Shown here: positions 1-64,000 of the stretch, piece by piece
How positions within the stretch are numbered: position 1 is the stretch's first letter
How the letters are laid out: every line of letters starts with the position of its first letter
Source of the DNA: Phycisphaerales bacterium
GTDB lineage: Bacteria; Planctomycetota; Phycisphaerae; Phycisphaerales; SM1A02
Assembly (NCBI GenBank): GCA_009691805.1
Contig: SIAK01000008.1
Coordinates: 1-64,000 of the forward strand
Direction: 5' to 3'
DNA: 64,000 bases
The notes under the pieces: model-generated
Database searches by the model: none
What the model saw: only the letters and a program-made list of their open reading frames with translations
What the model was told of the DNA's origin: nothing
Translations under genes and position numbers: made by a program

Positions 1-836
1 GGCGGCAGAAAATCTTCGCCCGTTTCGACCAAGACTGGTTCGATGCGCACGCGACGAAACACTTTGTCGAGAGCCGCAGCGCGTTCCGACGCTCGCGCCG
101 CGTACGCCGCACGCACTGCGCTTGAGCCTGTGTCGATCACCCGTCGTTCGCCTGTTTCCAAATCTTCGAACATCGCAAGACCAACGTTGGGAAGCGCGCG
201 CTCTGCACGATCCCCGATGACGATGGGAATGAGATCATGTCGGCACTTGAGCAGACCGAGAGGGCGTTCCCAACCTGATCCATCGAAGTCACTCAGCACG
301 CAGATCACGGCATGACGGCGTTGCACGCGATTGAGTTCATCGAGTGCGCCCGCCAGATCCGAGCGTCGGCCTTGCGGTTCAAACGCGAGAAGGTCTCGCG
401 CGATGCGGAGGACATGGCGCGCACCTTTCTTCGGCGGAACAAATCGTTCGATGCGATCGCTGAACAGAAGCAATCCAACCTTGTCATTCGAGCGCGTTGC
501 GCTGAACGCAAGCGTCCCCGCGATTTCTGCGGCGAGCTCGCGCTTCAGTTTTCCTTGCGTGCCAAACGCAAGCGACGCGCTGAGATCCATCGCAAGAATG
601 ACGGTGAGCTCTCGCTCTTCGCGAAAAATCTTCACATGCGGATCGCCAATGCGCGCAGAGACATTCCAGTCGATGCTTCGCACATCGTCGCCGATGAGAT
701 ACGGCCGCACCTCTTCAAACTCCATCCCTCGTCCGCGAAACGCACTGCGATACTGCCCCGCGAGAGCTTCGCTGACGCGACGACTCGTGCGGATTTGCAG
801 CCTTCGAATGTTCTTGAGCGTTTCAGGTGAAAGCAT
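1..836 (-). CDS. DUF58 / von Willebrand A-like protein (3' end outside window)
   Basis: Reading the minus strand from ATG at 836 gives 278 codons without a stop, running off the left edge. The N-terminal third carries the DUF58 signature RPYLIGDDVRSIDWNVSARI, followed by a VWA-like fold with a MIDAS-type motif DLSAS in MDLSASLAFG and later VLSDFDGSGW. DUF58 proteins usually sit beside MoxR ATPases and are thought to act in envelope or protein-complex maturation; their precise biochemistry is not settled. The moxR-like gene ends 36 nt upstream on the same strand, so the two are probably co-transcribed. No transmembrane segment is visible in the part present. Confidence 0.85.
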   Translation of the reverse strand, partial: MLSPETLKNIRRLQIRTSRRVSEALAGQYRSAFRGRGMEFEEVRPYLIGDDVRSIDWNVSARIGDPHVKIFREERELTVILAMDLSASLAFGTQGKLKRELAAEIAGTLAFSATRSNDKVGLLLFSDRIERFVPPKKGARHVLRIARDLLAFEPQGRRSDLAGALDELNRVQRRHAVICVLSDFDGSGWERPLGLLKCRHDLIPIVIGDRAERALPNVGLAMFEDLETGERRVIDTGSSAVRAAYAARASERAAALDKVFRRVRIEPVLVETGEDFLP

Positions 837-872
837 GGCGATGACTCGACGCGGTCGAACGTGCAGACGAAC

Positions 873-1877
873 TCAAGGTACAGGCACATGCTCGAGCAAC
901 ACGCGCACGAGATCGTCGCCCGACTTCTCTTCCGCTTCCGCTTCGTAACTCAAGATCAATCGATGTCGCAACACGAGCGGCGCGATGTCTTTCACGTCTT
1001 GCGGAAGGACGAATCCGCGGCCATCCAAGAATGCTCGCGCGCGTGACGCCTTTGCGAGGGCGAGTGTCGCGCGCGGACTTGCACCGTACTGGATCAGTCC
1101 CGCAATCGGCACGCGGAACTGCGTAGGATCGCGCGTCGCCGTGACGAGATTCACGATGTAATCCTTGATGCGTTCATCGATCGCGATCTCATCGCAACAC
1201 GCGCGTGCGGTGGCAATGTCTTCGGGACGCATGACAGGATCGATCGTGATCACCGCATTCGACTTCGACATGCGGTCAAGGATCTGTCGTTCCTGTCGCG
1301 GCGTTGGATAGCGCACGATGATCTTGAAGAGAAATCGGTCGACTTGCGCTTCAGGCAGCGGATATGTGCCTTCTTGTTCCACTGGATTTTGTGTTGCAAG
1401 CACGAGGAACGGATCCGCCATCGGAAACGTTTCCGTACCGATCGTGACCTGGCGTTCTTGCATCGCTTCGAGCAGCGCAGACTGCACCTTCGCAGGCGCG
1501 CGATTGATTTCATCCGCGAGCACGATGTTGGTAAAGATCGGGCCTCGCTTGACGACAAAGTCGCCGCTGCCAGGTCGATAGATGAGCGTGCCGATGAGAT
1601 CTGCAGGCAAGAGATCGGGCGTGAATTGAATGCGTTGAAACGCCGTGCGTAATCCGCTCGCAAGGCAACTCACGGCGGTGGTCTTCGCGAGTCCAGGCAC
1701 GCCTTCGATGAGCACGTGTCCATTCGCGAGCAGCGCCATCAACAATCCATCGAGCAATTCTTCTTGCCCGACGATCACGCGTTGCATTTGTTCTTTGAGC
1801 GCGCGGAACGGTCGGCTGTGCGTCGCGACTTGGCGTTCGATTTCCTGGATGTCCGCAGAGACGGTGGGGGTAGTCAT
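873..1877 (-). CDS. MoxR family AAA+ ATPase
   Basis: The 334-residue protein has the AAA_3/MoxR layout. A Walker A-like GVPGLAKT lies at about 59-66, Walker B IVLADEINR at about 118-126, and the family signature EAMQERQVT follows. Sensor 1 lies in ATQNPVEQEGTYPLPEAQ near 161-178. A C-terminal lid domain completes the protein, and length is normal for the family. MoxR ATPases act as chaperone-like remodelers, usually paired with DUF58/VWA proteins as here. The start at 1877 is supported by a GAGGAAG ribosome-binding site about 9 nt upstream. Confidence 0.93.
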   Translation of the reverse strand: MTTPTVSADIQEIERQVATHSRPFRALKEQMQRVIVGQEELLDGLLMALLANGHVLIEGVPGLAKTTAVSCLASGLRTAFQRIQFTPDLLPADLIGTLIYRPGSGDFVVKRGPIFTNIVLADEINRAPAKVQSALLEAMQERQVTIGTETFPMADPFLVLATQNPVEQEGTYPLPEAQVDRFLFKIIVRYPTPRQERQILDRMSKSNAVITIDPVMRPEDIATARACCDEIAIDERIKDYIVNLVTATRDPTQFRVPIAGLIQYGASPRATLALAKASRARAFLDGRGFVLPQDVKDIAPLVLRHRLILSYEAEAEEKSGDDLVRVLLEHVPVP

Positions 1878-2073
1878 GGTTGAAACTTCCTCGGAGTTCG
1901 GGCAGGGCCTGTACTACGCGCGACCTCAGCTTCGGTTCAGCAGGAACCGAGGCGCGCCCATTGATTGTAGAGAAATTGGCGTATTCTCACCCTTTCGCGG
2001 CGGCTGTGGTTGCACGCTGCGCAACGGTTCCTGTCCTCGCTGACATGCACTTCATTTTCGAGTTCATACATCT

Positions 2074-2979
2074 ATGCAACGACAGGACATTCGCGTCGGT
2101 TGGGTTGGTCTCGGAGTCATGGGTCTTCCGATGGCTCGGCATCTCAAGGCGGCCGGCTACACGGTCGTTGCGAACACACGAACGCATGCGAAGGCGAACG
2201 CATTGATTGAAGAGGGCGGAATCTGGGCTGCTTCTGCGCGGGAGGTTGCGGAGTCCTGCGATGTGTTGTTTGCTATGGTCGGAATGCCATCGGAGAACGA
2301 GGAAGTTTTCTTCGGCAAAGAAGGCGTTTTTGCTGCGGCGCAGTTTCCTAATGTGCTCATAGATATGTCCACAAGTGAACCCGCGTTCGCGCGTCGCGTC
2401 GATGCTGCTGCACGCGTGCGCGGCGCACATGCGCTTGACGCGCCAGTTTCAGGCGGCGATGTTGGCGCGCGCAACGCCTCGCTTTCCATCATGATCGGAG
2501 GAGACGCGGCAGTGAGTGATCGCATGCAACCGCTCTTCGCGAAACTCGGGAAGAACATCGTTCGTCAAGGTGATTCGGGTGCGGGGCAGATGACGAAGCT
2601 GGTCAACCAAGTGTGTGTTGCGATGAATACGCTCGGCATGTGCGAAGGCATCGTGCTGGCGCAGCGCGCGGGGCTTGACGCGCAGGCGATGCTCGATTGC
2701 ATTAGTGGCGGCGCGGCGTCAAGCTGGTCGCTCACGAACCTCGCGCCTCGGATCCTTCGTGGCGATCTCGATCCTGGGTTTTTCATCCTGCATTTGGCGA
2801 AGGATCTGCGCCTTGCGAGAGCCGCGGCGCAGGAATTGGGGCTTGATCTGGTGATGGTGGAGCGAGCGTCCAAGTGTTACGAGGACCTCGTGGCGGCCGG
2901 ATTTGGCAAGAAGGGGACGCACGCGGCGGTATTGCTGCATAGCGAGGCGTGCGAGATTGCTCTCAAACAACGCGCATGA
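2074..2979 (+). CDS. NAD(P)-dependent beta-hydroxyacid dehydrogenase (3-hydroxyisobutyrate dehydrogenase / tartronate semialdehyde reductase family)
   Basis: The 301-residue protein has an N-terminal Rossmann fold with the dinucleotide motif GLGVMG at 12-17. The substrate-binding motif DAPVSGG is at 122-128 and the catalytic lysine lies in GQMTKLVNQ (K175). It ends with the all-alpha C-terminal domain. The family reduces or oxidises beta-hydroxyacids such as 3-hydroxyisobutyrate, 2-hydroxy-3-oxopropionate or succinic semialdehyde; which one applies cannot be read from the sequence. It is divergent from moxR across a 196-nt spacer and no pathway partner is adjacent. No clear ribosome-binding site precedes the ATG. 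Confidence 0.9.
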   Translation: MQRQDIRVGWVGLGVMGLPMARHLKAAGYTVVANTRTHAKANALIEEGGIWAASAREVAESCDVLFAMVGMPSENEEVFFGKEGVFAAAQFPNVLIDMSTSEPAFARRVDAAARVRGAHALDAPVSGGDVGARNASLSIMIGGDAAVSDRMQPLFAKLGKNIVRQGDSGAGQMTKLVNQVCVAMNTLGMCEGIVLAQRAGLDAQAMLDCISGGAASSWSLTNLAPRILRGDLDPGFFILHLAKDLRLARAAAQELGLDLVMVERASKCYEDLVAAGFGKKGTHAAVLLHSEACEIALKQRA

Positions 2980-3038
2980 AGGGCTTTCCAATCATCGCGT
3001 CTCTTGCTACAGTATGCGGCTCGACTCAGGACACCACC

Positions 3039-3356
3039 ATGGCCACTTTGACCATCCCACCGACCGGAACCATCACTTTCACTGTCCTCGCCGTGCCCCG
3101 CACAGCAGGTGGACGCAAGACTCTTTTCCGGATCATGCGCCTCCAAGCCTCGACCCGCCGCATCCTTGAGAAGTTGCGTCACGCTCGCGTGACCAAGCTC
3201 AACAAGGACACAGCTCGCGGCGGACGCATCTGGGTCGATCGCGAGACTTGCTCGCGCGTCGCTCGCGCCGAAGCCGGACAAAGCTTCACGATCACGATGA
3301 CTCCACAGATCATGAAGGACGTTGAAAGCGTCTCGGAATATCTGAAGATCTCCTGA
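3039..3356 (+). CDS. small basic hypothetical protein
   Basis: I do not recognise this 105-residue protein. It starts MATLTIPPTGTITF and then becomes rich in Arg/Lys (TAGGRKTLFRIMRLQAS, KLRHARVTKLNKDTARGGR), with no signal peptide or membrane segment. The frame is open further upstream to 2949, but that part overlaps the end of the preceding gene and is poor in coding character, so I chose the ATG at 3039. A strong intrinsic terminator 25 nt after the stop supports a real, independently ended transcript. The basic character could suit nucleic-acid binding, but this is a guess. Confidence 0.65.
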   Translation: MATLTIPPTGTITFTVLAVPRTAGGRKTLFRIMRLQASTRRILEKLRHARVTKLNKDTARGGRIWVDRETCSRVARAEAGQSFTITMTPQIMKDVESVSEYLKIS

Positions 3357-3380
3357 TTGCAACCAAGCATTCAATCGCAG

Positions 3381-3412
3381 GGCGCGCCGATGATCGGCGC
3401 GCCTTGTTTTTT
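3381..3412 (+). terminator. intrinsic terminator after the small basic protein gene
   Basis: A perfect 10-bp GC-rich stem (GGCGCGCCGA / TCGGCGCGCC, loop TGA) is followed by TTGTTTTTT. It lies 25 nt after the stop codon at 3356 and ends transcription on the plus strand before the convergent gene at 3469. Confidence 0.9.
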
Positions 3413-3468
3413 ATACACGCATGTGAGTTTTCATCCATGCATGTGCGATCACCCGCAATCGTCAACGA

Positions 3469-4566
3469 TCACTTGGCCGCATCAACGACTGGATCAGCAG
3501 CTTTCGCAGAAGCGCGCACGCGAAGAGCGATGCAATGCTCACCCGTTGCACTCCTCATCATCGCGCAGGTCGGTGGACCACCAACTTGCAGCGGCACGCG
3601 GAAACTTCCCTTGAAGTTCGGCTGATCGATAGACGCTTCGCAGATCCAACTTGCATCTTTCGTCGTGCGTTCAGCGTGGAAGACAAGGATCAAACTTGAT
3701 CTTTCCGATGTCACTTCAATCTTCGCATCGCCTATAGGGAGGCAGAGCAGCCGAGGTGCTGTGATGACTCGGATTTTTTCCGCCTGCACGAGCGCGTCGA
3801 GTTGCGCGCTAGAAAATGGCGCATCACCCAGAGCCGTCGCAGCGAACTCAAACATCTCCGCAGCCACGAGCACTTGTTCTAAGCCAGCGGCAATCTCGAG
3901 TTGGCGAAACAATTCACGAATGCTGCGATGCACTGCAGGCGCGCTCGTGATGATGAGGTCATCGCCATCCGCTCGCAGCGAGACAAGTTTGCCGCCCATA
4001 TCCGTCCAACCATCAGGCGCGATGTGTTCATGCAACAAGTCGGAGATCGTCGTGACTTGTTTCTGCACCGCAACCGTTGTGTCGCCTTGCGGAACTTCTC
4101 GCGACGCGCGTTGCTGCGCGAGTGCGGAGACATCGTAGATCGCAGTCAACGCGAGTCGATCGCGCGTGCTGTCGGGAAGGAGGAGCAGCGTGAAGCCATC
4201 GGAGTCGATCGACCACGGATCAAACTCGCTGCCCGCGGCGCGCGCGAAATCACTCAGTAATGCGCCGTAGGTTGTCTCGCCAGCAGCCACGCGTTGTTCG
4301 AACGCGGTCGTGTCTGCGCGTGGCATGAGGCGCGCGGTATCGACTTGAAGTGGAAAGCCTTTCAGTCGAAGCCACACAGGCAAACTTCCCACGGTGAGGA
4401 TCTCTTGGTCGTTCAAGACGATTTTCTCGTCGAGCCGCGCGAGAAGCGCGAGCGCGTGTTCGAGTCGTTCGTCTGTTGCTTGCGGTGCGGACGCCAGCGG
4501 AGGAGCAGGCGTGTAGACAAACATCGAGAACAGCGAAAGCAACGGGAGAACGGCGATGTATTGCAT
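3469..4566 (-). CDS. exported hypothetical protein (possible secretin/STN-like domain)
   Basis: The 365-residue protein begins with a hydrophobic segment (MQYIAVLPLLSLFSMFVYT) resembling a signal peptide. The body includes a beta-rich stretch SDGFTLLLLPDSTRDRLALTAIYDVSALAQQ and DDLIITSAPAVHRSIRELFRQLE. Such IYDV and IxxxPxxHxxIRxLL patterns recall STN/secretin N-terminal domains in planctomycete exported proteins. There is no C-terminal secretin barrel, so it is not a full secretin. It is the third gene of a minus-strand run after sucC and the HAD gene, 45 nt downstream of the latter. Function unknown. Confidence 0.7.
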   Translation of the reverse strand: MQYIAVLPLLSLFSMFVYTPAPPLASAPQATDERLEHALALLARLDEKIVLNDQEILTVGSLPVWLRLKGFPLQVDTARLMPRADTTAFEQRVAAGETTYGALLSDFARAAGSEFDPWSIDSDGFTLLLLPDSTRDRLALTAIYDVSALAQQRASREVPQGDTTVAVQKQVTTISDLLHEHIAPDGWTDMGGKLVSLRADGDDLIITSAPAVHRSIRELFRQLEIAAGLEQVLVAAEMFEFAATALGDAPFSSAQLDALVQAEKIRVITAPRLLCLPIGDAKIEVTSERSSLILVFHAERTTKDASWICEASIDQPNFKGSFRVPLQVGGPPTCAMMRSATGEHCIALRVRASAKAADPVVDAAK

Positions 4567-4611
4567 GCGCGACAGTATGGACGAAAGCGTCGGAAGTTGC
4601 CGTTGAAACGG

Positions 4612-5307
4612 TCAGCTCGCGCGAGCGGTCATGCGCTGCATCCACGCAATCAGCGTCTGCGTGTCGGCGAGCGTATCGACGGCGAGATCCGCGCCTGCGT
4701 CCGCGAGTACTTCGCGACTCATCGGACCAGTGGCGACACCAATGGCGAGGCAGCCGTTTGCTTTCGCGCAATCGACATCAAGCGGCGTGTCGCCGATCAC
4801 GATGGTTCGCGCAGACTCGAAAGCACGCCCGTGATGTGCGCACGCGCGCGCAATCGCAAGCGGGGGAAGATCGCGGCGTGATGCGCCTTCATCTCCAAAC
4901 GCGCCGAACGGAAAGGAACGCGCAGGAATGCCCGCGCATGCAACTTTGATGTGCGCAGTGTGCTCGTAGTTTCCCGTGAGCAGGCCAACGCCAGCGCCGC
5001 ATGAGTGTGCTGCCTGCACGAGAGCCGCAGCGCCTGGCATCGCACGAGTTTGCGCGACCGTGAGATCCGCCTGCAGTCGCTCGCCGTACGCGGTGCGAAA
5101 TCGCGCGTGCGCGTGCGTGGAAGTTTCGAGCCCATGATGCATACACATCTGCGTCCAGATGAGTTTGTCGAGTCCGCCCGCCATCTGCACGCCTTCGAGC
5201 GTGAAGCCGAGATCGCCATGCAACGCGCGAAAAGTCTCGAGCATCGCGCGCATGCCTGCACCTTCTGTGCGAAGGAGCGTGCCATCGATATCGAAGAGGA
5301 CGAGCAT
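4612..5307 (-). CDS. HAD-superfamily hydrolase (phosphoglycolate phosphatase-like)
   Basis: The 231-residue protein starts with HAD motif I, LFDIDGTLLRTEG, giving the nucleophile D6 and acid/base D8. An alpha-helical cap follows, then motif II LLTGNYE and motif IV VIGDTPLDVDCAKANG, the usual subfamily I phosphatase order. Likely substrates are small phosphate monoesters; phosphoglycolate or a nucleotide cannot be distinguished by eye. It starts only 7 nt after sucC on the same strand, so it is almost certainly in the same transcript. Confidence 0.88.
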   Translation of the reverse strand: MLVLFDIDGTLLRTEGAGMRAMLETFRALHGDLGFTLEGVQMAGGLDKLIWTQMCMHHGLETSTHAHARFRTAYGERLQADLTVAQTRAMPGAAALVQAAHSCGAGVGLLTGNYEHTAHIKVACAGIPARSFPFGAFGDEGASRRDLPPLAIARACAHHGRAFESARTIVIGDTPLDVDCAKANGCLAIGVATGPMSREVLADAGADLAVDTLADTQTLIAWMQRMTARAS

Positions 5308-5314
5308 GATGCGA

Positions 5315-6538
5315 TTAGCGAGCGGTGCTCACTGCGGCGCGCGATTGCACTGCAGCACAGATTTTCTGCGCAGCGTCGGTGAGATCCGTCGCGACTTGCA
5401 TCGTTGGAATGTCTGCACGCGCGTCGTGGAGAATGCGACGCGCTTCGACGACATTCGTGCCTTCGAGTCGCACCACGAGTGGAACGCTGAAGCCAACATT
5501 CTTCGCACTCGTCACAATCGCGCGCGCGATGCGATCGCACTGCATGATGCCGCCGAAGATGTTGACGAGGATGCCTTCCACACGCTTGTCCGAGAGGATG
5601 ATGCGGAACGCTTCCGTGACGGCTTCTTCGGAGGCGCTGCCGCCCACATCGAGAAAGTTCGCAGGCTCGCCGCCGTGGAGTTTCACAATGTCCATCGTGG
5701 ACATCGCAAGTCCTGCACCGTTTACGAGGCAACCGATCGTGCCGTCAAGCGCGATGTAGGAAAGGCCAAACTCTTGCGCGCGCAGTTCAGCGGCGTTTTC
5801 TTCCGCTGGATCGGCGAGCAGTTGGAGTTCCTTGTGACGGAAGAGCGCGTTGTCGTCGAACTGAAACTTCGCATCAAGGGCGATCACTCGACCATCAGGA
5901 TGCGCGGCAGTCGGCGGGGTCACAACGAGCGGATTGATTTCCGCCATCGATGCATCCTTCGCGCAGAACAAAGCGAAGAGTCGCATCATGAGATCGGCAG
6001 CTTGTCCAACTTGCTTGCCCTTGAAGCCAAGACGGAACGCCATGTCGCGCGCTTCATACGATTGCAAGCCGAGGATCGGATGAATGGGAAGCTTGAGGAT
6101 CGCATCGGGATTGCGCTCCGCGACCGCTTCAATCTCCACTCCGCCTTCAGCCGAAGCGATGAGCACATTGCACTTGCGCATGCGATCGACCGTGATCGCG
6201 ATGTAAAACTCTTTCGCGATGTCAGTCGCTGCAGCAACGAGAAGCTTCCGGACATCGAGTCCCTCCGGCCCCGTTTGCACCGAGATCATGCGATTGGAAA
6301 GCATGAAGGATGCAGCAGCGCGCGCGTCGTCAACACTCTTCACAAGCTTGACAAAGCCAGCCTTGCCACGACCACCCGCGTGCACCTGGCCCTTGATGAC
6401 AACCTCAGGCGTACCGCTGTCAAGAATGCGCTTCGCCTCAGCAACAGCGAGTTCAACAGTTTCCACCATCGCACCAGCGGGAACAGGAATGCCCGCGCCC
6501 GCGAGCAACTCTCGCGCCTGATATTCATGAATCTTCAT
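5315..6538 (-). CDS. sucC: succinate-CoA ligase (ADP-forming) beta subunit
   Basis: Starting at the ATG at 6538 gives a 407-residue protein opening with the family N-terminus [20 protein letters not shown]. The frame is open 84 nt further, but that stretch does not match the family. The ATP-grasp region has [16 protein letters not shown]; later come [28 protein letters not shown] and [18 protein letters not shown], the CoA-binding part. The enzyme converts succinyl-CoA and ADP to succinate and ATP in the TCA cycle, as a complex with SucD. No sucD lies nearby, which is unusual because the two are normally adjacent. Confidence 0.95.
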
Positions 6539-6630
6539 AGGGGGCGCGGATTCTACTCGCAGAGCGGCGAAGCGAGGCGAGGCGATCTGACGCAGCGGAA
6601 TCACACTCCGCGACATTTGCACAAAACTAA

Positions 6631-6721
6631 CGGACAGGGCGGGATTCGAACCCGCGATAAGAGTATGAACTCCTATACCGGTTTAGCAAACCGACGCCTT
6701 CAGCCGCTCGGCCACCTGTCC
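6631..6721 (-). tRNA. tRNA-Ser (anticodon GCU)
   Basis: On the minus strand a 7-bp acceptor stem GGACAGG/CCTGTCC encloses a cloverleaf. The anticodon loop TTGCTAA gives anticodon GCT, decoding AGC/AGU. There is a long variable arm typical of class II serine tRNAs, and a T-loop GGGTTCGAATCCC. The 91-nt gene has discriminator G and no encoded CCA, so CCA must be added after transcription. Confidence 0.96.
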
Positions 6722-6797
6722 AACGGTCGCATTCGACCTCTGATTGAAGGGCGGGAGGATAGCAGATTTCTTCGCGTGAAGTCGAGCGCTTGTTTTC

Positions 6798-8885
6798 ATG
6801 GATTCGTCGCAAGGACTGTCCGCGCAAGCGTACGATCGACGCGCATTGATCCAGGACCTTGCTGCACTTCTCGGCTCTGAAAGTCCACTCGCCCGTCGGC
6901 TTGCGGGCTTCGAGATTCGACCTCAGCAGCACGCGATGGCGAACGCGGTTGCACATTGCATGGCGACGCGCGGTCGCTTGCTTGTGGAAGCGGGAACGGG
7001 CGTTGGAAAAAGTTTCGCGTATCTGTTTCCTGCGATCCAGCGCGTTGTCGAACACGGCGAACGCGTCGTGATTTGCACCAACACGATTTCGTTGCAAGAG
7101 CAGTTGATTGAGAAGGACATTCCGCTGCTCAACGCGATCATTCCCGAGGAGTTCTCCTCGGTGCTCGTGAAGGGTCGCGGCAATTATGTTTCGCTCCGTC
7201 GCTTGAAGGTCGCGAGTGATCGACAGACAAAACTTTTCTCAAGTGACGATGACCTCCACGCGCTCCATCAACTTGAAGATTGGGCGTACACGACCACCGA
7301 TGGCACGAAGGCATCGTTGCCGATTCTCCCGCGCGGTCCCGTGTGGGAGCATGCGGAGAGTGATGCGGGAAACTGCATGGGCCGACGCTGTCCGACCTAC
7401 GAAAAGTGCTTCTATCAAGCGGCGCGCCGCCGGATGGAACACGGGCAGATTCTCGTGTGCAATCACGCGCTGTTCTTTTCCGATCTCGCGCTGCGGTCGC
7501 GCGGCAGTGGATTTCTTCCCGCCTATGACCACGTGATTCTCGACGAAGCGCATCATGTAGAAGATGTCGCGAGTTCGAACTTCGGACTTCGCATCTCTGA
7601 GTCGCGCGTGAAGCATCTCCTGCGCACGCTCTATCACTCGACGACTGGTCGCGGAATCTTGGCGTCCGTGCAACCGATAGGCGCGAACATCGCGGAAGTC
7701 GACGACTGCGTGCACGCGGTGCTTGAAGCAGTCGATGACGCTGAAGGATTCTTTCACGACTGCTTCAAGCATCATGAAGGGCAGGGAGGTCGTAACGGTC
7801 GACTTCCGAATCCGTGCCCCATCGTGGATGCACTCACACCGAGTCTTCGACGCATTGTCGAGCGATTGCGGTTGCTCAAGGAAACGCTGCAGAATGAAGA
7901 TTCGCAGTTTGATGTTGCGAGCGCCGCGACTCGCATCTTTGAATTGGCGGGCGAAATCGAAGCGTTCTTGCAGCAATCACTCGAAGGCTGCGTGTACTGG
8001 ATTGAAACTGGCAAGTCGACGCTCGGCGGTCACGGTCGTCGCAGTGTTGTGCTTTGCTGCGCGACGATTGATGTCGGTCCGATTCTTCGCTCGCGACTTT
8101 TCGCGCAACAGATTTCCGTGACGATGACCAGCGCAACGCTCGCGACAGTGAGTGCAGAGCGAGAGCATGCGCGAGATCATGATGGGGAGCATGCGCCGAG
8201 CGGATTTGAACACACGATCGCGCGATTGGGCTGCGACGGCGCCGCGACTTTGCGCCTTGGAAGTCCGTTTCAATTCGCGCGACAGATGGACTTCTATATT
8301 GAGCGCAACATGCCTGCGCCCGATGCGCCGCGCGCGATCGACAGCGTGGTGCCCAAAGTGCTCGAGCATATTGAAGCAACTGGCGGCGGCGCGTTCGTGC
8401 TGTTTACGAGCTTTCGCGCGTTGCGAGAAACAGCCGCACGATGCGCGCCGATTCTGCGCGCGCGCGGTCATCAAGTACTGATCCACGGCGAAGACGGCGA
8501 GCGTTCGCAATTGCTGCGCATGTTCCGCGAGCGCGACAACTCGGTGCTCTTCGGGACATCGAGCTTCTGGGAAGGCGTGGATGTTCGCGGACAGGCGTTG
8601 CGCAATGTCATCATCACGAAGCTTCCGTTTGATGTTCCCGATCATCCACTCGTGCAAGCGCGACATGAACGCATCGAAGCCGCGGGAGGCAATCCATTCC
8701 GTGACGATCAATTGCCGCGCGCGATTTTGCGCTTCAAACAAGGCGTTGGGCGATTGATCCGAAGCACGGAAGACACAGGTCGCGTTGTCGTGCTCGATCC
8801 ACGCATCGTGACGAAGTACTACGGTCGACTTTTTCTCGCCGCGCTTCCTGAAGGCGTGGAGCCTCACTTCACGGATGACATCTGA
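6798..8885 (+). CDS. ATP-dependent DNA helicase, DinG/XPD-like superfamily 2
   Basis: The 695-residue protein has Walker A EAGTGVGKS at 64-72 and a DEAH box in VILDEAHHVEDV (249-252). Four cysteines at 193, 198, 204 and 221 lie between the ATPase motifs as in XPD/DinG iron-sulfur helicases. Late motifs FGTSSFWEGVDVRG and QGVGRLIRS complete the helicase core. Such enzymes unwind damaged, forked or R-loop DNA in the 5'-3' direction. There is no exonuclease domain as in Gram-positive DinG. The 3' end overlaps the convergent RND gene by 22 nt. Confidence 0.92.
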   Translation: MDSSQGLSAQAYDRRALIQDLAALLGSESPLARRLAGFEIRPQQHAMANAVAHCMATRGRLLVEAGTGVGKSFAYLFPAIQRVVEHGERVVICTNTISLQEQLIEKDIPLLNAIIPEEFSSVLVKGRGNYVSLRRLKVASDRQTKLFSSDDDLHALHQLEDWAYTTTDGTKASLPILPRGPVWEHAESDAGNCMGRRCPTYEKCFYQAARRRMEHGQILVCNHALFFSDLALRSRGSGFLPAYDHVILDEAHHVEDVASSNFGLRISESRVKHLLRTLYHSTTGRGILASVQPIGANIAEVDDCVHAVLEAVDDAEGFFHDCFKHHEGQGGRNGRLPNPCPIVDALTPSLRRIVERLRLLKETLQNEDSQFDVASAATRIFELAGEIEAFLQQSLEGCVYWIETGKSTLGGHGRRSVVLCCATIDVGPILRSRLFAQQISVTMTSATLATVSAEREHARDHDGEHAPSGFEHTIARLGCDGAATLRLGSPFQFARQMDFYIERNMPAPDAPRAIDSVVPKVLEHIEATGGGAFVLFTSFRALRETAARCAPILRARGHQVLIHGEDGERSQLLRMFRERDNSVLFGTSSFWEGVDVRGQALRNVIITKLPFDVPDHPLVQARHERIEAAGGNPFRDDQLPRAILRFKQGVGRLIRSTEDTGRVVVLDPRIVTKYYGRLFLAALPEGVEPHFTDDI

Positions 8886-11266
8886 GTCGTTGAGCGTGTG
8901 TGGAAGAGCGCGAGGAACATCGGCAGGAGAACATTCGACGCGAAGAGGCAAGTCAGACTGCCGAGCAGCATCGCGAGTCCGAGCGATTGCAGTCCGCGAT
9001 GTTGTGCAAAGATCAGTGCGCCGAAACCGATCGCGGTGGTGATCGCGGTGAAGGCGACCGCGCGCATCGTTGGGCGCATGCGAGTGTGATCGGATTGCCA
9101 GCGGTGGAGCACATGAATCGCGCTGTCGATGCCGAGTCCTAAGAGCATGGGAATCGCGAAGAAATTCGCAAGATTGAGTGAGGAGCCGCAGAGTGGCAGC
9201 AGTCCGAGCAGCATGAGCACGCCAACAAGCACGGACGCAGTCGCGAGGAGTGTTGGCGTGAGTCGTCGGAAGTCAAGCCACGCGAGCAGTGTGATCGCGA
9301 ACACGGAGAGCAACGAAACGGTGATGAACGCGCTCTTCATGTCGCGGATGGATTCAAGTTGCGTCATCGGCACGCCAGTTGCATCGGGGTCGACGCGTCG
9401 CACGGCGTCGACGAATCTTTCGAGTGGCTCCGCGTTCCATGCATCTTCGCGCGGCACATACGCGACGAGCAGCGCGCCGCGAGGACTCACCATGTTGTCG
9501 CGCACGGCAAGCGGAAGCGCGTCGCGAAGTGGAAGCGACGCGCCGCGCACGAGTGCGGCGAGTGAATCAGTCGTCGGGTTCGCATGGATCGCAGTGCCAA
9601 GTGCACTGCGCAACGCCGCGCGCTCGGCGGTCTCTGGCTTGATGATGTCGAACGCACTTCGCGTGCAGAGAATCAGTGGTTCGCCCTTCGCTCGTTCGAT
9701 GAAAGCAAGCGCTTCCGCTTCACTCTTCGCCGTCGACGCAGCAAACCACGACGCACTCGAGCTGTCCGCGAACACGCGATGTTCCCACTCGACACTCGCA
9801 AGATGCTCTGCTTGAAGCGCGAGGAGATTGGAGTCAAATCGCAAACCGAAGGGCGCGAGAGCGATGCAGGCGATGGCGAAGGCACTCCATCCAAGCACGC
9901 GCACCATGTTCGGTTTCGCGAGCGCGCTCGGAAGATCCGAGTCGCGAGGAGGGTGGAGCGCGGGATTCGCATCGCCGATGACAAGCAGTGCAGGAAGCAC
10001 AGTCAGCATCGCGATTGCACAGAGGAGAAGTCCTGTTCCCGCGATGAATCCAAGTTCGCGCAGTCCTGCGAAGTCTGTGAGGATCGCGAGATAGAAGACT
10101 GTCGCGGAAGTGAGTGCTCCGGTGATTGTGCCAGGTGCGATGCTTTGCAGCGTTTGTGTGATGGCATCGTCCCGCAGCAGCGAGCGCCGCAACTCTTGAT
10201 ATCGACTGACAACGTGCACGCCATAGTCGAGACCTGCGCCGACAAGGACGAGCATGAAGACGGAGGAGAGAAGCGTGAGTTGACCAACGAGCAACGCCGC
10301 CGCACCAATCGTCCATGCAGACGCACAGAGAAACGCGAGCACTGCAAAGAAAGGAAGGCGAACGCCGCGAAACACGAGAATGAAAAGCGCGGTGATGATG
10401 ACGAGTGCGCCGAGGCTTGCTCGCATCATGTCTTGATTGGAGGTGGCGAGTTCATCCGCTTGCAAGACGGGCTTCCCGGTGAGTCCGATCTCGACCGATG
10501 GATGTTGCTTCGCGACAGTCGCAACCACCACGCGGATTGCACCCAGCGCATCTTCGATCGCCTCGAACCTGGAGAAATCTTTCTTCGGCATGATCTCAAG
10601 GAAGAGAAGTCGGCCGCCTGGGTTCGAGAGATACTTCGTCTCCAGCGTCACACCTTGCGTGCACAGCGCGGGGGATTGCACCAGCGCGGCGAGCATGGGC
10701 GTCTCCGTCGCGCGCGCTGCGATCGTCCATTGCTCAAGCGGCGTGATCTTCCAATGGATGCGTTCGATCAGATGCTGTTCGAGGAGCGGCTGCAATGCTT
10801 GCCCCAATGCTTCGATCGCCAGTTCCGCTTTCTTTCGCGATGCTCCGGACGCATCCATCGGGTCGACGACAACGACGATTCCCTCAAGATCACCAAACTC
10901 CGCAAGCAGCTCGCGGTACTTCTGCATGAACGGTCGCTCGTCGCCGATGAGCGCATTCGTATCTGCGTTGAGTGAAAGCTTGGTCGCGCCCAGCCACGTT
11001 CCGACTGCCGCAAAAACTGCGGCAATCGCGAGCACCAAGAGCGGGCGTTGGATCACGACGCGCGCGAGCAGGGCGACGATGCGTTTGCGCCCGATCAACA
11101 CTGCGCCCGCGTGGCTCGAGTGGTGATGGTGCGCAGATAAAACATCATTTTTTGTTCGTTGCGGAGAGTTTTCGGCGGGGCGTGCGGAGTGTACGGCTAG
11201 GAGCTGTTTTCGTATAAATCGCCCCAAGCCACTTGATTTGTTTGCGTTCAACCAATCGTTGGGCAA
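8864..11266 (-). CDS. RND/MMPL-type membrane transporter
   Basis: The protein of up to 800 residues has two repeats of a large periplasmic loop followed by a hydrophobic block. The first block is around ASLGALVIITALFILVFRG and LVLVGAGLDYGVHVVSRYQE; the second is around LLATASVLVGVLMLLGLLP and MLLGLGIDSAIHVLHRWQ. GxGxDYGVHVxSRYxE is the usual MMPL/hopanoid-exporter signature, so proton-driven export of a lipid or hydrophobic compound is likely. The first 50 or so residues are polar and lack family character; a GTG at 11101 (before LIGRKRIVALLARVV) is a credible alternative start. No membrane-fusion protein is adjacent. Confidence 0.85.
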   Translation of the reverse strand: MPNDWLNANKSSGLGRFIRKQLLAVHSARPAENSPQRTKNDVLSAHHHHSSHAGAVLIGRKRIVALLARVVIQRPLLVLAIAAVFAAVGTWLGATKLSLNADTNALIGDERPFMQKYRELLAEFGDLEGIVVVVDPMDASGASRKKAELAIEALGQALQPLLEQHLIERIHWKITPLEQWTIAARATETPMLAALVQSPALCTQGVTLETKYLSNPGGRLLFLEIMPKKDFSRFEAIEDALGAIRVVVATVAKQHPSVEIGLTGKPVLQADELATSNQDMMRASLGALVIITALFILVFRGVRLPFFAVLAFLCASAWTIGAAALLVGQLTLLSSVFMLVLVGAGLDYGVHVVSRYQELRRSLLRDDAITQTLQSIAPGTITGALTSATVFYLAILTDFAGLRELGFIAGTGLLLCAIAMLTVLPALLVIGDANPALHPPRDSDLPSALAKPNMVRVLGWSAFAIACIALAPFGLRFDSNLLALQAEHLASVEWEHRVFADSSSASWFAASTAKSEAEALAFIERAKGEPLILCTRSAFDIIKPETAERAALRSALGTAIHANPTTDSLAALVRGASLPLRDALPLAVRDNMVSPRGALLVAYVPREDAWNAEPLERFVDAVRRVDPDATGVPMTQLESIRDMKSAFITVSLLSVFAITLLAWLDFRRLTPTLLATASVLVGVLMLLGLLPLCGSSLNLANFFAIPMLLGLGIDSAIHVLHRWQSDHTRMRPTMRAVAFTAITTAIGFGALIFAQHRGLQSLGLAMLLGSLTCLFASNVLLPMFLALFHTRSTTQMSSVK

Positions 11267-11304
11267 ACTTCCCTTGACCTAGTTTTAGTTCTGCTGAGGC
11301 ATGT

Positions 11305-13338
11305 ATGAACGCACGGCAATCCTCGTTATCAATCTTCCTTCGCGCGACCCGAACTTGCATCGTGTCCTCTGCGATGATGAGCGTTGGATTTTTGGCGACG
11401 ACCGCTGAAGCGACCGGTTCGATCGCGCGGCATTGGGATGAAGCGCTGCTCGCGTCGATTCGCAAAGACATCGTGCATCCACCACGACAGGCTCGTAATC
11501 TTTTTCATCTGTCGGGCGCGATGTATGACGGATGGGCCGCCTACGACGCGAACGCGATGGGCTATCTCTTCCGTGAAAAGTTCGGCGTGAAGAATGTAGA
11601 AGCTGCGCGAAGTGAAGCGATTTCCTACGCGTCGTATCGCATCTTGCGCGCGCGCTTCGCTGCAAGCCCAAACGCGGCGGTCATCACGCCGATTCTTGTC
11701 GCCGCAATGGTGAACGCAGGCTACGACGCGAGCGTCACGACGATTGTGGGCAACACGCCCGCGGCAGTCGGCAATCGCATCGCGGCGCAATACATTGCGT
11801 ATGGACTCGGCGACGGTTCGCATGAAGACATTGGACACGCGAGTTATCTAGGCTCGTACGTTGACGTGAATCCTCCGCTCGTCGTTGCGATTGGTGGTGA
11901 TCCGTTGACAGTTGATCCCAATCGCTATCAGTCGTTGGCGCTCACCTATTTCGTCGATCAAGGCGGCAATGTGATTCCCGGCGGATTCCCCGCAAAATTG
12001 GCTCCATTCTGGGGATTCGTGAAGCCGTTCGGTTTGACTGCTGCGGATCGCAGCGCGACGAATCCAGGCGTGTCACTGGATCAAGGACCGCCCGCGGCGC
12101 TGTACAGCGCGACCCACGCGACCTATCGCGCGGGTCATGAAGAAGTTGTTGTGTTTTCCTCGATGCTCTCGCCTGATGATGGCGTGACGATTGATGTTTC
12201 ACCCAGCGCGCTTGGCAACAGTCCGCTCGGGACAAACGCTGGCACTGGCCACGCGATCAATCCCGCAACTGGACTTCCATATCCCGCCAACAACGTGAAG
12301 CGTGGAGACTGGGCGCGTTGCCTCGCGGAGTTCTGGGCCGATGGTCCGACGAGCGAGACGCCTCCTGGTCACTGGAACTCTTTGCTCAACGATGTGATGT
12401 CGCATCCGCTCTTTGAACGTCGCCTCTTTGGCAAGGGCCAGATTCTCGGTGAGCTCGAGTATGAAGTGAAGGCGTACATGGCACTCAATGGTGCGCTGCA
12501 TGATGCCGCGATCACTGCGTGGGGGCACAAGGGTCACTACGACAGTTCGCGTCCGATCACCGCGATTCGCTACATGGCGTTCCGTGGTCAATGCAGCGAT
12601 GCCGCACAGCCGAGTTACAACGCAGCGGGCATTCACCTTGTGCCTGGTGTGATTGAACTGATCACGACGGCGAGCTCTGCTCCTGGTCAGCGACACGCGG
12701 GACTTGCGGGAAATGAAGGGAAAATTGCCGTGAAAAGTTGGCCAGGCTCACCGCTTGTTCCCAGCACGCAGTACAGCGGTGTGCAATGGATTCTTGGTAC
12801 GGATTGGGTTCCCTATCAACGGCCAACCTTTGTCACACCACCATTTGCGGGATACATGAGTGGTCACTCGACATTCAGCCGCGCGGGTGCGCGCGTGCTC
12901 ACGGGTTTGACGGGGAGCGAATTTTTCCCTGGCGGTGTGGCCGAGTATGTCTGCCCGCAGAATTCTTATCTCGTGTTCGAAGATGGTCCAAGCCAGACGC
13001 TCACCTTTCAGTGGGCGACCTACTTTGACGCGGCGGATCAGTCCGGTCTCTCGCGCTTGTACGGCGGCATTCATCCGTTCTTCGATGATTTTCCAGGTCG
13101 CGTCGCAGGGGATCAAATCGGGCTGCGTGCTCTCGCTCGCGCACCGCAGTATTGGAACGCAACGTTGGTGCAGTGCGAAGGCGATCTCGATGCGAACGGC
13201 GCGGTCGACGCCGCCGATCTCACGACGATGTTGTCGATGTGGGGCACCGCGAATGTGACCGCCGACATTGATGGCGACGGCATCGTTGATGCGCCCGATC
13301 TCGCTCGGCTGCTGAGCGCGTGGGGCCTCTGTCCGTAA
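11305..13338 (+). CDS. exported vanadium haloperoxidase-like protein with C-terminal dockerin-like module
   Basis: The 677-residue protein has a signal peptide (up to about FLATTAEATG). A mostly helical body carries GHKGHYDSSRPITAIRYMA, GYMSGHSTFSRAGARVLTG and GGIHPFFDDFPGRVAGDQIG. This order of SRP, SGHS and GGIHxxxD...G resembles the phosphate/vanadate pocket of vanadium-dependent haloperoxidases and related PAP2-like enzymes. The last 45 residues form a two-repeat module, DLDANGAVDAADL and DIDGDGIVDAPDLARLLSAW, shared with three other exported proteins in the window. Halide oxidation or phosphatase activity are both possible. Confidence 0.82.
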   Translation: MNARQSSLSIFLRATRTCIVSSAMMSVGFLATTAEATGSIARHWDEALLASIRKDIVHPPRQARNLFHLSGAMYDGWAAYDANAMGYLFREKFGVKNVEAARSEAISYASYRILRARFAASPNAAVITPILVAAMVNAGYDASVTTIVGNTPAAVGNRIAAQYIAYGLGDGSHEDIGHASYLGSYVDVNPPLVVAIGGDPLTVDPNRYQSLALTYFVDQGGNVIPGGFPAKLAPFWGFVKPFGLTAADRSATNPGVSLDQGPPAALYSATHATYRAGHEEVVVFSSMLSPDDGVTIDVSPSALGNSPLGTNAGTGHAINPATGLPYPANNVKRGDWARCLAEFWADGPTSETPPGHWNSLLNDVMSHPLFERRLFGKGQILGELEYEVKAYMALNGALHDAAITAWGHKGHYDSSRPITAIRYMAFRGQCSDAAQPSYNAAGIHLVPGVIELITTASSAPGQRHAGLAGNEGKIAVKSWPGSPLVPSTQYSGVQWILGTDWVPYQRPTFVTPPFAGYMSGHSTFSRAGARVLTGLTGSEFFPGGVAEYVCPQNSYLVFEDGPSQTLTFQWATYFDAADQSGLSRLYGGIHPFFDDFPGRVAGDQIGLRALARAPQYWNATLVQCEGDLDANGAVDAADLTTMLSMWGTANVTADIDGDGIVDAPDLARLLSAWGLCP

Positions 13339-13370
13339 GCGTTGATCGCAGCAGCAAAGCCCGCAAGTTT

Positions 13371-14744
13371 TCAGCGTGCAGTGTTCACGCAGGGTGCCGC
13401 TGGCCTTGCGCCGCTGTTCTGCGCGCTGAAGATGATTTCGCCAGCGCGGATGGTGAGGACGGGTTTCGCGCGGACATTCCAACCATCGAAGGGGCAGTTG
13501 CGTGACTTCGATCGGAATTCGTCCGAGCGAATCGTCCAGGTTTGCGCAGGGTCGATGAGTGTCAAGTCAGCGACGCCGCCGACGGTCAGTGTTCCAATCC
13601 CAGCGACGCGTCGCTCGAGTCCGCACAAGCGCGCTGGCTCGAGCGTGAGCAGTCGAATGAGTCTTGGCCAGTCGATCACTCCGTCGTCGATGAGTGCTTT
13701 CGCGTACAGCGCGAGCGCGCATTCGAGTCCGATGATGCCAAACGGTGCGCTCGCGAAGTCGCGCGCTTTTTCCGCAATCGTGTGTGGCGCGTGATCCGTG
13801 GCGAGCACGTCAATCGTGCCATCTGCAATCGCGAGCTTGAGTTCGTTGATGTCCCATTGCGTGCGCAGCGGTGGATTCATCTTCGCGCCCGTGTTGTAGC
13901 CCTCGCATGCATCGCACGTCATGAGCAGATGATGCGGCGCAGCTTCGCCAGAAATGCGATGCGCGCGCGCGCTTCCGACGCGCGCTCGTGCTTCACGGAG
14001 AATTCGTGCGCTGCCGCCCGAAGAAAGATGCTGCGCGTGATAGCGCGCATCAATCCGCGTGTTGAGCCGAAGATCGCGCTCAAACATCACTTCCTCTGCA
14101 TCGCGTGGCCACGGAAGCAAGCCCAGTCGGGTCGCGACAGGGCCTTCATTCACAAGCCCGCCTTCAGAGAGCGACGCATCTTGGCAGTGCTGCATGAACG
14201 CGCGATCGAGCGTCTTACAAACTTCGAGCACGCGTCGCATCATGCCGCCGGATGCGATGCCATCGCCGTCATCTGAAAATGCGACTGCACCCGCATGCAC
14301 CATTGATGCCATCGGCGCAAGCTGTTCACCCTTGCGACCGACCGTCGCTGCGCCCACCACAAACACGCGCGAACTCGCCGCATCCGCAGCGCGCCCTTCG
14401 ACGAATCGCACTGCCATCGCGGTATCCAAGCATGGATTCGTGTTTGGCATGCAGCACACCGTGGTGAACCCACCAGCGGCGGCGCTTTGCGTTCCCGTGA
14501 GAATCGTTTCTTTCGCTTCGCCGCCGGGCTCGCGCAGATGCACGTGCGGATCGATAAGCCCAGGGCAGAGGATCGCGCCGTTGCATTCGATGACTTCGGC
14601 TTGCGAAGGCGCATCCACGCGACCGCCGTACGCGATGGCGTGAATTGTTTCGCCGACGACGAGCAACTCTCCCGTTTCATCCCGCTGGGTGAGCGGATCA
14701 ATCATGCGCGCGCCGCGGAAAACTAGTGCTCGTTGCATTGTCAT
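13371..14744 (-). CDS. pyrC: dihydroorotase, class I
   Basis: The 457-residue amidohydrolase has the metal-binding DPHVHLREPG near 65-74, with H67 and H69. The class I motif AFSDDGDGI, NTGAKMNPPLR and the catalytic-aspartate region ATDHAPHT follow. It catalyses reversible cyclisation of carbamoyl-aspartate to dihydroorotate in pyrimidine synthesis. The start overlaps the stop of the upstream lipoprotein gene by 4 nt (ATGA), implying translational coupling. No pyrB or other pyr gene is adjacent. About 40 residues of the C-terminus (after IFSAQ) are low-complexity extra sequence. Confidence 0.93.
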   Translation of the reverse strand: MTMQRALVFRGARMIDPLTQRDETGELLVVGETIHAIAYGGRVDAPSQAEVIECNGAILCPGLIDPHVHLREPGGEAKETILTGTQSAAAGGFTTVCCMPNTNPCLDTAMAVRFVEGRAADAASSRVFVVGAATVGRKGEQLAPMASMVHAGAVAFSDDGDGIASGGMMRRVLEVCKTLDRAFMQHCQDASLSEGGLVNEGPVATRLGLLPWPRDAEEVMFERDLRLNTRIDARYHAQHLSSGGSARILREARARVGSARAHRISGEAAPHHLLMTCDACEGYNTGAKMNPPLRTQWDINELKLAIADGTIDVLATDHAPHTIAEKARDFASAPFGIIGLECALALYAKALIDDGVIDWPRLIRLLTLEPARLCGLERRVAGIGTLTVGGVADLTLIDPAQTWTIRSDEFRSKSRNCPFDGWNVRAKPVLTIRAGEIIFSAQNSGARPAAPCVNTAR

Positions 14745-15433
14745 GCTCCATCCTCCGTTGCAGTTGGCGGTGCAGTTGGTGTTGCAGTTGGCGTCACGGT
14801 TTCGGTTTGCGTTGGCATCACGGGCATGATGCCGCCGACTTCAGGTTGCGGAGTGGATTCTGCAGGAAGCGGTGTTGCGGGCTCTTCAAGACCTTGCGAA
14901 GGCATGACCACGGAATCCGCGATGAACACAATCTTGCGTTCTTCCACGAGGATCAGCGCAATCTCTTCAGCGCTCTTGCCCGCGTCAGCGGCGAGGTGTT
15001 GAAGCAAGGCAACGCTTTGCACCTGCCACTCTGCGCGGCCTGTCGCATGAACCTCGCGACCCCGACAGTTACGCGGGACGAAGAACGCGTGATCCTTGTT
15101 CATCACGAGCACATCCGCGCCATGCGGGCCATCAATCTTCAGCCAACAGCCCATCGTCTTGCACACTTCAGAAACATGTCCGTCAAGCACGAGCAATTCG
15201 CCCGTGCCCACAAAAGTGTCCGCGTGCGCAACGAGTGTGTCAGGCGAAATCTCGGGCGTTTCGGTGCGCACAGTTTCTTGGAAGACGCCGAACACCGCCC
15301 ATCCGTGATCGACGTCGTACGTTGCGCTGGTGGGATGCGTGCATCCAGTGAGAAGCATGGCGAGAAAGGGAATTCCGAGAGCGGCAGCGACGCGGATCGA
15401 TGTGCGCATGGGTGTACTCATGAATCTGCTCAT
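14741..15433 (-). CDS. DUF4920-like lipoprotein with Pro/Thr-rich tail
   Basis: The ATG at 15433 gives about 230 residues, starting MSRFMSTPMRTSIRVAAALG with a lipobox in MLLTGC. The frame is open upstream to 15571, but a terminator at 15463-15498 lies inside that stretch, so the longer start is unlikely. The core has EVCKTMGCWLKIDG, DVLVMNKDHAFFVPRNCRGREV and a GRAEW strand, the pattern of DUF4920 periplasmic proteins whose CxxxGCW motif may bind metal or redox partners. The tail, about 30 residues, is Thr/Pro/Ala repeats. It is coupled by ATGA to pyrC, an odd functional pairing. Confidence 0.78.
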   Translation of the reverse strand: MSRFMSTPMRTSIRVAAALGIPFLAMLLTGCTHPTSATYDVDHGWAVFGVFQETVRTETPEISPDTLVAHADTFVGTGELLVLDGHVSEVCKTMGCWLKIDGPHGADVLVMNKDHAFFVPRNCRGREVHATGRAEWQVQSVALLQHLAADAGKSAEEIALILVEERKIVFIADSVVMPSQGLEEPATPLPAESTPQPEVGGIMPVMPTQTETVTPTATPTAPPTATEDGA

Positions 15434-15462
15434 GGGTTGAGGATGGTAGGAGATGCGGTTGT

Positions 15463-15498
15463 AAAAAAGCAGTCGCTCGGAGAAACTCCGAGCGACTG
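15463..15498 (-). terminator. intrinsic terminator downstream of the Cys-rich lipoprotein gene
   Basis: A perfect 13-bp inverted repeat (15470-15482 and 15486-15498, 3-nt loop) is followed on the minus strand by C then six T residues (15463-15468). It lies 130 nt beyond the stop of the lipoprotein gene at 15628 and 30 nt before the start of the DUF4920 gene. Confidence 0.9.
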
Positions 15499-15627
15499 GG
15501 ATTCGATACGAGATCGAAGTGAACTTGAGTTGCTTCGCGCAGAACGCGTTGCGAACCCGAGTGCTCGCCAAAGCGAGCGATGGGGCGAATCATGCCGCGT
15601 TACGCGTCATGACTCTGAGGGCGAACC

Positions 15628-15957
15628 TCACTTGCCAGTGCAGGTTGCAGCCTTGCTCGCGCAGCAACCGGACTTGCCGGAGACAGCGCCAGGAGCGGAA
15701 GCGGCTGGTGCAGCAGCGCCGGTCTTGCAGCAACCAGCAGCCTTGGCTTCAGTGCAGGTCGCGGCGGTGCCGGAAACTGCGCCAGGTGCGGATGCGGCGG
15801 CGGCGGCGGCGGCGGGGCAGCACGCAGCCTTCTTCTCTGCAGAGCAGCATGCTGCGGCTCCCGAGACTGCGCCTGGGGCGGTGGTCTTCGGGGCTGAACT
15901 GCATGCGCCGAGGAAGGCGACGAGCGAGAGGCAAGCGAGAGTCGTAAGAGTCTTCAT
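15628..15957 (-). CDS. small Cys-rich repeat lipoprotein
   Basis: Starting at the ATG at 15957 (AAAGGAG 9 nt upstream) gives 109 residues: MKTLTTLACLSLVAFLGAC, a clear lipobox with lipidated Cys19, then three imperfect repeats. Each begins (S)APGAVSG and is followed by paired or near-paired cysteines: AACCSAEKKAACC, ATCTEAKAAGCC and SGCCASKAATC. There are ten cysteines after the lipidated one, many next to lysine, separated by Ala-rich linkers including an eight-Ala run encoded by GCC/GCG repeats. I do not recognise a named family. CC motifs suggest metal or thiol chemistry at the membrane surface, an inference only. Confidence 0.8.
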   Translation of the reverse strand: MKTLTTLACLSLVAFLGACSSAPKTTAPGAVSGAAACCSAEKKAACCPAAAAAAASAPGAVSGTAATCTEAKAAGCCKTGAAAPAASAPGAVSGKSGCCASKAATCTGK

Positions 15958-16098
15958 AGAGGTAGCTCCTTTCAAACGGGGTCTTCGAGGTTGGCCCCAC
16001 ACGGAGCCGAGGGTCACCTCGAAAGAATCAGGATCGGTCTATCGGCAGAACGTCGATAGAGAGGTAAGGATACAGAGCGGAAGGGGATTGGTTGAACA

Positions 16099-17667
16099 TT
16101 GTTTTGCAATTTTTCCCACCTCAGATTCCGAATATCCTCAAAACTCGTGGAGCAACTGCCGCAATTTCCGAATTCCAGCCTTCCCGAGCTCCCATTGGAC
16201 GGGAACGCGGAAGAGTCATCCGTAGAAGCCAGCGTCCGTCAGCGCGATTTCGTTGCGCTCGTTGAAGATGCATCCGCACGCGCGAGCAGACTCAAAGCGC
16301 TTTGTGAGAAGGCGCGCGCGTTGCCTGGAACTTCGGGCGTGTATCTGATGAAGGACACGCTCGGGCGAGTGCTCTACATTGGAAAGGCGTTGCGACTTTG
16401 CGATCGCGTGTCGAGTTACTTCATCCATTCGACGGATCTCGGCTCGCGCAAACAACCAATGCTTGATCGTGTTGTCGACTTCGATACGGTTCCATGCGAG
16501 AGCGAATGGGAAGCGCTCTTTGTGGAAGCGCGTCTCATTAAAGATATCCATCCGCCTTTCAATGTGGCGCTGCTGGATGACAAGACGTTTCCGTATCTCG
16601 CAGTCACGACGCGTGAAGATTTTCCAACAGTCATGATCACGCGGCATCCGGCCGATCCACGCTTGAAGGGCGCGCGATTGTTCGGGCCATTCGTGAGTGG
16701 ACCGAGTCTGCGCGATGCGGTGCAGTTGCTGCAGCGCGTGTTTCGATTTCGTACGTGCGACCTCGCGATTGTCGATGGCGATCCGAAGCTCGCGCGTTTT
16801 CGACCATGTTTGTTGCATGCGATTGGTCAATGCACGGCACCGTGTGCGGCGCGGATTGGAAGAGACGCGTATCGCGAAGACATCGATCGGTTCCTGCGAT
16901 TCTTTGTTTCTAAACGCACGGTGATGTTGCGCGAGTTGGAGGCGGAGATGCAAGCTGCTTCGCAGGCGATGCAGTTTGAACGCGCCTCGATCCTGCGCGA
17001 TCAATTGAAGGCGATTCAACGACTTGATGAGAGAGACACGCGCAGCGACGCGAGCGATTTCGATTGGCAGCCTGAAGTCACGCAATTCGTGCAAGATCCG
17101 ATGGCAGGGGTGCGAAGTTTGCAGCGCGCGCTGGGCATTGAAACGCCGATTCGTTGCATGGAAGCGATCGATATCGCGCACTTGCACGGTGGCGAAACGG
17201 TGGGATCCAAAGTCGCCTTCATGGATGGACGGCCGTTCAAAGATGGCTATCGACGATTCCGAGTGCGCTCGGTTTCGAACGACGATTACAGCGCGATTCG
17301 TGAAGTCGTGAGTCGTCGCTATCGAGACGCGGGTGATGGGCAAGAGTTGTATCCCGATCTCATTCTGATCGATGGTGGACTCGGACAGTTGAACGCGGCG
17401 ATGGAAGCGTTTCACGAACTGCGCACGCAGCCGCCGTTTGTCATCGCGCTCGCGAAGAAAGAAGAGTTGCTGTACGCAGCAGGCCGAACGGAGCCGCTCA
17501 AACTTGGTCGCGAGCATCCTGGTTTGAAACTCTGCCAAGCGATTCGCGATGAAGCGCATCGTTTTGCGCAGCACTATCACCATCGACTGCGAGAGCGCGC
17601 GCTGTTCGGTGAGCGTGTGAAGAAACCGCGGACTCGTACGAAACCCAAGCCTGAAGAGCCCACATGA
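16099..17667 (+). CDS. uvrC: excinuclease ABC subunit C
   Basis: The GIY-YIG nuclease (SGVYLMKDTLGRVLYIGKA) lies near residues 75-95. The Cys segment CLLHAIGQCTAPC, the UVR motif (EAEMQAASQAMQFERASILRDQLKAI) and the RNase H-like nuclease with EAIDIAHLHG, LILIDGGLGQLNAA and RDEAHRFA follow. UvrC makes both incisions in nucleotide excision repair. The protein ends about 35 residues after RDEAHRFA in a Lys/Arg/Pro tail, so the C-terminal tandem HhH region of most UvrC proteins is absent. The first in-frame start is TTG at 16099; GTG at 16147 is also possible, and neither has a good ribosome-binding site. Confidence 0.92.
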   Translation: MFCNFSHLRFRISSKLVEQLPQFPNSSLPELPLDGNAEESSVEASVRQRDFVALVEDASARASRLKALCEKARALPGTSGVYLMKDTLGRVLYIGKALRLCDRVSSYFIHSTDLGSRKQPMLDRVVDFDTVPCESEWEALFVEARLIKDIHPPFNVALLDDKTFPYLAVTTREDFPTVMITRHPADPRLKGARLFGPFVSGPSLRDAVQLLQRVFRFRTCDLAIVDGDPKLARFRPCLLHAIGQCTAPCAARIGRDAYREDIDRFLRFFVSKRTVMLRELEAEMQAASQAMQFERASILRDQLKAIQRLDERDTRSDASDFDWQPEVTQFVQDPMAGVRSLQRALGIETPIRCMEAIDIAHLHGGETVGSKVAFMDGRPFKDGYRRFRVRSVSNDDYSAIREVVSRRYRDAGDGQELYPDLILIDGGLGQLNAAMEAFHELRTQPPFVIALAKKEELLYAAGRTEPLKLGREHPGLKLCQAIRDEAHRFAQHYHHRLRERALFGERVKKPRTRTKPKPEEPT

Positions 17668-17880
17668 GTGCGTTGTCGTCGTCTCTCAGCGTGCGTGCGT
17701 GCGGGTGATCTCGAGCTTTGCGTGCAGGCAATCCCAGAAGGTGGCAAGGCAAATGCGGCGAGCCGCGAGCTGCTCGCCGAACGCGTGCTGATGCATGGCG
17801 GGCAGAATCCCGCACGAGCGCTCAATCACGCGCAGGACTGGGAAGCGAACCGCCGAGCGCAGGAGGATTTTCGTCGATAA
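17668..17880 (+). CDS. possible small protein downstream of uvrC
   Basis: A GTG directly after the uvrC stop opens a 70-codon frame that reads like protein ([38 protein letters not shown]) and is not explained by uvrC. Its last 59 nt overlap the 3' end of the convergent ftsH gene. I do not recognise the family. The position could also just be a spacer. Treat as tentative. Confidence 0.35.
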   Translation: MRCRRLSACVRAGDLELCVQAIPEGGKANAASRELLAERVLMHGGQNPARALNHAQDWEANRRAQEDFRR

Positions 17881-19864
17881 TCGCAGGCGCTGCAGCTTTC
17901 GCGGTCTGCGTGGATTCCGCTGCGCTAAGCAGGTCAGAGACTGTAGGTTTCGAGAGGGTTTCGCCGCGCATGAGCCGTTCGACATCATCGCGTTGCAGCG
18001 TCTCGAGGCGGAGCAATGCGTCCGCTACCGCCGACACTTGCACCCAATGTTCGCGCACCATTCTGGTCGCTTCTTCATACGCATGATCAATCAGCGCGCG
18101 AACTTCTTCGTCGATGACACGCGCAGTCTCTGGGCTGTATTCCTTCTCCGCCATCAATTGATCGCGTTGATCACTACCGGAGTAATCGACGAATCCAAGG
18201 CGAGCAGACATACCCCACTGCAGGATCATCGCCTTCGCGTAGCGCGTCGCCATTTGAATATCCATCGACGCGCCTGAACTGACTTCGCCCGTCTTCATTT
18301 CTTCCGCGATGCGACCTCCGCAGAGAATGCGCATCGTCGCGACGAGCCATTTGCGACCGTATCCGTAGCGATCCTTCTCAGGAAGGGAGAACGTCACGCC
18401 GAGCGCTTGACCGCGCGGAATGATCGTGACCTTATGGAGAGGATCCGCGTCGGGGAGCAGAACTTGAAGCACTGCGTGTCCTGCCTCGTGATACGCAGTT
18501 GCGACGCGCTCTTGTTGTTCAATGCGACGGCTGCGCTGCGCGCGACCGAAACGAACCTTGTCGCGCGCCTCTTCGAGATCGGTCATCTCGACGGAGTCCT
18601 TGTCGGCAAGCGTCGCGATGATTGCAGCTTCGTTGATGAGCGCCGCCAGTTCCGCACCGCTGAACATTGGCGTGCCTCGCGCGAGTCGCTCGAGTTCAAC
18701 GTCCGTTGAAAGCTTGATCTTTTTCGCGTGCACGCTGAGGATCTGTCGGCGACCGACGAGATCAGGAAGGTTGACCGAGACCTGGCGATCGAAACGACCA
18801 GGACGCGTCAGCGCGGGATCAAGCACGTCCGCACGATTGGTCGACGCGATCACGATCACTTGATCGTTCGCTTCGAAACCATCCATCTCAACAAGAATTG
18901 CGTTGAGCGTCTGCTCGCGCTCATCGTGTCCGCCGCCGCCGCTGTATCCACCGCCACGACGGCGACCGACTGCGTCGATCTCATCGAGGAAGATGATGCA
19001 CGGCGATTTTTCTTTTGCTTGCTTGAAAAGATCGCGCACGCGCGAAGCGCCGACACCGACAAACATTTCCACGAAGTCCGAGCCTGAAATCGTAAAGAAC
19101 GGCACATTCGCTTCGCCTGCGATTGCCTTCGCGAGCAGCGTTTTTCCGCATCCTGGAGGGCCAGACAACAGCACGCCTCGGGGAATGCGTCCGCCGAGTC
19201 GCGCGAAGCGTTTTGGATTCTTCAGGAACTCCACGATCTCAGAGACTTCTTCCTTCGCCTCATCGACACCTGCAACATCCGCGAACGTGATGTTGATGCG
19301 TTCCTTACTCTGGAGTTGCGCGCGCGACTTTCCAAAGTTGCCGAGCATGCCGCCAGGTCCGCCGCCGACGCCGCGCATCGAACGCGAGATGAGGAACCAA
19401 ATCAGCGCAATGATGATGACGACGGGGATGAGTTGCAGAAGCAGATTCTTCCAGACCGATTCTTCGACGACGTCGTAAGAAAGCTTGCGTTCTTCCAGTT
19501 GCTTGACGTAATGATCGATGAGCTGCGGTCGGCTTTTCACGATAATCGTGCTTGCCGCAGCACCTGCCGGCGAGTCGGCACCTGGTTCCAACTGCGCGGT
19601 GATGCGTGTGTCTTCGACTTGCACGGAATCGACTTTGAGTCGCTTCGAATCCGCGTACGCGAGGAACTCGCTCCAGTTGACGTACTTCCCGCTCGAGATG
19701 CCGCCCGTGAGCGCATAGAGCATGAGCAAACCGAGAATCATGAATGTCGCGAAGGTTGCGTAATGGCGGCGTGGGCTTTGCGGCGCGTCCGGTGGCAGGG
19801 GCTTCTGTGGACCATCTGGTCCCGCGTTGTTCTTCGGCGCGTTCTTATTATTGGATTCGTTCAT
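17822..19864 (-). CDS. ftsH: ATP-dependent zinc metalloprotease FtsH
   Basis: An N-terminal membrane anchor ([20 protein letters not shown]), a periplasmic FtsH-extracellular domain and a second membrane helix ([20 protein letters not shown]) precede the AAA domain. That domain has Walker [19 protein letters not shown], Walker [17 protein letters not shown] and an SRH region. The M41 zinc site HEAGH is in [12 protein letters not shown]. FtsH degrades misfolded membrane proteins and regulators at the inner membrane. I chose the ATG at 19864 ([10 protein letters not shown]) over one at 19966, whose extra 34 residues are Arg-rich and unlike the family; neither has a strong ribosome-binding site. 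Confidence 0.96.
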
Positions 19865-20047
19865 CGGGCGCTTTGTGCGATCGTTGTTGGAGCGGCGAGA
19901 TCGGGCTCGTCGCGGGGCAATCAGGTTGAGGAGCGTAGGCGTTCTGTGAGCGGACGGACTGTGCATCGGTCAAGAGCACGGAGTTCACTCCAAAGAGACT
20001 CTTCTTCCGACCAAAGAAATCATACGCGCCGCAGCAGACTTGGTTCG

Positions 20048-20575
20048 CTACCACTCCGTCTGCATGGCTGCGACGATGTCGCGCGCCATATCGCCTGCAA
20101 CCGCGAATTGAGCGAGTTCGATCGGTTCGCGAGCAGGGGCGCTTGGCACGAAGAGCGCGGAGGCTTTGATCCCATTCTGCGCGACAATCTTCTTGCCCGT
20201 GCGCATGTCGATCCATTCGAAATCTGCCGTGACTTCGAACATCATTTCGTTGGCGAGGCCAGTGGTCGGATCTTTCGAAAGCTCAAGGAGCCGAGCATCG
20301 GTAATCGTTCCTTGCAGGATTGTGTCGGCAGAGACTTCGCTTGCGAGCGAGTACGGCGTCGTGCTCTCGATTTCCTTCGTCAACGCTTCCATGAGATTTT
20401 TTTCGATGCCGCGAATGTAGGATCGATTGCGGAAGATCGTCGCAGCAACGGAATGAAACTGCTTGGGATAGAGATTCGTCGCGGAGTAACCCTCGCGAGG
20501 ATTCGTCGAACATCCAATCACGGAGATCGCGACGCAGAAGCAGCCAACAAAGAGCGCGCGTGGTGAGCAGTTCAT
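20048..20575 (-). CDS. LptE-like outer-membrane assembly lipoprotein
   Basis: The 175-residue protein has a lipobox AISVIGC with predicted lipidated Cys22. The sequence GYSATNLYPKQFHSVAATIFRNRSYIRGIEKNLMEALTKEIE then resembles the LptE/LPS-assembly fold (YPxxIxTVxVPxFxNxTxxxGxExxLTxAL). LptE plugs the LptD barrel that inserts lipopolysaccharide. The gene overlaps the stop of the TPR gene upstream by 4 nt (ATGA), so the two are coupled; both suit outer-membrane biogenesis. Confidence 0.78.
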   Translation of the reverse strand: MNCSPRALFVGCFCVAISVIGCSTNPREGYSATNLYPKQFHSVAATIFRNRSYIRGIEKNLMEALTKEIESTTPYSLASEVSADTILQGTITDARLLELSKDPTTGLANEMMFEVTADFEWIDMRTGKKIVAQNGIKASALFVPSAPAREPIELAQFAVAGDMARDIVAAMQTEW

Positions 20576-21750
20576 GGCGCAACCTCTGCTGTTGGAGTGG
20601 ATGGAATTGGAGAAGCATCGTCCGAAACTGCGGGCAATGCGCCGCTTACTTCAAACACGCGGAGCTGCGCAGGATCTTGGATCTCAATGGCGTCCCACTC
20701 GAGCCCAAGCAATTTCGCGCGCAAGGTTTTGTAATCCGGAGCGCTTTCAAGAATGCTTTGCGGAAGCATCGGCAAGATTGTCGGAATGACGCGCAGCGCT
20801 TCAAGTGTTGCAACGGCGGTCGGATGACGCATGACGAGTCGTCGAATGAACAGTTCTGCGGAGATTGGATCCTCGATTTCGAGATACCAGTTTGCAGTCG
20901 AGAGCAGTTTCGCTGCTTCGGATTCTTCGATGCGAATCAGAATGCCATCCACGCCTACTTGATCTGCAAGCGAAGGCTCGATGGCTTGCAGTGTTCGAAG
21001 TCTTCCGCGCGCTTCAAGCAGGCCGCTCGCGTCGTATTGCGGTCCCTTGAAGCCTGAAAGATACGAGTAGATGAGTCGCAGTCGCGCCTTCGGAATCTGC
21101 GAGGAACGCGGGTAATTCTCGAGGAAAAGGTCGTAGGCTTCGGCGGCGAGTTGCAGGTCACGATGGCGGAAGTAGAAGTCGGCGAGCTCCATGCCCGCTT
21201 GCTCAGCGAGCTGGCTTCCTGGCAACCGCTCTTGCACGCGGATGAGCAATTCTTCCGCGTCATCATGCGAACTCACGAAGCGAATCGTGCCGAAGAACTT
21301 CTTCTTCAAGCCGTGCGCGTACGCCTTTGCGATTTCGAACTCGCGCTCAAGCGCTGGAATGAATGTCTCGGTGGAGGAATAGCGGCGGCAGATCTCCTCG
21401 TAATCGAAGAGTGCTTTGTACTCGTCACCCAGTGCAACCTCCGCATCGCCGCGCACGAGCAGGGCGTCCGCGCGCCAGCGAGAAAGGGGATAGCGCTCGA
21501 TGAAAGCCTTCGCAAGATTCTTCGCACGGGATGCTTCGCCGAGCACGAGCGTGCGGCGCGCGTTCAACAGCTGCGCTTCTTCACTCGCGGGATCTGCTTG
21601 CGCAGTTTTCTCCCAGCGGTCAAGTTGATCGAGGACGTATTGTTCAGATTGTGCGTGCGCCGCGCCTGTGCAGAGGCACGCGATCGCGACGATGGTCGAA
21701 AGACCTCCGCGCGTTGTTCGCAGCACTCTGAAGATGGAGTTGGGCAGCAT
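20572..21750 (-). CDS. BamD-like TPR exported protein
   Basis: Starting at the ATG at 21750 gives 392 residues with a signal peptide (about VAIACLCTGAAHA). A series of helical repeats follows: RAKNLAKAFIERYPLSRWRADALLVRGDAEVALGDEYKALFDYEEI and ELADFYFRHRDLQLAAEAYDLFLENYPRSSQIPKARLRLI. These resemble BamD/YfiO, which helps fold outer-membrane proteins, but the C-terminal 150 residues do not match BamD closely. A frame-open extension to 21801 is less likely. Coupled by ATGA to the LptE-like gene. Confidence 0.75.
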   Translation of the reverse strand: MLPNSIFRVLRTTRGGLSTIVAIACLCTGAAHAQSEQYVLDQLDRWEKTAQADPASEEAQLLNARRTLVLGEASRAKNLAKAFIERYPLSRWRADALLVRGDAEVALGDEYKALFDYEEICRRYSSTETFIPALEREFEIAKAYAHGLKKKFFGTIRFVSSHDDAEELLIRVQERLPGSQLAEQAGMELADFYFRHRDLQLAAEAYDLFLENYPRSSQIPKARLRLIYSYLSGFKGPQYDASGLLEARGRLRTLQAIEPSLADQVGVDGILIRIEESEAAKLLSTANWYLEIEDPISAELFIRRLVMRHPTAVATLEALRVIPTILPMLPQSILESAPDYKTLRAKLLGLEWDAIEIQDPAQLRVFEVSGALPAVSDDASPIPSTPTAEVAP

Positions 21751-21861
21751 GATCGCGATGGTACGGCGCAGCGAAGCAGCGCACAAACAGACCGGGTACA
21801 TCTGCTCGGCTACCCTGCGCGCTGAACGAGTTCCGTGCAGTGCGCACGGTCAGGACTTCCG

Positions 21862-22785
21862 ATGAGTATTGCGATTCTTTTCAACCCTGTCAGCGGAAGC
21901 GGGCGCGCGCTCAAACAGGCGCAACTCGTCAAGGCTGGGTTGGAATTGGATGGTGTGCAGGCGATGCTCGTCGCGACCGAAACGCGCGGGACGGAGTATT
22001 GGCTTGACCCTTTGCTTCGCTCGAAGAAAAAGGCTGTGCGCGCGCTTGCGGTCTGTGGAGGTGATGGCGCGGTGCGGCTGGTCGCGAGGAGCGCTGCGAG
22101 CGCGGGGGTTCCGATCTGGCATGTGCCGTGTGGAACGGAAAATCTCTTCGCGCGCGCCTTCGGGATGCGCAGAGATGTACAGCAATTGCGCGCAGCCCTT
22201 CGCACGATGCGCGTTCGCCAAGTTGATCTCGGATCCGCGAATCATGAGCCATTCGTCTTGATGGGTTCGATGGGTGTCGATGCCCGCGTCGTGCACGCAC
22301 TCGCGAAGATTCGACGGGGACCGATCTCGCATCTCTCGTATCTCGCGCCAGTCATGGAGTGCTTGCGTGCATGGAAAGCGCCTCATCTTGCGTGGGAGAT
22401 TGCAGGCGAACGTGAAGAACTTGGACAGGGGATCGTTGTGGTTGGAAATTTCCGCGAGTACGGAGTGCGACTGAATCCTGCCGCGCGCGCGGATCACACG
22501 GACGGTTTGCTGGACGCGATTTTTCTTCCAGTGCGTTCTCCGATCGCGCTGCTCCGATGGATTCCACTCTTGCGATTTGGCTTGCAGCAACATTGCAGCG
22601 ACATGCGCGAGCGGCGCGCTCGTCAGGTTCGCGTGATCGCGAGCGAACGGGAAGCATTGCAACTCGATGGCGACGCCGTTGGGCATCATCAAGGTGAATT
22701 GGATGTCACCTTTAGGGTGCAACCGAGCGCACTTCCTGTCTTGCTTCCTTCGCCCAAAGGCGCGAAATCAAGCGTGTTTCGCTGA
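21862..22785 (+). CDS. diacylglycerol kinase-family lipid kinase
   Basis: The 307-residue protein begins SIAILFNPVSGSGRA, the phosphate-binding start of the DAGK catalytic domain. It has the nucleotide motif CGGDGAVRLV and PCGTENLFARAF in place of the usual P-x-GT-GNDFA. The C-terminal beta domain ends with LQLDGDAVGHH. It probably phosphorylates a membrane lipid such as diacylglycerol, sphingosine or undecaprenol. The ATG at 21862 fits the family; an upstream frame start at 21835 only adds nine unlike residues. It is divergent from the BamD-like gene. Confidence 0.88.
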   Translation: MSIAILFNPVSGSGRALKQAQLVKAGLELDGVQAMLVATETRGTEYWLDPLLRSKKKAVRALAVCGGDGAVRLVARSAASAGVPIWHVPCGTENLFARAFGMRRDVQQLRAALRTMRVRQVDLGSANHEPFVLMGSMGVDARVVHALAKIRRGPISHLSYLAPVMECLRAWKAPHLAWEIAGEREELGQGIVVVGNFREYGVRLNPAARADHTDGLLDAIFLPVRSPIALLRWIPLLRFGLQQHCSDMRERRARQVRVIASEREALQLDGDAVGHHQGELDVTFRVQPSALPVLLPSPKGAKSSVFR

Positions 22786-22834
22786 TCAGAAGGCCGGCGG
22801 AGGGTCGAAAACCGCAGGGAATTTGGGGAGCCAC

Positions 22835-22862
22835 TCAAGTTGACGTGAAGTTGGGTCGATCC
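22835..22862 (+). promoter_or_regulatory. possible sigma-28-type promoter before fliL
   Basis: TCAAGTTG at 22835-22842 and GTCGATCC at 22855-22862, 12 nt apart, resemble the flagellar sigma factor consensus TAAAGTTT-N11-GCCGATAA (6 of 8 and 5 of 8 matches, spacer one longer). It lies 45 nt before the fliL start. This is a pattern match only and the flanks are GC-rich. Confidence 0.3.
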
Positions 22863-22906
22863 GACCTCTGAGCGATTTCTCGCGGACTGCGTTGGAGGAG
22901 GTTTTT

Positions 22907-23476
22907 ATGGCAGACAAACCAGACAAATCAGGATCGAAAGAAACTAAGGGCGGCAGCGCGAAAGATGCGGTCGCTGGCGACGCCGCACCTGCGAAGAAGG
23001 GCGGCATGAAGTTCATGGCGATCACCGCGGGGTTGCTCGTGGTGGAAGGCGCTGCGATTGTCGGGTTTTTCTCGATGACGGGACCCAAGCACGTCGAAGC
23101 AGAAGTGCCGGTGATGATCGCGAATCCCGAGGAATCGAAGCCGATTGAACTGCTCTTGCTTGACGATCGACTCGTGAATGATCGCACTGGTCTTGCATAC
23201 CTCTACGAAGTCGAGGTCTACGTGAAGGTGCGTAAGAAGGACGAGGTTTGGGTGAAGGAAGAGATTGAGCGATCGCGCAATGAACTTCGCGCCGAAATCG
23301 GTGGGCTCTGGCGAACGGCCGAGCCGCATCACTTTCAAGAACCAACATTCGAAACACTCACCCGTCGCATCGAAGGTGTGTTGCGTGAACGGTTCGACCA
23401 TCGCTCAGCCGATGGCAAGCCAACCGTGGATCGCTGCGTGCTCGTCGTCGGCACTGGCATTCGAATCAACCGGTAA
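22907..23476 (+). CDS. fliL: flagellar basal body-associated protein FliL
   Basis: The protein of 189 residues starts at the ATG 22907, preceded by GGAGGAGG. A Lys/Asp-rich cytoplasmic tail comes first. One membrane helix (MKFMAITAGLLVVEGAAIVGFF) and a periplasmic domain LLLDDRLVNDRTGLAYLYEVEVYVKV, EIERSRNELRAEIGGLWRTAE and C-terminal DRCVLVVGTGIRINR follow the FliL pattern, although the sequence is divergent. FliL surrounds the stator and supports torque or stator stability. It heads the flagellar cluster. Confidence 0.85.
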   Translation: MADKPDKSGSKETKGGSAKDAVAGDAAPAKKGGMKFMAITAGLLVVEGAAIVGFFSMTGPKHVEAEVPVMIANPEESKPIELLLLDDRLVNDRTGLAYLYEVEVYVKVRKKDEVWVKEEIERSRNELRAEIGGLWRTAEPHHFQEPTFETLTRRIEGVLRERFDHRSADGKPTVDRCVLVVGTGIRINR

Positions 23477-23715
23477 GCCTGAACATGGAATCCAAGAATC
23501 GCGCGGGTCAGTTTGACTCGCGCTTTTCTTTGGCACAGTCCAACTCGACAAAGAATCTTTGGCTTGAGGTGAGCAGGAATTACCTCAGCGGGGATTCTCA
23601 AGGCGCAAGGTCTGCGTCTCCGACAAACGGTATGCGCAAGTCTTGCGTCCGCTCGCTGGCAGGATGCCTCAGAGCGGTTGAGACCCTCCTCGGAAGGATT
23701 CTGGTGGAGCCCAAC

Positions 23716-24060
23716 ATGGCCGCAGCCGACCCTAGTACCAACCCCGCGTCCACTTCCCCAACTGGCGCATCCGTTTCGCTTCCTGACTTCGGTCGTGGGC
23801 GATCCTCTGAAGCTTCGTCCGCGATTGGCATGCTCTCGGATGTGAACCTCAGCGTTCGCATTGAACTTGGGCGCACGAAAATGCTCGTTGAAGATGTCCT
23901 TCGATTGAATACGGATTCAGTCGTTGAACTCGACAAAGCTGCCGGCGACCCTGTGGACATTTACGTGAACGGTCGACGCGTTGCGCGTGGTGAGGTGCTC
24001 GTGTTGAACGAGAATTTCTGCGTGCGTGTGAGTGAGATTCTCGAGCCCTACGAAAGCTGA
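23716..24060 (+). CDS. fliN: flagellar motor switch protein FliN
   Basis: The 114-residue protein has a Ser/Pro/Thr-rich head of about 35 residues. Its SpoA/FliN domain follows: LSDVNLSVRIELGRTKMLVEDVLRLNTDSVVELDKAAGDPVDIYVNGRRVARGEVLVLNENFCVRV, nearly canonical. FliN forms the lower C-ring and helps dock export cargo. The frame stays open back to 23485, but a GGTGGAG site just before the ATG at 23716 and family length favour the short form. No fliM or fliG is adjacent. Confidence 0.93.
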   Translation: MAAADPSTNPASTSPTGASVSLPDFGRGRSSEASSAIGMLSDVNLSVRIELGRTKMLVEDVLRLNTDSVVELDKAAGDPVDIYVNGRRVARGEVLVLNENFCVRVSEILEPYES

Positions 24061-24157
24061 TTGTTTCGGCGCGCTGAGCGCCAACTTCGTGCGAGAGCAG
24101 AGCGGAGCTCTGCGTCGTTCGTCGCAAGTACATCGACGCCAATCGCCAGGAAGGCAC

Positions 24158-24949
24158 ATGCGCGTGAGTCCAAGAATGAAAAACCTGCATTGCGTGGCGC
24201 AAGTTTGCGCCCTCGGTTTCGCCACGCTCGCGTTCGCGGGCGGACCTGTGGATGAGTCGCGCGCGACGCCTCCAGCCGTCGTCGAGACTCCTGCAACCGC
24301 CGCGGCAATTCCAGTGGTTTCAACGCCAGTGGTTGCAACTCCGTCGAAGGGTCGACCGCTCGGTCTTGCTCCTTCTGCGGCTGCAAGTACAACGAAGGAA
24401 GACGCACGAACGATTCCCGCAGATGAGAATGGACTGTTCGCAACAGTGCTTCCAACAGCAGGCGCACTTGCCGCAGTACTGCTCGCGATCCTCGGCGCAA
24501 AGTGGTGCGCGCAGCGTCTCGGTATTCGATTGGGAAATGGTCGCCGGCCAAGTGGTGTCGTGGAGATTCTCGCCCGTTACCCAGTTGCGAAAGGTCAGCA
24601 GGTCATGCTCATGAAGGTCGCGCGAAGGGTGCTCGTTGTGCACCAGTGCGGCGATGGGATGCGGACGCTCGCAGAACTCTCCTCTGCCGAAGAAGTCGCA
24701 GATGTCATGGCGAGAATTGAAGCGGGCGATCGCGTCGCGAAAGATCCACGATTTGAAGCATCTTTGCAGTCTGCGCTGAAGGGCGATCTTCGCGGCTCCG
24801 CTCGCGGATACAGCGCTACGGAGAGTGAAGACTTTGAGTCAGTTGAGACAATCGATCTCACTCGCAAAGCTCGCACGAGTTCGCGCGATGGATCCATTCC
24901 GAACACCGCTGCGATTCGTCGTGGACTCTTCGGAGGTCGGCTCGCTTGA
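24158..24949 (+). CDS. fliO: flagellar biosynthesis protein FliO
   Basis: The 263-residue protein starts at ATG 24158 with AGGAAGG upstream. It has a signal-like N-terminus (VCALGFATLAFAGG) and an Ala/Pro/Thr/Val linker. One membrane helix (GALAAVLLAILGAKWCAQRL) and the FliO domain with VVEILARYPVAKGQQVMLMKVARRVLVVHQ follow. FliO assists FliP ring formation in the export gate. It overlaps fliP by 4 nt, implying coupled translation. The C-terminal tail is longer than in short FliO proteins. Confidence 0.85.
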   Translation: MRVSPRMKNLHCVAQVCALGFATLAFAGGPVDESRATPPAVVETPATAAAIPVVSTPVVATPSKGRPLGLAPSAAASTTKEDARTIPADENGLFATVLPTAGALAAVLLAILGAKWCAQRLGIRLGNGRRPSGVVEILARYPVAKGQQVMLMKVARRVLVVHQCGDGMRTLAELSSAEEVADVMARIEAGDRVAKDPRFEASLQSALKGDLRGSARGYSATESEDFESVETIDLTRKARTSSRDGSIPNTAAIRRGLFGGRLA

Positions 24950-25761
24950 CTTTCGCCGCAGCCATCTTGTCGACGCATATGGTCTTTGCGCAAGCGGCTA
25001 ACACGCCGCTGGATTCCCTCAATCCGATTGGCGTGCTTGAGGACGCAGCGAAAGTCGTCCCTGGTAGCGATGGATCGCTCAGTAGCGCGCTGAACATTCT
25101 GCTGCTTCTGACGATGTTGACGGTCGCGCCGTCGATCTTGATTCTCTGCACGAGCTTCACGCGCATCGTGATCGTGCTCGGCTTGCTTCGACAGGCGATT
25201 GGTACGCAAACGCTGCCACCCTCCCAAGTGATCGTTGGTCTGTCCTTCCTCTTGATGCTTGTCACGATGTCGCCAACCTTGACCGCGATGTGGGATCAAG
25301 GGCTCGGTCCCTACGCGCGTGGGGAGCAGAAGGACCAGTGGGTCGCGTGGGAACGCACGAAAGAACCGCTGCGCGAATTCATGATTGTGCAGATCGAAGC
25401 GACAGGAAACACGAATTGCGTCACGATGATTCTTGAGCATCGTGGTGTGGATGTCGCGGATCCTTCCACGCTGACGTGGGAGAAGGATGTTGATCTTCTC
25501 ACGCTGATCCCTGCGTTTGTCCTGAGCGAGCTGAAGACCGCATTTCTCATTGGATTCCGTGTGTATCTGCCGTTTCTCGTCATCGACATGGTGATCGCAA
25601 GTCTGCTGGTTTCGATGGGCATGATGATGCTTCCGCCGGTGCTGGTCTCTCTGCCTTTCAAACTGCTGCTCTTCGTGCTTGTGGATGGCTGGGCGTTGAT
25701 CGCAGGAAGTCTGATCGGCGGCGTACTCCGTCCGATGCTGGAGATGAACGGTGGAGTCTGA
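24946..25761 (+). CDS. fliP: flagellar export gate protein FliP
   Basis: The 271-residue protein has an N-terminal signal sequence and an exported loop. A hydrophobic block follows with FTRIVIVLGLLRQAIGTQTLPPSQVIVGLSFLLM and a C-terminal pair with SELKTAFLIGFRVYLPFLVIDMVIASLLVSMGMMMLPP, the FliP signature. FliP forms the core of the flagellar type III export channel with FliQ and FliR. The start is a TTG at 24946 that overlaps the fliO stop codon and has GGAGG 8 nt upstream; a rare start in this window. Confidence 0.95.
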   Translation: MTFAAAILSTHMVFAQAANTPLDSLNPIGVLEDAAKVVPGSDGSLSSALNILLLLTMLTVAPSILILCTSFTRIVIVLGLLRQAIGTQTLPPSQVIVGLSFLLMLVTMSPTLTAMWDQGLGPYARGEQKDQWVAWERTKEPLREFMIVQIEATGNTNCVTMILEHRGVDVADPSTLTWEKDVDLLTLIPAFVLSELKTAFLIGFRVYLPFLVIDMVIASLLVSMGMMMLPPVLVSLPFKLLLFVLVDGWALIAGSLIGGVLRPMLEMNGGV

Positions 25762-25786
25762 GTTGTTGCGAGCGAGACGCTAGACC

Positions 25787-26047
25787 ATGGAAACCGACGC
25801 ACTCGACATTGTCCGACAAGCATTCTGGCTCGTGCTGATTCTCTCCGCCCCGGTACTCATTGTTGGGCTCGTCGTCGGATTGCTTGTCAGCATCCTGCAA
25901 GCAGTCACGCAGTTGCAAGAGCAGACGCTCGTCTTCATTCCAAAGATCACCGCGATGATCGCCGTCTCGATCGTCGCACTTTCGTGGTTGGCGACGCAGC
26001 TCATGGAGTTCGCAACGGAACTCTTCACCTGGCAGCCTGGCACCTGA
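25787..26047 (+). CDS. fliQ: flagellar export gate protein FliQ
   Basis: This 86-residue two-helix protein (WLVLILSAPVLIVGLVVGLLVSILQAVTQLQEQTLVFIPKI) has the invariant QAVTQLQEQTL motif. FliQ subunits pack around the FliP-FliR assembly. It sits 25 nt after fliP and 21 nt before fliR. Confidence 0.95.
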   Translation: METDALDIVRQAFWLVLILSAPVLIVGLVVGLLVSILQAVTQLQEQTLVFIPKITAMIAVSIVALSWLATQLMEFATELFTWQPGT

Positions 26048-26068
26048 CGAACGGATTCGCGAGCACGC

Positions 26069-26869
26069 ATGAGTTCTCTTGAGCAACTCTCCCAACACCT
26101 GCTTCCCGCGATCTTGGTGATCTCGCGGATTGGTGGACTCGCGTTGCATGGTCCCGTGCTTTCATCGCCAGCGATCCCGATGCAGATCAAAGCATTTCTG
26201 GTGGTCGCGCTCGGCCTCTCGTGCTATCCCGCGATCGCTGCGGGGACGACTTTTCCGCCGGATGGCGGGCTGCTGCTCGCGACTGCATTCATCGCGGGTG
26301 AACTGCTCATCGGCGCGGTGATTGGATTCCTCGCGGCCGCGCCGATTCTTGCGATGCAGTTCGGCGGCGTGTTCATGGGGCAGCAGATTGGGCTTGGTTT
26401 CGCGCGTTTTTACAACCCTGCGATCGATGAGGAAAGCGATGCGGTGGAGCAAATTCTGTTCTTCCTCGCGCTCGGTGTCTTCATTTCCATCGGTGGACTC
26501 GAAGCAATGTTTGGCGCGGTGCTTGGGAGCTTCGCAACGATTCCGCCAGGCACTGCGTTCACGCTCATCACGGGCACCGAGGGAACCTCACTCGCGGAAT
26601 TGGCAATTGGAACTTTGACTATCGCCCTTGAACTTGGCCTGCGCGTTTCAGCACCACTCTTCGCGATCGTCTTCCTTGAAACCGTCGCGATGGGATTCCT
26701 CTCTCGGAGCGTGCCGCAACTGAATGTCATGACCATCGGATTTCCTGTGCGGCTGTTCATCGGTTGCACCGCGATTCTCGGAGGTCTCGCGTCCATTCAT
26801 GAAGCGCTCTTGAGTGGAACCGACGCTGCGCTCGCACGCCTCTTCGCATTTGGAGGCGCACATGGCTGA
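26069..26869 (+). CDS. fliR: flagellar export gate protein FliR
   Basis: This 266-residue membrane protein has six or so helices and conserved stretches MQFGGVFMGQQIGLGFARFYNPAIDEES and FLSRSVPQLNVMTIGFPVRLFIG. FliR completes the FliPQR gate. Its last codons overlap flhB by 8 nt (ATGGCTGA), suggesting coupling of gate and substrate-switch protein synthesis. Confidence 0.94.
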   Translation: MSSLEQLSQHLLPAILVISRIGGLALHGPVLSSPAIPMQIKAFLVVALGLSCYPAIAAGTTFPPDGGLLLATAFIAGELLIGAVIGFLAAAPILAMQFGGVFMGQQIGLGFARFYNPAIDEESDAVEQILFFLALGVFISIGGLEAMFGAVLGSFATIPPGTAFTLITGTEGTSLAELAIGTLTIALELGLRVSAPLFAIVFLETVAMGFLSRSVPQLNVMTIGFPVRLFIGCTAILGGLASIHEALLSGTDAALARLFAFGGAHG

Positions 26870-27941
26870 GGATCTCGGTGAACGCACAGAAGACGCGACG
26901 CCACGCAAGTTGCGCGAGGCACGCGAAGAAGGGCGCATCGCCAAGAGCGCGGATGCGACGAGCGCGATCATTCTGCTCGGCGCGACAGTCATTCTCGGGG
27001 TGGGCATGCGGCCGATGCTCGTGTCGCTCGCCGCAGTCGTGGAGCGCGCGCTCGAAGGTTCCGCAATCGTCAACGAAGGATCGATCGAGTCTCTGCATGA
27101 TTCGATGTATCCCTCACTCGGTCAAGCTGGATTTGCAGCGCTGCCACTGTTGTTTTCGGCACTCGCGGTTTCTGTGCTCGCGGTGTTGTGGCAAACGGGG
27201 TTTATCGTCTCGACGAAATCGCTCGCACCGAAGCTCGAACGACTGAATCTCATGCAGGGATTTGGTCGCATGTTCAGCATCAAAACCGTGATAAAGACAG
27301 TGTTTGACGTGCTCAAACTCGTCGTTGTCACGGTGATGGTCTGGACGACATGCGAGGATCTGCTTCCGCAGATCGCGACCTTGCCGGGACTCGACGCGCT
27401 TGCGTGTGCGGAAGTGATCGGCATGATGACCTACGACCTCGCGATTCGCGTGAGTGTCGCGCTCTTGATCATTGGCTTGCTTGATTACGTCGTGCAATGG
27501 TGGAAGCACGGCCAAGACCTGCGCATGTCAAAGCAGCAGGTGAAGGAAGAGTTCAAGGAATCCGACGGTGATCCTGATGTGAAGCGTCGACGGATGCAGA
27601 TTGCGCGCCAGATGGCGATGCAACGACTGACATCGAGTGTGCCGCGCGCGGATGTCATCGTGACGAACCCCGAGCACTTGTCGATCGCGATTCAATACGA
27701 CGCGGCGACCATGGGCGCACCACGCATCGTGGCGATGGGTGCCGACCAAGTCGCGTTTCGCATTCGTCAGATCGCGCTCAAGCATTCCATTCCGATCATG
27801 GAACGGAAGCCTCTCGCACGCGCATTGTTTGCTGCGTGCAGGGTTGGGCAAGAAGTTCCCGCCGAGCATTACAAGGCAATCGCCGAAGTACTCGCGTACG
27901 TCTACCGCCTGAAGAACCGCACGATTTCCGTCGCGAGTTGA
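26862..27941 (+). CDS. flhB: flagellar export apparatus protein FlhB
   Basis: Starting at the ATG 26862 (MAEDLGERTEDATPRKLREAREEGRIAKS) gives 359 residues. There are four membrane helices, then the cytoplasmic autocleavage domain with VIVTNPEHLSIAIQYD. The cleavage motif is NPEH at 269-272 instead of the common NPTH; the N-P scissile bond is retained. FlhB controls the change from rod/hook to filament export. An upstream in-frame ATG at 26814 lies inside fliR and is rejected. Confidence 0.94.
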   Translation: MAEDLGERTEDATPRKLREAREEGRIAKSADATSAIILLGATVILGVGMRPMLVSLAAVVERALEGSAIVNEGSIESLHDSMYPSLGQAGFAALPLLFSALAVSVLAVLWQTGFIVSTKSLAPKLERLNLMQGFGRMFSIKTVIKTVFDVLKLVVVTVMVWTTCEDLLPQIATLPGLDALACAEVIGMMTYDLAIRVSVALLIIGLLDYVVQWWKHGQDLRMSKQQVKEEFKESDGDPDVKRRRMQIARQMAMQRLTSSVPRADVIVTNPEHLSIAIQYDAATMGAPRIVAMGADQVAFRIRQIALKHSIPIMERKPLARALFAACRVGQEVPAEHYKAIAEVLAYVYRLKNRTISVAS

Positions 27942-27968
27942 CGCGTCGTTTGTTTGAGGATTTGCAGC

Positions 27969-30131
27969 ATGCCAGACGGAATTCCCCCATTCTTCCACGC
28001 AGTCACGCGACACAAGCACCTCATCGTGCCTGTTGGCTTCTTACTCCTTGTCGGTGTGCTCGTCGTGCCACTGCCTCCGATGATGATGGATTTGTTGCTC
28101 TGCGGCAACATCGCCATCGCTGCCATCGTCTTGATGACGACGATGTACATGCGCCGACCGCTTGATTTCAGCGTGTTTCCCGCACTCTTGCTGGGCACCA
28201 CACTCTTTCGCCTCGTGCTCAATGTTGCCAGCACGCGTTTGATTCTCTCCGTCGAAACCAAGGATCCCAAAGAAGCCGCGGGCGCAGCGGGACACGTGAT
28301 CGAAGCGTTCGCGAACTTCGTGGCAGGTGAGAATCCCATCGTCGGCGGGATTCTGTTTTTGATTCTCGTCGTCGTGCAATTCGTGGTCATCACGAAGGGT
28401 GCCACGCGCATGAGTGAGGTTGCGGCGCGCTTCGCGCTCGACGCGATGCCAGGCAAGCAGATGGCAATTGACGCAGATCTCAGCGCGGGAGTCATCGACG
28501 ACAAGGAAGCAAAGCATCGACGCGAAGAAGTGTCGCGCGAAGCGGACTTCTATGGAGCGATGGACGGCGCCTCGAAGTTTGTGCGCGGAGATGCGATCGC
28601 AGGCATCATCATCACCGTCGTGAATATCGTCGGCGGATTCGCCATTGCGAAGTTTCAACTCGGTTGGAGCGTGTCCGATGCGTTGAAGACTTTCACGTTG
28701 CTTTCCATCGGTGACGGACTTGCGGCGCAGATCCCCGCATTCCTCGTAGCGATTTCAGCTGGTCTCATCGTCGCGCGCGCCGGTGGCGGCAAGACGGTCG
28801 GCGAAGAAATTCCTAATCAGCTCGCCGCGCAGCCGGTAGCGCTCTACCTCATCAGTCTGTTCCTGCTCGCGCTCGCGTTCACGCCCCTTCCAACTTTTCC
28901 GATGGTTGCGGGAAGTGTGTTGCTTGCGACAATCGCGTATTCCATGCAGTGGCTTGCGAAAAAGAAGACCTCGAATGAAGCAACACGTTTGCGTGAAGAG
29001 GGGCGCAAGGCTCCGACCGAAGAAGCGAAGCCCGAAGATCTCATCGCTGTGGATGTGCTTGAACTTGAGCTCGGATACGCGCTCGTCGCGCTCGTTGATC
29101 AATCGCGGGGTGGCGACCTGTTGCAACGCATCGCGCGTATACGCCGCGACCTTGCGGTCGAACTCGGATTGGTCATGCCAGCCGTGCGCGTGCGCGACAA
29201 CATGGAGCAGCCGCCGAATGCGTATCGTGTGAAGATTCGCGGCGCGACCGTTGCGTCGGGCACGGTCTATCCCGACCGCCTGATGGCGATGGACTCTGGA
29301 CTTGCGATCGGCACGCTTGAAGGTGTTTCGACGAAGGAGCCCGCATTCGGACTCGATGCAATCTGGATTGATCCGGCGCTGCGACAGAAAGCAGAGGTCG
29401 CGAACTGGACTGTGGTGGATCCTTCGAGCGTGCTCGCAACCCACCTCGCGGACGTCGTGCGTTCGCATGCAGATGAGCTTCTCACGCGCGAAGAAGTCAA
29501 CAATCTGCTCACGCAATTGAAGATCAAGTCTCCGCGCACGGTGGAAGATCTTGTGCCTAGCGTCATCAAAGCACCAGACCTTCAAAAGGTCATGCAAGCA
29601 CTGCTGCGCGAACGCGTACCGATTCGTGACATCGAAGCGATCTTGGAATCCATGGCAGAATGGATGCCGCACACGAAGGATCCGGAGGTGCTCGTTGAGT
29701 ACGTGCGCAACAGTTTGCGTCGCACGATTTGCCAGCAGTATTCGGAGGTTGGTGATGACGGGAAGCCGAAACTGCTCTGCGTCACGCTCGATCCCGCGCT
29801 TGAAGACATCGTCAGCGGCTACATCGATCGATCGCCGAGCGGCACGACGTTCAGCATCCCGCCACAGGTGGCAAATCGCATCGCTCGCGCGGTTGCGCAA
29901 ACTGCGGAACCGCTTGCTTCGCAGGGAAAACCCATCGTTGTCATCACCTCGCCGTCCGTTCGATCGCAGGTTCGTCAGTTGCTCGAACCGCACATTCCTG
30001 GACTCGCAGTTCTCGGCTACAACGAGATCGTGAAGGGGGTAGACGTCGAGAGCGTCGGGCTCGTGCAGCTTGCTCCGGTCTCACAGTCGAGTCCGACGTC
30101 GAATGCGCAGCGCGCGGGAGTTGCTGTCTGA
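27969..30131 (+). CDS. flhA: flagellar biosynthesis protein FlhA
   Basis: The 720-residue protein has eight N-terminal membrane helices and the FHIPEP-family region with FALDAMPGKQMAIDADLSAGVIDDKEAKHRREEVSREADFYGAMDGASKFVRGDAIAGI. A cytoplasmic platform with LLNQ-type segments follows (LTREEVNNLLTQLK, LQKVMQALLRERVPIRDIEAILE). FlhA is the export-apparatus energy transducer and chaperone dock. I prefer ATG 27969 to a TTG at 27954 in the same frame. Confidence 0.96.
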   Translation: MPDGIPPFFHAVTRHKHLIVPVGFLLLVGVLVVPLPPMMMDLLLCGNIAIAAIVLMTTMYMRRPLDFSVFPALLLGTTLFRLVLNVASTRLILSVETKDPKEAAGAAGHVIEAFANFVAGENPIVGGILFLILVVVQFVVITKGATRMSEVAARFALDAMPGKQMAIDADLSAGVIDDKEAKHRREEVSREADFYGAMDGASKFVRGDAIAGIIITVVNIVGGFAIAKFQLGWSVSDALKTFTLLSIGDGLAAQIPAFLVAISAGLIVARAGGGKTVGEEIPNQLAAQPVALYLISLFLLALAFTPLPTFPMVAGSVLLATIAYSMQWLAKKKTSNEATRLREEGRKAPTEEAKPEDLIAVDVLELELGYALVALVDQSRGGDLLQRIARIRRDLAVELGLVMPAVRVRDNMEQPPNAYRVKIRGATVASGTVYPDRLMAMDSGLAIGTLEGVSTKEPAFGLDAIWIDPALRQKAEVANWTVVDPSSVLATHLADVVRSHADELLTREEVNNLLTQLKIKSPRTVEDLVPSVIKAPDLQKVMQALLRERVPIRDIEAILESMAEWMPHTKDPEVLVEYVRNSLRRTICQQYSEVGDDGKPKLLCVTLDPALEDIVSGYIDRSPSGTTFSIPPQVANRIARAVAQTAEPLASQGKPIVVITSPSVRSQVRQLLEPHIPGLAVLGYNEIVKGVDVESVGLVQLAPVSQSSPTSNAQRAGVAV

Positions 30132-30257
30132 CGATCAAAGTGAAAATACCTGTCGCGCTCGCGCCTTCTCTCGGTTAGTCTTCTCCTCGTTGGCGCGTAT
30201 CTCGGACGGAGTCCGAATCAAGCCTCAGCTTGACGCGTCGAAATCCTCAGTATTGCC

Positions 30258-32099
30258 ATGGAGGGCATTACAGTGACGGAACGATTTCCTACGCGGCCAC
30301 AATCGTCGACCTCGACCTCATCCTCGTCTGCGGATCCACAACGTCGTGCGCGTGTCTATCGCGCGTGGACGATGGCGGACGCGCTCGCTGCGGTTCGACA
30401 AGATCTCGGCGCCGACGCAATGATTCTGCATGCGCGCGCGATTTCGAAACGCGGATTCCTTGGCTTCGGTCGTAAAGACTTTGTGGAAGTCGCTGCTGCT
30501 CCCGCCCTCGCTGAATCCAGGTTAAAAAAACTTCCTCGCAGAGAGGCGACGTCGACCTCTCGCGCGCCTGCGCGAGATGACGAGAGCCTCGTCGAAACTC
30601 AGCGCGCGCGTGGTCTAGCTGCATACGCCGAGCGTGCAACCGCTACTCCGCAGCGCGCGCCTGTCGAAGCACCAAGCTTTGATTTGGCTGGAGAACAAGC
30701 CAAAACGCGTCGACTCGCACGAGAGATGCTTGCGCAATTCGAACGCGAAGGTGCAGAGCGCAAAGCGGCATCGTTGAACGAAGTTGCAACTTCTGCAGAG
30801 GCAAACAATGCGCGTGCTGCGCAGGCGAATTCGAAGGGCGCAGCATCGATGGCGGAGAGTCGTGGCATTCCGCGCGAAAGTCCGCGCGAGAACCCACGCG
30901 AGAATGTCGCGCAACGATTCGTGTTGAAGTCAACGCCAGGAATTGAGAAGGGATCCGCAACAACAGCGGAACTCGTCATCGAAACAGCAGCGCCAGTTGT
31001 GACGGCGAAAGTGGTCGCCGCCTCTGTCGCCGCCCCGATTCCACCCCGAGTGCCATTGCTTGCGCCGCCAACACTGCATGTGAGTGAACTCGATGCGATG
31101 GGAAGCGTCGTCGATGCGGTGCTTGATGCGACGAAGCCGATCGCGCCTGTATCGCGCGTCTTTGCGCAAGGCCTCACCACGCGCGTTTCAACATCGAACA
31201 CGAAGCATGCGCCCAGAGGTGTGCTTCCGACACACGCGCTTGAAGCCGCGTATCGCGCGCTCATTGAACAGGAAGTTGCGGAACAGTTGGCGGATGCGAT
31301 TCTCGCACGAGTGACTGCGGAACTCTCGCCTGCGCAAGCTGCCGATCCTGTGTTGGTGCGTCAATCGCTTGTTGGCGCAATCGCGTCCATGCTTCCAGCG
31401 ACGGATGGCGACAGCGATTCACTCGCAGCTCGCGTGATCGCGAAGAAATCCAAATCGGGCGCGCGCGCGGCGTTTCATGTCGCGTTCATTGGTCCGACAG
31501 GTGTTGGAAAAACGACATCCATCGCGAAGATTGCCGCGATGCTTCGACTGCGACATGGTCTACAAGTGGGGCTCGTCACAGCGGACACCTATCGCATCGC
31601 GGCAGTCGAGCAACTGCGTACGTATGCACAGATTCTCGCGCTTCCGCTCGAAGTTGCGATGCAACCAGATGATCTCACTGCGGCATGCGAACGGCTTGCA
31701 TCTTGCGATGTTGTGCTGATTGACACAGCAGGTCGAAGTCAGAATGACAAGTCTCGACTTGCGGAGCTTGGCGAATTCTTGCGTGCCGGCGCCGCCGATG
31801 AAGTGCATCTCGTGCTCTCAGCAACATCGAGCGAGCGCGCGTTGCTGCGCGAGGCTGCAGCGTTTGGTGCGCTTGGTGTTGATCGCATCGTGTTGACGAA
31901 GCTCGATGAAGCAGCGGGCTTCGGCACGCTTCTGTCGGTGACGCGCAAACTGGGCATGCGCATCAGTTTCGTCACGACTGGTCAAGAAGTTCCAAAGGAT
32001 CTCGAACCTGCGTCTGCCCGGCGATTCGCAGAGTTCATGCTGCAAAGTTCGAATGCAAACGAAAACGAGTTGAGTGCGCGAGTTGGTCTGAGGTCGTGA
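30258..32099 (+). CDS. flhF: flagellar SRP-like GTPase FlhF, with a very long linker
   Basis: The 613-residue protein opens with the FlhF basic/B domain (RVYRAWTMADALAAVRQDLGADAMILHAR). About 250 residues of Ala/Arg/Ser/Thr-rich linker follow, including PRESPRENPREN near 207. The NG domain is last: P-loop GPTGVGKTTSIAKIAAM from 412, ADTYRIAAVEQLRTY, VVLIDTAGRSQND and VLTKLDEAAGFG. FlhF marks the site and number of flagella. The linker is long relative to typical FlhF proteins. Two 6-bp hairpins (TCGGAC/GTCCGA and TCAAGC/GCTTGA) sit in the 126 nt before the gene. Confidence 0.93.
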   Translation: MEGITVTERFPTRPQSSTSTSSSSADPQRRARVYRAWTMADALAAVRQDLGADAMILHARAISKRGFLGFGRKDFVEVAAAPALAESRLKKLPRREATSTSRAPARDDESLVETQRARGLAAYAERATATPQRAPVEAPSFDLAGEQAKTRRLAREMLAQFEREGAERKAASLNEVATSAEANNARAAQANSKGAASMAESRGIPRESPRENPRENVAQRFVLKSTPGIEKGSATTAELVIETAAPVVTAKVVAASVAAPIPPRVPLLAPPTLHVSELDAMGSVVDAVLDATKPIAPVSRVFAQGLTTRVSTSNTKHAPRGVLPTHALEAAYRALIEQEVAEQLADAILARVTAELSPAQAADPVLVRQSLVGAIASMLPATDGDSDSLAARVIAKKSKSGARAAFHVAFIGPTGVGKTTSIAKIAAMLRLRHGLQVGLVTADTYRIAAVEQLRTYAQILALPLEVAMQPDDLTAACERLASCDVVLIDTAGRSQNDKSRLAELGEFLRAGAADEVHLVLSATSSERALLREAAAFGALGVDRIVLTKLDEAAGFGTLLSVTRKLGMRISFVTTGQEVPKDLEPASARRFAEFMLQSSNANENELSARVGLRS

Positions 32100-32115
32100 A
32101 CGAAAGAGAGTGGTG

Positions 32116-33186
32116 ATGGCTGATTTGGATGTTGAGCACTCCTACTTTGGCTACGCGCATGTGGATCCACGCGTGAGTCGTCGCGTTGACGTTCAACCAC
32201 ATCAAGTGGATCAGGCGGAAGAACTTCGCAGGCTCGCGCGTGACGCTGCGGCGACGCAACAGCGCGTGGAGCCTCAGAAGCAATCGAGACCGCCGATCAG
32301 TATTGCCGCACCCGCAGCTGCGCCGCAACCGATATTTGCGCCGACTGCAGTCGCCCCTCGAACTTCCGTGCGACTCGCGCGTGCTATCGCAGTTTCAAGC
32401 GGAAAAGGCGGGGTTGGAAAGACAAATCTCGCAGTGAATCTCGCCGTCGCGTTTGCTGCGCGCGGACTCCGTGTCGCGTTGCTCGATGCAGATCTCGGTC
32501 TAGCGAATGCAGACCTGCTCTGTGGGCTTACTCCGAAGTTGACGCTTGAAGACCTTGTGCGCTCTGGTCGCAGCATTGAAGAGATTGCAATGCCTGCGCC
32601 TGGTGGATTCTTTCTCATTCCTGGTGCGTCAGGTGTTTCGCTTCTTGCTGACCTCACGCCAACATTGCGTCGTCATGTTGTGAGCGAGCTTGCACGACTT
32701 GAACGCTCGGTCGACATTCTGTTGATTGACACCGGTGCAGGCATCGGTGCGAACTCCATGGCATTCGCCGCAGCAGCACACACGATCCTTGTTGCGACGA
32801 CTCCTGAACCCACAAGCATCGCTGACGCATACGGCGCGATCAAGACGCTCGTCGCGCGCGGATCGGGCGAGGGGATTCGACTTGTTGTCAATATGGCGCA
32901 GAGCGAGCACGAGATCCGCGCAGTGCATGAGCGCATCGATCGCGTCTCGCGCGCATTCTTGCAAACCCCGATTCGCCTTGCCGGCGGCATCTCCTACGAC
33001 CCTGCGGTGCCCGCAGCGGTGCGGCGGCGCGAACCGTTCCTCGTCGCTTCGCCTCGGGCACGCGCTTCGCAGCAGCTTCACGAGATCGCCGCGTTTCTTT
33101 CTGGCGAATCCTCTCCCTCTGAAAGAACCAGAGTGCGCGAAAGCTTTCTTGGACGACTGTCAGGCTGGCTCGCGCGCACTCGGTAA
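32116..33186 (+). CDS. flhG: flagellar number regulator FlhG (MinD-like ATPase)
   Basis: The 356-residue MinD/ParA-type ATPase has the deviant Walker A SSGKGGVGKTN (GKGGVGKT from about residue 96) and DADLGLANADLL. IDTGAGIGANSMAF serves as Walker B and ends in a hydrophobic/basic C-terminus that could bind membrane. Residues 32-38 read DQAEELR, matching the DQAxxLR activator motif by which FlhG stimulates FlhF GTPase. Three start codons (GTG, GTG, ATG) lie in tandem at 32110-32118; the ATG is chosen. It directly follows flhF. Confidence 0.92.
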   Translation: MADLDVEHSYFGYAHVDPRVSRRVDVQPHQVDQAEELRRLARDAAATQQRVEPQKQSRPPISIAAPAAAPQPIFAPTAVAPRTSVRLARAIAVSSGKGGVGKTNLAVNLAVAFAARGLRVALLDADLGLANADLLCGLTPKLTLEDLVRSGRSIEEIAMPAPGGFFLIPGASGVSLLADLTPTLRRHVVSELARLERSVDILLIDTGAGIGANSMAFAAAAHTILVATTPEPTSIADAYGAIKTLVARGSGEGIRLVVNMAQSEHEIRAVHERIDRVSRAFLQTPIRLAGGISYDPAVPAAVRRREPFLVASPRARASQQLHEIAAFLSGESSPSERTRVRESFLGRLSGWLARTR

Positions 33187-33199
33187 GAATTGCCGAATT

Positions 33200-33220
33200 C
33201 CGCTGTATTTTCAGCGGTTT
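33200..33220 (+). terminator. weak hairpin terminator candidate after flhG
   Basis: CCGCTG and CAGCGG with a 6-nt T-rich loop form a 6-bp stem, followed only by TTTG. It sits 14 nt after the flhG stop. The short T-tract makes termination uncertain; partial termination is possible. Confidence 0.4.
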
Positions 33221-33305
33221 GTGAGTGTTCGCGCGTCGAAGACAGAGTCTTGCAGCGTCTGCGCCGATGGAACCCTTATCCCTCTTCTAGAACGAGCATC
33301 GCGTC

Positions 33306-33710
33306 GTGCACAAATCGACTAGCAAACAGACCATCGCCCTGGCGCAAGCTCACGGAGCGAGCGCGCACAAGGTGCCGATTGCCGCACTTGTTGCCGGTGC
33401 ACTTGGCGCATCTGGATTTTCTCTCGCAATCGTTGCAGGTCTCCTTTCGGAGAACGACGCATCGTCGATTTTCTTCCGCGCGACCGTCGCGCTTGTTGCC
33501 TGCGCTCTGGCGGGCTACGCGGTGGGTCTAATCTTCGAATGGTTAGTTCGTATGGAGTCGGCGCGCCTCGAAAAAGCCGCCACTGAAATCATTCAGGCAG
33601 AATCTCCGAAGATTGGGTTGGCAGAATCGGAAGTTGAATCTGAGAATGTTCAAGCGAGTTCACAACGCCGCGAGAGCGTTGGTGTGAGTTCGAGAAAATC
33701 TGGAAGGTGA
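33306..33710 (+). CDS. small membrane protein between flhG and fliA
   Basis: The 134-residue protein starts at a GTG. Two membrane helices (VPIAALVAGALGASGFSLAIVAGLL and FFRATVALVACALAGYAVGLIFEWLV) are followed by a charged Glu/Ser/Arg-rich tail. I do not recognise a family. Its position between the flhG hairpin and the fliA promoter suggests a motility-linked role, unproven. The ribosome-binding site is weak. Confidence 0.72.
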   Translation: MHKSTSKQTIALAQAHGASAHKVPIAALVAGALGASGFSLAIVAGLLSENDASSIFFRATVALVACALAGYAVGLIFEWLVRMESARLEKAATEIIQAESPKIGLAESEVESENVQASSQRRESVGVSSRKSGR

Positions 33711-34016
33711 ACCCGAAACGGGATTGACACTTATGGATTTTCGTTATACTGACCTTTGTTCCAAGCCAAGGATTGGCGCGGAATGACTTCGAGTTGCAAT
33801 GCGGCATGACGCTGCAAACGCTTCAAGAAGGCTTGGATGCAACGTATCGTTCTACGTTGCATCGCGCATACGGTGGGGGAGCTCGCCGTAGACGCAAAAG
33901 AACTTGATGGATGCGCGAATGACTTCGCGGTGCATCGAGTTCAACACATCACAGGTTCAGTCCATGCGTCATGCAGGGATTGAATTGCTAGGACGCAAGG
34001 TCAAGGAGCCGACCAG
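33711..34016 (+). other. fliA leader region, 306 nt without a gene, with an 11-bp hairpin
   Basis: There is no convincing reading frame here. Besides the promoter, the region holds a perfect 11-bp inverted repeat, arms 33836-33846 and 33853-33863 (GATGCAACGTA / TACGTTGCATC, 6-nt loop), without a T-tract, so it is not a simple terminator. The fliA ribosome-binding site AAGGAG lies at the end of the region, 8 nt before the ATG. Confidence 0.75.
33724..33750 (+). promoter_or_regulatory. candidate housekeeping-type promoter upstream of fliA
   Basis: A perfect TTGACA (-35) at 33724-33729 and TATACT (-10) at 33745-33750, 15 nt apart, sit in an AT-rich patch of an otherwise GC-rich intergenic region, 267 nt before fliA. 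The spacer is 2 nt shorter than ideal. It implies that fliA has its own promoter and a long leader. Confidence 0.6.
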
Positions 34017-35096
34017 ATGTCCCGCTTGAGTCGTACACCTGTTTCTCATCGTTCTGACACCAGCGCAAGCGCTGGACGCACCCCAGTTGAAATCGGGAAT
34101 GCGGGAGAAGAGTTTTCTGTTGGCGCAGCGCAGCCACCGACGGCGGTCACTCCGCGTCGACGCGCGCCCAATCCTCCCTCGCGCACAGGAAAGGCTGCAA
34201 CGAAAACTGTCGACACTGTGCAAGAAGAAGCGACTGCGATCCCGGATGCCACTTTGGTTGTGGTTCCCATCACCGCGCCCGTCCCTGTGAAACGAACTGC
34301 GCCGAAATCCAAAGGTGCGCCGAAGTTCATTCCACTTGCAGAGCGCCCGATGGACGAGATTTGGGCGGAATATCGCATCGCGCCCACGCAGGAAATTCGC
34401 AACTTCCTGATCGAAAAACACCTTCCAATCGTGCGATTTACTGCAGAACGCATGCACAAGCGTCTGCCGAGCGAAGTGGATGTCGATGATCTGATGTCGA
34501 GCGGCCTCTTTGGCTTGATGGACGCGATCGACGCGTTTGATCTTGAGCGCAAAGTGAAGTTCGAGACGTACTGCACGCAGCGCATTCGCGGCGCGATCTT
34601 TGATGAGTTGCGCGCGATGGACTGGGTTCCGCGACTTGTTCGAAGTCGTACGGCGAAGGTCGAGAAGGTTCGCAAGACGATCGAGATGGAATCGGGTCGC
34701 CGTCCCACCGATGACGAAGTCTCTGGTCGCATGAACGTTGCGGGTGAAGAGTTTGAGAAGTTGCAGAAGGACTCGCGTCCTGTCGGCATCGTCAGCCTCA
34801 CGCGCAAATGCTTTGATAGCGATGGCTCGAAGGATGTGCGAGAGATTGATGTGATTCGTGACACGCGCGCGGAGAGCCCTGCGTTCACCGTGCAGAAGTC
34901 GGATCTCCAATCGCTCGTGACTAAGGGCCTGTCGCGCGCCGAGCGTCTCATCGTTGTGCTCTACTATTACGAAGAGATGACGATGAAAGAAATCGGCCAA
35001 ACACTTGACCTCTCCGAGAGTCGCGTGAGCCAGATGCACAGTTCGATTCTTGCGCGCTTGAAGGCGCAGCTCCAGCATCGTGAACGCGAGTTCTAA
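34017..35096 (+). CDS. fliA: RNA polymerase sigma factor for flagellar operons (sigma-28/FliA)
   Basis: The 359-residue protein has region 2 with FLIEKHLPIVRFTAERMHKRLPSEVDVDDLMSSGLFGLMDAIDAFDLERKVKFETYCTQRIRGAIFDELRAMDWVPR, region 3, and region 4 LYYYEEMTMKEIGQTLDLSESRVSQMHSSILARLK. This order and the RxxRxxxD...DWVPR signature are typical of FliA/WhiG-type sigma factors. The first 100 or so residues are an Ala/Pro/Thr-rich extension not found in ordinary FliA. It drives late motility genes such as flagellin and mot, and it ends the local cluster. Confidence 0.94.
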   Translation: MSRLSRTPVSHRSDTSASAGRTPVEIGNAGEEFSVGAAQPPTAVTPRRRAPNPPSRTGKAATKTVDTVQEEATAIPDATLVVVPITAPVPVKRTAPKSKGAPKFIPLAERPMDEIWAEYRIAPTQEIRNFLIEKHLPIVRFTAERMHKRLPSEVDVDDLMSSGLFGLMDAIDAFDLERKVKFETYCTQRIRGAIFDELRAMDWVPRLVRSRTAKVEKVRKTIEMESGRRPTDDEVSGRMNVAGEEFEKLQKDSRPVGIVSLTRKCFDSDGSKDVREIDVIRDTRAESPAFTVQKSDLQSLVTKGLSRAERLIVVLYYYEEMTMKEIGQTLDLSESRVSQMHSSILARLKAQLQHREREF

Positions 35097-35133
35097 GCAC
35101 GCGCAGACGCTTGATCATGGTTGACCAACACAG

Positions 35134-35168
35134 AGGCGCAGGCATGTACGCATGCCTGCGCCTGTTTC
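35134..35168 (+). terminator. terminator hairpin after fliA
   Basis: A perfect 13-bp stem (35134-35146 and 35151-35163, loop TACG) is followed by GTTTCG. The poor T-tract suggests a weak intrinsic terminator, or one that also serves the convergent DUF1080 gene. Confidence 0.65.
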
Positions 35169-35193
35169 GTTGTGGATGATCGTCGTCGTCGTG

Positions 35194-36570
35194 TTACTTC
35201 GACGGTGCAAGATCCATGATCATCACATTCGTAAACTCGATACTCGAGCCGTGGCACTGCAGCGCAAGAGGTCCGCGTGCGGCAACGCCAGGAAGCGTTG
35301 CGTTGATGAGCACATGCTTGTCGTTGAGCCAGACATTCAACACTTCGCCCTGCATGCGAATCTTGAATCGGTTCCATTGACCGACTGGATTGTCCGCGTT
35401 GACGCGCGGTGTACATGCAGCGTGAACTTCCGCCGACATGCTTGAATCCGTGCGATATCCGTAGACTTCACCCGATCCGCACGGCCAACACCACATGTTG
35501 ATTTGGCTCTTCGAATTGCCGCGCAGATAAATACCGCTGTCGCGTTCATCGATCTCGAGCGTCTTGTCACTGCCATCTGCATTCTTAACGACCTTGCCGT
35601 CAAGCCCGATGTAGGGACGACTCATCTTGCCTTGCGCATCGCCAGTCCAACGCCAATCGACGAGCATTTCGAAGTCGCCATACTCCTTGTCGCTCCAGAG
35701 ATTTGTGCCTTTGCCATCGAATTGCACAACGCCTTCCGCATCTTTCCAATGTTCACTCGATGCATCGCCAACCTTCTTGCCTTCTTCGTGCCAACCTGCG
35801 AGCGTCGCCGTGTCAAACATCGGGCGAAGTCCCGCAGCTGCGAGATCCACCATGTCGCTCGTCGCCAGCGCAGGCACAGCATCAGGCAGCGGCGTGAGCA
35901 CGAGATTCTTGAACCAAATTTCCGTGCCTTCACTCTCAAGGCAGATGAACCCCTTGCGCGGCGTGGAGTCGAAGCAACCGCTGACTTCTGTTCCATTGAT
36001 CGCGAGTTTGATCGAGCCGTTGTTGCAGGTGACCTTGTAATGATTCCAATTGCCCGCGCCCTTTGTCATGCGTGCGTTCGGAAGGCAACGCTCGGATCCG
36101 GTTGGGTGCGGACGATCGGGTGTCATCTTCGAACCCCAAATCGAAAAGATGTCGCCTTGACCGGTGTACCGCGTGCGTCCTTGCGCATCGACGTTGTCGG
36201 GAGTCAGCATGATCTGCACTTCAATCGAGCGGGAGAACGGAGCACCTGTTGAGCAGTACGGATCGCTCCAGATGAAGAGTCCCGCGTTGCCAGGCTCGCT
36301 CAGATGTTTCCAATCAAACTCCACAATGAAATTCTCATAGGCATCGACGGTGCGCATGATGCCTGTCGGCACACCCGTGCAGCGAATGATGCTGGCGCCC
36401 GTTTCATCTTGACCAACAGTCCACGTCGCAGGGGAGGTATTCACGTTCACCCAATTCGACAAGTCTTTGCCGTTGAAGAGCGCAATGTTGGAAGAGGGAG
36501 GCGCTGCGACGGCAGTCGTCGTCGGAGGCGCGAACGTAAGCGAAGCAAGAACAAGAAGGAGTGCGTGCAT
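35194..36570 (-). CDS. exported protein with two DUF1080 (3-keto-disaccharide hydrolase-like) domains
   Basis: After a signal peptide, two DUF1080/LamG-like domains occur in tandem. The first starts FNGKDLSNWVNVN and contains WKHLSEPGNAGLFIW and EIWFKNLVL. The second starts MFDTATLAGWHEEGK and contains DWRWTG, ERDSGIYLRGNSKSQINMW and LQCHGSSIEFTNVMI. The domain is common in planctomycetes. Some members remove glucose from 3-keto-glycosides, others probably bind carbohydrate. Which domain is catalytic is not clear. Confidence 0.88.
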   Translation of the reverse strand: MHALLLVLASLTFAPPTTTAVAAPPSSNIALFNGKDLSNWVNVNTSPATWTVGQDETGASIIRCTGVPTGIMRTVDAYENFIVEFDWKHLSEPGNAGLFIWSDPYCSTGAPFSRSIEVQIMLTPDNVDAQGRTRYTGQGDIFSIWGSKMTPDRPHPTGSERCLPNARMTKGAGNWNHYKVTCNNGSIKLAINGTEVSGCFDSTPRKGFICLESEGTEIWFKNLVLTPLPDAVPALATSDMVDLAAAGLRPMFDTATLAGWHEEGKKVGDASSEHWKDAEGVVQFDGKGTNLWSDKEYGDFEMLVDWRWTGDAQGKMSRPYIGLDGKVVKNADGSDKTLEIDERDSGIYLRGNSKSQINMWCWPCGSGEVYGYRTDSSMSAEVHAACTPRVNADNPVGQWNRFKIRMQGEVLNVWLNDKHVLINATLPGVAARGPLALQCHGSSIEFTNVMIMDLAPSK

Positions 36571-36636
36571 GCGAGATACGCTATCGCATCGCCGTGGCGA
36601 TTTGTTGCGACAAAACTTCTACTGAAAGCGCTTGAC

Positions 36637-37023
36637 ATGCCCGAAACACTTGCCGGTTGGCTCGATCTCTCCGTTCCTGATGCCGTGCGCGCTTGAGCGT
36701 TCTATTGCGCGGTCTTGGGGACGAGTTCTAGTGCTGTCGCGATGCAAGATGCGCGCGGAACGTACGAAGATTTCTGCCTGCACAGCGGCAACACGGAAGA
36801 CGCACCGCCACTCGCAGGCGTCTGTCATGCGCGCGGCGCGAACAGCGCAATCCCGCCCATCTGGATTCCATACTTTGTCGTCGAAGATCTCGCGCAAGCA
36901 CTCACACGCGCGAAGGAGCAGGGCGGTGAAGTCTTCGACGGTCCGCGTAGTTGCGGCGGCGCGCAGCAGATGGCATTCATCCGCGACCTCGACGGCGCGA
37001 CCTTCGCACTTGTCGGAAGTTGA
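36637..37023 (+). pseudogene. VOC/glyoxalase-family gene interrupted by one in-frame TGA
   Basis: One continuous frame reads WLDLSVPDAVRA, a TGA at 36694-36696, then AFYCAVLG and the rest of a VOC domain (CLHSGNTEDAPPLAGVCHARG, IPYFVVEDLAQAL, FIRDLDGATFALVG). The TGA falls where a residue just before the conserved FYxAVLG is expected; a CGA to TGA transition would explain it. With it, the product is 19 residues; a remnant from 36715 would lack the first strand and helix. The ancestral product is about 128 residues, the family length. Could be a sequence error. Confidence 0.75.
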
Positions 37024-37038
37024 CGGAGACCATCGTGC

Positions 37039-38916
37039 TCAACCGCGCTTGGCTTCAAGCTCCGCCCAACGCGCGTACAGCGCGGCGACGGCGGCATGCG
37101 CCGCACCAAGTTCCGCGCAGGCTTTCGCATATGCCGCGTGATTGGCGCTCAATCCTGGCGCGTTCACTTTCTTGTCGAGCGTGGCGACCGAGGTTTCTGC
37201 TTTCGCGATTGTTGTTTCCATCGCGTCAAATTCGCGCTGCTCGTTGTAGTTGAGTTTCTTGCGCGCTGGCGCCGCAGTCGTTGTCGATGCAACAGTGGTT
37301 GGCTGTGTAGCGGCTGCGTATTGTTCCTTCTCTGCAAGCGCGTTCGCCTTTTCGAATGCACTCAACGCGCGCAATGCTTGATCGAGGCTTGTCACGGTGC
37401 TCGGAATCAAATCGGGTGCACCAAGCACGATGATTTTTTCGGCGAGGCGTTCGAGCATCGCGCGATCGTGCGTCACCAAGAGCACGCCGCCCGGGAAATC
37501 TTCGATCGACTCTTCGAGCACTGCGAGCGTGGGAAGATCAAGATCATTCGTCGGCTCATCGAGCACGAGAATGTCCGCAGGATCGAGCATCATGCGCGCG
37601 ATGTGCGCGCGCGCGAGTTCGCCACCTGAGAGTTGCCCGACGGATTGCAACAACTGATCGTCGTTGAAGAGAAATCGTCGCGACCATGCGGTGATGTGCA
37701 TCTCGCCGCCGCGAAATCGCACCTTGTCGCCGTGCGGTGAAATGGCATCCTTGAGCAGCGTCTGTGGTGGAAGTTCCACGCGCGACTGCGAAAGAAACAC
37801 CGCGCGTGGTGGTGGGTCGGCGCGCTGCACCGTGCCAGCATCGGGCTGCAATTCGCCGAGGAGCACGCGCAAGAGTGTGGTCTTGCCAGAACCGTTCGAG
37901 CCCATCAATCCAAGGCATTGACCGTTCACCAATTCAAGATCAAGATCTTTGAAGAGCAACTTGCCGCCCATCGACTTCGCAATGCCGTGCGCTGCGATGA
38001 GTTTGCGTGTGCGGCGACCACTCGCGTTGAAATCCACACGCGCGCCGCCGCTTGCTGCTGCAGTGTTGCGCTCATTGAGATCGGCGAGTTGATCGCGGCG
38101 CTCGGCACTCTCTTCAATGCGTCCCTTCGCTTTCGTGCGTCTTGCTTGCGCGCCGCGTCCGAGCCACGCGTTGTCGATACGAACTTCGTTCGCGAGGGTC
38201 GCTTCGATGCGCGCCTGCGCACTGAGGAATTCGGATTTGCGCCGAAGAAACTCGGAGAAATTCCCATCCGCGAGAAAAAGTCCGCCAGGATACGCGCGCG
38301 AAAGTTCAGCAACGCGTGTGGCGACGCGCTCGAGAAAAATGCGATCGTGCGTGACGAAGACGACGCTCTCGGCGTGGATATCCGCAGCACCTTTCACGAG
38401 GAATCGTTCGAGCCACTCAATGCCTTCGACATCGAGATGGTTCGTTGGTTCGTCGAGCAAGAGCAGATCAGGACTGCCACCCGCAGACGCAAGTCCGCAC
38501 GCGATTGCTGCGCGTTTCTGCCAACCACCCGAAAGCGAAAGCAGCGGCATATCCATGCGCGCGTCGTCAAATCCGATTTTGCCGAGGATCACCGCAGCGA
38601 GCACCTCCGCTTCATGCACATCGCCGTGGCAGCGGGTGCAGGGAAGGGCGGCAGTCGTCGCGGCTTGGCGCGCTGTGACGCCTTCTGCAAATTCTTCGCG
38701 TTGCGCGACGTACACCGTGACGGTGCCGCGCGCGCATTGAATGCCGCCATCATCGGGTTCTTCACGCGAGGCGAGCATGCGAAGCAATGTCGATTTGCCC
38801 GTGCCATTGGGACCGATGAGCCCGATGCGATCACCAGTCTCCACGGAAATGCAAACGCCTCGAAAGAGTTGGCGCGCACCGTGTGATTTCGAGAGGTCGG
38901 TCGCCGTTAGCAGCAC
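37039..38916 (-). CDS. ABC-F ATPase, Uup-like
   Basis: The 625-residue soluble protein has two ABC ATPase cassettes. The first has [25 protein letters not shown] and [11 protein letters not shown]. The second has [26 protein letters not shown] and [11 protein letters not shown]. The Uup-type C-terminal region is coiled and charged ([33 protein letters not shown]). ABC-F proteins act on the ribosome or on branched DNA; Uup is linked to precise excision and ribosome function. Its start overlaps the end of the CoA-transferase gene by 10 nt, so they are probably co-transcribed. Confidence 0.9.
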
Positions 38917-39572
38917 GTCACGCTACCTACCACTGCAGGGACAAGAATTTCTGCGGTGGTTTTCGCGAGCACTTCATCGACAGTCACGCCCGGCGCGAGT
39001 TCTTTCAGCACGAATCGACGCTTGGATTTATCCATTTCGAGCACGCAGAGTTCCGTGATGATGAGATCAATGCAGCGACGACCTGTGAGTGGAAGCGTGC
39101 ACTGCGGAATGATCTTTGGCTCGCCCTTCTTGTTGACGTGCTCCATCATCACGACGACGCGCTTCACGCCCGCGACAAGATCCATCGCGCCGCCCATGCC
39201 CTTCACGAGTTTGCCTGGAATCATCCAGTTCGCGATGTCGCCTTCTTGTGAAAGTTCCATCGCGCCGAGAATCGCGAGATCGATGTGACCGCCGCGAATC
39301 ATGCCGAAGCTGTCGGCGCTCGAAAAGAACGAGTGACCTTTCACGCCTGTGACAGTTTGCTTGCCCGCATTGATGAGATCCGCGTCGACTGCATCGTCGT
39401 GCGGAAATGCGCCCATGCCGAGCAAACCATTTTCCGATTGCAGCCAAACTTCCATCCCCGCAGGGACGTAATTCGCGACCAATGTGGGCATGCCGATGCC
39501 GAGATTGACGTAGAAACCGTCCTTGAGTTCTTGCGCGGCGCGTTGGGCGATCTGATTGCGGTCGAGAGGCAT
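38907..39572 (-). CDS. 3-oxoacid CoA-transferase beta subunit
   Basis: The 221-residue protein has the family motifs [16 protein letters not shown], the active-site glutamate in [12 protein letters not shown], and [31 protein letters not shown]. The enzyme moves CoA from succinyl-CoA to a 3-oxoacid as an alpha-beta complex. Only the beta subunit is present here; the alpha subunit, normally adjacent, is absent from the window. It is followed by the ABC-F gene on the same strand. Confidence 0.92.
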
Positions 39573-39667
39573 AAGGCGCGTGATGATACGGGACGAATCT
39601 CTCGCAGGTTCCTCGCGCGGATCGGCTGCGCGAACGCATCAGTGGTCGCGGCTATCCTTCGCGTCCC

Positions 39668-41203
39668 ATGCATCCGCTCCTGACGCAACTCGGTCTCTCG
39701 AATCATCCACGCATCTGCGCTCCTGGAACGCCAAACTCGGTGACGAGTGACAACCCCGCGACAGGCGAAGCGATCGCGGCGGTGCGTCTCGAGTCGCGTG
39801 CGGACTATGAACAGGCGATCACGCGCGCGATGGCGGCGCAAGCATCGTGGCGACAATTGCCCGCACCCAAGCGCGGTGAAATTGTTCGGCGCATGGGCAA
39901 TGCATTTCGAGATTGCAAAGAACCACTCGGTGCACTCGTTGCGCTCGAGATGGGCAAACTCAAAGCAGAAGGATTGGGCGAAGTGCAAGAGTCGATCGAT
40001 ATCGCTGACTTCGCGGTTGGCCTCGCGCGTCAACTCTATGGATTGACGATGCACTCGGAACGTCCTGGCCATCGCATGTACGAGCAGTGGCATCCACTCG
40101 GCACGATCGGTGTCATCACCGCGTTCAATTTTCCAAACGCCGTGTGGGCATGGAACGCGATGCTCGCTGCAGTGTGCGGAGACGCGGTGATTTGGAAGCC
40201 TTCACTCATCACGCCACTCGTTGCTGTTGCGACGAGCGAGGTTTGTTGGAAAGTGCTTCGTGAGCAGGAGATTTGGCGTCCTGAAGGCATTGATCCTGCG
40301 GATCTTTTTCCACTCATCATCGGCACCGACGCGGAAGTTGCGGAGCCGATGGTTGCGGATCGAAGATTGCCGCTCATCTCTGCAACGGGATCTTGTCGCA
40401 TGGGACGACGCGTTGGTGAAGTTGTTGCCAAGCGCCTTGGTCGATGTTTGCTCGAACTTGGTGGCAACAACGCGATCATCGTGATGAACGACGCGGATCT
40501 CGAACTCGTCATCCGCGGCGTGCTCTTTGGCGCGGTGGGAACGGCGGGGCAGCGATGCACATCGACGCGACGATTGCTCGTCGAGGATGGCATCGTGGAT
40601 GCACTCTGCGCGCGACTTGCGAAGGCGTACGCGTCGGTGCCGATTGGCGATCCATCGATTGCCGGCACGCTCATGGGTCCACTCGTCAATCCACACGCGA
40701 TCGCACAGATGCGCCACGCATGTGTGGAGGCAGAGCGCGAAGGCTGCGTGTTACTTTCAGGAGGCATCGCGGGAATCGAGCGATTCGCTGGAAAACCAGG
40801 CAATTTCGTCGAGCCGACGCTCTACCGCGTTCCCAAGGGCGCGCGTCCGAAGATTTGCATGGAAGAAACATTTGCGCCGATTCTGTACGTGTACTCCGTT
40901 GCGAACATTGACGAAGCCATCGATCTACAGAACGCCGTGGATCAAGGACTCTCGAGCGCGATCTTCACATTGAACATGCGCAACGCAGAACGATTCCTCT
41001 CCACCGAAGGATCGGATTGCGGCATCGCGAACGTGAACATCGGCACCTCCGGCGCGGAGATCGGCGGCGCATTCGGCGGCGAGAAGGACACTGGCGGCGG
41101 ACGCGAGTCGGGCTCTGATAGTTGGAAGCAATACATGCGCCGCCAAACCTGCACGATCAATTGGTCGCGCGAACTTCCACTCGCACAAGGCATCGTGTTC
41201 TGA
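39668..41203 (+). CDS. aldehyde dehydrogenase, ALDH7-type
   Basis: The 511-residue protein has a Rossmann region with VITAFNFPNAVWAWNAMLA and the conserved ELGGNNAI (general base Glu). The catalytic cysteine lies in GTAGQRCTSTRRL. The ending NIGTSGAEIGGAFGGEKDTGGGRESGSDSWKQYMRRQT is that of antiquitin/ALDH7 enzymes, which oxidise alpha-aminoadipate semialdehyde in lysine breakdown or similar aldehydes. It starts 95 nt from the divergent CoA-transferase gene. Confidence 0.92.
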   Translation: MHPLLTQLGLSNHPRICAPGTPNSVTSDNPATGEAIAAVRLESRADYEQAITRAMAAQASWRQLPAPKRGEIVRRMGNAFRDCKEPLGALVALEMGKLKAEGLGEVQESIDIADFAVGLARQLYGLTMHSERPGHRMYEQWHPLGTIGVITAFNFPNAVWAWNAMLAAVCGDAVIWKPSLITPLVAVATSEVCWKVLREQEIWRPEGIDPADLFPLIIGTDAEVAEPMVADRRLPLISATGSCRMGRRVGEVVAKRLGRCLLELGGNNAIIVMNDADLELVIRGVLFGAVGTAGQRCTSTRRLLVEDGIVDALCARLAKAYASVPIGDPSIAGTLMGPLVNPHAIAQMRHACVEAEREGCVLLSGGIAGIERFAGKPGNFVEPTLYRVPKGARPKICMEETFAPILYVYSVANIDEAIDLQNAVDQGLSSAIFTLNMRNAERFLSTEGSDCGIANVNIGTSGAEIGGAFGGEKDTGGGRESGSDSWKQYMRRQTCTINWSRELPLAQGIVF

Positions 41204-41213
41204 CGCGGCGCGC

Positions 41214-42359
41214 TTACCACGCGGAGAGCAGTGCTGCGAGGTCGGCGCCGTCGACGTGTCCGTCGAAGTTGATGTCGCCGATGCCGGCGCCGCCGTCCCA
41301 ACGATTCAGTAGGAGTGCCAGATCGGATGCGTTCACGACGCCATCGTGATCGAGATCTGCAGGCATGCCTGATTCCCACATCGTGAATGCGTCGTACGCG
41401 TCGCCTTGCGTCGCCCAGATGACAAGTCCAGTTTCAATGTAATCCGTGCGAATGCGCGCGAGAATCTGACGGAGGATTGCTTCGTCTGCGACATCGAGCG
41501 ATGCCAGGGCAAAATGCACCACGACCTTCGCGAAGCGCGCGGGGTCAGCCGCTGCGATGGCTGCATCGAGTGATGCGAAAAAGAGATTCATATCGATTTG
41601 ATTGAAGGTCGGGTTCTGCGGAATCGTCGCACCTGCGGCTTGTTCCGCGTAGATATCGATGCGTCCGATGCCACCACCGATGAGCACGTAGGGCTCGCCC
41701 GCATCATCTTGCCAATTCAGCGCGTCGGCAAGATGGAGTGGATGCACACGATCGGCTAGAAGGAGCGGACAATTGTCGTGGTAAACTGTGGATCGGATGT
41801 AGGCGTTCGTCCAACCCTTCGGTCGTGCGGACATCGGCATGCTGAGGTATCCAAGCGCGACGGCTTCGGAACGAAAGTCGAATCCCGCGATCTTCGCAGC
41901 GAGCACCCAGTCGCTCTCTCCCATGCCGCCGGAGCAGTGACGATTGTTTGACGCGCCGACAAGATTGTCGATGAGCGTCTTGTTCTCGATGAAGTACTGC
42001 GCGTACACAATGGGCGCTTGCGGCGCAGAGTTCGCACCGAAGTCGCAGTGCGTTCCCACGCCGTGACCGCGCGCGATCGCTTCTGCGAGAAGATTGTTCG
42101 CGTAGGTTGTGCACGCGACGGCGAACGACTTCTCCGATTCAATCGTCATGCGCGCGCCGTACTCTTCGAACAGGCTCATCGCGAAGTGGAGCTTCGCGGC
42201 GGTGCTGTTGAATGCGAGGGCAGTGGGGTAGGAGTAGGACGCCTCCATGTGCGTGAATGTGGTCAACACAAACGGTGCTTTCGCGCCTCCTGCAAAAACG
42301 CTTGAAGCGAGGGCCGCGACGAGCATTCCGCTCGCGATGTGATGTGCTTTGTGTGACAT
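41214..42359 (-). CDS. exported hypothetical protein with C-terminal dockerin-like module
   Basis: The ATG at 42359 gives 381 residues with a signal peptide (ASGMLVAALASSVFAGG). The body (FVLTTFTHMEASYSYPT, AIARGHGVGTHCDFGAN, HCSGGMGESDWVLAAKIAGFDFRSE) resembles no family I can name. The scattered HxH/D and GVGTHCDFG pattern slightly recalls polysaccharide deacetylases. The last 48 residues are the two-repeat module ADLDHDGVVNASDLALLLNRW and GDINFDGHVDGADLAALLSAW. Confidence 0.75.
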   Translation of the reverse strand: MSHKAHHIASGMLVAALASSVFAGGAKAPFVLTTFTHMEASYSYPTALAFNSTAAKLHFAMSLFEEYGARMTIESEKSFAVACTTYANNLLAEAIARGHGVGTHCDFGANSAPQAPIVYAQYFIENKTLIDNLVGASNNRHCSGGMGESDWVLAAKIAGFDFRSEAVALGYLSMPMSARPKGWTNAYIRSTVYHDNCPLLLADRVHPLHLADALNWQDDAGEPYVLIGGGIGRIDIYAEQAAGATIPQNPTFNQIDMNLFFASLDAAIAAADPARFAKVVVHFALASLDVADEAILRQILARIRTDYIETGLVIWATQGDAYDAFTMWESGMPADLDHDGVVNASDLALLLNRWDGGAGIGDINFDGHVDGADLAALLSAW

Positions 42360-42452
42360 AAAAACTTGCTCCGATGTTGTGCCGAGTTGGCTCAACGGGA
42401 GTCTGTCACGAGAATTGCCTCGAAGGGGGAAATCCGACGCAATCCGCCCGTT

Positions 42453-43154
42453 TTAGCTCGAGCCTTCACGCATGCGAGCCACCATTTCAGGGAATGGGAA
42501 CGCGCTGTACACGCCGGTGCGCGCGTTTTCCCAAGAAGCAGGTGGTGGGTAAACATCGCCTTCAAATCCTGCGCTGTGCATCGCCTTGAGCAACGCTTCG
42601 AGCGAAGGCTCATGCCCCGTGTGATCGACGACGCGATTGGATTTCGCGCCGAGGAAACTCACGCTTGCGACAGGTTTGCGATCGTGGCGACCTTCCAACA
42701 TCGAGTGCACCGTGCGGAAGCCTCGGTAGAGATCTTCGAGCGTGAAGTGATCGCGACCATGTGGACGCAAGAGCGCGAGAATGAGCACGCGATCAAGGTC
42801 GAACTTCAACACGTACGGTTCACGATCTTCTTTCGCGTGCAACGAGATTGCGCCCTTGAAGACGTGCGCGTAACTCGTCGCACTCGCGAGCGTCCATTGC
42901 GAGCCTGGGATCAAACGAAGAATCTCGCCGATGACACCCTTCGAATTGTCGGTGTCATTGATGCCGCACACGACCGTGCGATAGCGACCCGCGACCAGAT
43001 CGTCGAGAAAGTGTTGACCGAAAAGCAATCGAATGCGCGGCCGACCACTCACGGTGCGCGGATCGCCTGAAGGAAGCAATCGCACCTGCGGTTGCCCCGT
43101 GGTCGCTTCCATCAGTCGATCGCCATCGCCATCGTAGAAACGAAACTCGTCCAT
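42453..43154 (-). CDS. hypothetical protein
   Basis: The 233-residue soluble protein has no signal peptide: it opens MDEFRFYDGDGDRLM and continues LLPSGDPRTVSGRPRIRLLFGQHFLDDLVAGRYRTVVCGINDTDNSKGVIGEILRLIP. I cannot assign a family. The balanced composition and the tight fit 2 nt downstream of the cyclophilin gene on the same strand argue for a real gene. Confidence 0.72.
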   Translation of the reverse strand: MDEFRFYDGDGDRLMEATTGQPQVRLLPSGDPRTVSGRPRIRLLFGQHFLDDLVAGRYRTVVCGINDTDNSKGVIGEILRLIPGSQWTLASATSYAHVFKGAISLHAKEDREPYVLKFDLDRVLILALLRPHGRDHFTLEDLYRGFRTVHSMLEGRHDRKPVASVSFLGAKSNRVVDHTGHEPSLEALLKAMHSAGFEGDVYPPPASWENARTGVYSAFPFPEMVARMREGSS

Positions 43155-43156
43155 TG

Positions 43157-44011
43157 TTACGGCGCTGCTTTCAGTGGAGTGTTCGGAGCAGAAGGTGCGA
43201 GAGTGGGTGCTGCGATGGGCGCGGGTTTCGCGTCGGGATCCTTAACTTGCGTGTTCTTCACGCGAATTGTTACAGAAGCAGCGTCGCTCGAAGGAATGAG
43301 TTCAAGCTTCTCGATGATGCATGGTCGCACGGGCCATTGGCTCATCGTGCCTTGGGCACCGTTCGCGGCGGGACTCACTTTGCGTGAGCCGGTTTTCTCG
43401 AGCGAGATTGCGTCGAGTACGGGAAGACCCGCAACAACTTTGCCGAAGACGCAATATCCAGAACCGCGCGGATCGGCGACGTCGTAGAGCGGCTGATCCA
43501 TCAGGTTGAAAAAGAATTGGCTCGTCGCCGAATTCGCGTCCGGCAATCGCGCCATAGAGATTGTGCCGCGCACATTCTTGAGTCCATTCGCCCATTCATT
43601 CGTGATCGGTGGTTCGGTTGCCTTCAGCGTGCCATCGGATGCGTAGCCTCCGCCTTGCACGATGGCAGTTGGTCCATTGCGCATGATCCGATGAAACGCA
43701 GTTCCGTCGTAAAAACCACTCTTCGTGTACGCAAGAAAATTTCGCACAGTGACAGGCGCGCGTGCGGCGTCAAGTTCGAGAAGCACATCACCGAAGTTTG
43801 TGTGCATCAAGACGAACGCAGGAGGCAATGCATCCGCAGGCAGCGCGGGCAGTGGCGACGCGACTGTGGGCGGCTCATCTTTGTTACTCAACGATTGCGC
43901 AGCGAGCGGCGCACCACTCAGGAGAAGCATCGCGAGGGGAAGCGCGAGTTGCAATCCTCGCATGCGTCGGAGCGCGAGGGCACGAAATTTGGAGCGCATC
44001 GTCAAAATCAT
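43157..44011 (-). CDS. exported cyclophilin-type peptidyl-prolyl isomerase
   Basis: The 284-residue protein has a signal peptide (ALPLAMLLLSGAPLAAQ) and then a cyclophilin domain. Its landmarks are TNFGDVLLELDAARAPVTVRNFLAYTKSGFYDGTAFHRIM, VQGGGYASDGT, RGTISMARLPDANSATSQFFFNLMD and GYCVFGKVVAGLPVLDAI. It should catalyse cis-trans proline isomerisation in the periplasm. A Pro/Ala-rich tail ends the protein. A second cyclophilin lies at 59799. Confidence 0.92.
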   Translation of the reverse strand: MILTMRSKFRALALRRMRGLQLALPLAMLLLSGAPLAAQSLSNKDEPPTVASPLPALPADALPPAFVLMHTNFGDVLLELDAARAPVTVRNFLAYTKSGFYDGTAFHRIMRNGPTAIVQGGGYASDGTLKATEPPITNEWANGLKNVRGTISMARLPDANSATSQFFFNLMDQPLYDVADPRGSGYCVFGKVVAGLPVLDAISLEKTGSRKVSPAANGAQGTMSQWPVRPCIIEKLELIPSSDAASVTIRVKNTQVKDPDAKPAPIAAPTLAPSAPNTPLKAAP

Positions 44012-44176
44012 AGTGGAGCTCGGGCGTGGAGTCTTCGAAGTGCCGCAATCCTACCGCCCGCGCCGTGATGCGATGCGAGAGAAGGCAGCCGCGCACACCT
44101 CTCGAACCGAGTCTGACGGCTACTATGCGCGCTCGCGGATACATTCCGCGCAGTCCGCGATTTTCTCTAGGAACTT

Positions 44177-47100
44177 ATGAAGCAGGAAGATCTGACGCGC
44201 GCGTCTGACGCGGCACCAACAGCAACATCCGCGCCGCGCAGTGGACTGCTCACGCCTGTGCTTGATCTCTTCTCGAGCGTGACGCTTGGGATTGTGCTCC
44301 TCACACTGCTCTTCTTCTATTGCACGATTGGATCGGCGGGGATTCTCTACCCAGTGCATCCGAATATTTTCAGCAGTGCGTCGTGGGCGCACGAACAGAT
44401 GCGTCAGTGGCGCGCGTTTGAGATGACGGAGTTCGAATGGTTCCACTGGTGGCCGTTCAACTCGCTCATCCTGCTCATCAGCGCGAATGTCATCGTGACA
44501 ACCATTCGTCGCATTCCGTTCAAGGTCGTGAATCTCGGTGTGTGGACGATTCACACGGGCATTCTCATTCTCATCACTGGGAGTTTTATCTACTTCGGCA
44601 CGAAGGTCGAAGGCGATGCACCTGTTGCTCGCCGCCGACTCGTTGTGGAGATGGATGTGATTGCCGCTGATGGAAGCACGCGCGTGGAACGCAAGTCATT
44701 GACTGCCGCGCCAGGCAAAGAACTCACCCTCGGTAGTGGGGCGCATGCGTTGACCGCGCAGGTGATCTCGATTGACCCTGCGTGGGAACTTCGTTCTGGA
44801 GCGGATGCTGGCGTGAGTTCGTACTCCGTCATGGTCGTGCTTCAGAAGGGCGGCAAGAAGTTCATGCGTCAGCTCATCGCAGGGCATCCTGAATACACCG
44901 AAGACATCTTGTTCACGGAGGACGCGCATCAACCGATGAAGCGCGCGCTCAAAGAGACGGGCAACGCGATTGTGGACGCATCGATTCGCTGCTCGCTTGA
45001 GTACGAGCCGACGAGTTACTTCTATCTGCGCAATGAACTGCGCAAGAGTTGGTCGCTTTATGTGCGACCAAAGGGGAGTCCAACGTGGACGGAGCGTTCG
45101 CTTGCGGGCATGCCGATCTATAACGATTACGTTTCCGATCGCGCACTCGTGTCGGGCGGCGCATCCATGCCTGAGCGCGGTCTCGACATCGTTGCGGTGT
45201 CCACGGACCCCAATGATCCGCTGCATGATGTGGTACTGCGCGTGAAGGCGTATCTTCGCTATGCGCACATGCGTTCGCGTTTTCTAGCGGGAGGCCCAAA
45301 CGCCGCGCCGTATCCGATCGCGAAGATTCGTTTGGCGAGCGCGGATGGTCAGAACGCGGAGTACGAGCTTGAAGCACTCGACCCGGAGCGCAACAAGGCT
45401 GAGGGCGGACTGCTTCGCTTCGTCTTGGTTTCAGAAGAGTCGCAAGTCGAAGCACTCAAGCGAGCACCCTCGCTTCGCTTCCGCATTCCTGCTGCGGGCA
45501 TTGATGTCCGCGCAGAGATTCGCGATGTTGCTTCGGCTAATCCCGATGCTGCGATTGTCGACATCGAGCAGGATGGAAAAAAGACGGGCTACGCATATCG
45601 CGTGATGAGTGTGCAGGATGATCTGCCTGTGGGTGGCGGCAAGGTCTCGCTCGCGAGTATTGAACTACGCACACCGAAGGGGACGTATCGGCGTTGGGTT
45701 TTTGATGAAGCGCAACTCACGCGCGATGTCGTCGATCCGCTTGGCAGCGACGCGCATGGTCTGCCCGTGATCGCGGATGACAGCATCGAAGTGCTGTACG
45801 AGCGAGGCAACGCGCTCGCGTTCGTCACGATTGTCGCGGGTCCTGATGTCAACTCGTTACGCGTGCTCTCCACGATCGATGGCAAGAACAGCGTGCTTCC
45901 CTTGTCGCTCGGTGAGAAAGCGACGCTTCCTGGCGGAGTCGACATCGGACTCGTTGAGTATTTTCCGCGCGCAGTGCTGGAAACGAAGCCGCAAGTTGTC
46001 CCGCGTGAACAACGGCAGCGTGATGCGATGGAGCAGTTTTCGCTGATCCTGCTCGAAGCGACCGGCGGCGAACGCAAGTGGTTGCAATTCAATCACTGGC
46101 CATTTGACAACGAATCGCAAGCATTGCGACGATCGCCGTACGCGCCTGAAACCCTGCGGCTTCCTGATGGTCGCGAGATAGAAGTTCTGTTCTCTCGCAC
46201 ACGCATGCCGTTGGCTTCGCGAGTTGCGCTCGAGGACTTTGAACTGGCATCGCACGACGGTGGATTCACGGGCGAAACAGGTTCGATTCGCAACTACACG
46301 AGCATCCTTCGATTCGAAGATGCATCGACAGGGGTGTGGAGCGATCCAACCCGGGTGAGCGTGAACGACCCTGTGGAACACGAAGGGCTTTGGTACTTCC
46401 AATCGCAATGGGATCCACCTGACGAGGCGCGCGAGAGCGGACTGGCCGCGAGCAAGGGCTTGAACTACACCGTGCTCGGCATTGGAAATCGGAATGGCGT
46501 GTGGATACAACTCTTCGGTTGTTGCGTCGCGGTTTCAGGCATGCTGTTCGCGTTCTATGTGAAACCCATGATCAAAGCACGCCGACAACGTGAAGTCCTT
46601 GACGGTCTTGCGCAGCAAGCGGATGGAGCAGGATCCAAAGGGGAACGACCAATGCGCGCCGCGCTGACGCGAGGTTGGTGCGTGCTCTTGATCGCGATCT
46701 TCACGCTTGGCTTCGCGCCGAAGATCGCGTCTGCAGAGGAGTACGTTTTCTGGAAGGCGCTTGATCTTGCGCCGCTCGAACAGACCGCGGTGCAATCCGA
46801 AGGTCGCGTGAAGAGTCTCAGTTCGATGGCGAACGAAACGCTCGGATTTATCTCGGGTCCACGCAGCATTGGCGACCAGCCGACGCTCTATACCTACTTC
46901 GACATGCTTCTCCGTCCCGATGCCTATCGCGACGCGGATGTGATTTATGTGAAGGGCTCAGACACACGAGCGAGAATCTCGCAAGCGCTCCTCGCACCGA
47001 GTGAAGGAAAGGATCCACTGCTTCTTGCGCGCATGCAGGCATTCCAGTTGAGTGGATTGATCTCCGAAGAGTTACTCGCACGCGAAGAATTGCGCCCTGT

Positions 47101-48409
47101 GTTGCGCGCACTCGAAGGCGATTTGATTCGTACCGCCAAAGTTGCGGACATGGTGAAGACTGCATTGCGCGTGAAAGATCCGCGCTTCTTGCTCGATCGA
47201 TTAAAGATTGTGCCGCGAGGTGATGGCGATCAAACGAAGTCCTGGCACACGATCGGGGACGTCATGTTCGTCGATGGCACGCAGTCGATGCCAGGTCCTC
47301 TCACGCTGTTGGCAGAGAAGTCCGAAGCGCCGACCGATCTTTCGCCTGAAACTTCGAAGGCAATCTCCGATGCATGGCGTTCGTTCGCGAGTGCTTGGTT
47401 GCGTGCGGATCCTCAGGGAGTGAACGCAGCTGCGGCGGCGCTCGCGACTTCGCTCGAACAGGTGGATGCGGCGCATTACCCCGATAAGTCGCGCTTGCAG
47501 TGGGAGAACTGGTATTTCAAGAATGGCCAGATGACGCGCACGTGGCTTGTCTACATGGCGAGCGTGATTTTCTTGCTGCTTGGCATCGTGTGGAAGTGGC
47601 CGAAGGCTCGCATCATTGGATGCAGCATCTTCGCTCTCGGCCTGATCCTGCAGACGATCGCGTTGCTCTTGCGTTGGTACATCGCCGATCGTTGGCCCAA
47701 CTCCAATATGTTTGAAGCGGTCACGACGGCGTCGTGGATGGGCGCTATGGCAGCGGTCATCATCGAAGTGCTCGTCCGCAAGTCCGCGCTGCGAGGGATG
47801 TTCATCCTTGGCGCTGCTTGTGCTTCGATGGTCGCATTGATGGCCGCGTATTTCTTACCGGTGCAGTTGAATCCCAACATTTCCAACATGATGCCCGTGC
47901 TCCATGATGTGTGGCTTTACATCCACACGAATGTGATCATCTTCAGCTACTGCCTCATCTTCATGGCGTCTGTGTCGGCGGTGCTGTACCTCGTGCATCG
48001 CGCGATCGGTGGCGCGGCGACATTCGCGCGCGTGGGCGGCGCGGGCAGCATGATCATTTTGGGCGCGCATGGCGAAGAGCGGATGAGTCCCAAGCGTGCG
48101 GCGCTCGGCGAAGTGCTTGATGGCACGACGATGTTGCTCATGGAACTTTCGTTTGTGTTCCTCTGGACAGGCCTCGTCATGGGCGCGATTTGGGCGGATC
48201 ACTCCTGGGGTCGACCGTGGGGTTGGGATCCGAAGGAAGTGTTCGCGCTCAATACATTCCTCGTGTTCGCGGTGCTCGTGCATGTGCGCGTCAAAGTGAA
48301 AGACAAGGGACTGTGGACTGCATGGCTCGCGCTCATCGGCGCGGGTGTCATGCTCTTCAATTGGATTGTTATCAACTTCATCATCACTGGTTTGCACTCG
48401 TACGCGTAA
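44177..48409 (+). CDS. fused cytochrome c biogenesis protein ResB-CcsA (CcsBA)
   Basis: The 1410-residue membrane protein has an N-terminal ResB part (helices near 25-50, 90-130) with a huge periplasmic region up to about 780. From about residue 825 a second signal-like helix and a soluble domain follow (LDLAPLEQTAVQSEGRVKSLSSMANETL), then a CcsA part with about eight helices and the heme motif WGRPWGWDPKEVFAL. System II CcsBA moves heme outward and attaches it to apocytochrome c. The internal ATG at 46652 has an AAAGGGG site upstream, so a separate CcsA-like product is possible. Confidence 0.9.
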   Translation: MKQEDLTRASDAAPTATSAPRSGLLTPVLDLFSSVTLGIVLLTLLFFYCTIGSAGILYPVHPNIFSSASWAHEQMRQWRAFEMTEFEWFHWWPFNSLILLISANVIVTTIRRIPFKVVNLGVWTIHTGILILITGSFIYFGTKVEGDAPVARRRLVVEMDVIAADGSTRVERKSLTAAPGKELTLGSGAHALTAQVISIDPAWELRSGADAGVSSYSVMVVLQKGGKKFMRQLIAGHPEYTEDILFTEDAHQPMKRALKETGNAIVDASIRCSLEYEPTSYFYLRNELRKSWSLYVRPKGSPTWTERSLAGMPIYNDYVSDRALVSGGASMPERGLDIVAVSTDPNDPLHDVVLRVKAYLRYAHMRSRFLAGGPNAAPYPIAKIRLASADGQNAEYELEALDPERNKAEGGLLRFVLVSEESQVEALKRAPSLRFRIPAAGIDVRAEIRDVASANPDAAIVDIEQDGKKTGYAYRVMSVQDDLPVGGGKVSLASIELRTPKGTYRRWVFDEAQLTRDVVDPLGSDAHGLPVIADDSIEVLYERGNALAFVTIVAGPDVNSLRVLSTIDGKNSVLPLSLGEKATLPGGVDIGLVEYFPRAVLETKPQVVPREQRQRDAMEQFSLILLEATGGERKWLQFNHWPFDNESQALRRSPYAPETLRLPDGREIEVLFSRTRMPLASRVALEDFELASHDGGFTGETGSIRNYTSILRFEDASTGVWSDPTRVSVNDPVEHEGLWYFQSQWDPPDEARESGLAASKGLNYTVLGIGNRNGVWIQLFGCCVAVSGMLFAFYVKPMIKARRQREVLDGLAQQADGAGSKGERPMRAALTRGWCVLLIAIFTLGFAPKIASAEEYVFWKALDLAPLEQTAVQSEGRVKSLSSMANETLGFISGPRSIGDQPTLYTYFDMLLRPDAYRDADVIYVKGSDTRARISQALLAPSEGKDPLLLARMQAFQLSGLISEELLAREELRPVLRALEGDLIRTAKVADMVKTALRVKDPRFLLDRLKIVPRGDGDQTKSWHTIGDVMFVDGTQSMPGPLTLLAEKSEAPTDLSPETSKAISDAWRSFASAWLRADPQGVNAAAAALATSLEQVDAAHYPDKSRLQWENWYFKNGQMTRTWLVYMASVIFLLLGIVWKWPKARIIGCSIFALGLILQTIALLLRWYIADRWPNSNMFEAVTTASWMGAMAAVIIEVLVRKSALRGMFILGAACASMVALMAAYFLPVQLNPNISNMMPVLHDVWLYIHTNVIIFSYCLIFMASVSAVLYLVHRAIGGAATFARVGGAGSMIILGAHGEERMSPKRAALGEVLDGTTMLLMELSFVFLWTGLVMGAIWADHSWGRPWGWDPKEVFALNTFLVFAVLVHVRVKVKDKGLWTAWLALIGAGVMLFNWIVINFIITGLHSYA

Positions 48410-49723
<1,314 letters not shown>

Positions 49724-49726
49724 AAC

Positions 49727-50650
49727 TCAGCCTTCGATCGTTGCCCAGACGTCCTTGACGACCCAACTCATCGCGTTCATCGCGCTCATCGTGCGGCTTG
49801 CGAGGTGCGGCGCGAGATGCGCGTTTGGTAATCCGAGGAGCGGGTTTGCGGCGGTGAATGGCTCGGGATCGTGCACGTCGAGGAGTGCCATTGCTGCTGG
49901 ATTTCTCGCGAGATAGCTTGCGAGTGCGACATCGTCCACCACCATGCCGCGTGCGGTGTTGATGATGACGGCGTCACTGCGGAGGAGGTCGATGAGCGAT
50001 GCGCTCACGAATTTTCGATTCTCGCAACGACCATCAATGTGGATGCTCACGATGTCGGCATCCGTGAAGAGCGCCTCCACAGGAACATACTGCGCACCGC
50101 GTCGTTCACACTCGGGAATCTCCAGGAGATCGTTGTAGATCACTTGAAATCCGATCGCTCGCGCGACTTCCGTCACGCGTTTGCCGACGCGGCCGAATCC
50201 GAGAATCCCAAGCACGAGTTCGTTCATTTGCCAGAGTCCGACGACCTCCTGTCGGATCTCATTCCACTCCTCTTTGCCCACCGGCGCATCGAGAAACAGC
50301 CGCGGTCGCAGGGCATCGCAGAGCAGCGCGAGCACGTACTCCACGACCGCTTGCGTGTTCGCATCTGGCGTATTGAAGACGCGCACACCACGCGCGGCGC
50401 ACTCGCGTTCGTCCACATTATCAAGACCAACGCCCGCGCGTCCCACTGCACGCAACTGCGGTAATCTCGCCAGCAGCGCGCCATCAACATTCGTATACGT
50501 TCGCACGATTAACGCTGCCACACGCGGTGCCAGCGCGTCAAATGCCGCATCGCTCACCGAGCAGTGCACGACTTCGGCGCGCTCTTCAAGCCAACTCGTC
50601 GCCTCATCAGAGAGGTGTTCCGTAATGATGACGAGCGGTCGTAGTCGCAT
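49727..50650 (-). CDS. D-isomer-specific 2-hydroxyacid dehydrogenase (phosphoglycerate dehydrogenase-like)
   Basis: Starting at the ATG 50650 (MRLRPLVIITEHLSDEA) gives 307 residues. It has RAVGRAGVGLDNVDERECAARGVRVFNTP, the NAD-binding GILGFGRVGKRVTEVARAIGFQVIYND, ADIVSIHID, VIINTARG and the C-terminal DVHDPEPF and LAPHLASRT. It lacks the ACT domain of long SerA. Serine biosynthesis is possible but glycerate or other hydroxyacids are equally so. A frame-open extension to 50968 is unlike the family. It converges with enolase, 3 nt apart. Confidence 0.88.
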   Translation of the reverse strand: MRLRPLVIITEHLSDEATSWLEERAEVVHCSVSDAAFDALAPRVAALIVRTYTNVDGALLARLPQLRAVGRAGVGLDNVDERECAARGVRVFNTPDANTQAVVEYVLALLCDALRPRLFLDAPVGKEEWNEIRQEVVGLWQMNELVLGILGFGRVGKRVTEVARAIGFQVIYNDLLEIPECERRGAQYVPVEALFTDADIVSIHIDGRCENRKFVSASLIDLLRSDAVIINTARGMVVDDVALASYLARNPAAMALLDVHDPEPFTAANPLLGLPNAHLAPHLASRTMSAMNAMSWVVKDVWATIEG

Positions 50651-50955
50651 AGGAAAGACAGAGCCAGAGAGACGAGCGTAGGTGGGTTGGTCGAGAACAC
50701 GCCCGCTGTGGTTCGCGAAAGGATACAAGGCGAATCGCGCTTCAGGTTCCGAGAACGCACCTGTACAGACGGCGCGACCTCCACACAACACATGGCTGGG
50801 AGAGAAGCGGGAGGTGTTCTTGACGACCGGGCGGGAGCGAGGAGGTCGGACGGTCGATGAGCAGGCGGGCGACTGTCCCGGAAGTGTCGCCACGTTCAGA
50901 GAGAGTGGAATGAGAAGCATGCTGCGAGTCGTTTCCAGCATGAGGAGGCAGTCAG
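50651..50955. other. intergenic region before motA, 305 nt, with a 7-bp inverted repeat
   Basis: I see no gene here. Just before motA, CATGCTG (50918-50924) and CAGCATG (50936-50942) form a 7-bp stem with an 11-nt loop, and the second arm abuts the ribosome-binding site GAGGAGG. It could occlude or mark the motA start. The rest is GC-rich with no clear promoter. Confidence 0.55.
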
Positions 50956-51735
50956 ATGGATAAAGCAAGTGTCATTGGAAGCATCATTGGACTCTTCGCC
51001 TGCGTACTCGTCATGTACATGGCGTCGCATGGTCACTTCGAAATGTTCTATTCGGAAAAGGGTTTCATCATGGTTGGAGGCGGCACCGTCTCCGTCCTCT
51101 TGATGGCGATGCCTTGGGAGAACCTGAAGTGCGTGCCTGGATATGTGAAGCGTTTCCTTTTCAATAAGGGACTTTCCGCGACGGATACCGTGCGATTGAT
51201 GAGCACGCTCTCCGACAAGGCGCGTCGGGATGGAATCCTTGCTCTCGAAAACGAGATCGAGAAGATCGAAGATCCATTCCTCTCGAAGGGACTTCGCATG
51301 GCGGTCGACGGCACCGACGAAGAAATTATCGAAACCACGCTTCGACTTGAAGTGATGGCAATGCAAGAGCGTCACAAAGCGGGCAAGAAGTTTTTCGACC
51401 TCATCAAGGTGTACGCGCCGGGCTACGGCCTTGTCGCGACACTCATCGGTCAGGTCGGCATGTTCGGCAATCTCGGTGGAGACATCCAGACGCTCGGTCA
51501 CATGCTCGCGATTGCTGTCGTCGCAACGATGTACGGCACCGTGCTTGCGAACGCTGTCGCTGGACCGATGGGTGACAAACTTGCACTCCGTTCAAGCGAA
51601 GAGATTCTCTCGCGCGAAATGATGTTGCAAGGCATCCTCTCGATTCAAGCGGGCGACAATCCACGCGCCACGCAAGAAAAGATGCTCGCGTTCATCCCGA
51701 ACACGGTGCGGCGCAACATGAAGCTCGCTGCGTAA
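50956..51735 (+). CDS. motA: flagellar motor stator protein MotA
   Basis: The 259-residue protein has helix 1 (VIGSIIGLFACVLVMYMASHG), helix 2, a long cytoplasmic loop (TVRLMSTLSDKARRDGILALENEIEKIEDPFLSKGLRMAVDGTDEEIIE) and helices 3-4 with VYAPGYGLVATLIGQVGMFGNLGG and TMYGTVLANAVAGPMGDKL. Five MotA and two MotB subunits form the ion channel that turns the motor. A strong GAGGAGG precedes the start. Confidence 0.95.
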   Translation: MDKASVIGSIIGLFACVLVMYMASHGHFEMFYSEKGFIMVGGGTVSVLLMAMPWENLKCVPGYVKRFLFNKGLSATDTVRLMSTLSDKARRDGILALENEIEKIEDPFLSKGLRMAVDGTDEEIIETTLRLEVMAMQERHKAGKKFFDLIKVYAPGYGLVATLIGQVGMFGNLGGDIQTLGHMLAIAVVATMYGTVLANAVAGPMGDKLALRSSEEILSREMMLQGILSIQAGDNPRATQEKMLAFIPNTVRRNMKLAA

Positions 51736-51777
51736 TCGCAGTCGAATGGAGAGCAAGGGAGCACGAAGGAACACGCC

Positions 51778-52656
51778 ATGTCAGACGCGAAGCACGAATC
51801 CAACGATAAGAAAGACGCAGGTCATGGCAGTGGTCATGGCGAGGGCAAGTCCAAGTCACACAAGAAGCATGGTGGCGGTGGACATGGCGGTGGTTCGCAC
51901 GAAGAGCATGAGGGAGCGCCCGAGTGGCTCATCTCATTCGCGGACATGGTCATGCTCATGATGGGATTCTTCGTGATTCTCTTCGCGCTCAATGTGCAGC
52001 CCAAGGGCGGCAACCCTGGTGGCGGTGGAGAAGAGAACGAAGGCGTTGCCGCGCAGCCTGACATGATTGACTTCGCGATTGCGGTGCGCAAAGCGTTTCA
52101 CAACGATGTTGAGATTACTTCAACCGATCCGAAGGATGCCGCGCTTGTGCAGCGACTCTTAATGCAGCAGCAGCATGGTGCGGGCGAGAGTAAAGACGAA
52201 GGTACGAAGGGCAAGGATCAGAATGTTCGATCCGTTCGACCAGCCGACACGTTTGGTCGCGGCACGAGCGTTGAGTTTCCTTCGCTCAGCGCGTCGCTCG
52301 ATCAACAGGGCATGACCTCCATCACGGACATCGCTCGCAATCTCAAAGGGCAATCAACAGTGGTTGAGATCCGTGGTCACGTCGGCGCGGCCGAGAAATT
52401 CGGTTCGCCCGAACAGGCGATGGAACTCTCGATGCAACGCGCGATGTCGGCGGCCAAGGCAATTGCGGCGTCGGGCGTTGATTGGTGGCGCATTCGGATC
52501 TCCGCAGCCGGCAGTGGCGAGCGCGTGGAACAGTTTCCGACCGATAGGGCCGCCGACGCGAAGAACGCCCGGGTTGAAGTCCGCGTGCTTGACGAGATCG
52601 CTGCGCCCCGCGAGCCGCTTCGACCGATGGCGACTGGGGCAGAGTCGGCGCATTAA
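51778..52656 (+). CDS. motB: flagellar motor stator protein MotB with a His-rich N-terminus
   Basis: The 292-residue protein begins with an unusual stretch of about 45 residues full of His, Lys and Gly (GHGSGHGEGKSKSHKKH, GGGGHGGGSHEEHEG). The membrane helix PEWLISFADMVMLMMGFFVILFALNV, with the channel aspartate in SFAD, and an OmpA-like peptidoglycan-binding domain (VVEIRGHVGAAE, RISAAGSGERVEQFPT, NARVEVRVLDE) follow. The OmpA domain is divergent. It lies 42 nt after motA. Confidence 0.92.
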   Translation: MSDAKHESNDKKDAGHGSGHGEGKSKSHKKHGGGGHGGGSHEEHEGAPEWLISFADMVMLMMGFFVILFALNVQPKGGNPGGGGEENEGVAAQPDMIDFAIAVRKAFHNDVEITSTDPKDAALVQRLLMQQQHGAGESKDEGTKGKDQNVRSVRPADTFGRGTSVEFPSLSASLDQQGMTSITDIARNLKGQSTVVEIRGHVGAAEKFGSPEQAMELSMQRAMSAAKAIAASGVDWWRIRISAAGSGERVEQFPTDRAADAKNARVEVRVLDEIAAPREPLRPMATGAESAH

Positions 52657-52806
52657 AAACGCGCGCGCTTGGCTGCATTTCTCGGTCTTCCTCGAACAAC
52701 CGATACCTCCGGCGCGAAGGAGAGGGGCGAAACTTCGTCCAACGCCTTGTGCGGCGTCAGAATGGAGTCAGACTCCAACGAGTTGTAGTACCTCACGGAA
52801 CACCGC

Positions 52807-54369
52807 ATGAAGATTCGACCCATTCCATCGTGCCCGATGACGGCGCTCGCGCTTGGTTGCTGTGCCGCGTTTTCGAGCGCAGACACACTGACGGATATTC
52901 GTTACAACGATCTCGTCGCACGGCTTGGTGTTGCGAATGTTCCGACGGGTGTTGGCATTGGCATCGGACAAACGGAGGCGCCCGAGGGAACGAACTACGC
53001 GCCAGATATTCTTGCACCGTACTACGCAGGCACAACCTTCACGCTGCTCGGCGGCGCATCAGGAACAAGTGGTCACGCGAATAGCGTCGCGTTTAACTTG
53101 TGTGGTGACGCATCATCATGCGCGCCTGGCTTGAGCAACGTCTGGAACTACAACGTGAACTCTTGGGCAGCGTCGAGCTGGCTCCGGGTCGGTCAAGGAT
53201 CCACGTTTCCTCCGCTCGCCGCGCCTGCCACGCATTGCAAAGTGTGGAACCACAGTTGGATTGGGTCATTCGGATCTGCGGCGAATGACAACGACGGCAT
53301 GCGTCGCCTTGATTGGGCGATGCAACGCGACGGCGCACTTGCGATGGCTGGCACGAACAACGGGGGCGGAAGCGCAGCTTCACCACTCATGGCGTACTGC
53401 TTCAACGGTCTCACCGTGGGCACCGCGAGTGGAGGACATTCGAACGGTCTCACGCCTGCAGGTATCGATGGACCAAATCGACGCAAGCCCGATCTTGTGG
53501 CTCCCGGAGACTTCACCAGTTTCTCGACACCGGTGGTGGCCGCGTGCGCAGCGATGTTGTTTGACGAAGCGAACGATCATCCGAATCTCGCAGCGAACGC
53601 GAACGCGAGTAAGGGATTGACGATCAAAGCGGCGATGCTCGCAGGCACGACGCACCGAACACCATGGACCAACGGCGCTCCGCAGAGTGGCGTGAATCGT
53701 GGAACGACGGCGACGCCGCTTGATGCGCTGTATGGCGCGGACTTACTGAATGTCGATCGCGCGCATGAGATCTTGACCGCAGGCGAACAAAACGGATTCG
53801 CGTCGCCGCAAATCATGGCATTCAGTCCACGCGTCGGCTGGGATTACGTGCCCGCGCTGCTTTCGGCAACAAGCGTGTACTTCACCTTTCACGCGAACGG
53901 CTCTTCGAGCGAAGTCAGTGTCATTGCAAGTTGGAATCGCCTTGTTGCGAGCACATTTGCGAGCTACACGTTGATGGATTGCGATCTGAAACTCTGGAAG
54001 CTAGAGGGCGTCACGCTCGTGTCGCTCATTGGTGATGTGGGTGCGACAAGTTTCGCGAGCGGAAACTGCGAGAGCAATTCCGCCATCGACAACGCCGAGC
54101 ATCTCTATATGAAGGGGCTCGCGGCGGGCGACTACGTCTTGCAAGTTTCGCGCAAGGCAGGGACGCAAACGACGATGCCTGTGACGGTCGCGTGGTACAT
54201 CTCACCGACGGCGATGCTTGGTGATCTCAACGGCGACTCGATCGTTGGACCCACTGACCTCTCGCTGCTCTTGAACAACTGGGGCGCCAACGGCATGGGC
54301 GATCTCAACGCAGACGGCACCGTCGGCGCGGCGGATCTCGCCATTCTGCTGTCCGCGTGGAATGGATAA
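52807..54369 (+). CDS. exported S8-like serine peptidase with dockerin-like module
   Basis: The 520-residue protein has a signal peptide. A subtilisin-like region follows with VGIGIGQTEAPEG at the usual Asp motif, SGHANSVAFNL (His), a DPDL-like RRKPDLVAPGD and the serine motif TSFSTPVVAACAAMLF. The catalytic Asp is replaced by Glu in QTEAPEG, so activity is uncertain. The C-terminal 50 residues are GDLNGDSIVGPTDLSLLLNNW and GDLNADGTVGAADLAILLSAW. Surface or exported proteolysis is likely if active. Confidence 0.82.
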   Translation: MKIRPIPSCPMTALALGCCAAFSSADTLTDIRYNDLVARLGVANVPTGVGIGIGQTEAPEGTNYAPDILAPYYAGTTFTLLGGASGTSGHANSVAFNLCGDASSCAPGLSNVWNYNVNSWAASSWLRVGQGSTFPPLAAPATHCKVWNHSWIGSFGSAANDNDGMRRLDWAMQRDGALAMAGTNNGGGSAASPLMAYCFNGLTVGTASGGHSNGLTPAGIDGPNRRKPDLVAPGDFTSFSTPVVAACAAMLFDEANDHPNLAANANASKGLTIKAAMLAGTTHRTPWTNGAPQSGVNRGTTATPLDALYGADLLNVDRAHEILTAGEQNGFASPQIMAFSPRVGWDYVPALLSATSVYFTFHANGSSSEVSVIASWNRLVASTFASYTLMDCDLKLWKLEGVTLVSLIGDVGATSFASGNCESNSAIDNAEHLYMKGLAAGDYVLQVSRKAGTQTTMPVTVAWYISPTAMLGDLNGDSIVGPTDLSLLLNNWGANGMGDLNADGTVGAADLAILLSAWNG

Positions 54370-54395
54370 GTAAAGCGCGCGCGATTTGACGCGAT

Positions 54396-56225
54396 TTGCG
54401 CGAAGTGCGTGAGGCGAAGTACATTTCGCGCGTGCGCCCATCGTTCCAGCGAGTCTGGCTTGGCATTCTTCTTCTCGTCATTGGCGTTCCGCTGCTTTAT
54501 CCCGTGTGGTTGAGTGTTTCGGCGGCGTTCGTTTCCGATGCGCCTGAAGGTGGATTCACCCTCTATCACGTCCTCTTGGTCTTTCGCGACCCTGCGTTGC
54601 GCGGCGGATTGATCAACGCATTTCTGATCGCAACGGCGACGACTTCTATCGCGCTCCTCGTCGCTCTGCCGTTGGCGAGTTTGAGTGCGAAGCGCTTGTT
54701 TCCCGCGAAGGGATTTCTGAGCGCCATCATTCTGGCGCCGCTTGTTCTGCCTCCGTTTGTCGGCGCGATCGGCATGAAGCAGTTGCTCGGTCGCGGCGGC
54801 AGCGTGAATGCACTGCTGTTTGACCTCGGCGCGATTGATGCACCGATTGATTTTCTTGGCGCGGGCGGTTTCTGGCTCGTCGTGTTGCTGGAAGCGTTCA
54901 GTCTCTACCCGATCATCTATCTGAATCTCGTCGCAGCGATCGCCAACGTTGACCCTGCGATGGAAGAGGCTGCGATCAATCTCGGCGCGAGCGCGTGGAC
55001 GCGATTTCGCCGCGTCACGCTGCCACTGATTCGCCCCGGACTTTTCGCAGGCGGAACGATCGTCTTCGTGTGGAGCTTTACGGAACTTGGCACGCCGTTG
55101 ATGCTCGAGTTCAGTCAGACGACACCTGTGCAGATTTTCAATGGCATCAAGGAGATGGAAGCATCGCGTCAGCCGTATGCGCTGACGGCGGTGCTTCTGC
55201 TTGCGACTGCGTGCACGTACTTGATCGGGAAATTCGCGCTCGGCCGCAAGGGATACGCGATGCTCGCGAAAGCATCGACAGGCGCAGGTCCCAAGAAACT
55301 AGAGGGTTGGAAGGGTTACGCAGCAGCGGGCGCGTTCGTACTCGTCGCAGGTATCGCGCTCTTGCCGCATCTCGGTGTGGTTTGCACGAGCCTTGTGCCG
55401 CACGGTTCTTGGTACGGAACGATTTTTCCGCCGACGCTTTCGATCGAACATTACGAGCACGCGCTCGAACATCCGCTTGCTTCTGGTGCGGTGAAAAACA
55501 GCCTCGCGTATGCAGGCGTTGCAACGATCATTGACGTTGTGCTCGGCGTGCTTGTCGCGCGGTTGCTCGTGCGAGGAACGGTGCGTGGTCGCGCGATTCT
55601 TGATGCGGTTGTGATGTTGCCGCTCGCTGTGCCCGGCCTCGTGCTCGCGTTTGGACTCGTGGCTGCAAGCTTGCGCTGGCCATTCAAGGGGACCGCGCCG
55701 GAGTTCCTCACGAGCGCGCTCGGCTTTCTTCCAGTTGGTTGGGTTACTTGGGTGCGCGACGCGCCGCTGGCAGCAGTTGGCGACATCCTTGGTCCCTCGC
55801 CCAATCCTGTGCCGTTTTTGATTCTCGCCTACGCGGTGCGTCGGTTGCCGTACGTCGTGCGCGCCTGCGCCGCTGGACTTGAGCAGACCTCTGTTGCGCT
55901 CGAAGAAGCCGCTGCGAATCTTGGCGCGAGTAAGTTCTACGCGATGCGACGCGTGGTGCTTCCACTCTTGGGCGCGAACATCGCTGCCGGCGCGATTCTC
56001 GCGTTCTGTTTCGCGATGCTCGAAGTTTCGGACAGTCTCATTCTTGCCACGCGCGAAGCGGACTACCCGATTACCAAGGCGATTTACACATTGAGTGAAC
56101 GGCTTGGCGATGGTCCAAACATCGCGAGCGCACTTGGCACATGGGCGATGGCATTCCTCGCGCTTGCGCTTGCGACTGCTGCGATGTTGGTAGGCAAGCG
56201 CGCGGGCGCGATCTTTAGGGGATGA
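54396..56225 (+). CDS. ABC transporter permease, FbpB-type (iron/thiamine class)
   Basis: The protein of about 600 residues has two repeats of six membrane helices. Each carries an EAA loop: EEAAINLGASAWTRFRRVTLPL (about 190) and EEAAANLGASKFYAMRRVVLPL (about 500). Such fused permeases serve ferric iron, thiamine or phosphonate importers. Neither a binding protein nor an ATPase is adjacent, so the partners are elsewhere. The frame opens at a TTG (54396); GTG at 54405 or 54432 are alternatives. The end overlaps the convergent DUF885 gene by 11 nt. Confidence 0.87.
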   Translation: MREVREAKYISRVRPSFQRVWLGILLLVIGVPLLYPVWLSVSAAFVSDAPEGGFTLYHVLLVFRDPALRGGLINAFLIATATTSIALLVALPLASLSAKRLFPAKGFLSAIILAPLVLPPFVGAIGMKQLLGRGGSVNALLFDLGAIDAPIDFLGAGGFWLVVLLEAFSLYPIIYLNLVAAIANVDPAMEEAAINLGASAWTRFRRVTLPLIRPGLFAGGTIVFVWSFTELGTPLMLEFSQTTPVQIFNGIKEMEASRQPYALTAVLLLATACTYLIGKFALGRKGYAMLAKASTGAGPKKLEGWKGYAAAGAFVLVAGIALLPHLGVVCTSLVPHGSWYGTIFPPTLSIEHYEHALEHPLASGAVKNSLAYAGVATIIDVVLGVLVARLLVRGTVRGRAILDAVVMLPLAVPGLVLAFGLVAASLRWPFKGTAPEFLTSALGFLPVGWVTWVRDAPLAAVGDILGPSPNPVPFLILAYAVRRLPYVVRACAAGLEQTSVALEEAAANLGASKFYAMRRVVLPLLGANIAAGAILAFCFAMLEVSDSLILATREADYPITKAIYTLSERLGDGPNIASALGTWAMAFLALALATAAMLVGKRAGAIFRG

Positions 56226-58038
56226 CTTGTGCTTGTAGTTTCACGCGCTCGACTTCGGACGCAATCCACGCGCGGACCGTTGCCTCTAACACATCAAGCG
56301 GCAGTGGACCATTGAGCAAGACAGCATCGTGGAAGCGGCGAATGTCAAACGCACTTCCGAGTGTTGTCTCTGCTTCCGCGCGCAACGCTCGAATACAGAG
56401 TTCGCCGATCTTGTATCCCGTCGCCTGTCCTGGCCAACCGATGTAGCGCTCGACTTCGTTTTCGATGTTGAGCGCGGAGAGCGCGGTGTGATAGGTCATG
56501 TAGGCGATCGCCTGTTCGCGCGTCCACCCAAACGCATGCAGACCCGTGTCGACAACAAGTCGCGTCGCGCGCCACATCTCATAGAGCAATCGCCCGAAGT
56601 CGTCATACGGGTCAGTGAAAAAACCCATCTCGATACCGAGTCGTTCGCAGTAGAGCGCCCAGCCTTCGACGAATGCTGTCGAGTCGAGATCCTTGCGGAA
56701 CTCGCGCGTGCCTTCGAGTTCATTCGCAAGTGAGATTTGAAAGTGATGTCCAGGCACCGCTTCATGCAGCGAAAGCGGAACGATTTCATACGTCGGCCGC
56801 ATGTCGAGGCGATAGGTGTTCGCGTAGAACCAGCCCGGTTCGCCGCGCTTCGGGCTCCCTTGTTGGTAGTACGCAGTCGTCTGAGAAGGCGCCATGAAGC
56901 GGGGAATCTCACGCACGCCGTAGGTCAGTCGCGGGCATGTGCCAAACAACTCAGGCAGATGCGGATCGACCTCCTTGCAGAAACTTCGGTAGCGCGCAAG
57001 GAGTTCTTCGGCGGTCGTGCAGTAGAAGCGCGGCGCCGTTCGCAAGTACTCGATGAACTGCGCGAATCGAGCGTCGTCGGAAAGGGACGCTCGCGGGAGG
57101 TCCGCCGCCGACCAATCCGTCTTTGCGATGACCGTCATCATTTCGCCTCGAATGCGTGCTACTTCGCGCTTGCCGATGTCATGAATCTCTTGCGCTGTGA
57201 GCGCAGTCGTCGTGAAACTTCGCAATTGAAATGCATACCAATCCGCGCCACCTTCCATGTCACTCGCCGCGGTGGTCGCACGACACATCGGCAGATAGTC
57301 CGCGATGAGAAACGCTTCGAAGAGCAGCATCGCGTCGGCGATCAGCGGAATCGTCGCTTCGATTTCTTGCGTGATGCGCGCGCGTGTCGCTGCGGGCATG
57401 GATGCAGGAAACTTCGTGAGCGGCGTGCGCAGTCGATCGAGTGCGCTCTCGCGAGCAGTGCGGATCTGTTGCGGAATCGCTTCGATCACAAGCCTGGGCG
57501 GCATTTTTCCTGCAGCCAATCCTGCGCGCAGCGTCTCTTCGAGTTGCAGCAGTTGTCCTGCGACGCAGGTCAATCGCTTCGCGTAATGCTCGAAATCAAG
57601 TTCCGTCTGCAGACGATCGAGGTCGCCCATCTGCGGAATGTCTTGATGGGGTCCGCTTCGCGCGTTGATCGGCATCATCCAGTCGCCGAAGGTGTCGCCT
57701 TCAAGCGTCATTTCAAGTTGGCGACGAAAGAGTCGATAGTCGAGTTGATCGCTCGTACTGAGCATCGCGACATCGATGGCGATGATGCGTTCAAGAAAAT
57801 CGCGCGTGGCATTGATGTCGTTGATGTGCGCGCGAGGCGAGACATCACGCAACTCGCCTGCGCGTGTGTCGTCGCCCTTGCTCATCGCGTACTCGGGACT
57901 GACTTGGCGGCGATAGGCCTCAGCATCGGCGAGCACGCTTTCAAACTGCGTGGCGGGAGGGATTTCCTGTGACGACGCGGACGTCTCGAAAGGAGCAAGT
58001 GTCAACACGAGGGGCAGGATGAGAGCACGCATGCGCAT
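56215..58038 (-). CDS. exported DUF885-family metallopeptidase-like protein
   Basis: The 607-residue protein has a signal peptide and a mostly helical body with the zinc motif HEAVPGHHFQ. The second metal-ligand region is FVEGWALYCERLGIEMGFFTDPYDDFGRL. DUF885 proteins are thought to be zinc carboxypeptidase-like enzymes. The family length is about 600. It converges with the permease gene. Confidence 0.88.
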   Translation of the reverse strand: MRMRALILPLVLTLAPFETSASSQEIPPATQFESVLADAEAYRRQVSPEYAMSKGDDTRAGELRDVSPRAHINDINATRDFLERIIAIDVAMLSTSDQLDYRLFRRQLEMTLEGDTFGDWMMPINARSGPHQDIPQMGDLDRLQTELDFEHYAKRLTCVAGQLLQLEETLRAGLAAGKMPPRLVIEAIPQQIRTARESALDRLRTPLTKFPASMPAATRARITQEIEATIPLIADAMLLFEAFLIADYLPMCRATTAASDMEGGADWYAFQLRSFTTTALTAQEIHDIGKREVARIRGEMMTVIAKTDWSAADLPRASLSDDARFAQFIEYLRTAPRFYCTTAEELLARYRSFCKEVDPHLPELFGTCPRLTYGVREIPRFMAPSQTTAYYQQGSPKRGEPGWFYANTYRLDMRPTYEIVPLSLHEAVPGHHFQISLANELEGTREFRKDLDSTAFVEGWALYCERLGIEMGFFTDPYDDFGRLLYEMWRATRLVVDTGLHAFGWTREQAIAYMTYHTALSALNIENEVERYIGWPGQATGYKIGELCIRALRAEAETTLGSAFDIRRFHDAVLLNGPLPLDVLEATVRAWIASEVERVKLQAQVIP

Positions 58039-58161
58039 GATCGGAAGGCTACCCGTAGTGACGCGAGGCTCGTGTTTGAGCGAAAACTGCAGAACAATTC
58101 TTTCCAGATTGGCGTCACACGAGGTAAGCTGCTGTACGATTGCTTCAGAACCAAGAGAAAG

Positions 58162-58995
58162 ATGACTATGCGCTCACGAAACAGTATTGCGTCGCTCACT
58201 GTGATGACGGCACTCGGCTGCACTTCCGCATCGATCGCCGATGTCGCGGCCCACATCACAAGTCCAACCGGCGCGTCGGTCACGATTACCGCCACCCTCT
58301 CTATCACCACGGCGCTCGGCACAAGTTCCGACAGTGACACGAAGGTCGTGCTGACTTCGGGAAATGCGCAGACGACGTGCGGACCGAACGCGCCTCCTTT
58401 CAACACGATCTCGATGACGGAACTTTTGCTCGATCCCGCGAATGTCTCCTTCCATTTCGATCTCTACTGCTTCCCGTTCATCGGATGTCAACCTCTTGAT
58501 GTCTTGTTGACGGATTTTTCGATGTTGCAGATTGGAACGTGCACTTCGCCGATCATCAACTCTGTTTGCAATTGTCCGAACATGGAGATGTTGTTGATTG
58601 GAAATTACGCAACGACAGGAGTGGCGACGGCGTCGGGCGCGCTCAATGGAACCGTCAGTTCGGGTGTCGGAGCGCGCGTGCAAGCACTCGCGAAGCAAAC
58701 GCTGCGCCTCGATCAACTCGCGGTCGCGCCGATGATGGTGATTCCTGATCCGGCACAACTTCCAGCTGGCGTCACCGCGATGACGATCACGATTACACCT
58801 GTGATGGGTGCGTTCTCGATGAGTGGGCATTATGTTGGCGTGAATCCCAATGACCTCAATGGCGATGGATGGGTCGACGCCGCCGACTTGGCAATCCTTC
58901 TGAGTCAGTGGGGCGGCGCAGGCAGCGCGGACTTCGACGCGAACGGTGTCGTCGGCGCCAACGATCTCGCGAGCCTCTTAAACGCCTGGAGTTGA
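58162..58995 (+). CDS. exported hypothetical protein with C-terminal dockerin-like module
   Basis: The ATG at 58162 gives 277 residues with a signal peptide (SLTVMTALGCTSASIADVAA). A beta-rich body rich in Thr/Ser and Ala follows, with CFPFIGCQPLDVLLTDFSML and NSVCNCPNMEMLLIG, no family recognised. The C-terminus is NDLNGDGWVDAADLAILLSQW and ADFDANGVVGANDLASLLNAW. Strong hairpins follow. The frame is open back to 58072. Confidence 0.78.
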   Translation: MTMRSRNSIASLTVMTALGCTSASIADVAAHITSPTGASVTITATLSITTALGTSSDSDTKVVLTSGNAQTTCGPNAPPFNTISMTELLLDPANVSFHFDLYCFPFIGCQPLDVLLTDFSMLQIGTCTSPIINSVCNCPNMEMLLIGNYATTGVATASGALNGTVSSGVGARVQALAKQTLRLDQLAVAPMMVIPDPAQLPAGVTAMTITITPVMGAFSMSGHYVGVNPNDLNGDGWVDAADLAILLSQWGGAGSADFDANGVVGANDLASLLNAWS

Positions 58996-59022
58996 GCGGC
59001 ATAGTTGAGCGCTCACGCAGGT

Positions 59023-59043
59023 TTTTGGCCGCAACGGCCAAAA
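59023..59043 (+). terminator. first hairpin after the exported protein gene
   Basis: TTTTGGCCG and CGGCCAAAA form a perfect 9-bp stem with a 3-nt loop. It lies 28 nt after the stop. The A/T ends of the arms could give termination on either strand. Confidence 0.6.
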
Positions 59044-59062
59044 CGCTGCATTCGCTTTCGAC

Positions 59063-59098
59063 TCAGGCGCTGCGATGCATCGCAGACGCCTGAATTTT
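59063..59098 (+). terminator. second hairpin, intrinsic terminator
   Basis: TCAGGCG-CTGCGAT and ATCGCAG-CGCCTGA form a 14-bp stem with one bulged A, followed by ATTTTC. Together with the hairpin 20 nt upstream it makes a tandem terminator. Confidence 0.65.
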
Positions 59099-59189
59099 CG
59101 CGTGTCGTTGCGCGTAATCTGCACATGTTCTTGCGGGCACTGCCGTTGCAGTGGTTTCTCTTTTGGAAACCGCCGATAGGATGGGACTT

Positions 59190-59657
59190 ATGCAGCCTAC
59201 CGAGCAAGAGACCGAGCAGGGATATGTGCCTCCGACCGTGACACAGTTCAGTGTGTTCCTCGACAACCGTGTGGGAAAACTTCTTGAAGTGCTCGAGTCG
59301 ATTGATGCATCGAACATTGCGGAGGTGCGCGGACTCTCGATCATCGATAGTTCCGACTACGCGGTCGTGCGATTCATTTTTAACAACTCCGACGCTGCGC
59401 GCGTGGTGCTTGACGGACATGATTGCGCGTATTGCCAGACACCGGTGCTCGTCGTTGAACTTGTGGAGGCGCAGACGCTGGCCTCCGTCTGCCGACATTT
59501 GCTCCGCGCGGAAATCAACATCCGCTTCAGTTACTCGCTGATTCCTGCACGCACAGGTGCGTCGGTGTTCGTGATTTGCACGGATGATCCAACCTTCGCA
59601 GGGCAAGTCATGCGTCGCAAGGGCTGTCGCGTCTTGGGCGAAGCCGATCTCGCCTAA
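59190..59657 (+). CDS. ACT-domain protein
   Basis: The protein of 155 residues has an N-terminal ACT domain (VTQFSVFLDNRVGKLLEVLESIDASNIAEVRGLSIIDSSDYAVVRFIFN). A second, similar beta-alpha unit follows (LVVELVEAQTLASVCRHLLRAEINIRFSYSLIPARTGASVFVICTDD). Tandem ACT proteins bind amino acids and often regulate enzymes or act as sensors. No enzyme gene is adjacent. The ATG at 59190 has AGGA 8 nt upstream; 59181 is an alternative start. Confidence 0.85.
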   Translation: MQPTEQETEQGYVPPTVTQFSVFLDNRVGKLLEVLESIDASNIAEVRGLSIIDSSDYAVVRFIFNNSDAARVVLDGHDCAYCQTPVLVVELVEAQTLASVCRHLLRAEINIRFSYSLIPARTGASVFVICTDDPTFAGQVMRRKGCRVLGEADLA

Positions 59658-59798
59658 CTTCAGGCGCCTCGTTGAGCGCGCGCACGAACTCTGCCGCGAA
59701 GCGCGGGCACATTCCATCGCGCGCTTTCGACTTCGCCTCGCCGAGTGCATCGGCGTGCAGCGGAAACTGGGAGCGTGCTGCTTGCGTGCTTGGGCGAC

Positions 59799-61175
59799 TC
59801 AACGCACCGCTGGCAAGAGTGCGCCTGTGTTCGCGCCGCTCTTCGCAGGCGTTGCGTCGGTCTTCATGCCCCACGCGTGCGGGTGATCGTAAAGCGCAGG
59901 TTGCGTATCCGGTAGGCGCGTCGCCTTGTATTCATGCTCGTTGCGTCGCAGCACGTTCACTTGCAAGATTGAATCTTCCGAGGTGAGCATGCGGGCGGCG
60001 TCGAGTCCGTCGACAACGCTTCCAAAGACTGTGAATCCGCCGTTGAGATATTCGGCGGGACCAAACACGATGTAAAACTGACTTCCACAAGTGAGCGGTG
60101 CCGCGCCTTTCTCACTGGCCGATCGTTTCGCTAGAGCGATCGATCCTGTGAAGTGACCGCGTCGATCTTCACGCGTACATTCATCGACGGTCAACCAACC
60201 GCCAGAACCTGTGCCCACAGGCGAAGTCGAAACATCCGCGCCTTCCTTGGATTGTGGATCTCCGCCTTGCACGCCCCATCCGCGCTGCGGCCGATGAAAC
60301 TTCGTTCCCGTATAGGTTCCAAGATCAACGTGTTCGATGAAGTGCGCGACGGTGTTTGGTGCTTCTCGCTCGAAGAGCTTGAGCGTGATCGGTCCCTTCG
60401 TTGTGAGTATCTCCACGACGGCAAGATCGTCTTTCGCAACATCGCGTCCCTGCGCCATGCTCTCTTTCGTGAACTCACCGTAAAGCACTTGGATGCGACT
60501 AGAGAGTCCGTTGATGCGCGCCTGCTGCGCCCCTGTTCGAATCGGAACTGGAGGTGCGGTGTTCAACGCGCCCTGTGCATCGTTGAATTTTCCGATGCCC
60601 ATGAGCGCTTCCGCAACGCAAATCTGCGCATCGACGGCAATCGCAGGCTCCCACGTTTTTCCATAGAGCAGATCGACAGCCTTCTGCCAGCGAGCTGCGT
60701 CCGTGCATCGCTGCGCCCAACGAACGCGCACGACTTGATTCGCGGGAAGGAGTTCGAGGAGCGCACCGTACGCGGCGTCCATCGCGGGCTCGTCGTTCAA
60801 CCATGTCGCGCATTGCGCACGAAGCGCGAGGAGTTTGCCGCGCTGGTCGGTTGCGAGTGATGCGTTCGCGAGTTCCGTATCCAGCGCCGTGGCGACCGTC
60901 GTGACCTGCGCGCGTATTGCTGCATCCATGCCTCCGCGACGTTGCATCACACTTGAGAGTGCAGTGAATGCCTCCGCTGCAGGACTACCAGTCACGGCGC
61001 TTTGCGGCGCGGTGCGCGGAGCTTTCGGTGCGACAGGACCAGGCACGGGAATCGTCGGCATCGTTTGACGCACTGTGTTCGGAGTGGTCGGCGGCGTCGA
61101 CGGTGCTTGCGCGATGAGGGTTGATGCGATGAACGTCGTCGCGGTGATGAAAATGTGAAGGTGGCGAAGTTCCAT
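59799..61175 (-). CDS. exported cyclophilin with N-terminal helical repeat region
   Basis: The 458-residue protein has a signal peptide and a Pro/Thr-rich linker. A helical repeat-like region follows (AEAFTALSSVMQRRGGMDAAIRAQ, TWLNDEPAMDAAYGALLELLP, RWQKAVDLLYGKTWEPAIAVDAQICVAEALMGIGKFNDAQGAL). The cyclophilin domain has TTKGPITLKLFEREAPNTVAHFIEHVDLGTYTGTKFHR, VQGGDPQSKEG and SQFYIVFGPAEYLNGGFTVFGSVVDGLDAARML. Its cyclophilin part is C-terminal, unlike the one at 43157. Periplasmic proline isomerase. Confidence 0.9.
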   Translation of the reverse strand: MELRHLHIFITATTFIASTLIAQAPSTPPTTPNTVRQTMPTIPVPGPVAPKAPRTAPQSAVTGSPAAEAFTALSSVMQRRGGMDAAIRAQVTTVATALDTELANASLATDQRGKLLALRAQCATWLNDEPAMDAAYGALLELLPANQVVRVRWAQRCTDAARWQKAVDLLYGKTWEPAIAVDAQICVAEALMGIGKFNDAQGALNTAPPVPIRTGAQQARINGLSSRIQVLYGEFTKESMAQGRDVAKDDLAVVEILTTKGPITLKLFEREAPNTVAHFIEHVDLGTYTGTKFHRPQRGWGVQGGDPQSKEGADVSTSPVGTGSGGWLTVDECTREDRRGHFTGSIALAKRSASEKGAAPLTCGSQFYIVFGPAEYLNGGFTVFGSVVDGLDAARMLTSEDSILQVNVLRRNEHEYKATRLPDTQPALYDHPHAWGMKTDATPAKSGANTGALLPAVR

Positions 61176-61258
61176 GGCGGGGGAATATCCTGCTTCAAGG
61201 CGAGAATCGTGAACTCATTCTTCGGTTCAGCGAGCGGTTTGGCTTGTGGGGCATCTCT

Positions 61259-62062
61259 TTAGAATTGCGTGGCGGGGTAGATCGCGCTGGTCTTCGGCGT
61301 TTCATGTACGCGAACGCAACGCGCTTGCAGGCCGGCGTTCGCAAGCGCAGCTTCGAGATACTCGAAACAGATCTTTGCGATGTTTTCGACGGAGGGATTC
61401 AACTTCGCAAACTCAGGGCAATCAAGATTCAGATGACGGTGGTCGAACCTACGCATGATTTCGTTTTCAACTGCGGCATCCACAGCGTCGAAGGCACCCG
61501 TGCTGCCCATTGGCACAGCGCAACGCACCTCAATGCGATAGTTGTGCCCATGCCCGTTGGGGTTGTTGCACTTCCCGAAAATGCGACGATTCTCTTCATC
61601 GCTGCGATCCGCGCAGTGCAATCGGTGTGACGCGGCAAACTCATACGAGGCGGTAATCTCAATCGTGGGTTGCGGCATGGGTGTGCACAGTGGCGAATGC
61701 GGTCGTGTCTCGGTGAGCAAGCATTGGATGCGCTTTGTGGGAGAGAGATCAAGCGCTATCGAATGGAGTCGAATGTGTTTTTCGCTCTCAAGGCTATGGG
61801 CGAGCGCGTTCGCGGCGGTTGGAAGCGTGTGGAAGATCGAGCGGTGTTGGGCGGAACTTGCCGCAAGCATCGGCGCAACTGTTTCAAAGACAGCGCGATC
61901 AATCTGACTGATATCGAGGATGTAGCCTGTTTGCGCATCAGGACTGCCGTGAACGGTAGTTTCAAGTTCAATCCAGGTTTCAAGTAGATCGCATGCAGGG
62001 GAACTGCCCTCGGATGGAGCCATTTCGTGAAGAAAAAACTTGGTGACACGGGTCAGAAACAT
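61259..62062 (-). CDS. tandem-domain 6-pyruvoyl-tetrahydropterin synthase / QueD-like protein
   Basis: The ATG at 62062 gives 267 residues. Residues up to about 120 form a PTPS-like T-fold half (VTKFFLHEMAPSE, TGYILDISQIDRAVFE) without zinc histidines. The second half is a full PTPS domain with FAASHRLHCADRSDEENRRIFGKCNNPNGHGHNYRIEV and FDHRHLNLD, giving the zinc His triad and catalytic Cys. The enzyme makes 6-carboxytetrahydropterin for queuosine or a related pterin. TTG at 62068 is an alternative start. Confidence 0.86.
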   Translation of the reverse strand: MFLTRVTKFFLHEMAPSEGSSPACDLLETWIELETTVHGSPDAQTGYILDISQIDRAVFETVAPMLAASSAQHRSIFHTLPTAANALAHSLESEKHIRLHSIALDLSPTKRIQCLLTETRPHSPLCTPMPQPTIEITASYEFAASHRLHCADRSDEENRRIFGKCNNPNGHGHNYRIEVRCAVPMGSTGAFDAVDAAVENEIMRRFDHRHLNLDCPEFAKLNPSVENIAKICFEYLEAALANAGLQARCVRVHETPKTSAIYPATQF

Positions 62063-62177
62063 GAGCAAGGAACCCTACGGGAAGACGGCGCGGAGGATGC
62101 GAACGGCAGTGGCAATCTGTATAGGACTCGGCGCTGAGAATTTCACTAGAACGTCCACATTGTTCGAGTGCACCACT

Positions 62178-62205
62178 TGATCAGGTCGAAACAGATGATA
62201 CTTTC
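62178..62205 (+). promoter_or_regulatory. candidate promoter of a short transcript
   Basis: TTGATC at 62178-62183 and TACTTT at 62200-62205, 16 nt apart, with TG one base before the -10 element, resemble a housekeeping promoter with extended -10. Predicted transcription start is near 62212, at the foot of a GGGGCA/TGCCCC hairpin. Confidence 0.45.
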
Positions 62206-62211
62206 TGAGCA

Positions 62212-62299
62212 TGGGGCAGTTGCCCCAGTTTGGTGAGCGTTTCATTTGCCCCCGGAAGGGCCTTAGTCTGAGCGAAAGCTCGACTGGGGCCTTTTTTTT
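62212..62299 (+). ncRNA. candidate short RNA or attenuator leader
   Basis: A unit of about 88 nt starts at the promoter above. The first hairpin (62213-62228) is a 7-bp stem TGGGGCA/TGCCCCA. A single-stranded stretch then includes a second TGCCCC copy at about 62248, and the terminator hairpin follows. The second TGCCCC could pair with the first GGGGCA, and its C-run with the G-run of the terminator, so alternative folds exist. No known riboswitch was recognised. It ends 40 nt before the YdjY-like lipoprotein gene. Purely structural evidence. Confidence 0.4.
62259..62299 (+). terminator. strong intrinsic terminator with GAAA loop
   Basis: A stem of about 14 bp (GGCCTTAGTC, bulged T, GAGC, loop GAAA, then GCTC, GACTGGGGCC, with two G-T pairs) is followed by eight T residues. 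It is one of the best terminators in the window and lies between a minus-strand gene and a plus-strand gene, so it must end some plus-strand transcript starting after 62068. Positions could be off by one. Confidence 0.85.
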
Positions 62300-62338
62300 A
62301 TGTGCGGCGTGCGGTTAGTGTGCGGTCGTGCGTTTTTT

Positions 62339-63040
62339 ATGATGAACATGCTTCGACTCTATGCCTCTGCCATTGCATCCACACTTCTGATTGGATGTGC
62401 GACGGCGCCGCGCCATGCCGGGCTCGCTGACTTCGCGCAAGGCTTGCGAGTGGATCGAAGTGCGAAGTGTGTGGAGGTTGATGCGGAAATCGCGATCGAT
62501 GTCGGTGTGCTCGAAGCGGCAGCGTGCTTGCACAAGACGCGCGAGCATGAATCACTCGTCGTGGTGCGGGCGCTTCCGAGCGCGTTGCACGCCGCGATGT
62601 TGCTCGCAGGATTCGAACCAGGCAAACCTGGGGTGTGGAGTGAATTGTTTCTTCCATCACGCGCGTTTGATCGATTGGAGTTGAAGCCACCCAGCGGCGC
62701 GCTGCTCGCGATCGATGTGCGACTCGCGGATGGAACGCTTGTGCCGCTGTCGTCATGGATTCGTTCGACAGACGGCGCGCGCGCATTTCCACTGCACCCA
62801 TGGGTCTTCGCGGGATCCGTCTTTGCGCCAAATCCAAAGTCGTGGAAGGAACCAGGCGAACACTACGTCGCCGACTACACGGGACAGATCATCGGTATCG
62901 TCACCTTCGGCGATGAGGTGATTGCGTTCGACGAAGTGCTTCCCGATCGCGTTGCATTCGCCGAGCCGGACTGGGAAGTGGACTCCACGAAGATTCCACC
63001 GCCAGGAACACCTGTGATTCTCGTGATTCGCGCGCGTTAG
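62339..63040 (+). CDS. YdjY-like lipoprotein
   Basis: The ATG at 62339 (a frame-open extension to 62300 abuts the terminator T-run and is rejected) gives 233 residues with a lipobox STLLIGC. The domain QGLRVDRSAKCVEVDAEIAIDVGVLEAAACLHKTREHESLVVVRALPSALHAAMLLAGFEPGKPG is typical of YdjY-like proteins, here followed by PLSSWIRSTDGARAFPLHPWVFAGSVF and YTGQIIGIVTFGDEVIAF. YdjY-type proteins are exported; function unknown. The 3' end overlaps ruvC by 4 nt (convergent). Confidence 0.78.
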   Translation: MMNMLRLYASAIASTLLIGCATAPRHAGLADFAQGLRVDRSAKCVEVDAEIAIDVGVLEAAACLHKTREHESLVVVRALPSALHAAMLLAGFEPGKPGVWSELFLPSRAFDRLELKPPSGALLAIDVRLADGTLVPLSSWIRSTDGARAFPLHPWVFAGSVFAPNPKSWKEPGEHYVADYTGQIIGIVTFGDEVIAFDEVLPDRVAFAEPDWEVDSTKIPPPGTPVILVIRAR

Positions 63041-63543
63041 CGTGTCTTCAGTCGGCGTGCAGCGGTGAGTGCGATCGCGATCGCATCCGCGACATCGCTC
63101 GGCGTTGGTGGCTTCGCAAGCCCACACTGCATCGTGACCGCGCTTTGCATCTGTGACTTTGTCGCCCGACCGTTTCCGCAGATTGCTTTCTTGACTTCTG
63201 CAGGCGCGAGTTCGAGCAGTGTGAGCGAGCGTTGTTGCGCGGCAAGCAGGACGACGCCTCGCGCATGTCCGAGTTGCAGCGCACTTTTCACATGCGCAGG
63301 ATGGCTGAAAATGCTTTCAACGGCGATGTGCGTGAACGCGTGTTCACGAAGCAGTGCTTCCATATCACTCGAGAGCGCCGCGAGCCGTTGCGCGAGAGAA
63401 TCTGTGCGCTTGAGTCGCAACGCGCCCGCTTCAATGAGCACGCTGTCGCCACGCGGAAATGCTTGCACCACTGCATATCCCGTAATCACACTGCCTGGAT
63501 CGATGCCGAGCACAAGCGAGTGGGGCTCGGAGGACGCGCTCAC
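63037..63543 (-). CDS. ruvC: Holliday junction resolvase RuvC
   Basis: GTG at 63543 gives 168 residues, the usual length, and overlaps the ABC gene stop as GTGA. A start at 63597 would overlap that gene by 58 nt and is rejected. Motifs are VLGIDPGSVITGYAV (catalytic Asp), IAVESIFSHPAHVKSALQLGHARGV (Glu), and VKKAICGNGRATKSQM followed by PPTPSDVADAIAIAL (Asp pair). It cuts Holliday junctions in recombinational repair. ruvA and ruvB are not adjacent. Confidence 0.94.
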   Translation of the reverse strand: MSASSEPHSLVLGIDPGSVITGYAVVQAFPRGDSVLIEAGALRLKRTDSLAQRLAALSSDMEALLREHAFTHIAVESIFSHPAHVKSALQLGHARGVVLLAAQQRSLTLLELAPAEVKKAICGNGRATKSQMQSAVTMQCGLAKPPTPSDVADAIAIALTAARRLKTR

Positions 63544-64000
63544 GCAGGCTCCGTCGCAACGCGATGCGGACGATTGTTGCCGCCCGCGCGATCGCATTCG
63601 ATCAAGCCATCGCAGAGTCGCACGATGCGTTCACAACGATCGGCAATGCGATCATCATGCGTGACCACGACGAGCGTCAATCCCTCGCGGTGAAGATCTT
63701 CAAACAGACGAAGAATGCTCTCACCTGTCGTGGAATCAAGATTGCCCGTCGGTTCATCCGCCATCAAAATCGCGGGATTTCCAACCAGCGCGCGTGCAAT
63801 TGCGACGCGCTGCTGTTGACCTCCCGAGAGTTCGGCAGGTCGATGGGTCAGTCGATCCTGCAGGCCAACCTTCGCAAGACTCTCGAGCGCGAGTGCTCGT
63901 CGTGCCGTCGAACGCATGCCGCGATAGAGCAGCGGAATCTCGACATTCTCGACAATCGTCAATTCACTGATGAGATTGAACGCCTGAAAGACAAAGCCGA
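63540..64000 (-). CDS. ABC transporter ATP-binding protein, LolD/MacB type (5' end outside window)
   Basis: The frame is open to the right edge. The visible 153 residues read FVFQAFNLISELTIVENVEIPLLYRGM, the signature LSGGQQQRVAIARAL, Walker B ILMADEPTGNLDS and VVTHDDRIADRCERIV. The Walker A part lies beyond the window. The Q-loop and PTGNLD are those of the LolD/MacB/FtsE class, which extract lipoproteins or export molecules. It overlaps ruvC by 4 nt, so the two are coupled. Confidence 0.9.
   Translation of the reverse strand, partial: GFVFQAFNLISELTIVENVEIPLLYRGMRSTARRALALESLAKVGLQDRLTHRPAELSGGQQQRVAIARALVGNPAILMADEPTGNLDSTTGESILRLFEDLHREGLTLVVVTHDDRIADRCERIVRLCDGLIECDRAGGNNRPHRVATEPA

Follow-up and report, generated by a model that had tools for sequence, protein, structure and literature searches.

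The cyanobacterial small RNA (sRNA) Yfr1 consists of a 5' hairpin, an unpaired centre carrying an ultraconserved pyrimidine-rich word, and a 3' hairpin followed by a U tail (PMC2190773). Among the Firmicutes, LhrC and other sRNAs carry a UCCC motif, and Hfq was not needed for the LhrC interaction that was tested (PMC4132741). We analyzed a 64,000-nucleotide stretch of a Phycisphaerales genome (contig SIAK01000008.1; hereafter the window), in which a predicted sRNA shares with Yfr1 the layout, an unconserved 5' loop, a conserved neighbourhood and a clade-wide distribution. The fold of the window copy placed two stem-loops around an unpaired stretch, the 3' one being a terminator, and 5' structure was also in excess among relatives. 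However, its conserved core is CCCCCGGAAG instead of the ACUCCUCACAC of Yfr1; no unpaired ACUCCUCACAC was found in the element, where the seed reads TTTGCCCCCGGAAG. Unlike in Yfr1, the seed abuts the terminator stem, the 5' hairpin is not universal, some families carry several copies and the phylum is a different one. The element would thus be an sRNA built like Yfr1 and unrelated to it in sequence. With the LhrC-type sRNAs it has in common a C-rich single-stranded motif and the presence of several copies in some genomes, whereas their motif is the CU-rich UCCC, repeated three times per RNA (PMC4132741), and no sequence or taxonomic link joins both groups.

A scan with Rfam 15 at the gathering score detected only a tRNA elsewhere in the window and no family in 20 relatives, in agreement with the original prediction, which had recognised no known riboswitch pattern here. 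At loose E values the best weak match at the interval was BjrC68 (RF02353), which also has two hairpins with a terminator, but it scored 15 bits where gathering requires 39 (E value of 0.24), which is chance level. The Rhodopirellula-1 motif, listed without an Rfam number (PMC2864571), ranges over Proteobacteria and Planctomycetes and so differs in its range from the Phycisphaerales element. A literature search found no planctomycete sRNA of this kind. The element is real, conserved and undescribed in the libraries searched, and would form a new family within a kind of sRNA that is already known.

The unit lies on the plus strand between a PTPS-domain protein gene (61259-62068, minus strand; PF01242, 105.4 bits) and a YdjY-domain lipoprotein gene (62342-63040, plus strand; NF040466, 117.5 bits for a cut-off of 50), both outside the RNA. 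The YdjY domain of this lipoprotein was recognised by NF040466 and not named by Pfam. A promoter-like block, a 5' hairpin, a second TGCCCC and a strong terminator without an ORF had been proposed for this interval; all of them were present in the sequence as described, and an ORF search found no plus-strand ORF of at least 60 amino acids within the unit. The predicted RNA, of about 88 nt, would extend from 62211 to 62299 on the plus strand, as judged from the position of the -10 element and from where the T tract stops. The putative promoter comprises a -35-like hexamer TTGATC (62177-62182), whose TTGAT is kept in G003 and degenerate in G002, and an extended -10, TGA-TACTTT (62196-62204; TGN-TACTTT), seen as ATGRTACTTTC in three genomes of the genus. 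It is followed by the hairpin TGGGGC-AGTT-GCCCCA (62212-62227; stem 62212-62217 with 62222-62227 in the fold), the second TGCCCC (62247-62252) and the conserved seed TTTGCCCCCGGAAG (62245-62258), recognised by comparison of relatives, whose core CCCCCGGAAG (62249-62258) directly precedes the terminator. The intrinsic terminator stem-loop (62255-62295) pairs 62255-62268 with 62282-62295 (14 pairs) and 62270-62273 with 62278-62281 (4 pairs) around a GAAA loop (62274-62277), and ends in a tract of eight T (62292-62299). A 95-nt fold starting at 62205 reached -47.1 kcal/mol, compared with a shuffled mean of -31.9 (z = -4.96), and none of 200 shuffles was as good. A short non-coding RNA gene with its own promoter and terminator, at about 62211-62299 of the plus strand, is a well-supported prediction.

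The promoter at 62177-62204 is weak by consensus, and a generic promoter and terminator scan reported neither the promoter block nor the terminator at the unit. In an alignment of the window with two other genomes of the genus, both TTGAT...ATGRTACTTTC and the portion running from TTGCCCCC through to the T tract were conserved, whereas the 5' arm separating the promoter from the seed half had diverged. A conserved promoter, a diverged middle and a conserved seed and terminator half read as the footprint of a short putative transcription unit from about 62211 to 62299. When the 163 elements collected, which are related by descent and not independent, were searched for sigma-70-like promoters (9 of 12 or better) with the -10 at -75 to -15, 65 had one, compared with 7 in a control window; the enriched promoters placed the -10 some 20 to 50 nt upstream of the seed.

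In a first BLAST search among relatives, the match started only from about 62241 onward. The 17-mer TTTGCCCCCGGAAGGGC, searched with one mismatch allowed, was present in 76 of the 151 genomes of this little-studied family, almost always as a single copy; its reversed control occurred in none of the 151. A covariance model built from 39 copies (R1) detected the element at E ≤ 0.001 in 130 of the 151 genomes, usually as one copy, and in 89 of the 98 of good quality. Applied to 248 genomes of the class, it recovered all the family members drawn and also several further families of the order, in which a genome may carry as many as eight copies, as does the complete chromosome of Planctomycetes bacterium syqfu; outside the order Phycisphaerales it gave weak matches only, at chance level. 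A phylum-wide search for CCCCCGGAAG followed by a T tract gave 1 to 18 matches per element-bearing genome of the order, counting overlapping T-tract ends separately, and 0 for the reversed pattern; outside the order the matches were at control level and not terminator-like. Among named genomes, 101 stretches were found, nearly all from Phycisphaerae, and a few had titles naming other taxa. Several of the latter, including those titled Alicyclobacillus and Desulfobacteraceae, were chance matches with no terminator. Stretches labelled Kuenenia and Rhodopirellula did hold real elements, and these carriers are probably mis-binned or misnamed. Restriction of the family to the order Phycisphaerales forms part of the overall explanation favoured below, and is held with the same somewhat better than even confidence. 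As to a phage origin, no viral contigs with the 19-mer were found. In syqfu and UBA7800 (L187-L191, L195), several near-identical copies also agree over roughly 70 nt upstream, which suggests recent duplication of the whole unit.

The covariation search proposed with the original prediction supported the terminator hairpin. Among 39 relatives the stem varied in sequence with compensating changes (94.7% of cells paired, 53 changed on both sides), and its covariation score of 0.375 exceeded those of shuffled (0.187) and slid (at most 0.110) alignments. The word CCCCCGGAAG was constant across copies with quite different terminator stems, a constancy partly built in, as the element lists, the patterns and the model were collected or trained on this core word. 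The 5' hairpin, expected to be conserved as well, was not conserved in sequence, although 5' structure is common: 44 to 47 of 162 relatives had hairpins below z = -2 between promoter and seed, compared with 6 to 9 in controls, and the hairpins of different lineages had different sequences. The 5' hairpin of the window copy is therefore one instance of a common, not universal, feature. The switch-like pairing of GGGGCA with TGCCCC that had been read from the window turned out to be peculiar to this copy, as relatives lack GGGGCA in the 5' arm.

In fold computations the C run of the seed had a mean unpaired probability of 0.71, compared with 0.51 with control flanks (p about 1e-9). GGG was rarer upstream of the seed (53 versus 118 and 116), whereas CCC was not depleted. 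Since the 5' parts are depleted in GGG and the C run is more accessible than with flanking DNA, these models suggest that selection keeps the C run free. The run likewise persisted in elements whose terminator arm has lost its match to GCCC. For the window copy, the unpaired probability of the seed was only 0.24 in the 88-nt fold, while a slightly longer fold left the seed free; the outcome thus depends on precisely where the 5' end lies.

We consider it probable, with some reserve, that the element is a gene of its own for a trans-acting sRNA that works without Hfq and pairs through a C-rich seed. To what comparison provided (the conserved unit, the promoter placement, the terminator covariation, the autonomy from neighbours and a seed accessibility above controls), this explanation would add the following steps. 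Transcription from a sigma-70-type promoter would begin near 62211 and yield an RNA of some 88 nt. This RNA would fold into a variable 5' hairpin, a linker in which the seed (U)UUGCCCCCGGAAG is constant and for the most part unpaired, and a 3' stem-loop acting as intrinsic terminator. The CCCCCGG run may then pair with G-rich stretches of several mRNAs, probably near ribosome-binding sites, and the pairing would change the translation or stability of these targets without Hfq. In this reading, the sRNA probably controls other genes by base-pairing through its unpaired run of five Cs. Hfq, which an Hfq-dependent sRNA requires to be encoded in the genome, was not detected (PF17209) in any of 61 genomes of the order, while control genomes were positive. 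As these bacteria lack a recognisable Hfq, the element bears on how base-pairing RNAs would work there, and an sRNA found throughout the clade, with so clearly delimited a seed, could lead directly to the first sRNA regulon of the order.

RNAs of the CsrB/RsmZ type titrate CsrA through many GGA motifs. An unlikely alternative to base-pairing is that the element is a protein-binding sRNA of this sort, in which CsrA is bound by the GGA of CCCCCGGAAG, which a GCCC/GGGC stem with a CCGGAA hexaloop could present, and is thereby titrated. As in that type, a GGA lies in the conserved core and CsrA is present in the host genomes: of 61 from the order, 60 encode it, mostly as two paralogues (in the window's genome, G000:C4:18345-18500 and G000:C41:119206-119370); furthermore, the GCCC/GGGC stem can form in 118 of the 163 elements. 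However, the element has one core GGA instead of many, its 5' part shows no excess of GGA or ANGGA, and GGA is replaced by GAA in nine elements. The other 45 elements cannot form the stem, yet their C run stays. With a single core GGA, no enrichment, the GAA variants and an unconserved hexaloop stem, titration of CsrA is a weaker explanation than trans-acting base-pairing.

The usual gene order is PTPS (opposite strand), element, YdjY-domain lipoprotein (same strand) and RuvC (opposite strand), and the original prediction left the choice between a small RNA and an attenuator of the lipoprotein gene. Its first half is favoured by the promoter, the terminator, the wide conservation, the covariation and the lack of an Rfam family. 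According to the second, the element would be a cis-acting leader and the sRNA its prematurely terminated product, which we regard as quite improbable. For 54 of 163 elements, distant families included, the lipoprotein gene does follow in the same orientation no more than 400 nt downstream, and the window offers little space for a separate promoter. Yet its orientation is not constant: it is inverted, facing the terminator, at ten loci that keep the element, and is absent from genus g18 and several other genomes that also keep it, while in other families the element adjoins other genes. No antiterminator pairing is conserved either, and the GCCC/GGGC alternative hairpin, considered as an antiterminator, is broken in 45 of 163 elements. 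Because the element persists with the lipoprotein gene inverted or lost and with other neighbours elsewhere, its general function is not to serve a single gene as leader or attenuator. The trans-acting sRNA that we favour would instead be transcribed from its own promoter to its own terminator independently of its neighbours, as these computational comparisons indicate. In g18 (L028-L036), whose genomes measure about 1.9 Mb, both the PTPS gene and the lipoprotein gene are missing at this place and the element has been doubled, with the two sRNA copies inverted or in tandem; the second copy mostly reads CCCCCGAAAG. Finally, that the unit is a mere promoter-driven terminator or transcription insulator, its conserved letters serving termination alone, is very unlikely, since, although no structure is better conserved than the strong terminator, termination requires neither an invariant unpaired CCCCCGG upstream of freely varying stems nor multiple copies with their own promoters.

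Concerning the targets of the putative trans-acting sRNA, no perfect 11-nt complement of the seed occurred elsewhere in the window's genome and no conserved one was found as a target. Across some 1.1 Mb of retrieved loci, drawn mostly from the phylum, CGGGGG and CCGGGG showed no clear general enrichment before start codons; AGGGGG appeared 10 times versus 0, a difference not trusted among the many words tested. A tentative wider proposal, possible rather than probable, is an order-wide post-transcriptional regulon in these Hfq-lacking Planctomycetota, in which an ancestral single-copy sRNA with an invariant CCCCCGG seed would act on a conserved set of mRNAs, possibly together with the two CsrA paralogues, and would have given rise in some lineages to families of paralogues whose terminators changed freely. 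In family f6 (G041, G045, G053; L286-L300), TGCCCCCGGAA was far above its reversed control (58 versus 7 in G045). This excess was rejected as a target signal, for it includes tandem 12-mers, repeat-like hairpins AAAGCCGGCGATGCCCCCGGAATCATCGCCGG and coding sequence. At two loci (L194 and L287) the word CCCCCGGAA is present three or four times in a row, and at L194 the repeats run into a terminator, resembling an sRNA with several seeds.
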